Shown: positions 1 through 35,691 of the stretch, piece by piece
Layout of the letters: each line of letters starts with the position of its first letter
Numbering within the stretch: position 1 is the first letter of the stretch
Source of the DNA: an uncultured Pseudomonadota bacterium
GTDB taxonomy: Bacteria > Pseudomonadota > Gammaproteobacteria > Ga0077536
Direction: 5' to 3'
DNA length: 35,691 bases
Assembly: GCA_902551695.1 (NCBI GenBank)
Contig: CACDEI010000011.1
Span: 1-35,691, forward strand
Translations under genes and position numbers: made by a program
The notes under the pieces: model-generated
The model's database searches: none
What the model was told of the DNA's origin: nothing
What the model saw: only the letters and a program-made list of their open reading frames with translations

Positions 1-1
1 T

Positions 2-1789
2 CCCTCAGTTGAGGAGCTTGGCTTCGACCCTGTTGTACTGAGAAAAAAATATGCAGAAGAACGAGAAAAAAGACTTAGAAAAGACGGTAACGCCCAATAC
101 CAGGAAGTGACAGGAGATTTTGACCAGTATAATTTAGATCCCTACGTTTGCGAGAAGATTGTTAGAGAGCCTGTGACGGAAATAATTGATGCTGCAATAA
201 TCGGGGGAGGATTTGGTGGATTGCTTGCCGCTGTTCGGTTATTGGAAGCAGGCATCAAAAATATTCGAATCATAGAAAAAGCTGGAGATTTTGGAGGAAC
301 CTGGTATTGGAATCGGTACCCGGGAGCGCAGTGCGACATTGAATCCTATATATATCTTCCTCTACTCGAGGAAGTTAATTACATCCCTAAAGAAAAATAT
401 TCCTTCAGAGATGAGATATTTGAACACGCTCAACGTATTGGACGTCATTATGAGTTATATAAGAGGGCTTTTTTTCAAACTCAGGTTAGAGGTTCAAACT
501 GGGATGAGAAAAACGGAAGATGGAGAATTGAGACTGATAGGGGTGATGTCCTCAATGCGAAGTTTCTTATCATGTCTAGCGGTCCATTGAATCGGCCCAA
601 GTTACCCGCAATACCAGGGATTGAACAATTTAAAGGACATACTTTCCATACAAGTAGATGGGATTACGATTATACGGGTGGAGATTCTACAGGAGAACTT
701 TCTCGATTATCTGATAAGCGAGTTGGGATAATTGGTACTGGAGCAACTGCTATTCAATGTGTTTCGCATCTAGGAGCAGCGGCAAAAGAATTATACGTAT
801 TTCAGAGAACTCCATCAGCAATTGATGAACGGCTCAACAAACCAACGGACAAAGAGTGGGCGGCTTCTCTGCATCCTGGTTGGCACGCTGAAAGAAACAC
901 AAACTTTGCGTCCATATTGAGTGGTATTCCTCAAGAAGTAGATTTAGTAAATGATAGATGGACTGATCTGTTTAAGTCTCTTAGCGAATTGATGTCCTCA
1001 GATCAGGATATATCTATGGAAGACATGGCGGTTATGGCAGAAATTGCTGATTATCAAAAAATGAATAAACTGAGAGCTCGGGTAGAAGAAACGGTGGGAG
1101 ACAAAGAGACAGTAGAAGCCTTGAAACCCTGGTACCGACAGTGGTGTAAAAGACCAGTATTTAACGATGAGTTCTTGCCAACTTTTAATCGAAAAAGTGC
1201 GCATCTAGTTGATACTAACGGAAAGGGAGTGGAGCGAGTTACGGAAAATAGTGTTTTCGTCGATGGGGTGGAATATGAACTAGATTGCCTAATTTTTGCG
1301 ACGGGCTTTGAAGTGGGTACGGCTTACACGCAGCAGGCTGAGTTTGAACTCATTGGGAAGAACGGGATCAAGCTTACGGATTATTGGAAAGATGGTATGC
1401 GAACCTACCATGGTTTTCATGCCCGTGGATTTCCTAATTGCTTTCATATGGGTTTGACGCAAACCGGTTTGGCTCCTTGCTTCACCTATATGTTGGATCA
1501 CCAAGCTCAAAACGTAGCCTACATTGCGGAAGAAGTTTTGAAGAGGAAAGCTCATAGTGTGGAGACTAGTGTTGAGTCGGAAGCCGACTGGATAGAAACG
1601 GTCAACCAACCTACTTTTATGAGTGAGTACCAGAGTCATTGCACTCCAGGCTACTATAACAATGAGGGCAAGAAGGGTGGTAAAGGTTTTTTGGAGGGAC
1701 ACTATCCAGAAGGTCCTGTTCAATTTTACGCGATGTTAAAAAAATGGCGGGAAGAGGGTGATCTAAAAGGTTTGGAATTTCATTTGTAA
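2..1789 (+). CDS. Flavin-containing Baeyer-Villiger monooxygenase, 5' end outside the window
   Basis: Predicted FAD/NADPH monooxygenase that inserts oxygen next to a ketone to give an ester or lactone. The frame is open from base 2, and the 35 codons before the GTG at 107 align with the N-terminal extension of the paralog at 9408 (KKYAEERE.KRLRKDGNAQY against KKERDKRIRTEGNEQY). The GTG at 107 is therefore not the start and the gene is cut by the window edge. Visible motifs are the FAD-binding GGGFGG, the GGTWYWNRYPG block, the BVMO fingerprint FKGHTFHTSRWD, and a second Rossmann motif GTGATA. The long N-terminal extension matches the roughly 600-residue BVMO group (cyclopentadecanone-monooxygenase-like). 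It converges on the P450 gene with a 17-base gap. The family is clear; the substrate is unknown. Confidence 0.93.
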   Translation, partial: PSVEELGFDPVVLRKKYAEEREKRLRKDGNAQYQEVTGDFDQYNLDPYVCEKIVREPVTEIIDAAIIGGGFGGLLAAVRLLEAGIKNIRIIEKAGDFGGTWYWNRYPGAQCDIESYIYLPLLEEVNYIPKEKYSFRDEIFEHAQRIGRHYELYKRAFFQTQVRGSNWDEKNGRWRIETDRGDVLNAKFLIMSSGPLNRPKLPAIPGIEQFKGHTFHTSRWDYDYTGGDSTGELSRLSDKRVGIIGTGATAIQCVSHLGAAAKELYVFQRTPSAIDERLNKPTDKEWAASLHPGWHAERNTNFASILSGIPQEVDLVNDRWTDLFKSLSELMSSDQDISMEDMAVMAEIADYQKMNKLRARVEETVGDKETVEALKPWYRQWCKRPVFNDEFLPTFNRKSAHLVDTNGKGVERVTENSVFVDGVEYELDCLIFATGFEVGTAYTQQAEFELIGKNGIKLTDYWKDGMRTYHGFHARGFPNCFHMGLTQTGLAPCFTYMLDHQAQNVAYIAEEVLKRKAHSVETSVESEADWIETVNQPTFMSEYQSHCTPGYYNNEGKKGGKGFLEGHYPEGPVQFYAMLKKWREEGDLKGLEFHL

Positions 1790-1806
1790 ATTAGAAGATT
1801 TTAGCG

Positions 1807-3054
1807 TTACTCAGATAATTGAACAGTAAGGCTAGTGAAGCCACTGAAAAAGGGAAGTGTTCGACGTATAGGAGGCTTTTGGTGACTAAGGCAAATTCTA
1901 GGATACTTTGTCAGTAGCTCTTTAAAAGCTAATTGTGATTCTAAGCGAGCTAACGCAGCACCGAGACAAAGATGGATTCCTGTTCCAAATGCAATGTGGT
2001 CATTTTTGCTGCGATCTAATCGAAACTGGTGTGGATTCGAAAATTTTTCTGGGTCGTGATTAGCCGCAGAAAGTGATGCGGTCACCGTCTCGTGGGATTT
2101 TATTCGATGATTGTCCAGCAAGGTATCTTCCTGAGCGATTCGTCCGGTCTCCGATATGGGACAATCAAATCTCAGCATTTCTTCTACCGCATTCTCTAAT
2201 AACTCAGGATTTTTATTTAATAATTCTAGTGAGCCGGGCGAGTTAAGAAGTGCGTAGAAGCCGTTACCTATAAGGTCAGAAGTCGTAACATTGCCTGCGA
2301 CCATTAATTGGGTGCAAAGGCTAATTATCTCAAGGTCGCTTAAAAGACCTTTTTGTTCCTTTGCTTCCAACATGGCGGACATGAGTGAAGGTTTTTCTTT
2401 TACTACCGTTGATTGTATGTTTTCTTTGAAGGTGTTGGACATCTCGATATAACCGGTTCGTATTTTTTTTCTAGCGTCACTGGTTCGTTCGGGATCGTAT
2501 CCCATTAAAATGTCCTCGGACCATTTTCTCATATTTGATACTGAATCCTCGGGTAGCCCTAGCATTTTCAGAATAACTAGTGTTGAAAGCGGAGCTGCAT
2601 AGTCGGTGATAAGATCCATGCTTTTTTTCCCATCTACTTTGTCCAATAGATCTGAAGCAATTTTAATTATTGGATCACGCATTTTTTCCACTGCCTTGGG
2701 TGTAAAAAACTTAGTTATCAATTGTCGGACACGTCGATGATCGGGATCGTCAAGCAAGACTAGAGGTGGCTCATAAGCTGTTTGTCTCTTATTAGAATCA
2801 AGTCCCGTGGCAGCCAGATTTCGCATATAACTATCTTTTTCGCTAAATTGAGCTCTCACGCTAAAGCTAGGACATTTTAGTATTGATTCGACATCACGAA
2901 ATTTGGTTAAAAGTGTTCTTCCATACTCATCGTCTTTGAACTTTGGAGCGCTTAAGCGAATTTGGTCATATATCTGTTGTCTATTTTTTAAGAACTCTTC
3001 ATCGTGTGGTGTGAGGGCGCGTCCTTTGGGGAAATCACTTTTTTCCTTGTCCAT
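1807..3054 (-). CDS. Cytochrome P450 (soluble bacterial type)
   Basis: Soluble haem monooxygenase of about 415 residues, the usual length of bacterial class I P450s, without a membrane anchor. It shows the C-helix DHRRVR, the K-helix ExxR as EEMLR, and the haem loop FGTGIHLCLG with the cysteine ligand near residue 363. The I-helix reads AGNVTTSD, so the acidic residue of the usual AG-x-[D/E]-T motif is valine (see findings). I chose the ATG at 3054 over the TTG one codon upstream because GGAG lies nine bases before it. No ferredoxin or ferredoxin reductase is nearby, so electron partners must be encoded elsewhere. Its position between a BVMO and the amidase operon suggests hydroxylation of the same or a related substrate (inference). 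Confidence 0.93.
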   Translation of the reverse strand: MDKEKSDFPKGRALTPHDEEFLKNRQQIYDQIRLSAPKFKDDEYGRTLLTKFRDVESILKCPSFSVRAQFSEKDSYMRNLAATGLDSNKRQTAYEPPLVLLDDPDHRRVRQLITKFFTPKAVEKMRDPIIKIASDLLDKVDGKKSMDLITDYAAPLSTLVILKMLGLPEDSVSNMRKWSEDILMGYDPERTSDARKKIRTGYIEMSNTFKENIQSTVVKEKPSLMSAMLEAKEQKGLLSDLEIISLCTQLMVAGNVTTSDLIGNGFYALLNSPGSLELLNKNPELLENAVEEMLRFDCPISETGRIAQEDTLLDNHRIKSHETVTASLSAANHDPEKFSNPHQFRLDRSKNDHIAFGTGIHLCLGAALARLESQLAFKELLTKYPRICLSHQKPPIRRTLPFFSGFTSLTVQLSE

Positions 3055-3137
3055 CAAATTTTACTCCGCTAGGCATCGATAATAGAGAAAGCAAATAGAG
3101 AAATATTTCCCAGTAGCAACAGTTTGCTGACCTCAAA

Positions 3138-3821
3138 TCATTCCGGTTTTCGATAACCTAATCGCTCATAATATTTGGCAGGAATATCTTTTTTATTTTT
3201 ATAGCAGATAACTGAGCAATGTTCTTTGCCTAATTTTTCTGCAGGTTCGACGACTATGAATGGTGAGCCGGTGTCTTCAATATCAATTCTCTCCATAGCT
3301 GACTCATGAGCACAGTAGACTGGAAAATTGGGCGTGTTGTAGTTAAGCCGATGGGGTTTTTCCATTTTTAGAAAACCGTCCTCTCCCTCGTATAGTCCTT
3401 CCTGAATTAATCGGCCTCCGCTTCCGCAAGGTTTCATTTTTATAGTTATTTTTTCTTGATCCTCTGTGATTTCTAGTGGCTGGAGATGGCCGTGTAGCCC
3501 AGATACAAACATTTTTAATTTTGCCCGAAGATCTTTGCCTCCTGCATCCATTTTTTTTCTCAGTGGTGCCCACCAAGCTCGACAGCCATCAGTCATGATT
3601 TCCTCTAGGGCTTCATCGCCATACTTTCGCCCGACTTCGCTAAGGGTTGCGGTTATCCAGTTGCGATAAAGATCGTGCATTGCTAAGAATTCGTTATACA
3701 TTTTTTTAGAAAGTTTTTTAGCTTTTTCTGGCTCTTCATTCTCAATAGCTTCTAAAATACGGTCAAGCGTTCGTTTTTCCATTTCAACAATTTCTTCATT
3801 TGAAAAAAAATCATCAGACAT
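3138..3821 (-). CDS. Cysteine-containing protein of unknown function, possibly ATC-hydrolase-like
   Basis: A 227-residue soluble protein with no signal peptide or membrane segment. The first half (about 1-115) is helical and charged. The second half carries the conserved-looking blocks PCGSGGRL, YCAHES and EHCSVICYK, so several cysteines and a histidine could form a metal or thiol site. From memory this resembles proteins related to L-2-amino-thiazoline-4-carboxylic acid hydrolase / DUF6125-type families, but I cannot confirm that. A good Shine-Dalgarno (GGGAG, about eight bases before the ATG) supports the start. It lies 83 bases upstream of the P450 on the same strand, so co-transcription is likely and a role beside the P450 is possible (inference). 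Confidence 0.75.
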   Translation of the reverse strand: MSDDFFSNEEIVEMEKRTLDRILEAIENEEPEKAKKLSKKMYNEFLAMHDLYRNWITATLSEVGRKYGDEALEEIMTDGCRAWWAPLRKKMDAGGKDLRAKLKMFVSGLHGHLQPLEITEDQEKITIKMKPCGSGGRLIQEGLYEGEDGFLKMEKPHRLNYNTPNFPVYCAHESAMERIDIEDTGSPFIVVEPAEKLGKEHCSVICYKNKKDIPAKYYERLGYRKPE

Positions 3822-4212
3822 TATTAAGCTCCCTGTTAGTTTAAAATTTTTAGATGATATTTAAAGGATGCGTGTTAAGTAATAGAGAATTATATGTTAG
3901 AGCCTCAACATGAGAGAGTTGTTGATTTCACTTCATTTAGTTCTATTTTGCTTATCGATTTTTGTCGCTCCTCCTTTTCATCATCGGTAGGTGGGGGGTA
4001 GTACGGCTTTAGACGAAAAGATTGGTCTATCTAGTTGATGTAAACTTAAGAGGTCCTCTTATATAAAGTCTAAAATCTACTTAATTAACACCGTTGCGTC
4101 TACTGTTTTATTGTTGAAACAGTCCACAAAAGATATGTTTGTTATTCAAACATAATAGGTTAGGCTATGCGATTATTACTGTCGTAACTATAAATTTGTG
4201 TGGGGGCTTGAT
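3822..4212. promoter_or_regulatory. Divergent intergenic region with three perfect dyads
   Basis: These 391 bases separate the minus-strand unknown/P450 pair from the plus-strand amidase operon and must hold both promoters. I see no credible gene in them. Three perfect inverted repeats lie in the amidase-proximal third. They are TAAGAGG-T-CCTCTTA at 4047-4061, ACTGTTT/AAACAGT at 4102-4108 and 4117-4123 (8-base spacer), and TATGTTTG/CAAACATA at 4134-4141 and 4147-4154 (5-base spacer). The three sequences differ from one another. They look like operators or small RNA hairpins in the amidase leader; none has a U-tract typical of a terminator. Confidence 0.5.
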
Positions 4213-5589
4213 GTGGACAATCTTTTGAAAAAGAGTGGTCAGGAATTATCTGAATTAATCAAAGGCAAGGCGGTTTCGAGCGTCGAAGTGATTGAGGCGC
4301 ACCTAGAGCGAATCCGGACAATAAATCCTTATCTAAATGCAGTGACCCTAACCTTAGAAGAATCGGCTTTGGAGGCCGCAGAAAAAGCAGATAATGGTAC
4401 AGAACTAGAAAGGCGCCGGCCCTTGCATGGTGTGCCTTTCACGATCAAAGAAAATATAGACGTCTTGGGAACCCCTACGACCAACGGGTTGCCCATTTTA
4501 GCTGAAGCTATGCCGAGCAGGAATGATCCAATAGTCGAAAGAATGATTCAAGCGGGAGCAATACCCATAGGTAGGACAAATCTCCCTGAGATGGGAATGC
4601 GTCTCGATACTGATAACCCACTTAGAGGCAGAACGATTAATCCCTGGAACGCTGGTTTAACACCAGGGGGTTCCAGTGGTGGTGACGCCGCCGCGATTGC
4701 TACTGGTATGACTCCGATGGGATTGGGAAATGATATCGGTGGATCTTTACGAAATCCAGCTTATTGCTGCGGCATCAAATCTCTAAAACCCTCTATGGGA
4801 CGTCTGCCGTGGGCGCCGTCACTAGAACCGATCGATATGGGTATTCCTAGGTTACTTCTTTCGAATGGTCCAATGACCAGATCGGTTCGCGACCTTGGTT
4901 TGATGCTGTCTATTCTCTCAGGCCGCCATGTGGCTGATCCGGAATCGGTTGATGTTCCCTTGCATGGAACAGTACCAGTAGAAAAAAAAGCTGCGATAGT
5001 AACAAATTTACCTAAAGTATCCCTACCAAATTCCACCACCGACGCGATCGTAAAGGCGGGTAACATTTTGGAGAAAGCGGGTTGGGTAGTAGAGGAGGTG
5101 GAGGTGCCAGAATTAGAAAGGGTACATGAGGTATGGAGTACCCTTTTAGCGCCTCTCACTGCGAGTCTTCCGAGAGAGATTTTCAAACCGGAAACTAGAG
5201 CCTATCTCGATCGAATTTCAGATTTACATGTTGAATTGGATTTTGGTCACGCTTTGCGCGAGAGGCAACGATTAATGAGATTATACTCAGAGTTTTTTAA
5301 GAAGTTTACAGTATGTATCGGTCCCATTTGGGGGAATTTACCTTGGCCTATTAATAGCGATTTAGATCCAAATGTGGGTAATGAGTTGTTAAGACAAAGC
5401 TTTTCATTTATTACTCCTGGAAATTGCCTAGGTCTACCTGCGGTAGCTTTATCTACTGGAGTTGCGGATGGTTTGCCGACTGGGATACAGATATACTCCG
5501 AATTGTATCGGGACGATTTGTGCTTACTAGCGGCGGAGATCATCGAGTCGCCATCTGATCAAATTACTCCTATTGAACCTGTGAAATGA
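4213..5589 (+). CDS. Amidase signature family hydrolase
   Basis: Hydrolyses a carboxamide, or possibly an ester or carbamate, with the Ser-cisSer-Lys triad. Numbered from the GTG at 4213, the triad is Lys79 (in VPFTIKEN), Ser154 (in PGGSSGGD) and Ser178 (in DIGGSLR). The spacings of 75 and 24 residues equal those of fatty acid amide hydrolase. Length is 458 residues, normal for the family. An upstream in-frame GTG at 4198 has no Shine-Dalgarno, whereas GGGGG sits seven bases before 4213, so I prefer 4213. The C-terminal half diverges from GatA, and no gatB or gatC is present, so this is a catabolic amidase rather than the tRNA amidotransferase subunit. It is first of three plus-strand genes; the next starts 63 bases after its stop. 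Confidence 0.92.
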   Translation: MDNLLKKSGQELSELIKGKAVSSVEVIEAHLERIRTINPYLNAVTLTLEESALEAAEKADNGTELERRRPLHGVPFTIKENIDVLGTPTTNGLPILAEAMPSRNDPIVERMIQAGAIPIGRTNLPEMGMRLDTDNPLRGRTINPWNAGLTPGGSSGGDAAAIATGMTPMGLGNDIGGSLRNPAYCCGIKSLKPSMGRLPWAPSLEPIDMGIPRLLLSNGPMTRSVRDLGLMLSILSGRHVADPESVDVPLHGTVPVEKKAAIVTNLPKVSLPNSTTDAIVKAGNILEKAGWVVEEVEVPELERVHEVWSTLLAPLTASLPREIFKPETRAYLDRISDLHVELDFGHALRERQRLMRLYSEFFKKFTVCIGPIWGNLPWPINSDLDPNVGNELLRQSFSFITPGNCLGLPAVALSTGVADGLPTGIQIYSELYRDDLCLLAAEIIESPSDQITPIEPVK

Positions 5590-5652
5590 TAGAAAATAGG
5601 ACATCTCGAAGAAATAAAATAGGCTGGTTAAATAAGTGAATTGGAATGTCGA

Positions 5653-6696
5653 ATGAGTGGAATTGAAAAGCAACCTGAAGGTTATGACATCAAGGCGGTA
5701 GAAGGATGGATCAAAGAAAATATTGAGCAACTCAATCCACCTTTTGAATGGTCCCGTTTGGAAGGAGGGCATTCGAATCTTACTTATAAATTGGAAGATA
5801 ATAGGGGTCAGCAGGCGGTCATTAGAAGACCTCCACTTGGCAAATTGTTACCAAAAGCTCATGATATGGAGCGAGAATGGTCGATTATCTCGGCCCTCGA
5901 AGAAACCGCTGTTCCGGTCGCGCCCGCACTAGGCTTTTACCCTGATTCGGATCTCATAGGGGCTCATTTCTACGTAATGGGTCTCGTCGCTGGAAAAGCT
6001 CTCTACAACGCCATGGATACCGAAAATTGGGTCAAAAAAGATAAGAGGGTAGAGCTTGCTACTTCCTTTATAAACGTGTTGGCCGATTTACACTCTCTGG
6101 ACCCAGATAAGGTTGGCCTTGCTGGTCTGGGAAAAAAAGAAGACTATGTTGGTCGTCAGCTGAAGACTTGGTATCGTTCCTGGAACGCTTCAATGGAAGC
6201 TGCGGAGTACGATGATCCGCGCTTACATGAACTTCATCGATATCTTACCTCTAATGTGCCGGACCAAGGGCAAGCTCGAATTGTGCATGGTGACTATGGA
6301 TTACATAATTGTTTGGTTGGTTCTGATGCTAAAATAGCTGCAGTACTTGATTGGGAAATCTCTACTTTGGGTGATCCACTGGCAGACTTGGCTTATGCCC
6401 TGAATCAATGGGCACTTCCAGAAGATGAAACACCAGGAAGAGATAACGCAGCTACGGCCCTTCCGGGATTTCCGACTAGAGGTGATTTGGCGGAGATTTA
6501 CAGTAACAGAACAGGACGAGACCTATCTAACCTTAGTTTTTATATAGCCTTTAATTGGTGTAAATCTGCAATGATTATTCACGGCGTATATGCGAGATAT
6601 AAGGAGGGAAAGAAGACGACTGTAGGGGTTGATATGGAGGACCTTCGGGAGCGGGTAGGACGATGCATTGATCTGGCTGAGAGTGCATTGAAATAA
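5653..6696 (+). CDS. Aminoglycoside-phosphotransferase-fold kinase (APH / FadE36-like)
   Basis: Predicted small-molecule kinase of 347 residues. It shows a glycine-rich loop GGHSNLTYK near residue 40, the VIRRPP lysine-strand equivalent, the catalytic loop HGDYGLHN near 209 and the metal-binding DWE near 232, followed by LGDPLADLAY. This subfamily usually sits beside acyl-CoA dehydrogenases and is related to the kinase domain of ACAD10, which phosphorylates hydroxyacyl substrates; antibiotic resistance is not implied. No acyl-CoA dehydrogenase is in this window. The ATG at 5653 is preferred to the TTG at 5641. Only three bases separate its stop from the next gene, so the two are probably translationally coupled. 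It may phosphorylate a hydroxy acid released by the amidase (inference). Confidence 0.88.
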   Translation: MSGIEKQPEGYDIKAVEGWIKENIEQLNPPFEWSRLEGGHSNLTYKLEDNRGQQAVIRRPPLGKLLPKAHDMEREWSIISALEETAVPVAPALGFYPDSDLIGAHFYVMGLVAGKALYNAMDTENWVKKDKRVELATSFINVLADLHSLDPDKVGLAGLGKKEDYVGRQLKTWYRSWNASMEAAEYDDPRLHELHRYLTSNVPDQGQARIVHGDYGLHNCLVGSDAKIAAVLDWEISTLGDPLADLAYALNQWALPEDETPGRDNAATALPGFPTRGDLAEIYSNRTGRDLSNLSFYIAFNWCKSAMIIHGVYARYKEGKKTTVGVDMEDLRERVGRCIDLAESALK

Positions 6697-6699
6697 AAA

Positions 6700-7560
6700 G
6701 TGCAAGCCTTAAAGTATATAGCTAGCTATTGGACCTTAGCCGGGAAAGTGGTTCCACTTGGCAATCCTGAGCAAGAAGCGAGCGATGTTGGATTCCAAGA
6801 CCGCCTGGAGGTTGCTGCGAAAGCCGGATATTCTGGAGTAGGATTTATAAGTTCAGATTTAATAAAAATACGTAAAAAATTTAGTCTTGTTGAGATAAGG
6901 TCTCTGTTGAAAGATTACGGTCTACCTTATCTTGAGTTAGAGTTTCTCACTGGATGGATGGCTGACGGACGTGAATTATCTGATTCAGAAAAAATGTTCA
7001 CTGACATGTTGGAAGTGGCCGATGTAGTGGGTGTAAGACATATTAAAGTAGGTCCGGATATGGAGGGAAAGGATTGGCCATTGGAGCGAATGGTGGAGCG
7101 ATTTGCCAGGTTATGTGAACGAGCGAAAAGTGTCGGAACGATGCTTTCACTAGAAATGATGCCTTGGAGTAATCTGAACAATTTAGAATCTGCCCTGTCT
7201 GTTGTTCAGGGTGCGAATTATGACAATGGTGGTCTCTTGCTCGATATTTGGCACGTTGCTAGAGCTGATATTCCCTACGGAGCAATTTCAAGTATTCCGA
7301 GTAGAATGATCAATTATGTAGAAATTAATGATGCGGATCGGGAAGTTAAAGGGAGTCTTCTAGAAGATACGCTGAATCATCGAAGATTTTGTGGTGATGG
7401 AAGTTTTGATGTTCCAGAATTTTTGAAAGCAGTTTTATCACAAGGTTATAAAGGGCCTTTTGGTTTGGAGATTATTTCGGAAGCTCAGCGTCAGCGGTCG
7501 TTTCGTGAGGTGGCTTATGATGCTATCAAAAAAGCGAAAGAGCAGGCGTCTAAAATTTAA
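6700..7560 (+). CDS. Sugar phosphate isomerase/epimerase family TIM-barrel protein
   Basis: A 286-residue protein of the xylose-isomerase-like / AP-endonuclease-2 fold. Candidate metal ligands on barrel strands are Glu in SLEMMPW, Asp and His in LLLDIWH, Glu in NYVEIND and Glu in FGLEII. Length is typical. The start is GTG at 6700, three bases after the kinase stop, and no ATG is close by, so coupling to the upstream gene is likely. The family covers isomerases, epimerases, dehydratases and hydroxypyruvate isomerases, so the substrate cannot be assigned. As the third gene of the amidase-kinase operon it probably rearranges a product of that pathway (inference). Confidence 0.87.
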   Translation: MQALKYIASYWTLAGKVVPLGNPEQEASDVGFQDRLEVAAKAGYSGVGFISSDLIKIRKKFSLVEIRSLLKDYGLPYLELEFLTGWMADGRELSDSEKMFTDMLEVADVVGVRHIKVGPDMEGKDWPLERMVERFARLCERAKSVGTMLSLEMMPWSNLNNLESALSVVQGANYDNGGLLLDIWHVARADIPYGAISSIPSRMINYVEINDADREVKGSLLEDTLNHRRFCGDGSFDVPEFLKAVLSQGYKGPFGLEIISEAQRQRSFREVAYDAIKKAKEQASKI

Positions 7561-7703
7561 AAAAATCTGTCTTTTGCTGAGCAACGACCGATCGGTGTGG
7601 GTTATTATTGGAGCTTTCATCGACCAAGATTGAGAATTATTGTGACGACACGCTGAATGTCCCCAATGGGTCCCTTGAAAATTAAAATATCTCTATGAAG
7701 TTC
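7561..7703. other. Convergent intergenic gap, no gene
   Basis: This gap lies between the plus-strand TIM-barrel gene and the minus-strand NTF2-like gene. It contains a 10-base palindrome, ACCGATCGGT, at 7587-7596. I found no convincing intrinsic terminator for either direction. Confidence 0.4.
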
Positions 7704-8168
7704 TCAGTCGCCGGAACTGACAGGTACTTTATCGGGAATGATAACTGTCGCTATCTTCCAGGCTCCTTTTACTTTCAACAATAAATAGGTTACGTCCGAT
7801 CGAACGATGAGATTGTCCTTGTTATCTAGTCGGGAGAAATTCATTTTCAGTACAGCGGATTCATTGTCCTCAAAAGGAACAGAGGAACTGTTGATGACGG
7901 ATCTTGCCCAGCCTGTCGATTCTATCTTTTGGTAATCAATATAGTCATTCCAGCGAGTATAAGAGGTGATTCTACCAGCTGTTACTCGTAGGAGTGGTTC
8001 ATTAAAGACAGTCTTAAGGACACTCGAGTTTTTGTCATTAAAGGCTTCAATAAAATATTGAAGAAAAACTTCTGGTTCCATCTCTTTGGCAAGGGGTTTT
8101 TCTACGATACCAATCTGCATAGTAAAAATTAAAAGTAAGAAGCATAGTTTATTCTTGATTCTCGACAT
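7704..8168 (-). CDS. Exported NTF2/SnoaL-like protein
   Basis: A 154-residue protein with an N-terminal signal peptide: positive MSRIKNK, then a hydrophobic stretch from about 8 to 20, with likely cleavage near the LAKE segment around residue 28. The mature part has the pattern of the small cone-shaped NTF2-like fold: an opening helix (VFLQYFIEAFNDKN), a central segment, and C-terminal strands VTYLLLKVKGAWKIATVII. Such proteins bind small hydrophobic ligands or act as accessory or isomerase-like proteins. No catalytic residues can be assigned. It lies on the same strand as the MDR gene, whose stop is 100 bases upstream, so shared transcription is possible. Confidence 0.75.
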   Translation of the reverse strand: MSRIKNKLCFLLLIFTMQIGIVEKPLAKEMEPEVFLQYFIEAFNDKNSSVLKTVFNEPLLRVTAGRITSYTRWNDYIDYQKIESTGWARSVINSSSVPFEDNESAVLKMNFSRLDNKDNLIVRSDVTYLLLKVKGAWKIATVIIPDKVPVSSGD

Positions 8169-8268
8169 CTAGTTTATTCCCCATAAATAAATTTGAGAAT
8201 GATTATTTTGGCCTGGTCTTCGGATCTACAGCCATCCCAATGAAAACTTTTACCGGTCTCATATCATG

Positions 8269-9246
8269 CTAAGGGTTCAAGACTACTTTTCCAAGCACTT
8301 TTCGGTTGGAGATATACTTTAAAGCGTTTACGCAATTTTCCAAATGAAACCGCTGATTGACTTTGGGCTTAACGATGTCATTTGCCAACCATTGCTGTAG
8401 TTCTATCCTGTTATTTTCGTAGAGTTCTGGCTCCGCTTCAATAAATGTTCCCCAGAAAACGCCGACTATTGAAAACCCTTTGACTAGTGCTAAATTGACA
8501 GGAAATTGCGGAATCCTTCCAGAAGCAAAGCCGACTACAAGTAACCTTCCATTCCACGTGATAGCCCTAGTAGAGGCATCAAAAGCATCCCCGCCTATGG
8601 TGTCGTAGATGACATCTGCACCCTTTCCGTTGGTCAAATTCTTTATCGAAGTTCTTAGATCCTCTTTGGAGTAGTTTATGCACTCGTCTGCGCCTAGTGA
8701 TTTAGCGAAGTCTAATTTTGAGTCTGACGAACAAGCAGCGATAACCCTTGCTCCGATGGCTTTCCCGATTTGCACGGCTGCGCTACCAGTGCCGCCCGCG
8801 GCTCCAAGGACAACCAAGGTTTCATTCTCTTTTAAATTAGCTTTTTGTCTGAGTGCATGGTGCGCGGTTCCGGTTGCAGCTAGAAGTGCTGCGCCCTCAT
8901 CAAAGGAAAGATTCTCTGGTAGTCTACTGACGATTTTTTCTTTGAAGACCACTTTTTCGGCAAAAGCTCCAAATGCTTGATTATAGCCATATACTCTATC
9001 GCCCACTTTGTATTTTTTACAGTCTGTACCAAGTGCAATTATTTCTCCCGAGGCTTCCGTACCTGGTACGAAAGGCAAGGGGGGTGAAGCTTGATACTTC
9101 CCCTGAACAAGTAATGAATCTGCAAAATTCACCCCTATTGCGCGCACTTTGATTAATATTTCGTCATTTTTTGGTGTGGGATCAGGTGTATCTAGATAAT
9201 TTAAATTTTCAATACTCCCAAAATTTCTACAGACCTGAGCTTTCAA
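8269..9246 (-). CDS. Zinc-free medium-chain reductase, NADPH:quinone oxidoreductase type
   Basis: NADPH-dependent reductase of the quinone oxidoreductase / enoyl reductase branch of the MDR superfamily. It shows the N-terminal GroES-like domain (VGVNFAD-type segment AIGVNFADSLLVQGKYQ, PFVPGTEASG), the cofactor motif GAAGGTGSAAVQIGKAIGA, and lacks the structural-zinc cysteine cluster. I place the start at the TTG at 9246. It follows GGAGAG by four bases, gives the usual start (LKAQVCRNFG) and yields 325 residues, the family norm. A longer reading from another TTG at 9330 would add 28 residues unlike the family, without a ribosome-binding site. No in-frame ATG exists near either. It is transcribed divergently from the BVMO at 9408. 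Confidence 0.9.
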   Translation of the reverse strand: MKAQVCRNFGSIENLNYLDTPDPTPKNDEILIKVRAIGVNFADSLLVQGKYQASPPLPFVPGTEASGEIIALGTDCKKYKVGDRVYGYNQAFGAFAEKVVFKEKIVSRLPENLSFDEGAALLAATGTAHHALRQKANLKENETLVVLGAAGGTGSAAVQIGKAIGARVIAACSSDSKLDFAKSLGADECINYSKEDLRTSIKNLTNGKGADVIYDTIGGDAFDASTRAITWNGRLLVVGFASGRIPQFPVNLALVKGFSIVGVFWGTFIEAEPELYENNRIELQQWLANDIVKPKVNQRFHLENCVNALKYISNRKVLGKVVLNP

Positions 9247-9330
9247 ATGTTCTCTCCAGTGCTTTTGCTGATGATTCGAATATTCAATAAGTGCGGCTTG
9301 GTAATTTTCCTTTCGATTGGCGAATGCCAA

Positions 9331-9407
9331 CTATTCACACCTTTTTATTAAACAGATAGACTACAGCGTATATAAAATATTTTAGTCATTCAATAAAAGG
9401 AAGATTA
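9331..9407. promoter_or_regulatory. Divergent promoter region, MDR gene and BVMO
   Basis: An AT-rich spacer between two divergent genes. It contains the palindrome TAAAATATTTTA at 9373-9384, and the BVMO Shine-Dalgarno (AAGGAAG, ending five bases before the ATG). If the MDR gene starts at 9246, the regulatory region extends down to 9247. Confidence 0.4.
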
Positions 9408-11231
9408 ATGCCAGTGAATGAGATTGATCATTTGTTAAATTCAGATAGGTTTAGTTTTGACCTGACAGAACTGCGCGCCAAATATAAAAAGGAAAGGGAC
9501 AAAAGAATACGGACTGAAGGTAATGAGCAATATGTAGAAGTAAAAGGAGATTTTTCACATTATGTCGACGATCCCTACATTGATGTTTCTTTAGAAAGGA
9601 AGCCACTCACGGATGAGGTGGACGCCTTAGTAGTAGGAGGCGGATTTGGTGGATTGTTAGCTGGTGCAAGGTTGAGGCAAGCAGGAGTCAAAAAAATCAG
9701 ATTGGTGGAAAAAGGTTCTGACTTCGGGGGTACGTGGTATTGGAATCGTTATCCAGGGGCTATGTGCGACATTGAATCCTATATTTATCTCCCTCTTCTG
9801 GAGGAATTAGGTTATATACCTAAGGAAAAATACACTAAAGCTCCGGAAATATTAGAACACTCCCGACGCATCGCTGAACATTTCGACCTATACTCTGACG
9901 CCTTGCTGCAAACTCAAGTGACGGAAGCACGTTGGGTCGAGGCAGATAAAAATTGGCGAATAACTACTAATCGCGACGATGAGATAAGGGCAAAATATTT
10001 GGTAATGGCAAATGGTCCTTTAAATAGGCCCAAACTTCCTGGAATCAAGGGAATAGATAAGTTTCAAGGGCATACCTTTCACACGAGCCGTTGGGACTAT
10101 GATTACACGGGAGGCGATGCCTCAGGTGGGCTTTCTAAGTTAAAGGATAAATGTGTGGGTGTAATAGGAACCGGTGCAACCGCCGTCCAGTGTATCCCTC
10201 ACCTAGGAGCCGCGGCGGAAAGTTTGTTTGTGTTTCAGAGAACTCCATCTTCTGTTGATGTGCGAGCAAATCAAGTTACTGATACTAATTGGGTAAAAAC
10301 GCTTACACCAGGTTGGCAAAAAAGAAGGATGGAAAACTTTAACACTTTGGTTAGTGGAGGGTATGAGAAAGAGGATTTTGTACAGGATGGTTGGACAGAA
10401 ATATTTAGAAACCTTACCGGAGTATTACCACCAGAAGGTTATGAGGCAATACCAAAAAATAAGCTTTATCTAGCCACAGAATTAGCTGACTTTGAGAAGA
10501 TGGAAAAAATACGTTCTCGAGTAGATTCTTTAGTTCGGGATGAATCTACTGCTGAGGCTTTGAAGCCTTACTATCGACAATTTTGCAAAAGGCCTTGTTT
10601 TCATGATGAATATCTTGAGACATACAATCTTCCAAATGTAACTTTGGTAGATACTGCCGGTAAGGGTGTTGCTGAGGTCACCTCCCGAGGAGTGATCGTA
10701 GATGGAAAGGAATATGAATTAGATTGCCTCATATTTGCAACAGGTTTTGAAGTGGGTACTAGTTACACTCGACGATCCGGATATGAAGTGATTGGTCAAA
10801 ATGGACGTAGGCTAGGTAAGAAATGGGAGAAAGGTCCGACGACCTTTCATGGTATGCACAGTGCAGAATTCCCAAATTGCTTTTTTATGGGCTTTATACA
10901 AACTGCCTTAACACCTAACTTTGTTCATCTTCTTCTAGAGCAAAGTAAACACATTGCTCATCTAGTTCATCATGCTGAAAAAAACAAGATAGGATCCATC
11001 GTGGCCTCGCAGGCGGCTGAAGATGAATGGTGTGCAACGATAAAGCGTCTGGCAAAGTCAGGAGAAAAGTTTTTCAGGGAATGTACTCCAGGATACTATA
11101 ACAATGAAGGTAAAGCAGATGAGGGCTATGGTTTTATTCAGAATTCATACGGCGGTGGCCCTGTCGAGTTTTTTCAAATCCTTGAAAATTGGAGAGAGCA
11201 GGGGGACATGGACGGACTTATCTTAGAATAA
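9408..11231 (+). CDS. Baeyer-Villiger monooxygenase, 607-residue long form
   Basis: Complete long-form BVMO with a clear Shine-Dalgarno before its ATG. FAD-binding GGGFGG is near residues 77-82, GGTWYWNRYPGAMCD follows, the BVMO fingerprint FQGHTFHTSRWD is near 220-231 and the NADPH Rossmann motif GTGATA near 252. The fingerprint ends in Asp, which the family allows in place of Pro. The roughly 70-residue N-terminal extension and 607-residue length match the cyclopentadecanone-monooxygenase-like branch. It is a close paralog of the truncated gene at the window start (shared blocks CDIESYIYLPLLEE and ECTPGYYNNEG-type tail). It converges on the amidohydrolase gene with only seven bases between stops. 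Expected reaction is ketone to ester or lactone; substrate unknown. Confidence 0.95.
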   Translation: MPVNEIDHLLNSDRFSFDLTELRAKYKKERDKRIRTEGNEQYVEVKGDFSHYVDDPYIDVSLERKPLTDEVDALVVGGGFGGLLAGARLRQAGVKKIRLVEKGSDFGGTWYWNRYPGAMCDIESYIYLPLLEELGYIPKEKYTKAPEILEHSRRIAEHFDLYSDALLQTQVTEARWVEADKNWRITTNRDDEIRAKYLVMANGPLNRPKLPGIKGIDKFQGHTFHTSRWDYDYTGGDASGGLSKLKDKCVGVIGTGATAVQCIPHLGAAAESLFVFQRTPSSVDVRANQVTDTNWVKTLTPGWQKRRMENFNTLVSGGYEKEDFVQDGWTEIFRNLTGVLPPEGYEAIPKNKLYLATELADFEKMEKIRSRVDSLVRDESTAEALKPYYRQFCKRPCFHDEYLETYNLPNVTLVDTAGKGVAEVTSRGVIVDGKEYELDCLIFATGFEVGTSYTRRSGYEVIGQNGRRLGKKWEKGPTTFHGMHSAEFPNCFFMGFIQTALTPNFVHLLLEQSKHIAHLVHHAEKNKIGSIVASQAAEDEWCATIKRLAKSGEKFFRECTPGYYNNEGKADEGYGFIQNSYGGGPVEFFQILENWREQGDMDGLILE

Positions 11232-11238
11232 TTCTAAG

Positions 11239-12237
11239 CTAATCCCGAATCTTATAGACTTTCTGTGCCGTTTTTTTGTAAAGCAATTCTTTGTCATTTT
11301 CGGAAAAGGCGTGGGTTATTTTTTTGAAAGAATTCCATAATACATTATAGGAGCAGCTAACTTTGTCCATAGGGAAATTGCTCTCAAACATGCATCGGGT
11401 AGGCCCGAAAGTGTCTATCATGAAAAGATAGTAGTCTCGAGTGAGGGTTGCAATCTCTGTTGAGGTGGGAGGTTTGTTTCTTTTATGAAGACCAAAGCCA
11501 GAAAGACTCATAAGGAGCCCTCCTAATTTGGCAAAGACATTCGGGTAGGCTGCTAAGCATCGGATATTTTTTTTCCAGCTCTGAAAGATTTCTTTACGCT
11601 TGCCTGCATAAGGACCAATCCCGATTGGTCCGCCTAGATGGTCTAAGACGATTACTTGATTGGGAAAGTTTCTAGCCAATTCTGTTAACTCGGGTATTTG
11701 GGGGTGGTATAGCCATGCGTCAAAGCTAAGATTACGTTTCTCAAGTTCAGCGAATCCTCTCTTAAAATCTGAGTTCCTAAAAAGCATTTCAACCGGGTGG
11801 GTGTGTGCATTTTTTATATTTTTGTTTTTGTCCCAAGCACTGGCATGTCTTACTCCAACCAAAAGATTGCTTGCATCTATCAGTTCATCTAGAGTTTTTG
11901 TAGAATTTTTGTCGGTAAGATTTGCATATCCAACGATTGCGCTACAGATCCTAGTGCTAGACGAATTATTCCCATTAAAAGATGTGACCGAATCTATCAC
12001 GAAATCAACCTCTCCAACCGAGCGTAAGAAGTCTGGTCCTTCCTCTCGATACTTGGAGCCGCACTCTACGTACACAGTTGATGTGATATTGTGGCCAGAA
12101 CTTATATCTTTTATATAATCGTCCGCAAGGTATCTGCTGTCAGGGTAATCCCAAAGGTGGTGGTGAGCATCACAAATTTCTCTCGATGGTTCGAGAGTCT
12201 CTTCCTGATGCCGGTTTAACCAATTTGAATTTCTCAT
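11239..12237 (-). CDS. Amidohydrolase-2 family (COG3618-type) hydrolase, possible lactonase
   Basis: A TIM-barrel metal hydrolase of 332 residues. The N-terminal metal motif is CDAHHHLWDYP near residue 23, a mid-protein HP segment precedes VIVLDHLGGP (His), and the C-terminal catalytic-Asp region is MFESNFPMDK. This arrangement is that of the amidohydrolase-2 family, which includes 2-pyrone-4,6-dicarboxylate lactonase and sugar-lactone hydrolases. Next to a BVMO, whose cyclic products are lactones, a lactone-opening role is plausible (inference). The start is an ATG at 12237. It is transcribed divergently from the LLM gene at 12361. Confidence 0.87.
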   Translation of the reverse strand: MRNSNWLNRHQEETLEPSREICDAHHHLWDYPDSRYLADDYIKDISSGHNITSTVYVECGSKYREEGPDFLRSVGEVDFVIDSVTSFNGNNSSSTRICSAIVGYANLTDKNSTKTLDELIDASNLLVGVRHASAWDKNKNIKNAHTHPVEMLFRNSDFKRGFAELEKRNLSFDAWLYHPQIPELTELARNFPNQVIVLDHLGGPIGIGPYAGKRKEIFQSWKKNIRCLAAYPNVFAKLGGLLMSLSGFGLHKRNKPPTSTEIATLTRDYYLFMIDTFGPTRCMFESNFPMDKVSCSYNVLWNSFKKITHAFSENDKELLYKKTAQKVYKIRD

Positions 12238-12299
12238 AATTCAAGATTACATTGAAGTTAGTCTAATCCGCAAATAGACTGAGGGTTAAAGGGGAAGTT

Positions 12300-12336
12300 C
12301 ACTAAGTACTGTAGTAAATTACAGAAAGACTTAGTG
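12300..12336. promoter_or_regulatory. 37-base dyad upstream of the LLM monooxygenase gene
   Basis: Outer arms CACTAAGT (12300-12307) and ACTTAGTG (12329-12336) are perfect, and an inner GTAA-A-TTAC (12314-12322) shares the same centre at 12318. It lies 24 bases before the preferred ATG and within the divergent spacer. An operator for a dimeric regulator is the simplest reading; a leader hairpin is possible. Confidence 0.5.
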
Positions 12337-12360
12337 AGTTTTGATAAAAGGGGGATTCGA

Positions 12361-13758
12361 ATGGTGGCCAAAAAACTAAAGAAGCAACTACACTTTACTT
12401 TATTTACTTTTCCTCCTTTCGTGCATCATTATCCAGACGGTTGGCGGCATCCTCAGGAAATGATGGGCGGTATTTATAATCCCTTGGAGCCAGAAATCTG
12501 GGCTAGAGTGGCGCGCACATTAGAATCCATGAAAGTCGACGCTTTTTTTGTTGGGGATGGAGGTGCGATTTACAATAGCAATGAAAATAGCCCTTCAACG
12601 TCTCTTCATTATGGAAGCCAGACGATAGAATTCTTCGCGCCACAGTTTGTATCAATGGTAGCCACTATGGCACCAACTCTAGGGGCTGTTTCTACAGTTA
12701 ACACGGAGGAATTGAATCCTTGGACTTTTTCGAGGATGGCTCAAACAATGGACCACCTGACCAAAGGTAGGGTAGGCTTCAATATAGTTACGGGTTTAAA
12801 TCCAGGAGGCCTTGCAGATAATTTGGGGGCCGAAGTTCGAGAGCACGACGCTCGTTACGAAAGGGCCGAGGAATTCATGGAAGTCTGCTACGCGCTATGG
12901 CAGAGCTGGGATTCCGATGCTTTGGTGCGGGATAAGGAACGCTCGCTTTTTGCAGATCCGAAAAAAGTTAGAGAAGTTAACTATAATGGGAAATACTTTC
13001 AATGTAGAGGCCCTTCCCAGCTACCTCGATCTCCGCAAGAGATACCAGTTTTATTCCAAGCCGGTCAATCTCCTAGAGGGCGACAGTTTGCAGCTCGTCA
13101 TGCTGAGGGAGTGTTTACCATTAGCCCAGATCTACCGGCAATGCAATCCTATTACCGGGATGTCAAAGACAGACTAGTAAATGAGGGAAGACGGGAATCG
13201 GATTTGGCTATTTTGACTGGAATCTTTCCCATAGTTGGTTCATCCGAAGCTGCTGCGCAGGAAAAGTATGAGCAATTGGTTGAGCTGGCGACTCCGGAAG
13301 CTGGTTTGGCGTGGTGCTCCGGCTACGCCAGTTACAATTTTGCCCAAGTTCCTTTTGACACCAAGTTGTCTGAACTCGATCCAAAAGATTTTGCGGGAAT
13401 CCAATCCATTTTCGAGCTCACTATGGCGAGTTCAAGCGATGCTGCCAGTCTTACACCCCATTTACGCGCGTATCCACATGTGGATGAGCCGACTGTTCGT
13501 GATTTGTGTGTTGCCAACGCTCAGTCGATAGTGCCAAAGGTTGTTGGCACTGTTGAGCAGGTGGCCGACCAACTTGAGCAAATTGTGGACGAGGGTGGGA
13601 GTGACGGGTTTATGTTTTCGACAGTTCACATGCCAGGCTCAATAGAGGAATTGGGCCCGGTTTTAGCAGAGCTTCAGCAACGTAAAAGGTTCAGGACCGC
13701 CTACGAAGGGCCTACTCTCAGGGATAGATTAGGCACTCGCCCATATCCATGGAGATAG
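12361..13758 (+). CDS. LLM-class FMN-dependent monooxygenase, NtaA/SnaA/DszA-like
   Basis: A bacterial-luciferase-fold monooxygenase of 465 residues that would use reduced FMN supplied by a separate reductase. Supporting segments are HFTLFTFPPF at the N-terminus, NPWTFSRMAQTMDHLTKGRVGFNIVTG, EFMEVCYALWQSW, the insertion YNGKYFQCRGPSQLPRSPQEIPVLFQAGQSP, and GFMFSTVHMPG near the end. This insertion-bearing layout is that of the nitrilotriacetate / pristinamycin / dibenzothiophene-sulfone group. An upstream in-frame GTG at 12334 is possible, but AGGGGG sits six bases before the ATG at 12361, so I use that. No flavin reductase is visible in the window. It converges on the rhodanese gene with 37 bases between stops. 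Confidence 0.92.
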   Translation: MVAKKLKKQLHFTLFTFPPFVHHYPDGWRHPQEMMGGIYNPLEPEIWARVARTLESMKVDAFFVGDGGAIYNSNENSPSTSLHYGSQTIEFFAPQFVSMVATMAPTLGAVSTVNTEELNPWTFSRMAQTMDHLTKGRVGFNIVTGLNPGGLADNLGAEVREHDARYERAEEFMEVCYALWQSWDSDALVRDKERSLFADPKKVREVNYNGKYFQCRGPSQLPRSPQEIPVLFQAGQSPRGRQFAARHAEGVFTISPDLPAMQSYYRDVKDRLVNEGRRESDLAILTGIFPIVGSSEAAAQEKYEQLVELATPEAGLAWCSGYASYNFAQVPFDTKLSELDPKDFAGIQSIFELTMASSSDAASLTPHLRAYPHVDEPTVRDLCVANAQSIVPKVVGTVEQVADQLEQIVDEGGSDGFMFSTVHMPGSIEELGPVLAELQQRKRFRTAYEGPTLRDRLGTRPYPWR

Positions 13759-13795
13759 AAAAAAAGATTGTTTTTAATGTGTTACTGTAAAGCTA

Positions 13796-14152
13796 TCAGT
13801 GATTGTTATTATCAGTTTCTCTCAGAGAATGCCTTTCAGCAACTTTGGCCATACTACCGCCATTAGTTACATTGCTGTAGCCCAGCTTAGTTAATATATT
13901 TCTTGCTAGTTCTGAACGACGCCCGCTTCGGCAATAGAGTGTGATGTTCTCGTTTGTGTTATTAAGTATTTCTCCAATTTGGGTATGTATTACATCCAGC
14001 GGCACATTTATCGCCCCTGGAATATGGTTTTTTTGAAACTCCTCTTCTGTTCGCACATCTATTAATACGCTATGCCTATCATCCGCTAGGGAAATTGTAT
14101 TTAATAAAAATACTACAGCAAACGAAATCATGATTTTTTTTAGTTGATCCAT
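13796..14152 (-). CDS. Exported single-domain rhodanese
   Basis: A 118-residue protein with a signal peptide (MDQLKKIM followed by a hydrophobic stretch, likely cleavage after SLAD) and one rhodanese domain. The domain shows LIDVRTEEEFQKNHIPGAINVPLD and the active-site loop CRSGRRSE containing the sulphur-carrying cysteine. This resembles the periplasmic PspE type of sulphurtransferase in length and layout, but it is not in a psp operon and I do not assign the symbol. It lies 32 bases downstream of the adenylate cyclase stop on the same strand, so it may be the last gene of that operon. Confidence 0.87.
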   Translation of the reverse strand: MDQLKKIMISFAVVFLLNTISLADDRHSVLIDVRTEEEFQKNHIPGAINVPLDVIHTQIGEILNNTNENITLYCRSGRRSELARNILTKLGYSNVTNGGSMAKVAERHSLRETDNNNH

Positions 14153-14184
14153 GAATCTAATATTTTAACTGTTTAGGGTTGATG

Positions 14185-16491
14185 TTATTTAGAGTCCATT
14201 ACCCAGATGCCCTTCCAATGAGTATTTTTATTATTTTTTAATTTATTACATCTATCTAGGTACATTTGAGATAAAAGGTCATTTTTGTTTATCTTCAAGC
14301 AAGTCTCGAAAGACTTTATCGCTTTTTCAAAGTTGCCTCCTCGATAGTGTTCCCTTCCTTCCTGAAAGTGACCTATAACATCCATCAAGCCAGGAAATGA
14401 TCGTTGATCGTGGTAATCGAGAACTTCGAAAACACCAACTGGCTCAGTTTTACCTTTCACAATGACATCATCTATATGCCTGATTTTATAAGTCCCTCGA
14501 AGTTTCTTGAAAGTGTACTCACTTATAAGAATCTTGGCGTTGTATTGTTTGCACGCGCTCTCCAGGCGTGCCGCTAAGTTGACGCCGTCACCGATCATGG
14601 TGTAGTCCATCCTTTTTTCCGAACCAATGTTACCTGCCACTACTTTGTCCGTGTTGAGGCCCAGCCCCATATCTATTTCTGCTTTACTCTCTTTTAGCCT
14701 CTGAGCGTTCCATTCCCCGAGTCGCTTTATCATGTTGATTCCAGCGCGAAGTCCTCTGTCTTCATCATCTTCATGACTTATCGGTAGCCCGAATGCTGCC
14801 ATGATTGCATCCCCTATGAACTTATCGAGTATCCCACCTTGCTCCGTGATACATTCAACCATAATTTCGAAATATTCGTTTAGCAATTTTACCGTTCCTT
14901 GAGCACCAAGCTTTTCGGTAATGCTGGTAAAACTTCTTATGTCGGAAAACAATAAAGTAGCAGTTGTTTCTTGACCCCCCAAAATTTCGGAACCAGTTTC
15001 TAATAATTGATTGGCTATTCCCGGATCAATATATCTGGACATCGTCGACTTTATCCGCTTTTCTGAAGATATGTCCTCAAGCATAATTAATACTCCGGAA
15101 AAATTACTGACTTGGTCAGTTCGACCCTCTAGGTCATCATTTACCAGGGGAACCACGTTTATATTTATAGAGATGGTTACCTTTTCTTGGGTTGTACTGT
15201 CGACCACGGAGATTTCGCTATCAAGTCTGGTTTCTGGTTTTCTGTTCTCTTGAACTGAGTTCACGAGATCTTCAACCCAATGCCTAGCATCGCAGAAAAA
15301 AGCGCTAGATTTTTGACCAACAATTTGATTCTTTTTGGTCCTTAAAATTTTCAAGCTGGCCGAATTGCAGGTTACAATCACCCCCTCATTGTTAATGGTT
15401 ATTACGCCGTTTGACATGCTGGAGAGCATGCTCTCATTATATTTTTGAGCCTTAGATACATCTTCGAAGAGCTTAGCATTTTCTAAAGAAATCGCGATTT
15501 GTTGAGTGAAAGCTTTAAGCCTCGACTCGTCTTCAGCAGAGAAAGGTCCTCCGACCTTGTTTAGGACCTGAGAGCAGCCAATTATTTTGCCTTCTTTATT
15601 TGAAATAGGGGTGCATAAAATTGATTGGGTAAAATATCCTGTCTCTTTATCAAATGCTGGGTTGAACCGAAGGTCAGCATAGGCGTGGGGTATATTCATT
15701 GTCCTGCCGGTGCTAAAAACGGTCCCCGCTATCCCAATATTATTCGGGAAGCGAATCTCCGAGATGTTTTCACCCAAAACCGTTCTTGAAAAAAGCTCTT
15801 CATTTTTTTCGTCGTTTAAAAAAAGGGTTGCTCGATCGGCATTTAGCATGCGAGCAGATTCGGTCATGACTCGTTTTAGTAACGCATCTAAATTTATCTC
15901 CGATGCTATCTCTGAGACTAGGTCGAGGAACTCTAGCTCTCTTTTTCTGTTTTTCTCGAAATTCTCCTTATTCTGTGCATTTTGAATAGATTTGGCAGCT
16001 CTGCTGGCAGCTGCTTCTAAAAAAACTAAGTTATCTTTGGTAAATCTTCCCTTCTTCTTGTTGAGAATCTCCAGTACTCCAATGGTTTCACCAGCCATTG
16101 TATTAACAGGACAGCAAATGATGTTTTTTGTTTTGTACCCCGTTTCTTTGTCTATTTTGGAGTTAAACCGGGGGTCAAGATAAGCATCATGGATAATTTC
16201 GCCTTGCTTGGTTTGAAAAACCGCTCCCGCAATACCGACGTTATTTAATACCCTTATTTCTCTGGAAAGTTCACCTTGGGCTACTCGGGAGTAAAGTTCT
16301 CCCGTCTCGTTATCACTTAGAAATAAGGTTCCTCTTTCCGCATTAAGTTCACTACTAGCGAATTCTACTATTTTCCATAGAATTTCGCTTAAGTCTTCCA
16401 GGCCAGCGACTTGACTGTTTATTTCTAGCAGCAATTCAGTGCGCTTGAGTTTTTGTTGAACGCTCTCGACGGTTTCTATCTTTTTATTCAT
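14185..16491 (-). CDS. GAF-GAF-PAS class III adenylate cyclase
   Basis: Predicted cAMP-producing signalling enzyme of 768 residues without membrane segments. A short N-terminal coiled coil is followed by two similar GAF domains (about 20-165 and 190-340; repeated block GIAG.VF..G with paired DPRFN / DLRFN segments), a PAS domain (about 350-470), and the cyclase catalytic domain (about 505-690). The catalytic domain has both metal aspartates, in LFSDIRSFT (near 516) and DKFIGDAIMAAFG (near 555), and the transition-state Asn and Arg in GDGVNLAARLE. Lys in DKFIGD and Asp in MIGDGVN favour ATP over GTP. A TPR-like tail follows (about 710-760, FQEGREHYRGGNFEKAIKSF). GAF and PAS sensing of a cytosolic ligand is inferred. 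It follows the coiled-coil gene by six bases. Confidence 0.94.
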   Translation of the reverse strand: MNKKIETVESVQQKLKRTELLLEINSQVAGLEDLSEILWKIVEFASSELNAERGTLFLSDNETGELYSRVAQGELSREIRVLNNVGIAGAVFQTKQGEIIHDAYLDPRFNSKIDKETGYKTKNIICCPVNTMAGETIGVLEILNKKKGRFTKDNLVFLEAAASRAAKSIQNAQNKENFEKNRKRELEFLDLVSEIASEINLDALLKRVMTESARMLNADRATLFLNDEKNEELFSRTVLGENISEIRFPNNIGIAGTVFSTGRTMNIPHAYADLRFNPAFDKETGYFTQSILCTPISNKEGKIIGCSQVLNKVGGPFSAEDESRLKAFTQQIAISLENAKLFEDVSKAQKYNESMLSSMSNGVITINNEGVIVTCNSASLKILRTKKNQIVGQKSSAFFCDARHWVEDLVNSVQENRKPETRLDSEISVVDSTTQEKVTISININVVPLVNDDLEGRTDQVSNFSGVLIMLEDISSEKRIKSTMSRYIDPGIANQLLETGSEILGGQETTATLLFSDIRSFTSITEKLGAQGTVKLLNEYFEIMVECITEQGGILDKFIGDAIMAAFGLPISHEDDEDRGLRAGINMIKRLGEWNAQRLKESKAEIDMGLGLNTDKVVAGNIGSEKRMDYTMIGDGVNLAARLESACKQYNAKILISEYTFKKLRGTYKIRHIDDVIVKGKTEPVGVFEVLDYHDQRSFPGLMDVIGHFQEGREHYRGGNFEKAIKSFETCLKINKNDLLSQMYLDRCNKLKNNKNTHWKGIWVMDSK

Positions 16492-16497
16492 TATCCA

Positions 16498-16905
16498 TCA
16501 GTTTCGGAAGTTATCCGTCCTATCTGTCGTTCGTTCTAGTTCCGCACGGAGAGTTTTTACCGAATTCTTTAAATGTTCTATTTCGTCTCGGGTTTGAATT
16601 CTAATCTTTTGGATTGCTTCTTTTTTTTCAAACTCAACCGATTCAAGAGCCGCTCGAACTTCCACCACAGTTTCCCTTAGATTTTTGATTTCTAAATTTT
16701 TGGCTACGATGGCTGCTTGTTCTAACTCTTTTTGGTTTTTCGCTGTTTCATCAAGCTGCTGTCTCAAAAGAGTGATGGTTTCGTGAAGATTTCTTTTTTC
16801 TTGACTGTGCGCTCGTTGTAACTTTTGAACGAAAGAGTCTAGTTGAATTGCAAGGTTTTCGTCCCTAGCTTTGTAAGCTGCTATCAAGTCTTCTTCGTCA
16901 CGCAC
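16498..16905 (-). CDS. Coiled-coil protein upstream of the adenylate cyclase
   Basis: A 135-residue, strongly charged, almost entirely helical protein with heptad-like leucine, isoleucine and valine spacing from about residue 20 to 125, no cysteine and no membrane segment. Start is GTG at 16905, with GGAA about nine bases upstream. The stop is six bases before the cyclase ATG, so the two genes very likely form one operon. A partner or scaffold for the cyclase, whose N-terminus also looks coiled coil, is a reasonable inference. I recognise no named family. Confidence 0.7.
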   Translation of the reverse strand: MRDEEDLIAAYKARDENLAIQLDSFVQKLQRAHSQEKRNLHETITLLRQQLDETAKNQKELEQAAIVAKNLEIKNLRETVVEVRAALESVEFEKKEAIQKIRIQTRDEIEHLKNSVKTLRAELERTTDRTDNFRN

Positions 16906-17069
16906 GATAAATGTTTCCAGTAGTTTGGTTTGTATTGACTAGTGCACAAACGCCTTGTCATAGTAATGGCCCCCATAATATATTACCTATGAGACTATTC
17001 GCGCAATCGAATTATCTCACCTGAAAGTCTTGTAATACGGTAATTTACATTTCTCTGGCCTATAAAAAG
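16906..17069. other. Intergenic spacer upstream of the cyclase operon
   Basis: These 164 bases lie between the glutathione S-transferase stop and the coiled-coil start, both on the minus strand. They should hold the cyclase-operon promoter. I see no strong hairpin or gene. Confidence 0.35.
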
Positions 17070-17690
17070 CTATTCTGCGTTCGCTCTTAGTCCACTCTCA
17101 AAACTTTTTAAAAGTTGTATGTTAGTAAACCATCTCTCAACATTACATGGTAGCTCAAGGTTAATTGATTGTGCCCAAAGACAACAGGAGCCCAAAATAA
17201 TATCAAGTTTAGATAGCTGGTCACCCACTACAAAAGGTTTCTGGTGTCCGAGGAATTTGTCTAAGACCTTTATCTGTCTGTAAAAGTAATTTCTAGCCGC
17301 CTCACATGCCTTTGGAGCCTCACCATAGATCGCTGATAAATCTTGGTGTCGTCTTAAGACATACAGTGCTGTCGCGTCTATTTCCATTAATGTGAAATAC
17401 GACCAGCGATTTATCTCAGTCATATTTTCGATTGTGTTTGAATGTTTTCCCGCAAGGTGAAAAAGGTATTCAATAATTGCGGCGCTCTCTGTAAGATTTA
17501 GTTCGCCGTGGCTTAGTGCAGGTATCTTCTTTCCAGGGCTTACCGCCAGAAAATTCTTATCCTCCATATCCGCGCTACGAGTTACTATTGGGTGAGAGAT
17601 GTAGGGGAGGTTCAAGGCAAACATGGCCCAATGTACTCGGAGAGTCCTGGCAGTTCCGCAACCCCATACATGTAAAGGCTCTTTAATCAT
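17070..17690 (-). CDS. Glutathione S-transferase family protein
   Basis: A 206-residue cytosolic GST-fold protein. The thioredoxin-like N-terminal domain begins HVWGCGTARTLRVHW, has the cis-proline region PGKKIPALSHGELNLTESAAIIEYLF (the TESAAI segment contacts the glutathione gamma-glutamyl group), and is followed by an all-helical C-terminal domain with the N-capping segment FVVGDQLSKLDIILGS. Length is normal. Catalytic Ser/Cys near residue 11-13 cannot be assigned with confidence. The start is an ATG at 17690. Divergent from yaiI with a 194-base gap. Confidence 0.85.
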   Translation of the reverse strand: MIKEPLHVWGCGTARTLRVHWAMFALNLPYISHPIVTRSADMEDKNFLAVSPGKKIPALSHGELNLTESAAIIEYLFHLAGKHSNTIENMTEINRWSYFTLMEIDATALYVLRRHQDLSAIYGEAPKACEAARNYFYRQIKVLDKFLGHQKPFVVGDQLSKLDIILGSCCLWAQSINLELPCNVERWFTNIQLLKSFESGLRANAE

Positions 17691-17884
17691 AAAAAGTTAC
17701 TTGCATTAATGCTTTTTTATTTCGTCAGTTTAAATTTCTGGTCGCACTAGTGAGTGAATTCTATTACTCTTGTTTTTATAATTAAAGAAGAAAATTGGAT
17801 CACGCTTTTCGAAGCATGTGTCTTTCATCAGGTAAAATAGCGTATGCAAATTTATAAGGGTCCAATCTTACTTTGGATTTTGAT

Positions 17885-18325
17885 ATGAAGATCTGGGTTG
17901 ATGCAGATGCTTGTCCCTTAGTAGTTAAAGAGATTCTGTATCGGGCAGCCGAACGCAAAAAAATAGAAATGTTTCTGGTGGCTAACAGTTATCTCAAGAC
18001 ACCACCTTCTCAACTGATTAAATTCTTGAAGGTGCCGTCTGGATTTGATAATGCCGACGAAGAGATAGTGAAAAGAGCAGTTGCGGGAGATTTAATAGTC
18101 ACAGCAGATGTTCCACTCGCGGCTGCCGTTCTTGAGAAGCAATGTTTGGTTCTCAGTCCGAGAGGCGAGGTTTTCAGTTCGGAGACTATAGGAGAGCGGT
18201 TGGCAATCAGGGATTTCATGAGTACGCTCCGCTCCAGTGGTGTCAAAACCGGAGGACCTTCGGTTTTAAGTCAGACTGATAGACAGAAATTTGCAAACAA
18301 ACTAGATGTTATGTTGAATCAGTAA
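17885..18325 (+). CDS. yaiI: YaiI/YqxD family (DUF188) protein
   Basis: A 146-residue protein of the UPF0178 family. The start [24 protein letters not shown] is almost the textbook N-terminus of E. coli YaiI, and the block [29 protein letters not shown] with aspartates typical of a PIN-like nuclease fold follows. The biochemical role of the family is not settled. I use the ATG at 17885, which matches the family, rather than a TTG four codons upstream. It is the last gene before the riboswitch locus. Confidence 0.93.
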
Positions 18326-18476
18326 AGATAACTTCAGGAATATACATAAAGAATAACTGAAGTATTTGGTATCAACGGCTTAGCCTCCCGTATATATCTC
18401 GATTCTGGTGATTTTTTGAGTTAAATCAAGGCTAAAGAGTTTGTTTTTCCAAAAAACATATGCTAACTTGCTCCAT

Positions 18477-18525
18477 CGTTCACCTCTATTCGCTAGAGGC
18501 GGAAGTAGGCCGACGGAAGGAACGC
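18477..18525 (+). ncRNA. Glutamine riboswitch-like aptamer, copy 1
   Basis: The element carries the core of the glnA / Downstream-peptide glutamine riboswitch family. P1 is CGTTC (18477-18481) with GAACG (18520-18524). P2 is a hairpin CCTCTA/TAGAGG (18483-18488 and 18494-18499) with a five-base loop. The E-loop-like strand CGGAAGTAGG begins at 18500, and the element closes with AAGGAACGC. The short linker between AGTAGG and the closing strand leaves little room for the P3 hairpin of glnA RNA, so it looks closer to the Downstream-peptide form. This is recognised from memory of the consensus and was not scored against a model. Confidence 0.82.
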
Positions 18526-18527
18526 AA

Positions 18528-18593
18528 CGTTCATCCTCTCTGGTTTAAGAGAGGCCTCATGAGAGGACGGAAGTACGGCGACCAAAGGAACGC
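18528..18593 (+). ncRNA. Glutamine riboswitch-like aptamer, copy 2
   Basis: This copy begins three bases after copy 1. P1 is CGTTC (18528-18532) with GAACG (18588-18592), and CGGAAGTACG begins at 18568. P2 is longer: TCCTCTC (18534-18540) can pair with GAGAGGA at 18561-18567, which abuts the core as in the consensus, or six of its bases with an earlier GAGAGG at 18549-18554. The P2 arm therefore has two mutually exclusive forms. TCCTC at 18534-18538 is also complementary to GAGGA of the downstream Shine-Dalgarno (18652-18656), a possible route to translational control (inference). Confidence 0.82.
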
Positions 18594-18665
18594 ATTTTGT
18601 AATTATCTTCTAGCTTTTTAGAAGATCATTAACTTATTTGCATTAACTTTGGAGGAATTTCCGAA

Positions 18666-18875
18666 ATGATAGCTTCAAAAGATACCATGTTCTCCCGAGA
18701 CCCCAGGTCTTTCAAGGAGACTGACACGACCAGTAAAAAGAACGAAGAGGACTTGTCAGCTTTGACTGAAGTCTCTCGTCGAGTCGATCCTCGGTATCCA
18801 ACTACACCCTTTGTTACTGGAGAGGACGGTAAAAAGTATTACTTTGAGTATTCAGTGTGGGATAAATACTACTGA
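18666..18875 (+). CDS. 69-residue protein under tandem glutamine-riboswitch-like leader
   Basis: A small, hydrophilic, charged protein (about 1-45 rich in K, E, D, S and T) with a more ordered, aromatic C-terminus: TTPFVTGEDGKKYYFEYS, then VWDKYY at the end. It has no signal peptide, membrane segment or cysteine. The ATG has a strong GGAGGA Shine-Dalgarno, and coding is supported by the placement of two structured RNA elements directly upstream. I do not recognise the family. In cyanobacteria, glutamine riboswitches precede small open reading frames, including the glutamine synthetase inactivating factor IF17, so a small nitrogen-status effector is an attractive guess. I see no sequence resemblance that would prove it. 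Confidence 0.75.
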   Translation: MIASKDTMFSRDPRSFKETDTTSKKNEEDLSALTEVSRRVDPRYPTTPFVTGEDGKKYYFEYSVWDKYY

Positions 18876-18886
18876 TACGTTAGCCT

Positions 18887-18963
18887 GCCTTATGCTCGCA
18901 ACGAATGCGACCGGTTTTCTTAAGACTGGTTTCTAGGGGAATGGCTCTTTGTGGGCATAAGGC
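18887..18963. other. Long stem-loop 3' of the 69-codon gene
   Basis: GCCTTATGCTCGC (18887-18899) pairs with GTGGGCATAAGGC (18951-18963): 13 base pairs, 11 Watson-Crick and two G-U. The enclosed segment has its own nine-pair hairpin at 18910-18930 with a three-base loop. The element starts 12 bases after the stop codon and ends 31 bases before the convergent VOC gene. There is no good U-tract on either side, so it may be an mRNA 3' stabiliser, a bidirectional terminator of unusual form, or an independent structured RNA. Confidence 0.55.
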
Positions 18964-18994
18964 TTAATCTTCTGGCTGACTTTCTTTAGGTTGG

Positions 18995-19462
18995 TTAAGG
19001 GTTTTGCCAAATTTGAATCATGTTTCCATCTTTATCGTAAAATAGAAAGCTCCTGCCAATGTCGGCGCATTTCCAAATATAGTCCGTTTGCGTCTGATAA
19101 CCTGCTTCTTTTATCTTCTCAAAAAAGCTGTCAATGTTCTCTACTAATAAACCAAGCTCATGAAAACCTGTATGGCCATAACGAAGGGTTTCCGGATCAG
19201 TTTTCTTTATAGCCGGAACTTTGCAATGTTGTAATTCAATTAAGGCGCCTTCTGTCGATCTCAGGATTGCCATTTCAGAGAGAGCTCCCTTTACTTTGAA
19301 TATATCATCCAAGAGCTCCGGATAGATGTATGTTTTGGGGCTAGCTTTCGGTCCATCCGGAAGGGTCTTTCTGAGAATTAATTCAAAACCCATTACATCG
19401 TGCCACAGGTGAATAGCCTCATCCAAATCACTAACGAAAATTGCCATGTGATGAAATCGCAT
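18995..19462 (-). CDS. VOC / glyoxalase-fold protein
   Basis: A 155-residue vicinal-oxygen-chelate protein with two beta-alpha-beta-beta-beta modules. The first opens with RFHHMAIFVSDLDEAIHLWHDVMGFEL, its end carries LIELQH, the second starts with GFHELGLLVENIDSFFEKI, and the end reads FLFYDKDGNMIQIWQNP. His near residue 5, Glu in LIELQH, His in the second module and a C-terminal residue could bind metal as in glyoxalase I, methylmalonyl-CoA epimerase and ring-cleaving dioxygenases. The exact reaction cannot be assigned. It is last in the minus-strand array, with a 28-base gap after the BVMO stop, so it probably acts on a BVMO-pathway product. Confidence 0.87.
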   Translation of the reverse strand: MRFHHMAIFVSDLDEAIHLWHDVMGFELILRKTLPDGPKASPKTYIYPELLDDIFKVKGALSEMAILRSTEGALIELQHCKVPAIKKTDPETLRYGHTGFHELGLLVENIDSFFEKIKEAGYQTQTDYIWKCADIGRSFLFYDKDGNMIQIWQNP

Positions 19463-19490
19463 GATTAGTTTTGGGTAGTTTCAGTTGGAC

Positions 19491-21098
19491 CTAACTGATG
19501 AGGCATTCGGCAAAACCGCCTTTCCTTACTTTATCGCAATGTTCTCGATAAACATTAGCGCCTCCACAATAAGGGATTACTCTTCGCATTTTCCCCGGGA
19601 CATTTGCGCTGGTGTACCATGAGTCTACTTTTGAAACTAACGTTTCATCCGCAACCTCATCATGGTGTTTGACCCATTCCTGTTCGGCCTGCAATGATGG
19701 TTCAACACTTTTCGCACCTCTTTCCCTGACATGCCTGATGCAGTCAGAGATCCAGTCGACACTTTGCTCAACGCAAGTAGGCACATTACAAAAAGCAGCT
19801 ACAGGAGACATTGGAGCCATTACCATAAACATGTTCGGATAACCATGAACCTGAAGGCCCATGAAGGTACTGATTCCTTTGTCATTCCATTCATCTCTAA
19901 GAAGGCGTCTGTCTTTCCCATAGAGATCGATCGAGGTTAAAGCGCCGGTACCAGCATCAAAACCCGTCGCAAAGATTAAAGAATCTAGTTCGTAGAATGT
20001 TTTTGAGGTTCGGATTCCATTTTTTTCTATGCTTTGCAGTGGCTCCTCATTCACATCTACGAGGTTCACGTTTTCCTGGTTAAATATTTCATAATATTGA
20101 TTTTCCAATGGGACTCTGCGAGTTCCAAAACCGTGATCACTTGGGATTAGTTTATTTGCTAACTCTGGATCATTAATGCGGGCTCGAATCTTTTGTTTCA
20201 CAAAGTTAGACACTTCTCGGTTAGCTTCTTCTTCGAAAAAAATCTCTGGAAACTGACCGATCCAAAAGCTCAGTGAGCCATCAGCCCAGTATTTTTCCAT
20301 CATCTTCTTGCGTGCCGGAGGTTCGAGGTCTTTAAAAGGGACTTCTTGAAAGTCAAAGGAAAATCCGGCGAAGGTTTCATTTCGTTGCTTTTTAATGTCA
20401 GGATATTTTTTTCTTAATTCTGTTCTTTTTTTGTCGTCGTATTTTGGGTTTCTCATTGGGATTGTGTAATTGGCTGTGCGTTGGAAGACTGTGAGGCTTT
20501 CGACGTTTTTTCCTATACTTTGAATTACTTGAATTCCCGTCGCACCTGTCCCAATCACCCCGACTCTTTTGTCCTCGGTCATTAGCCCTTCTTGTGGCCA
20601 GCGGCTTGTATGAATCATTTTACCTTGAAAATCCTTGATTCCATCAACTTCGGGGTTTTTAGGAACGGTCAGGCCTCCACTTCCCATAACTAAAAAACTG
20701 GCAGACAAACTCATTCCTTCAGCAGTGATGATATTCCAAGTTTGGTCTTCTTCGTCATAGCGAGCTTCTGTAACTTGTTGTCCGAATTTGTAGTGGCTTT
20801 TCAGGTCTAGTTTATCGGCAACAAAGTTGAGATATCGCTCCGTCTCTTGTTGCGAAGGAAAGCGCTCACTCCAATTCCATTCGTTGAGAATTTCTTTTGA
20901 AAAAAAATATTGGTATACGTAGGACTGAGAATCGGTTCTTGCTCCCGGATAGCGGTTCCAATACCAAGTGCCCCCAACCCCGTTACCAGCCTCAACACCA
21001 CAGACTTTTAATCCCAAATCTCTTAACTTGAAGACTGTATACAGACCTGTGAATCCTGCTCCGACAACTAAAGCGTCGTAATTGTTTGTATGTGACAT
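19491..21098 (-). CDS. Baeyer-Villiger monooxygenase, short form (paralog 1 of tandem pair)
   Basis: A 535-residue BVMO of the cyclohexanone / phenylacetone / steroid monooxygenase type. FAD motif VVGAGFTGLY is at residues 12-21, GGTWYWNRYPGARTDSQS follows, the fingerprint FQGKMIHTSRWP is near 155-166, and the NADPH motif GTGATG near 184. The C-terminal region has LIFATGFDAGTGAL and a SWYTSANVPGK segment. A Shine-Dalgarno (GGAG, nine bases upstream) supports the start. It clearly differs in length and N-terminus from the two long-form BVMOs at 2 and 9408, but is a close paralog of its upstream neighbour. Confidence 0.95.
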   Translation of the reverse strand: MSHTNNYDALVVGAGFTGLYTVFKLRDLGLKVCGVEAGNGVGGTWYWNRYPGARTDSQSYVYQYFFSKEILNEWNWSERFPSQQETERYLNFVADKLDLKSHYKFGQQVTEARYDEEDQTWNIITAEGMSLSASFLVMGSGGLTVPKNPEVDGIKDFQGKMIHTSRWPQEGLMTEDKRVGVIGTGATGIQVIQSIGKNVESLTVFQRTANYTIPMRNPKYDDKKRTELRKKYPDIKKQRNETFAGFSFDFQEVPFKDLEPPARKKMMEKYWADGSLSFWIGQFPEIFFEEEANREVSNFVKQKIRARINDPELANKLIPSDHGFGTRRVPLENQYYEIFNQENVNLVDVNEEPLQSIEKNGIRTSKTFYELDSLIFATGFDAGTGALTSIDLYGKDRRLLRDEWNDKGISTFMGLQVHGYPNMFMVMAPMSPVAAFCNVPTCVEQSVDWISDCIRHVRERGAKSVEPSLQAEQEWVKHHDEVADETLVSKVDSWYTSANVPGKMRRVIPYCGGANVYREHCDKVRKGGFAECLIS

Positions 21099-21253
21099 TT
21101 AACTAATCTCCGTGTTTCATGAAAATAAGCATACCTATTACTAGGTTGGTGCCCATCGCAATCGTAAGGTATTACCGAAGCAGGCTGGATGTAGGCTTCA
21201 TCTGAAGCGCTTTCTTACCTGCTGAGCTTCGAAGTTGGATCTGTTGACTTAGT
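21099..21253. other. Spacer between the tandem BVMO genes with nested hairpin
   Basis: A nested dyad lies here. Outer arms are AGCAGG (21179-21184) and CCTGCT (21218-21223); the inner hairpin is GCTTCA-TC-TGAAGC (21195-21208). It follows the upstream BVMO stop on the minus strand and may attenuate or process the transcript. No gene fits in the gap. Confidence 0.4.
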
Positions 21254-22894
21254 CTATGTCATGGTGAAGCCTGAATATCCAGACTCGGCCACTTCAATAC
21301 ATTTCTCTCTGTAGGCGCCTACACCACCAATGTAGGAAAGTAATCTCCGCGGCTTCCCATCAACATTAGAACCCATGTACCAGGAATGTGTTTTCGTCAC
21401 TAAAGTTGCTTCGGCCGTCTCATCATGATGGGTGACCCAGTCATCTTGTGCTTTCTCGGTAGGTTCTATGACCTTTTTATTTTGCTTTCTTACATGCGCA
21501 ATGCAGTCATTTATCCACTCAGCCTGCTGTTGAAGACAGGTTGTCATGTTACATAGAGCAGCGGAAGGGGCGAGGGGTGCTCCCGTGGTAAATAGGTTCG
21601 GGTAACCATGTATCTGTAGTCCCATCGTGGTGCGTATTTCTTCTTGCCATTCGTTTTTTAGGGCTCTGCCGTCTCGCCCTTTGATGTCAATTCGGGTCAA
21701 AGCTCCGGATCCTGCATCAAAGCCCGTTGCAAGAATAATTACATCGAGCTCGAAGACTGTTCCATCTTGCAGTATCAACCCTTCCGGCGAAACATGGGAA
21801 ATCGGGTTTTCTTTGACACTTACAGCTGAAACGTGAGGAAGATGGTAGGTTTCTAAATAGCCACTTTCTAGTGGAACTCGATGTGTGCCAAATCCATAAT
21901 CAGTAGGTATTAGTAATTCACACAATCGATCATCTTTGAGACGTTCTCTCATTTTATTTCGGACAAACTCCGATACTTGCTCATTTATTTCTGCATCAAA
22001 GAAAATTTCCTTAAAAGAGGATAACCAAAGCTCTAGGGAACCGTTCTCCCAAATCCTTTCCAGAACCGCTTCTCGTTCCTCAGGGGAGTTTTCTGACCAG
22101 CTTCCATCTTGCCATTCGAATTCAAATCCAGAAAATGTTTTAGGCAAATTTTCTTGGAACCATTCAAATCTGGCTTTGTATTCAGCAACCTCTTTTTCCC
22201 CATATTTAGGGTTGTTCATTGCGTTTACATATTGAGGACTTCGTATAAAGACCTTAAGCTCGCCACAATCCGGAGCTATCGTTTGGATAACTTGAATTCC
22301 TGTGGCGCCATTGCCGACTACGCCTACACGTTTGCCTGAAAAATCCAGTTTGTTTTTTGGCCACCTTGAAGTATGAAAAACTTCCCCCTTAAATTCGTTG
22401 ATGCCTGGGAAGGGCTCCGCTAGGGGTGCAGACAGCATTCCCGCACAAGATACCACGAACTGGCAGTTTATTTGTTGATTGTCCTCGGTTACTAAACTCC
22501 ATCTTTCAGCTTCGTTATCCCAATCTGCTGATTTTATCGTGGTATTGAACTGGATGTCCTTTCGGAGATCGAGTCTATCGGCCACGTAATTCATCCAACG
22601 CTCGATTTCGGGTTGTCCGGGGAAGCGTTCAGACCAACTCCAATCTTTGTATAGTTTTTCATCGAACAGGTATTGATAAATATAGCTTTCTGAATCGAAT
22701 TTGGCTCCGGGATAGCGGTTCCAATACCACGTTCCCCCCACCCCTGAAGCTGTATCGAAGGCCTTCACGTTGAGACCTTGTTTTCGCAGTAAATGTAACT
22801 GATATAGTCCTGCTACACCGGTTCCGATAATTGCGGCATCTAAGTTTAAATTCTCTGATTTTACTGCTTCTGCGGCAGCGTTATTTGCGCCCAT
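21254..22894 (-). CDS. Baeyer-Villiger monooxygenase, short form (paralog 2 of tandem pair)
   Basis: A 546-residue BVMO. FAD motif GTGVAG is at 24-29, GGTWYWNRYPGAKFDSES follows, the fingerprint FKGEVFHTSRWP is near 165, and NADPH motif GNGATG follows, with Asn where most relatives have Thr. The ATG at 22894 is chosen over the ATG ten codons upstream (22924) because GAGGAG sits six bases before it. It shares long blocks with the downstream gene (YQYLFDEK against YQYFFSKE, WSWSERFPGQ against WNWSERFPSQ, LIPTDYGFGTHRVPLE against LIPSDHGFGTRRVPLE), so the two arose by tandem duplication. Both are intact, which argues for different substrate ranges. Confidence 0.95.
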   Translation of the reverse strand: MGANNAAAEAVKSENLNLDAAIIGTGVAGLYQLHLLRKQGLNVKAFDTASGVGGTWYWNRYPGAKFDSESYIYQYLFDEKLYKDWSWSERFPGQPEIERWMNYVADRLDLRKDIQFNTTIKSADWDNEAERWSLVTEDNQQINCQFVVSCAGMLSAPLAEPFPGINEFKGEVFHTSRWPKNKLDFSGKRVGVVGNGATGIQVIQTIAPDCGELKVFIRSPQYVNAMNNPKYGEKEVAEYKARFEWFQENLPKTFSGFEFEWQDGSWSENSPEEREAVLERIWENGSLELWLSSFKEIFFDAEINEQVSEFVRNKMRERLKDDRLCELLIPTDYGFGTHRVPLESGYLETYHLPHVSAVSVKENPISHVSPEGLILQDGTVFELDVIILATGFDAGSGALTRIDIKGRDGRALKNEWQEEIRTTMGLQIHGYPNLFTTGAPLAPSAALCNMTTCLQQQAEWINDCIAHVRKQNKKVIEPTEKAQDDWVTHHDETAEATLVTKTHSWYMGSNVDGKPRRLLSYIGGVGAYREKCIEVAESGYSGFTMT

Positions 22895-23012
22895 CTTTGT
22901 CTCCTCTACAAGATTCCATGACATCGTACTTAAGCGGTCGTTCGAGGACTGTTTTATATGCTCAAATTTAATGTTGCAAAACGACTTACGGTATTAGAGC
23001 ATTAACAGCTTA

Positions 23013-23058
23013 ATTTTTGAAGAGCGTATATTCAAACCGCCTCTAAATCTTCAAAAAT
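23013..23058. promoter_or_regulatory. 11-base perfect inverted repeat between ALDH and BVMO genes
   Basis: ATTTTTGAAGA (23013-23023) and TCTTCAAAAAT (23048-23058) are perfect arms with a 24-base spacer, in the 258-base gap 22895-23152. On the minus strand it is 95 bases after the aldehyde dehydrogenase stop and 119 bases before the BVMO start. It could be a terminator for the upstream genes or an operator for the BVMO pair; the long loop and lack of GC make a strong intrinsic terminator unlikely. Confidence 0.45.
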
Positions 23059-23152
23059 GTCGAAAAAATGTCTAAAAACGTATTTTTCACCAAAGGAAAG
23101 TATCTATACCCATTACTCATCTAAAAGAAATCAGTCATAAAATTGTTGTGAT

Positions 23153-24589
23153 TTAACTAGGCGTCCTAATAACTAAATTACGGATTTCCGTCATATCTTC
23201 CATTGCGAAAATAATTCCCTCTCTGCCTAATCCGGAATCCTTCACTCCGCCGTAGGGCATGTTGTCGACGCGATATGAGGGAACGTCTCCTACTAAGATT
23301 CCACCCACCTCCAATGTGTCCCAAGCTTTCATGACTTTATGTATATCTTTGGTGAAAATTCCTGCTTGCAGCCCAAACTTTGAGTCGTTCACTTTATCTA
23401 TAGCTTGATCGAATGAGGAGAATTTTTCCATGAGCGCTATCGGGCCAAAAGCTTCTTCACAGGCTACTTTGGTGTCATCAGGTACATTCTCTAACAGTGT
23501 GGCTTCGAGCATTGAGCCCTCCCTTGTACCACCACAAAGGAGAGTTGCGCCTTTTTTAACAGCTTCTCCAATCCACTCATCTAGGCGTATCGCCTCTGAT
23601 TCGGCGATCATCGGTCCTACGAAAGTATCTTCGCTTTTTGGGTCTCCTGTTTTCAATGAAATGGTGGTTTCAATGAGTTTTTTCTTTACCCCCTCGTAGA
23701 TCGACTCATGAATGTAAATGCGCTGAACAGATATACAGCTTTGGCCAGATTGATAAAATGCTCCAAAAATTATTCTTTCTACAGCGTCATCTATGTCCGT
23801 ATCGGCATCTAATATCACTGCAGCATTACCCCCTAGTTCAAGGACCACTTTCTTTTTACCGGCCTTTGCCTTTAGTCCCCATCCGACGTCAGGTGAGCCG
23901 GTGAAGGAAAGTAGCTTCAATCGCTCATCCGTGGTAAATAGGTCTGCACCATCTCTTGAGCAAGGTAGTATTGAAAAAGCACCCTTAGGTAGATCTGTTT
24001 CGGATAAAATTTCTCCAATGATAAGTGCTCCTACTGGGGTTCGCGATGCGGGTTTCATGACAAAGGGACAACCCACTGCTATTGCAGGTGCGATTTTATG
24101 AGCCGCGAGATTCAATGGGAAGTTAAAGGGGGAAATAAATGAACAGGGACCTATGGGTACTCTCTTCCACATACCACGATATCCCTTACTTCTTGGTGAG
24201 ATATCTAAGGTCTGCAGGGAACCATCTAATCTTAATGCCTCTTCAGCAGCGATTTTGAATGTGTCTATAAGCCGAGTCACCTCTCCTCTGGAGTCTTTTA
24301 TAGGCTTTCCGGCTTCAATACAGAGAATTTCAGCAATTTCTTCAAATCTATCTTGGAATCTGTTTACACAATGCTGTAAGACGTTTTGTCTTTCATAAGA
24401 TGCCATCGCTGCAAGGGCGGGAGCAGATTGGACTGCTGCTGCGATTGCGTTGTCTATGGTGAGAGCATCTGCGATCTCTATTTTTGCTACCGCAGCACCC
24501 GTGAACTTATCTATTAGGTCAATCGTCCTGCCTGATTGCTTAGGTTCGTTCGCAAGATAGAACGGGTAATTCTCTTGAAGCGTCGTCAT
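23153..24589 (-). CDS. NAD(P)-dependent aldehyde dehydrogenase
   Basis: Oxidises an aldehyde to the acid. The 478-residue protein has the oxyanion/cofactor segment PFNFPLNLAAHKIAPA, the lysine in FVMKPASRTP, the catalytic Glu in VLELGGNAAV and catalytic Cys in GQSCISVQR, plus FGPIALMEKF near the C-terminus. The SCISVQR active site and PYGGVKDSGLGREG ending place it near the lactaldehyde / succinate-semialdehyde / non-phosphorylating GAPDH branch; the natural aldehyde cannot be fixed. It starts 48 bases after the HDAC-like gene stop on the same strand, so the two are likely one operon. A chain of deacetylation, amine loss elsewhere, then aldehyde oxidation would fit acetylpolyamine use (inference). 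Confidence 0.94.
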   Translation of the reverse strand: MTTLQENYPFYLANEPKQSGRTIDLIDKFTGAAVAKIEIADALTIDNAIAAAVQSAPALAAMASYERQNVLQHCVNRFQDRFEEIAEILCIEAGKPIKDSRGEVTRLIDTFKIAAEEALRLDGSLQTLDISPRSKGYRGMWKRVPIGPCSFISPFNFPLNLAAHKIAPAIAVGCPFVMKPASRTPVGALIIGEILSETDLPKGAFSILPCSRDGADLFTTDERLKLLSFTGSPDVGWGLKAKAGKKKVVLELGGNAAVILDADTDIDDAVERIIFGAFYQSGQSCISVQRIYIHESIYEGVKKKLIETTISLKTGDPKSEDTFVGPMIAESEAIRLDEWIGEAVKKGATLLCGGTREGSMLEATLLENVPDDTKVACEEAFGPIALMEKFSSFDQAIDKVNDSKFGLQAGIFTKDIHKVMKAWDTLEVGGILVGDVPSYRVDNMPYGGVKDSGLGREGIIFAMEDMTEIRNLVIRTPS

Positions 24590-24637
24590 TGTTTGGTTTC
24601 TCTTTTTGCAATTGTAATCCGTATGTTGTTTCGCTTT

Positions 24638-25753
24638 TTATAGATGATGTTTCGTGGCGATTTCTTCAATTAATTTGTTTTGCAGGTCATTAAATCTATT
24701 GTTTGGTTGCCAACTTTCCATCATCTCTAGACTTGGATCGGTAACTTCAGTTCGTTTTTCTGATAGGCTTTCTATAACTGCATGAACGCAAAAAGGGACA
24801 TGAGCTTCTGAATATCCGCCCTCATGAACTACTACTAGTTTGCCACCACAGTGTTCGCTAGCAGCAGCCTTCATCATGTCGGTCATAGAACGGTAAGACT
24901 CGCTGTGTAGGAGCATTCGTCCTAGCGGATCAAATCCTCCTGCATCATAGCCCGATGCAACCACCAAGAGTTCAGGTTGATAGCGGTTTATTGCTGGCAA
25001 GACTATTTTTCTCATTGCATGAGTGTATGCTTGGTGTCCACCTCCAGGCATTAGAGGGATATTGATATTAAATCCTTTTCCGTCACCTTCACCTAAATCG
25101 TCTAAACCGCTATAGCCGGGAGGGAAACAACCTTCCTGATGCAGCGATATTGTCAACACGTCTGAACGATTATAAAAAATTTCCTGAGTACCATTGCCAT
25201 GGTGTACGTCCCAATCAACTACTGCAATCTTCTTTAGCCCATATTTTTTTCGCGCAACTTCTATGGCTATAGCTACATTTGCAAGAAGGCAAAAACCCAT
25301 CGGGGTTTCTCTTCCGCAGTGATGGCCTGGTGGTCTGGACATCGAATAGGCGTTTTTAAGTCGTCCGCTGAGGACAGAATCGACAGCCTCGATAGCTAGG
25401 CCTGCTGACTTTTTGGCAATTTCATAGCTGCCAGGGCCAAAGGGTGCAAAGGTACCAATTTCACCTCCACCATCTAAAGAAAGCTCTTGGAACTTTTTAA
25501 GGTACTTAGTGGGATGTACAGTCATAAGATTTGCTTCATTTGCACTGGGTGCAGATTGAATAGAAATCCCTTGAGATAATCCTGATACTTCTATTAATGA
25601 GATGGCCCGTCGTTTAGACTCGGGCGATTCAGCAAGACCGGCAGACGGTGGAGGTTGAACCCAAGAACCCACTGGCAAGACCAAGGAAAAGAGGCCTTGA
25701 GTACTGTGCCAAAGGCAAAGCTCATCGTGGAACAACCCAGTTGTTTTTTTCAT
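24638..25753 (-). CDS. Histone deacetylase / acetylpolyamine amidohydrolase family protein
   Basis: A zinc-dependent deacetylase fold of 371 residues. It has the His-His general base pair in RPPGHHCG, zinc ligands Asp and His in VVDWDVHHGNG, a further zinc Asp in SGYDAGGFDPLG, and the transition-state Tyr in HEGGYSEAHV. The presence of that Tyr argues for an active enzyme. Bacterial relatives deacetylate acetylpolyamines or other N-acetyl compounds, or act on amides. It sits between an LLM monooxygenase and an aldehyde dehydrogenase, all on the minus strand. The assignment to polyamines rather than a catabolic intermediate is only a possibility. Confidence 0.92.
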   Translation of the reverse strand: MKKTTGLFHDELCLWHSTQGLFSLVLPVGSWVQPPPSAGLAESPESKRRAISLIEVSGLSQGISIQSAPSANEANLMTVHPTKYLKKFQELSLDGGGEIGTFAPFGPGSYEIAKKSAGLAIEAVDSVLSGRLKNAYSMSRPPGHHCGRETPMGFCLLANVAIAIEVARKKYGLKKIAVVDWDVHHGNGTQEIFYNRSDVLTISLHQEGCFPPGYSGLDDLGEGDGKGFNINIPLMPGGGHQAYTHAMRKIVLPAINRYQPELLVVASGYDAGGFDPLGRMLLHSESYRSMTDMMKAAASEHCGGKLVVVHEGGYSEAHVPFCVHAVIESLSEKRTEVTDPSLEMMESWQPNNRFNDLQNKLIEEIATKHHL

Positions 25754-25855
25754 TTATCTCTTAAGTTCGATGGTACGATATGCCGCCCAGGGGAACTGCC
25801 ATGCGCATTAGTTATAGCCTTTGTTCTTTTTCAGTTACCAAACTACTCGTTTATC

Positions 25856-26935
25856 CTAGGCGGCGGTTTCGACGCCCCAGCTTTTAACTTCTGGAAGTAC
25901 TTCTTTTCCAAATAGGCGCATACTCTTTTCTACTTCGTCGTGAGGCATACCGGCGTAGCTCATCATTACCGACCACTCAAAGTCACCCACCACTTCCCGA
26001 CGTTTTTCAAGCTTATCCAGAATCTGTTGAGGTGTACCATACGCTTGAACGTTGACATAATCTTCCAGCGACTGTTCCTTACCAGCGGCTTTCAGTATAT
26101 CTACAGCTCCAGCATAAGCCTCATAGCCCTTCATATCGCGATGATAGTCCTCTAAAAACTCGTAGTGTTCTAATACACTCAGATAATAGGAAGAAATGTA
26201 CTTCCTGGCCATCTCTTCTGCTTTGCCAGCATCGTTATTGCAGTAAGTTACATCGATAACAACCGGTGGTGGAGCAGGCCGATTATGCGCCTTCACAAAC
26301 TCGGAACGATAGGTCTCAATTCCGGGCATGTGTTTTTCTATATCAAATTGTAAGAATGTCATCATATTAGCACCAAGATTCGCCACCACTGGTACCGTAT
26401 CTGGCGACATAGCCACACCATAGAAGCGATCTTTAAAACTGCGACTCGGTCTCGGCCTTATCTCTGTGCGCTTCTGTGGGTAAAAAGGACCGTCACCTTC
26501 TATAAAACCTGTCTCTAGTGCTTGCATGATCATCGGTGCAGCTTCGTCAAACCGAGGTCGCGCCTCTTCCATATCTATTCCGAACGCCTCATATTCTTGT
26601 CGTGCTAAACCACGACCAATACCAAAAACCAAACGCCCATCGCATAGGGCATCCAGCATACACAGCTTCTCAGCAACACGGATAGGCTCATTCCACGGTA
26701 AAATTACGGCACCTGTACCTAATTTTATACGGGACGTACGGGCAGCTAGCCAAGTTAAAGTTTGCAAATTGTCAGGAACAATAGAATAGTCATCAAAATG
26801 GTGTTCTGCAGACCAACAAATATCGAATCCACACTCTTCGGTTAATTCCGCGAGAGCCATCTCTTTCTTAACAAAATCGGCATCAGACATCCCTTTGTGA
26901 ACATTTTGATTCACTATCAAATAACCTGCTTGCAT
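25856..26935 (-). CDS. LLM-class flavin-dependent oxidoreductase (luciferase-like)
   Basis: A 359-residue luciferase-fold monooxygenase distinct from the one at 12361. It opens MQAGYLIVNQNVHKGMSDADF and includes WSAEHHFDDYSIVPDNLQTLTWLAART, RIKLGTGAVILPWNEPIRVAEKLCMLD and GRLVFGIGRGLARQEYEAFG, which are the usual FMN-binding strands and signature region. It needs reduced flavin from a separate reductase not seen here. A very strong Shine-Dalgarno (AGGAGG, five bases before ATG) suggests high expression. Substrate unknown; it is upstream of the HDAC-like gene with a 102-base gap. Confidence 0.92.
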   Translation of the reverse strand: MQAGYLIVNQNVHKGMSDADFVKKEMALAELTEECGFDICWSAEHHFDDYSIVPDNLQTLTWLAARTSRIKLGTGAVILPWNEPIRVAEKLCMLDALCDGRLVFGIGRGLARQEYEAFGIDMEEARPRFDEAAPMIMQALETGFIEGDGPFYPQKRTEIRPRPSRSFKDRFYGVAMSPDTVPVVANLGANMMTFLQFDIEKHMPGIETYRSEFVKAHNRPAPPPVVIDVTYCNNDAGKAEEMARKYISSYYLSVLEHYEFLEDYHRDMKGYEAYAGAVDILKAAGKEQSLEDYVNVQAYGTPQQILDKLEKRREVVGDFEWSVMMSYAGMPHDEVEKSMRLFGKEVLPEVKSWGVETAA

Positions 26936-26962
26936 TATCGCCTCCTGATTTTTATGGCAAAC

Positions 26963-26974
26963 GTTTAATTAAAC
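26963..26974. promoter_or_regulatory. 12-base palindrome upstream of the LLM gene
   Basis: GTTTAATTAAAC is a perfect palindrome located 28 bases upstream of the LLM start on the minus strand. After one mismatched pair the symmetry continues two further bases each side (AA/TT). Its placement suits an operator for a dimeric repressor. Confidence 0.45.
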
Positions 26975-27026
26975 ATTAGCGCAAAACACTCCCTCGGTCG
27001 AGAAGAAATGTTTAGAGCGATTAATA

Positions 27027-28004
27027 TTAACTATAGCCTTGTCCAAAAGTGCCTTTAGCGCCGCTACCGCTTCTTGGGTCGTTAGCCAAGCTCTCACAGG
27101 TAACTTCTTTGAGAACGTTTAGATAACCTACAGTTTTCTTTAAGTTTTCCTTGTAGCCATTCTCACAGAGAAATTTATTCAATTGAGGTAGCCTGTAACA
27201 GGGCACCCACATCAAAAGGTGATGTTCTAAATGATAATGGACCCAATAGGGCGCTATAAATATTTTTTCCAAGATATTCGCTTTGACCGAGCGAGCTACT
27301 TGAAAAGAGTTATCTCCTTCGACTGCAGCGTGTTCAGCAATATTTCTGACTCTCAGAACGAGTTGATACCAGGTTAGGAGAGGAATTAACCAACAGACAA
27401 AAAATAACCACCAAGGACCCAATAGGAGCATGAGAAAGAAAATCATCATATTGCAAAGCAGAGAGCGCCCCATTTTTTTCCAGAAATGATCCATGCAATC
27501 TATTTTTGTGCCGAATGTCCGTGTAATAGAATCTTTTAATTGATAAGTTCGTTGAGCGATACCTGATTTGCCAGATATGTCTCGCATTAGTTTCCTCTTG
27601 AGGCTTGCCCTCGGGATAGGGTAATGGCCCGTTAGGACTAAATCAGGGTCTTTTTGAGTCAAAACGTGCCTGTGATGTTTCAAATGGTAGGGTCTATAGG
27701 TTGTTAAGTCAGCAAACATGGGCATTCCACAAAGCCACTGACCAAAAAAGTGATTGAGTTTTGAGGACTTAAATAGAATTCCATGCGCTGCGTCATGCAT
27801 CAGAATCAATAATCCAAGCTGCCGAGATCCTATCAACATGCCTGCGAGTAGCAAAGTGAAGATATTCGGAAAAAGAGCGGCCACCCAAGTGCAGATAAAA
27901 ATGGTTCCCCAAGCGTGAAGTATTAATCCGATCCCTATGATATCGGAGCGTTTTCTTAAGAGCTCTTTTTGAGGGCCTGAAATAAGTCCATCCAAATCAG
28001 TCAT
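27027..28004 (-). CDS. Membrane fatty acid desaturase family protein
   Basis: A di-iron membrane enzyme of 325 residues from the ATG at 28004; an upstream TTG at 28034 is less likely. The three histidine boxes are present: HDAAH, then HLKHHRH, and a C-terminal HYHLEHH. Hydrophobic segments flank them (IIGIGLILHAWGTIFICTW, IFTLLLAGMLIGSR, MMIFFLMLLLGPWWLFFVCW). The family includes acyl-lipid desaturases, hydroxylases and carotenoid or alkane-related enzymes. A need for cytochrome b5, rubredoxin or ferredoxin partners is expected and none is in the window. First gene of the minus-strand array, transcribed divergently from the NTF2-like gene at 28275. Confidence 0.92.
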   Translation of the reverse strand: MTDLDGLISGPQKELLRKRSDIIGIGLILHAWGTIFICTWVAALFPNIFTLLLAGMLIGSRQLGLLILMHDAAHGILFKSSKLNHFFGQWLCGMPMFADLTTYRPYHLKHHRHVLTQKDPDLVLTGHYPIPRASLKRKLMRDISGKSGIAQRTYQLKDSITRTFGTKIDCMDHFWKKMGRSLLCNMMIFFLMLLLGPWWLFFVCWLIPLLTWYQLVLRVRNIAEHAAVEGDNSFQVARSVKANILEKIFIAPYWVHYHLEHHLLMWVPCYRLPQLNKFLCENGYKENLKKTVGYLNVLKEVTCESLANDPRSGSGAKGTFGQGYS

Positions 28005-28274
28005 TATTAAATCCAAACTGTTGTGATTTTTCAAATATCTTACATGATGCCAATTTTTAAGAGTTTAATCGCCTTTATCAAGTTCCCGTGACTCTAAAGA
28101 TTTCGAAAATATTCAAGTAAATGGAGTATGGTAAAGCTAGGCAGTGTTTTTTTGTAATAGCCCTGCTAATGTGGCTATTTTTGCCTTCGCGGTTGATTCA
28201 TCTTATTATTTTTTAAACCGTTTGGGAATTTGAATTTCCCTATCCAACCTTTGAATTAAATTGAGGCGTCCTAA
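28005..28274. promoter_or_regulatory. Divergent region upstream of desaturase and NTF2-like genes
   Basis: It holds a terminator-like hairpin on the plus strand, AATAGCC (28156-28162) with GGCTATT (28173-28179) and a run of T at 28178-28182, and a near-perfect 17-base dyad GGGAATTTGAATTTCCC at 28224-28240, 34 bases before the NTF2-like ATG. The hairpin could end a short leader transcript or act as an attenuator. No gene is visible. Confidence 0.45.
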
Positions 28275-28769
28275 ATGAGTGAACAGCAGTCTAGCCAAGA
28301 GATAAATGATATCTACAATTTATACGCGAGAGCAATTGATGAAAAGCGTTATGGACTATTGGACATGATTTTTTCAGAAGAAGCTGAATTACACTATATC
28401 GTTGGAGGGGAAGAATTTAAATGTAAAGGGGCAGAATCGGCAAGCTATTTTAAAGCATTCCTTGATCTGTGCTTTTGGACAAATCATCTTATTGGCGGGG
28501 CCTCCGTGGAAGTACAGGGCAGCAATGCGTTTTCTACAGCTAGAGTTCAGGCGGTTCATCAGCAGATTCGAGAGGATGGAAGTGTCTCAAGATGGTCAAT
28601 CCGAGGTTCTTATCATGACCACCTCGAATCAATTGATGGTAAGTGGATTATTATAAACCGTTATTGTCATACACCTGATGAAGAGGGCGCGTTCCTCTCT
28701 GAAGGGGTAAAGAGATTTCCGGAATTAGGTTGGACTACTAAAGAAAAAATTTCATTTTCGAAGCTTTAA
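28275..28769 (+). CDS. NTF2/SnoaL-like protein, cytosolic
   Basis: A 164-residue protein with the SnoaL-type pattern: N-terminal helix IYNLYARAIDEKRYGLLDMIFSE, strands with ELHYIVGGEEFKCKGAE, a CFWTNHLIGG segment and C-terminal strands SIRGSYHDHLES and WIIINRYCHTPDE. Catalytic Asp and His typical of scytalone-dehydratase and ketosteroid-isomerase-like members could be Asp17 and His95-type residues, but I cannot place them surely. No signal peptide, unlike the NTF2-like protein at 7704. Shine-Dalgarno GAGG is about eight bases upstream of the ATG. Confidence 0.82.
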   Translation: MSEQQSSQEINDIYNLYARAIDEKRYGLLDMIFSEEAELHYIVGGEEFKCKGAESASYFKAFLDLCFWTNHLIGGASVEVQGSNAFSTARVQAVHQQIREDGSVSRWSIRGSYHDHLESIDGKWIIINRYCHTPDEEGAFLSEGVKRFPELGWTTKEKISFSKL

Positions 28770-28972
28770 TATTCATAGCTTCTCCTGAATTTTAAGTAAG
28801 AGGTTGCCTCTTGATTCACTTAATAGTTGTGGTGGCCGGTTTAAAATCTTAACTTAATTAGATCAGACGCAGGATTATTTGATTTAATATTTGATGAGTT
28901 GGATAATCAAGAAAAGATAGAGATGTAACTTTCTATCTGTAATGCTAATTATAATACTAAAGGAGCGAGAAT

Positions 28973-29131
28973 ATGGCAGTTGATGCAGTAGGAGGAGGGT
29001 TTCATGCTGCGCCAGTGAAGAAGGCGAACGTGGAGAATCAGAAGGCAGAATTGGCGCCAAAGGTTGGTGATGGCGGGGATGCGAAACCACAAAAATCTTC
29101 GCCAAAAGGGGCAGTGGATATTAAGGTCTAG
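28973..29131 (+). CDS. Small 52-residue protein, Gly/Ala/Lys/Pro rich
   Basis: The open frame starts ATG at 28973 behind AAAGGAGCGAGAAT (AGGAG, seven bases before the ATG) and ends TAG at 29131. The product begins MAVDAVGGGFHAAPVKKAN and ends KGAVDIKV: low-complexity, charged, no hydrophobic segment or cysteine, likely disordered. GC content is visibly higher than in flanking DNA, and third positions are G-rich, which supports coding. The last 11 bases overlap the end of the convergent molybdopterin oxidoreductase gene. I do not recognise the family. It is too short for usual gene callers' cut-offs. Confidence 0.68.
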   Translation: MAVDAVGGGFHAAPVKKANVENQKAELAPKVGDGGDAKPQKSSPKGAVDIKV

Positions 29132-31172
29132 TGCGTGGTGAATTTGGTTTAATACAGTTAGTTCTGATTTGCACTAAGGTTGAGTGGACGCTTGAGCTAT
29201 CTCCCATGTCGGCAGGCCGTGCTTGGTGAAGAAAATTCACATTCTGCAGTGTAGACTCCAAGCTTGGCCACCTCCCTTTATAAGATACTATGGTTCGAGG
29301 GAGAATTGTGTCATCTAAGGCTACCTCTAACTCCAACGAGCCTACGTCATTGTAAAGCTCCACTATGTCTCCCTCCGAAATGCTCAAGCTTGCCGCATCC
29401 AATGTGTTCATGTACACCTTAGCGGAGCCAGTCTTTTTTACTATTGAGGTCTCGTTAGAGTAGGAATCGTTCATTCTCCAAAACGAAGCCGGTGTTAAGA
29501 GTCTCCAGTGATCCTTTTGTATAGGAGGATCAAACGTTGGAAGAGGAGTCCTCGGTAGTCCAATTGATTCGGCTTTCTGCGACACGATCTCTATTTTTCC
29601 GCTAGCTGTTTGAAATTCTCGAGATTCATAAGGAATAATCGTTTTATTCTCTAGGTATATAAATCCTTTTTGTTTTAGGTCATTGAAGTTAATGTCTAAT
29701 TTCATCTGCCGTAGCATATTGTCTATAAGGCTTTGGTCTGATTCATACAGACTAGCTTTCTTTATTCCCATTTCTTTTGCCAGTCGGCGGAAAATTTCAG
29801 CGTTCGGTAAAGAGTGTCCCATCGGTTCTGATACTTTACTTTGAGCACCTATATAGTAGTTGAAGTAGCTAAAGGTGATATCGTCAAATTCAAGAAAACT
29901 AGCAGCCGGTAAGATGATATCTGCAAATTTAGCTGTATCGGTCATGAAGAGATCGCAGACTACTGTAAATAGATCCTCTCTTTTCAAATTTTGACGTAAC
30001 ATGGATTGCTCAGGTGCTGAGGCTAGTGGATTTGTATTCCAAGAGAAAAAAACCTTGAATTTTTCTGGATCACCCAACTCATTAGCCAATTCCATATGGC
30101 TTATGGTGAGACCTTTTTGTGAATTTTCCTCGACACCTTTCAGCCAATCAAAGTCCAAACCAGCAACTGCAGGAGTAATGTTCAGGTAGTAAAATCCAGT
30201 CCCTGGTTTACCTATATTGCCGGTCAATGCCGGTAAGAGTCCTACAGCTCGCATTATATTGCCGCCTCGTCTCTGACGTTGAAGTCCTTGTCCACACCAA
30301 AGTAAAGATGGGCCGTCACCATAGATGCTGGCAGTTTCTTGAATTATATCAGCAGGCACTCCCGTTATTTTTTCCCCCCACTCTGGGGTAGAGATTTGAA
30401 TTTGTTCCTCAATCTCTTCATAACCGATGGTACATTTTTCAATAAATGGTTTATCCAGTTTGCCGGCGGAATACAAGCAATTCAGAATGGAAAATGCCAG
30501 AGCCGCATCACTTCCCGGATTAGGTTGTAAATGCAAATCAGCACTCTTGGCCGTCAAGGTTTTCACTGGATCGACCACTATAACTTTGCCGGAAAAAGTT
30601 CTTAGCCAATTCTCTTGTATATGAGGCGCGGAGTGAGAAGGGTTTGCTCCCCAAACAATGATTGAGTTTGATTGTTTTATGGTTCTAGGATCGAATCCAA
30701 ATATCGAGTTCCCGAACAAGAGCTCCCAAGCTACATGTCCTGCTGCATTGCAGATTGTGTCGGGTTCTACTTCTGTAGCTCCTAGGTGATTGAAAAATCT
30801 ATTCGGAAAAGCGTATCCCATCAAAGATAAGGTTCCTGAGTAGTGAGTATGCAGAATTGAGCGAGGGTCGGAGTCTGCGATCGTTTTCTGCATTTTCTTC
30901 GCGATTTCAGCTAAGGCTTCTTCCCAAGAAATTGGCAAGAAGCTTCCAGTGCCTTTCAAGCCTACCCTCTTCATCGGGTGCAACAGTCGCTTCGTGGGGT
31001 CTTGCCAAACCCCATTGTATGCTAGGGCGCACTTAGAACAAAGTTTGCCCTTGGCTATCGGATGATCAGGATCTCCTACAATCCGATGTCTGCCGTTGCT
31101 GCGTTTTTCAACGAGTATTCCACATCCATCGTAGCAATCTCTGGGGCAATTTGTCTTTATTGTTGATATCAT
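29121..31172 (-). CDS. Molybdopterin-dependent oxidoreductase with N-terminal 4Fe-4S site
   Basis: A 683-residue enzyme of the DMSO-reductase superfamily binding a bis-molybdopterin cofactor. Cys9, Cys13, Cys17 and Cys45 (NCPRDCYDGC and KGKLCSKC) form the iron-sulphur site. Cys141 in PDTICNAAGH is the likely molybdenum ligand, as in formate dehydrogenase and thiosulphate/polysulphide reductase types. Other marks are IIVWGANPSHSAPH, LLWCGQGLQRQRRGGN, FSWNTNPLASAPEQ, VVCDLFMTDTAKFADIILPAASFLE and the C-terminal dinucleotide-binding domain. No Tat signal or partner subunits are visible, so it is probably cytosolic and single-subunit. GGAG five bases before the ATG supports the start. Electron acceptor and substrate are unknown. 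Confidence 0.92.
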   Translation of the reverse strand: MISTIKTNCPRDCYDGCGILVEKRSNGRHRIVGDPDHPIAKGKLCSKCALAYNGVWQDPTKRLLHPMKRVGLKGTGSFLPISWEEALAEIAKKMQKTIADSDPRSILHTHYSGTLSLMGYAFPNRFFNHLGATEVEPDTICNAAGHVAWELLFGNSIFGFDPRTIKQSNSIIVWGANPSHSAPHIQENWLRTFSGKVIVVDPVKTLTAKSADLHLQPNPGSDAALAFSILNCLYSAGKLDKPFIEKCTIGYEEIEEQIQISTPEWGEKITGVPADIIQETASIYGDGPSLLWCGQGLQRQRRGGNIMRAVGLLPALTGNIGKPGTGFYYLNITPAVAGLDFDWLKGVEENSQKGLTISHMELANELGDPEKFKVFFSWNTNPLASAPEQSMLRQNLKREDLFTVVCDLFMTDTAKFADIILPAASFLEFDDITFSYFNYYIGAQSKVSEPMGHSLPNAEIFRRLAKEMGIKKASLYESDQSLIDNMLRQMKLDINFNDLKQKGFIYLENKTIIPYESREFQTASGKIEIVSQKAESIGLPRTPLPTFDPPIQKDHWRLLTPASFWRMNDSYSNETSIVKKTGSAKVYMNTLDAASLSISEGDIVELYNDVGSLELEVALDDTILPRTIVSYKGRWPSLESTLQNVNFLHQARPADMGDSSSVHSTLVQIRTNCIKPNSPRTRP

Positions 31173-31390
31173 TTTTGCTCCATTCTTCTCAATTTTACTA
31201 AAAAAGATTTGTAAACAATACGGCCTAGAAAAAATAACTATATATGCAGAGGTTTTTAGCCTGTCCTGCTTTTTTAATTATCTCTTTAGCGACTCTTCTT
31301 GATAACCAGTTGAAACACAGTCGGGAAGGATTGGTATTCAAAGAAGTAAGCCCTATAGAGCGATTTGTTAGTGCTTTAGGCAAATTCTTG
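31173..31390. other. Spacer upstream of the molybdopterin oxidoreductase
   Basis: The 218 bases between the broken nitronate monooxygenase and the oxidoreductase start are AT-rich and should contain the oxidoreductase promoter. I see no gene or strong dyad. Confidence 0.3.
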
Positions 31391-32429
31391 TTAGTTGATT
31401 CCGTGCTTCATTTCCAGACTTAATTCGTTTAACAAATCCGAAACGCTTAACGCGCGTGCTCGCGCAAATTCTTTGCCAGCCCAAAGGCTCAAATACTCTC
31501 CGTTTTTGTTCGCATTCGCGATTGTCCTTAATTTACTGGTTAACGTATTTTGAATGGGAAAAGGCAAAATATGTTTATCCTTCATACGGATGGTAAACTC
31601 GTTTTGTATGGACCTGGCCCATCTGCCAGAGAAGCCTCTTGTAAATTCAGTAGGACGTTTTTTTTCTCTATAATATATTTTTTGTAAGTCGTGCTTGTTC
31701 CTGCTTCGTGACAGCATAGAAATGCGGTTCCCATCTGAACGCCTGCAGCGCCAGATTTAAGATATTTTCGAATATCATAGCCATCCATGATCCCACCTGC
31801 AGAAATTATTGGTAAGCTGAACCTTTGTTTAAGCAGTCCCAGAAGTTTCAGACTGGTCATTTTTTTGTCTCAAAATCTGCATCTTGAAAGTAACCTAGGT
31901 GTCCGCCTGCCTCGGCACCTTGAGCGATGAGGAAGTCTATTCCCCCGCGAAAAGCGAGCTCGGCGTTTCTTATGTTCGTGACAGTAACGCCTACAGTGAT
32001 GCCGAGGGATTTCGCTTGAGTAATAATTTGCTCGTCCGGAACTCCGAAGTGGAAGGTAAGCACTTCGGGTTTCTCCCTCCAGATGGTTTCTAATTGAGCT
32101 TCAAGCGAAGGGTTATAAGGAGGTTTAATAGGGGTGTTTTCTCTGTCGAAGTTGATAGGCAGATCTTGTAAAGACCTGACCGCTTTTTGGAATTCTATAT
32201 CTTCATATTTATTAATTTCTGGAAAAATGAAAAAGTTAGCATTTATGGGATTTTTGGTAATTTTACGCACTTTTTGCAACTGTTTTTTTGTTTCAGTGGC
32301 CGAACTGTAGGCAAATCCAAAACTCCCTATACCGCCAGCTTCTGATACTGCTCCTACTAAACTGGCTGTAGTTATTCCTCCTGCCATGGGAGCTTGGATG
32401 ATTGGTAGAGGGTTGCTGAAACCTAGCAT
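31391..32429 (-). pseudogene. Nitronate monooxygenase, interrupted by two frameshifts
   Basis: FMN-dependent oxidation of alkyl nitronates is the family reaction. Three frames together make one normal protein of about 345 residues. Part 1 (from ATG 32429) has IIQAPMAGG and ends GAEAGGHLGYFQDADFETKK at stop 31857. Part 2 begins MTSLKLLGLL at 31860 and has the phosphate-binding LPIISAGGIMDG and GAAGVQMGTAFLC. Part 3 resumes KRPTEFTRGFSGRWAR and runs to 31391. Each break is at an A-run on the coding strand (seven A at 31860-31866, eight A near 31660), and each is repaired by a -1 shift. Possible explanations are homopolymer base-call errors, a true pseudogene, or slippage (see findings). At the first break, the ATGA overlap could also allow re-initiation. 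Confidence 0.85.
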
Positions 32430-32444
32430 CCCCAATATATAACC

Positions 32445-32481
32445 ATTTCTCCACGCTTAGTCTATGGTCTTTTGGAGAAAT
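32445..32481. promoter_or_regulatory. Nine-base inverted repeat upstream of the nitronate monooxygenase
   Basis: ATTTCTCCA (32445-32453) and TGGAGAAAT (32473-32481) are perfect arms with a 19-base spacer, 16 bases upstream of the start on the minus strand, in the 236-base divergent gap shared with the lipoprotein gene. Operator or leader hairpin; no gene is visible in the gap. Confidence 0.45.
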
Positions 32482-32665
32482 AAATGTTAAATGAAATTGG
32501 ATCTCGATTAAAAAATCAATTGAAAATGATAAGTTGAGACCCATCATCGACTTAACGACGTATCTCTGCTTGGTCCTAAAATTTTAATCCTTCTGGGATC
32601 GATGCATCTTAGAGATTTGGCGGTGCTAATTTAGGTTGAAGTGAGAAAGTTAAGGAGAACATTTT

Positions 32666-33016
32666 GTGAAGTCATTTCACTTTTTTATTTTGCTTGTCCT
32701 GAGTGGCTGCGAGGCTGGTTCCGGTAAGACGGTTATCATGAAATGCCCCGTACCAGGTGCTGTTGAAAAAATCCAAATTGTCAAAATAGAGGATGACAGT
32801 CTCTACATTAGGCAAGGCAGTTGGAAACCTCATCCCGGTACTTACCGCGATCGCGTTTGGGTGTCTGAATTTTCTACGCAGAGATGGAGAAGAACAGCCA
32901 TCTGGGATTTTGCATTCCACACATACACTGTACAATATAGGCCTACTGAGGGGGCAAATTTGACCCCTAGCCAAGCCAGTGTCAACGGCACATATCAGTG
33001 TAAAAAAATCTCCTAG
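32666..33016 (+). CDS. Small lipoprotein of unknown function
   Basis: A 116-residue protein with a lipoprotein signal: MKSFHFFILLVLSGC, lipobox LSGC with the modified cysteine at residue 15, and no Asp at the +2 position, which suggests outer-membrane sorting. The mature part is beta-rich, with two further cysteines (near residues 27 and 112, in VIMKCP and TYQCKK) that may form a disulphide. Start is GTG at 32666 behind AAGGAG, eight bases upstream. I recognise no family. Confidence 0.75.
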   Translation: MKSFHFFILLVLSGCEAGSGKTVIMKCPVPGAVEKIQIVKIEDDSLYIRQGSWKPHPGTYRDRVWVSEFSTQRWRRTAIWDFAFHTYTVQYRPTEGANLTPSQASVNGTYQCKKIS

Positions 33017-33110
33017 CAATTACTTTAAAGTCACAGATGACTCGATGCCTGTACTCAGTACAGTGAATAGTGATACCAAGATAAATCTTGAAGTTTAGGA
33101 ACAGTGATAC

Positions 33111-34634
33111 ATGCAAATCGTCTGGTTTAAGAGAGATTTACGGGTCGATGATAATGCTGTGTTATCTAAAGCCGTTGAGCACGGCCCCGTCCTTCCTTTA
33201 TATATTTTAGAGCCTGATCTCTGGGCTGGGAGAGATATGGGAGCTAGACATTATCGATTCTTAACAGAATGTGTTGACGAGCTAGATTGTTCTTTAACTA
33301 AATTAGGGCAGCCCCTGATTGTAAAAATAGGTGGCGCGATAGAGGTTCTGAATCATCTAATTTCCCGACACCCAGTAGAAGCAATATGGAGCCATCAGGA
33401 GACTTGGAATGCATGGACCTATGAACGGGATAAAGCAGTTAGGAAATACCTAATAAAAAAGCAAATTCCTTGGCATGAACCTTCGCAAAATGGAGTGATT
33501 AGAAGACTTAAGGGAAGAGACGGCTGGTCAGAAAAGTGGCTCTTAAATATGAGAGCACCATTGATTAACAAACCCTTGGCTATGGTCAAAATAGAAGAAA
33601 AAACCGAGGTATTACCAAACTTTGAAGGTATCGGTTTGAAGGATGATAACTGCCAAAAAAGACAAAAAGGTGGGCGACAGGAGGGCCTGTCCTACCTCTC
33701 TAGTTTCTTGGATGAACGGGGAAAACACTACTCCAGGAAAATGTCTTCGCCGGTAACCGCATATGAAAATTGTTCTCGAATATCCCCATATTTGGCATTT
33801 GGTAGCCTGTCGGTGCGGGAGGTGTTTAAAAAAATTGAAGAGAGAAGGGATCTTATTTCTGGAGATAGCCAAATTGAAGCAAAGAGTTGGTCCCGTTCTT
33901 TGAGGGCTTTCTCAAGTAGATTGAGGTGGCATTGCCATTTCATTCAAAAGTTGGAGGATGAACCTCAATTGGAATTAACAAACATACATTCCCACTTTGA
34001 TAACCTCAGAAACCGTCAGTTTAATCAGAAGGAACGGACGTTTTTTAGAGCTTGGAAGAATGGTGAAACTGGTTATCCGATGATCGATGCTTGTATGCGA
34101 GCATTGGTCTCCACTGGTTGGTTGAATTTCAGAATGCGAGCAATGCTTATGAGTTTCAGTAGTTACCATTTATGGTTGCATTGGAGAGAGCCTGCCTTTC
34201 ATTTGGCGAAATTGTTTTTGGATTATGAGCCCGGCATCCATTGGAGTCAGTGCCAGATGCAATCTGGGACAACAGGGATTAATACGATTCGAATCTATAA
34301 CCCAATAAAGCAAGGTATTGATCAAGATCCAACAGGAGAGTTCGTTCGAGCTTGGGTGCCCGAATTGCACAGTGTTTCAGATGCTCAAATTCATATGCCT
34401 TGGTTAGCATCGGCAGGGCCTGTGAACTACCCCGACCCAATCGTGGACGAGAAGGCGGCCCGCAAAGCAGCGGCTGAGGCTGTCTATAATCTAAAGAAAG
34501 GTGAAGGCTACTCGAAAATAGCTGAGCAAGTTGTTAAACGACACGCCAGTAGAAGAAATGCCACTCGTTCCTTAAAATCAAAAAGCAAGCTCAAAAAAAT
34601 CAAAAACCCCCAATTGAAGCTGCCCTTTGACTAA
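33111..34634 (+). CDS. Cryptochrome / DNA photolyase family flavoprotein
   Basis: A 507-residue flavoprotein with the N-terminal antenna-type Rossmann domain (MQIVWFKRDLRVDDN, PLYILEPDLW) and the C-terminal FAD-binding domain: YLAFGSLSVREVF, WHCHFIQKLEDEP, TGYPMIDACMRALVSTGWLNFRMR, DYEPGIHWSQCQMQSGTTG and IYNPIKQGIDQDPTGEFVRAWVPEL. These support either light-driven repair of UV lesions or a cryptochrome role. A lysine-rich tail (SKSKLKKIKNP) could bind DNA. Which lesion it repairs cannot be told by eye. AGGA about ten bases upstream of the ATG serves as ribosome-binding site. Confidence 0.93.
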   Translation: MQIVWFKRDLRVDDNAVLSKAVEHGPVLPLYILEPDLWAGRDMGARHYRFLTECVDELDCSLTKLGQPLIVKIGGAIEVLNHLISRHPVEAIWSHQETWNAWTYERDKAVRKYLIKKQIPWHEPSQNGVIRRLKGRDGWSEKWLLNMRAPLINKPLAMVKIEEKTEVLPNFEGIGLKDDNCQKRQKGGRQEGLSYLSSFLDERGKHYSRKMSSPVTAYENCSRISPYLAFGSLSVREVFKKIEERRDLISGDSQIEAKSWSRSLRAFSSRLRWHCHFIQKLEDEPQLELTNIHSHFDNLRNRQFNQKERTFFRAWKNGETGYPMIDACMRALVSTGWLNFRMRAMLMSFSSYHLWLHWREPAFHLAKLFLDYEPGIHWSQCQMQSGTTGINTIRIYNPIKQGIDQDPTGEFVRAWVPELHSVSDAQIHMPWLASAGPVNYPDPIVDEKAARKAAAEAVYNLKKGEGYSKIAEQVVKRHASRRNATRSLKSKSKLKKIKNPQLKLPFD

Positions 34635-34692
34635 TTATTTAGTTAGGTCTGTGCATGTCCCCACAATGCAAACGATTATCTTTCCTGTTTTT

Positions 34693-35109
34693 TTAGAGTA
34701 ACAAGAATGGGAGACTGTTTACGATAAGAATTGCTAAAGTTAAAGTCACAGTGAAGGTATGCAGAATGCTAAACTTTGTAGTTTCGGCAGTGTCCCGGAA
34801 ACGGTTTAGGGTCGGTATTAATAAATAAGATGTGGCCGCTGCGGCCAAAGAGAATGCACCCAGCGCAGTTATCCAACCTCCTAGGTTTGTAATTAAGGAA
34901 AAACACAAAGAAGTAAGGCTAACCAACCCAATGCACAGAAAAAATTTGGGAAAAATGGAACGAAGGAAGGCTCGAGCTTCAGTTTCACTAAGCACGTTAA
35001 AGACGGTGGGGGCAATCACAAACGATTGAAAGACCACGATCCCGCTTATCAGACCAGATAGTAAAGCCGAGACCGGGATGGGGTACTCAAATATCCATTG
35101 ATAGGTCAT
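34693..35109 (-). CDS. DUF4149-type four-helix membrane protein
   Basis: A 138-residue inner-membrane protein with four hydrophobic segments, roughly ISGIVVFQSFVIAP, FFLCIGLVSLTSLCFSLI, WITALGAFSLAAAATSYLLI and LTLAILIVNSLPFLLL. The block FxxxVIAPTVFNVL with ARAFLRSIFPKFF is characteristic of DUF4149 / TMEM205-like proteins, whose function is unknown. I prefer the ATG at 35109 to a TTG six codons upstream. Convergent with the photolyase gene. Confidence 0.82.
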   Translation of the reverse strand: MTYQWIFEYPIPVSALLSGLISGIVVFQSFVIAPTVFNVLSETEARAFLRSIFPKFFLCIGLVSLTSLCFSLITNLGGWITALGAFSLAAAATSYLLIPTLNRFRDTAETTKFSILHTFTVTLTLAILIVNSLPFLLL

Positions 35110-35553
35110 GTGCTTAAATACGAGCAATATTACTAATTCAGATCAATTTTATTTGCTCGAGACTCACTTAGGACTTGAGGAGGTAAACTCTTGTTAATAT
35201 CTGCAGTCAAGAAAGGTGCGATGTAGAATCTTTTTTGACCAGTTATGGTGCATTTTAGTTTTTTTTAGCACCTAAAATAACAATGAATGTTTTTCCTGGC
35301 CCCATTTTCATCGATCAGATCTTGGCACGTTTGATGCTTCGGCTTTATTAGAAACAAAAAAAACTGCTGAATAACCAGTTATGGGAAGATAGTAAAAGTT
35401 CTGTACTAACGGTTGTGTCAGAAAAGTAGAAAACGCTGTTTTGCCCTGGGGCTGACACACTAGGTTTTTCCTCTTCCCCTGTTCTCAAGTCCTAGTGTGT
35501 CTCCCCAAACCAATACAGGTTTACATGTCGATTGTCTCTAATCTAAGATTAGT
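35110..35553. other. 444-base intergenic region with several dyads and a direct repeat
   Basis: No gene is visible in either strand. It contains GACACACTAGG (35454-35464) paired with CCTAGTGTGTC (35491-35501), an 11-base perfect repeat around a 26-base pyrimidine-rich loop. It also has overlapping arms GGTGC/GCACC (35247-35251, 35268-35272) and ATTTTAG/CTAAAAT (35252-35258, 35272-35278) that cannot all pair at once, a palindrome CTAATCT-A-AGATTAG at 35538-35552 next to the SDR stop, and a direct repeat ACCAGTTATGG at 35238-35248 and 35374-35384. Confidence 0.5.
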
Positions 35554-35691
35554 TTACGGTGCGTGCTGCGGGCGCAGTACGATTTCTGTTGGACAGCAGT
35601 TGGGGGAAGACTGGATCACAAAGTTAACTGCGGCAGCAACATCTTCTGGGAGTATCATTCTTTTTTTATTCCTGCCTATATTCGACGTAAG
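35554..35691 (-). CDS. Short-chain dehydrogenase/reductase, C-terminal fragment (gene continues past the window)
   Basis: The minus strand is open from the window edge to a TAA at 35554-35556, giving the last 45 residues of a protein. The segment RMILPEDVAAAVNFVIQSSP followed by EIVLRPQHAP is the usual end of YdfG/SDR-type oxidoreductases (PEDVA-x-AV, then the EI-x-LRP strand). The N-terminal Rossmann domain and catalytic Tyr-Lys lie outside. Partial because of the window, not because of a visible lesion. Confidence 0.8.
   Translation of the reverse strand, partial: LTSNIGRNKKRMILPEDVAAAVNFVIQSSPNCCPTEIVLRPQHAP

Follow-up and report, generated by a model that had tools for sequence, protein, structure and literature searches.

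Two short, nearly touching elements upstream of a small gene in an uncultured bacterium raise the question of whether they form a glutamine-responsive switch and, if so, what that switch would control in a host that is not a cyanobacterium. We analyzed the window, the whole 35,691-nucleotide stretch of DNA in which they lie, which is contig 11 of a 1.43-Mb genome that is 72% complete (G000). A cmscan search of the entire 35.7-kb window against all 4227 Rfam families returned exactly two matches above curated cut-offs, both to RF01739 (Glutamine, the glnA leader; gathering cut-off 35 bits) and both on the forward strand: 18475-18524 with 40.4 bits and 18526-18596 with 42.1 bits (E values 4.7e-6 and 1.5e-5). 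Scored alone, copy 1 reaches 49 bits and copy 2 reaches 42 bits. A covariance-model scan of 18300-18950 for RF01704 (Downstream-peptide) gave no match at E ≤ 1, and a glutamine-II identity was rejected on this ground. Of the two families to which a preliminary description had ascribed the aptamer core, glnA is borne out for both copies and Downstream-peptide is not.

The helices can be read directly in the sequence as that description had them, two adjacent elements each with a CGTTC/GAACG P1, a P2 hairpin and the core. Copy 1 (18475-18527, forward strand; 40.4-49 bits to RF01739, and placed in a census of 259 aptamers) forms P1 from 18477-18481 (CGTTC) and 18520-18524 (GAACG) and P2 from 18483-18488 (CCTCTA) and 18494-18499 (TAGAGG), followed by the core CGGAAGTA at 18500-18507; P3 is essentially absent. 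Copy 2 (18528-18596, forward strand; 42.1 bits) forms P1 from 18528-18532 (CGTTC) and 18588-18592 (GAACG) and P2 from 18534-18540 (TCCTCTC) and 18561-18567 (GAGAGGA) around a 20-nt loop, with CGGAAGTA at 18568-18575 and a P3 of two G-C pairs and a triloop. In both copies all five pairs of P1 and at least five of P2 are standard, and the conserved CGGAAGUA core is present. The sole bases separating the two P1 helices are CAA at 18525-18527, the three-base gap noticed earlier: the first P1 closes at 18524 and the second opens at 18528. Set against the 5DDP construct (PMC5393176), both copies retain the glutamine contacts listed for the crystal structure (C1-G59, G22 and C58 in 5DDP numbering; PMC6698751). 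Because both keep the same ligand contacts, the 'two-input' response once proposed is unlikely; a sharper response from the putative tandem sensor is possible. A sister species has this pair too (G002; 42 and 38.7 bits), which argues against a chance match. Judged by its sequence, the window element is a genuine glutamine-I riboswitch in tandem, of an ordinary kind.

Its two copies are nonetheless unusual in detail when set against the census, whose 259 aptamers were gathered with patterns requiring much of the core. P3 is the shortest of all, one contiguous pair, in copy 1 of both the window and G002, and copy 2 has two pairs; the usual 3-4 pairs are found in 225 of the 259. In loop E, copy 2 of both species has A for the G that precedes AAGGAAC in 257 of the 259, a change otherwise unseen. 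Loop E of copy 1 is intact in the window and mutated in G002, where it reads CGGAATTA, a form that occurs nowhere else in the census. From our knowledge of loop E motifs, we take the G-to-A change in copy 2 to be mild and the G-to-U change in copy 1 of G002 to be damaging. Copy 1 looks weak because it has no P3 and its counterpart in the sister species has a core mutation, which suggests that it may be decaying; the pair shows apparent signs of aptamer simplification or decay. Both copies score above the RF01739 cut-off despite the reduced P3. Since P3 points out of the fold and is missing from glutamine-II aptamers (PMC6698751), it may, by analogy, not be required. The pair resembles glutamine-II RNAs in its related core, its small downstream ORF and its little or no P3, but it lacks a match to their model and no pseudoknot strand was identified in it. 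With glutamine-I riboswitches it shares P1, P2, the CGGAAGUA core and the GGAACG closing strand; it differs from them in P3, in the A of copy 2, and in a host outside the Cyanobacteria, SAR11, SAR116 and SAR86.

What lies downstream is, as first described, a small gene other than glutamine synthetase: a 69-aa ORF (18666-18875, forward strand), the sole gene on the predicted transcript, with a 90% identical ORF in G002. Its ribosome-binding region, CUUUGGAGGAAUUUCCG (18647-18663, forward strand), is 100% conserved in G002 and includes a good Shine-Dalgarno sequence, GGAGG at 18651-18655, 10 nt before the ATG. This region is complementary to two segments of aptamer 2, CCAAAG (18582-18587) and CGGAAGU (18568-18574). 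An AU-rich hairpin in the linker that runs from aptamer 2 to the ribosome-binding site (18600-18631, forward strand; -9.2 kcal/mol, z -4.4) is re-formed in G002 with different pairs; as no U-run follows, it is not an intrinsic terminator. Transcription attenuation was rejected because the leader has no terminator-like site, and a consensus search found no sigma-70 promoter. A strong imperfect palindrome (18880-18975, no strand assigned) separates the ORF from the convergent VOC gene; it marks the probable transcript end and is possibly a two-way terminator or other structured RNA. The region 18876-18980 folds at -41.7 kcal/mol (z -4.4), and the intergenic stretch is 97.5% identical in G002, conserved beyond other intergenic DNA (p 0.009); the palindrome has no repeat within the window.

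The 69-aa ORF has no match in Pfam (E ≤ 1), PHROGs, NCBIfam, phages or viral contigs and nothing significant in the PDB, and the G002 ORF has no Pfam match at E ≤ 10. A DUF4278/IF17 identity (PF14105) was rejected on these Pfam results, a phage origin because the ORF has no relative in phages, viral contigs or PHROGs, and a plasmid origin because plasmid matches appear only at E 6-10. An AlphaFold model built from the two sequences is uninformative (mean pLDDT 56.5). Elsewhere on this 35-kb contig, four genes appear by sequence to encode Baeyer-Villiger-type flavin monooxygenases (107-1789, 9408-11231, 19491-21098 and 21254-22924; a Pfam test covered the last two).

How might the leader act on this ORF? 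On balance, we favor a switch in a one-gene transcript that controls translation of the 69-aa ORF in response to glutamine, probably ON, with copy 2 as the working sensor. Without glutamine, the core of copy 2 and CCAAAG would pair with the stretches on either flank of the Shine-Dalgarno sequence; with glutamine bound, copy 2 would lock the same strands into P1 and loop E, the ribosome-binding site would be easier to open, and translation would rise. Copy 1 would be a second, weaker sensor competing with copy 2 through a GAACG-CAA-CGUUC hairpin, a competition that may steepen the response. In the ligand-free minimum-energy fold, CCAAAG and CGGAAGU of copy 2 pair with CUUUGG and AUUUCCG flanking the Shine-Dalgarno core, the CCAAAG:CUUUGG pairing having a probability of ~0.99 in both species. 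Since the strands it uses are part of P3, the closing linker and the conserved core, this pairing is incompatible with the glutamine-bound form. An equally strong anti-RBS duplex arose in 65 of 2000 shuffles (3%), so the predicted pairing is no more than moderately supported. The hairpin between the copies also appears in the predicted free fold and would compete with both P1 helices, although conservation of the P1 sequence would allow such a hairpin in any tandem.

Forcing aptamer 2 to fold, with or without copy 1, lowers the predicted cost of opening the stretch from Shine-Dalgarno to AUG from 11.5 to 8.0-8.4 kcal/mol in the window species and from 11.1 to 8.0-8.1 kcal/mol in G002; the cost barely moves when copy 1 alone is forced. 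Our best guess is thus an ON switch that copy 2 drives, and the window has the most negative opening-cost change among 102 riboswitch-gene pairs put through the same calculation. Across these 102 loci, however, the energy model was not validated as a predictor of direction: it comes out mostly OFF for DUF4278 genes, a target class that is ON in cyanobacteria (PMC6316151), and we therefore place little weight on the sign of the change. For this reason, and because the bound state still contains a local hairpin at the RBS (-5.3 kcal/mol), the modeled ON direction is weakly supported.

The unit has few relatives. The window pair gives the only RF01739 matches above cut-off in its genome; a further candidate, an 18.5-bit match on contig C22, was rejected as near chance. 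Three species of the genus were compared: G000, its sister G002 and G001 (90% complete). Neither the aptamer tandem nor the 69-aa ORF was found in G001, and a look for an empty site there found neither flanking gene. Across the order, RF01739 matches occur in 2 of 36 genomes, both of the window's genus, and the riboswitch-ORF unit is missing both from G001 and from the 33 other genomes. Glutamine-I aptamers are likewise rare in the class Gammaproteobacteria (4 of 369 genomes in an even sample, mostly small): besides the window genome, they occur in a SAR86-like genome of 0.9 Mb, which has five aptamers, and in two others of 1.1 and 1.2 Mb. The gammaproteobacterial placement given earlier for the host rests on genome kinship to the SAR86-like genome: we infer the class from this same-class genome, whose outer-membrane protein is 55-59% identical to SAR86 and Pseudomonadota records and whose ammonium transporter is 76% identical to a record labelled Gammaproteobacteria.

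Substitution counts between the window species and G002, a comparison of two species only, bear on whether the unit is still in use. Nearby intergenic DNA is 8-11% different between them, with 48 substitutions in 501 sites, against 0 in 94 for aptamer 2 together with the ribosome-binding site (Fisher p 3e-4); one base is inserted in the P2 loop of aptamer 2 in G002. Aptamer 1, with 2 substitutions in 53 sites, is not distinguishable from neutral. The ORF keeps its frame and start in G002 and has 10 changes in 207 sites, fewer than neighboring synonymous sites (p 0.001); these comprise 3 synonymous and 7 non-synonymous changes, with no synonymous excess, and its pN/pS is 0.63 vs 0.05-0.22 in neighbors (p 0.006). 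From these sequences, the ORF is kept as a frame and its protein is putative. A decaying riboswitch-ORF unit, with no proper response or with only copy 2 still working, would account for the near absence of P3 in both copies, the CGGAATTA mutation in the sister's copy 1, amino-acid changes that are not depleted, and the absence from the third species and the rest of the order. We think such decay rather unlikely, because aptamer 2 and the ribosome-binding site are free of substitutions, P1, P2 and the glutamine contacts are intact, and the ORF has kept its frame and start while changing less overall than neighboring synonymous sites.

An OFF switch, in which the glutamine-bound aptamers leave the ribosome-binding site of the 69-aa ORF in a local hairpin, draws on the same folds. 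With both aptamers folded, the hairpin UUUGGAG-GAAU-UUCCGAA buries the Shine-Dalgarno sequence, and many riboswitch-linked small ORFs in viral contigs come out OFF by the same calculation. We regard this direction as unlikely, given that the opening cost is lower, not higher, in the bound state of both species and that the glutamine-I and -II riboswitches studied so far before small proteins are ON, raising expression (PMC6316151, PMC6698751). It is very improbable that the element is a structured RNA that shares the core but has another ligand or no switching function: the non-consensus P3, the unusual nucleotide before AAGGAAC and scores below those of the SAR86-like copies (57-71 bits) would fit, but the element exceeds the curated cut-off in two species and its ligand-contacting positions in P1 and the core are unchanged.

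The favored reading, a translational switch worked by copy 2, uses a layout that is already known. Tandem glnA RNAs have been published (Weinberg 2010; PMC2864571), with 157 doublets and 4 triplets tallied in a 2022 review (PMC9481103). We searched GTDB genomes and viral contigs with sequence patterns and required P1 and P2 to pair; at least 128 tandem pairs, the window included, remained, and such pairs are common in marine Proteobacteria and viral contigs. The window shares with them two like aptamers in one leader, a pseudo-cooperative arrangement, but its 3-nt gap, also that of G002, is the shortest among the matches listed. Among these matches, the gap is 17-18 nt in most cellular pairs, mainly alphaproteobacterial, 6-9 nt in SAR86-type loci and 6-11 nt in nearly all viral contigs. 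Also among the matches listed, tandems of marine Alphaproteobacteria (SAR116, Pelagibacteraceae and unnamed single-cell genomes) precede amtB, glnA or a gene for a 468-aa protein; those of SAR86 precede glnA, an outer-membrane protein gene or small ORFs; one in a record labelled Porticoccaceae precedes a DUF4278-like protein gene; and many in viral contigs precede ~50-aa ORFs.

Several of these neighbors are of interest in themselves. In many viral contigs, a family of ~50-aa ORFs (MTKYQ...YITDNPFYP) lies ~20 nt 3' of tandem glutamine-I aptamers, at L145, L150, L157, L165, L198, L232, L248 and other loci; the one member tested has no Pfam match. DUF4278-like small proteins with YRG repeats are encoded directly downstream of glutamine-I aptamers in SAR86, the Porticoccaceae-labelled record and genome G210 (L127, downstream of reverse-strand 3527-3634; L091, of 7396-7501; L264, of 1501-1637), so the cyanobacterial pairing of riboswitch and DUF4278-like small protein occurs in Proteobacteria. 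Single glutamine-I aptamers precede genes that, annotated by eye, resemble gltB and gltD, the large and small subunits of glutamate synthase (L263 and L265, in G320, a genome of 1.1 Mb). Like the marine-phage glutamine riboswitches (PMC9004378) and the tandem copies before ~50-aa ORFs in viral contigs, the window pair belongs to a marine heterotroph system; unlike them, it has no recognized phage gene around it, and its ORF is unrelated to phage proteins. It likewise shares with the Synechocystis gifB riboswitch a position before a small protein and a probable ON response (PMC6316151). The DUF4278 and IF17 proteins are small inactivators of glutamine synthetase (PMC6316151), whereas neither DUF4278 nor any other known domain is detectable in the 69-aa ORF.

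The nitrogen genes of the genus offer a setting for such a protein, which would presumably act when nitrogen is plentiful. The incomplete genomes of the three species (G000-G002) yielded no GlnE, nor did six genomes of the related genus g3 (G004, G012, G018, G023, G027 and G030); every other genome searched in the order has it. No type I GlnA scores above cut-off in the incomplete genomes of the window's genus, and g3 has one. The window genome encodes a glutamine synthetase of type III, which scores 634.7 bits to TIGR03105. Two PII genes share one contig there, lying among genes that resemble ammonium transporters. In a lineage where GlnE is missing, a small protein that responds to glutamine would make sense, but no link was found between the 69-aa protein and glutamine synthetase. 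It is a long shot that the ORF encodes a new kind of nitrogen-assimilation regulator, induced by glutamine and without relation to DUF4278/IF17, in a genus that has no detected GlnE or type I GlnA and takes in nitrogen by way of a type III glutamine synthetase, with the closely spaced aptamers coupled by the shared P1-strand hairpin into an AND-like switch.

The window thus adds neither a new RNA class nor a new arrangement; what is new is the host genus, the orphan 69-aa gene, unlike DUF4278/IF17, and the unusual copies. The glutamine sensor was called restricted to cyanobacteria in a 2018 review (PMC6316151), and a gammaproteobacterial lineage besides SAR86 now joins its users. With P3 nearly lost and a spacing of 3 nt, the pair is a compact natural variant on which the requirements of the aptamer can be tested. 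The place held elsewhere by DUF4278 proteins is occupied here by an orphan small protein unrelated to them, and, if the switch works, glutamine-riboswitch control of small proteins would be suggested as a recurring solution in streamlined marine bacteria.
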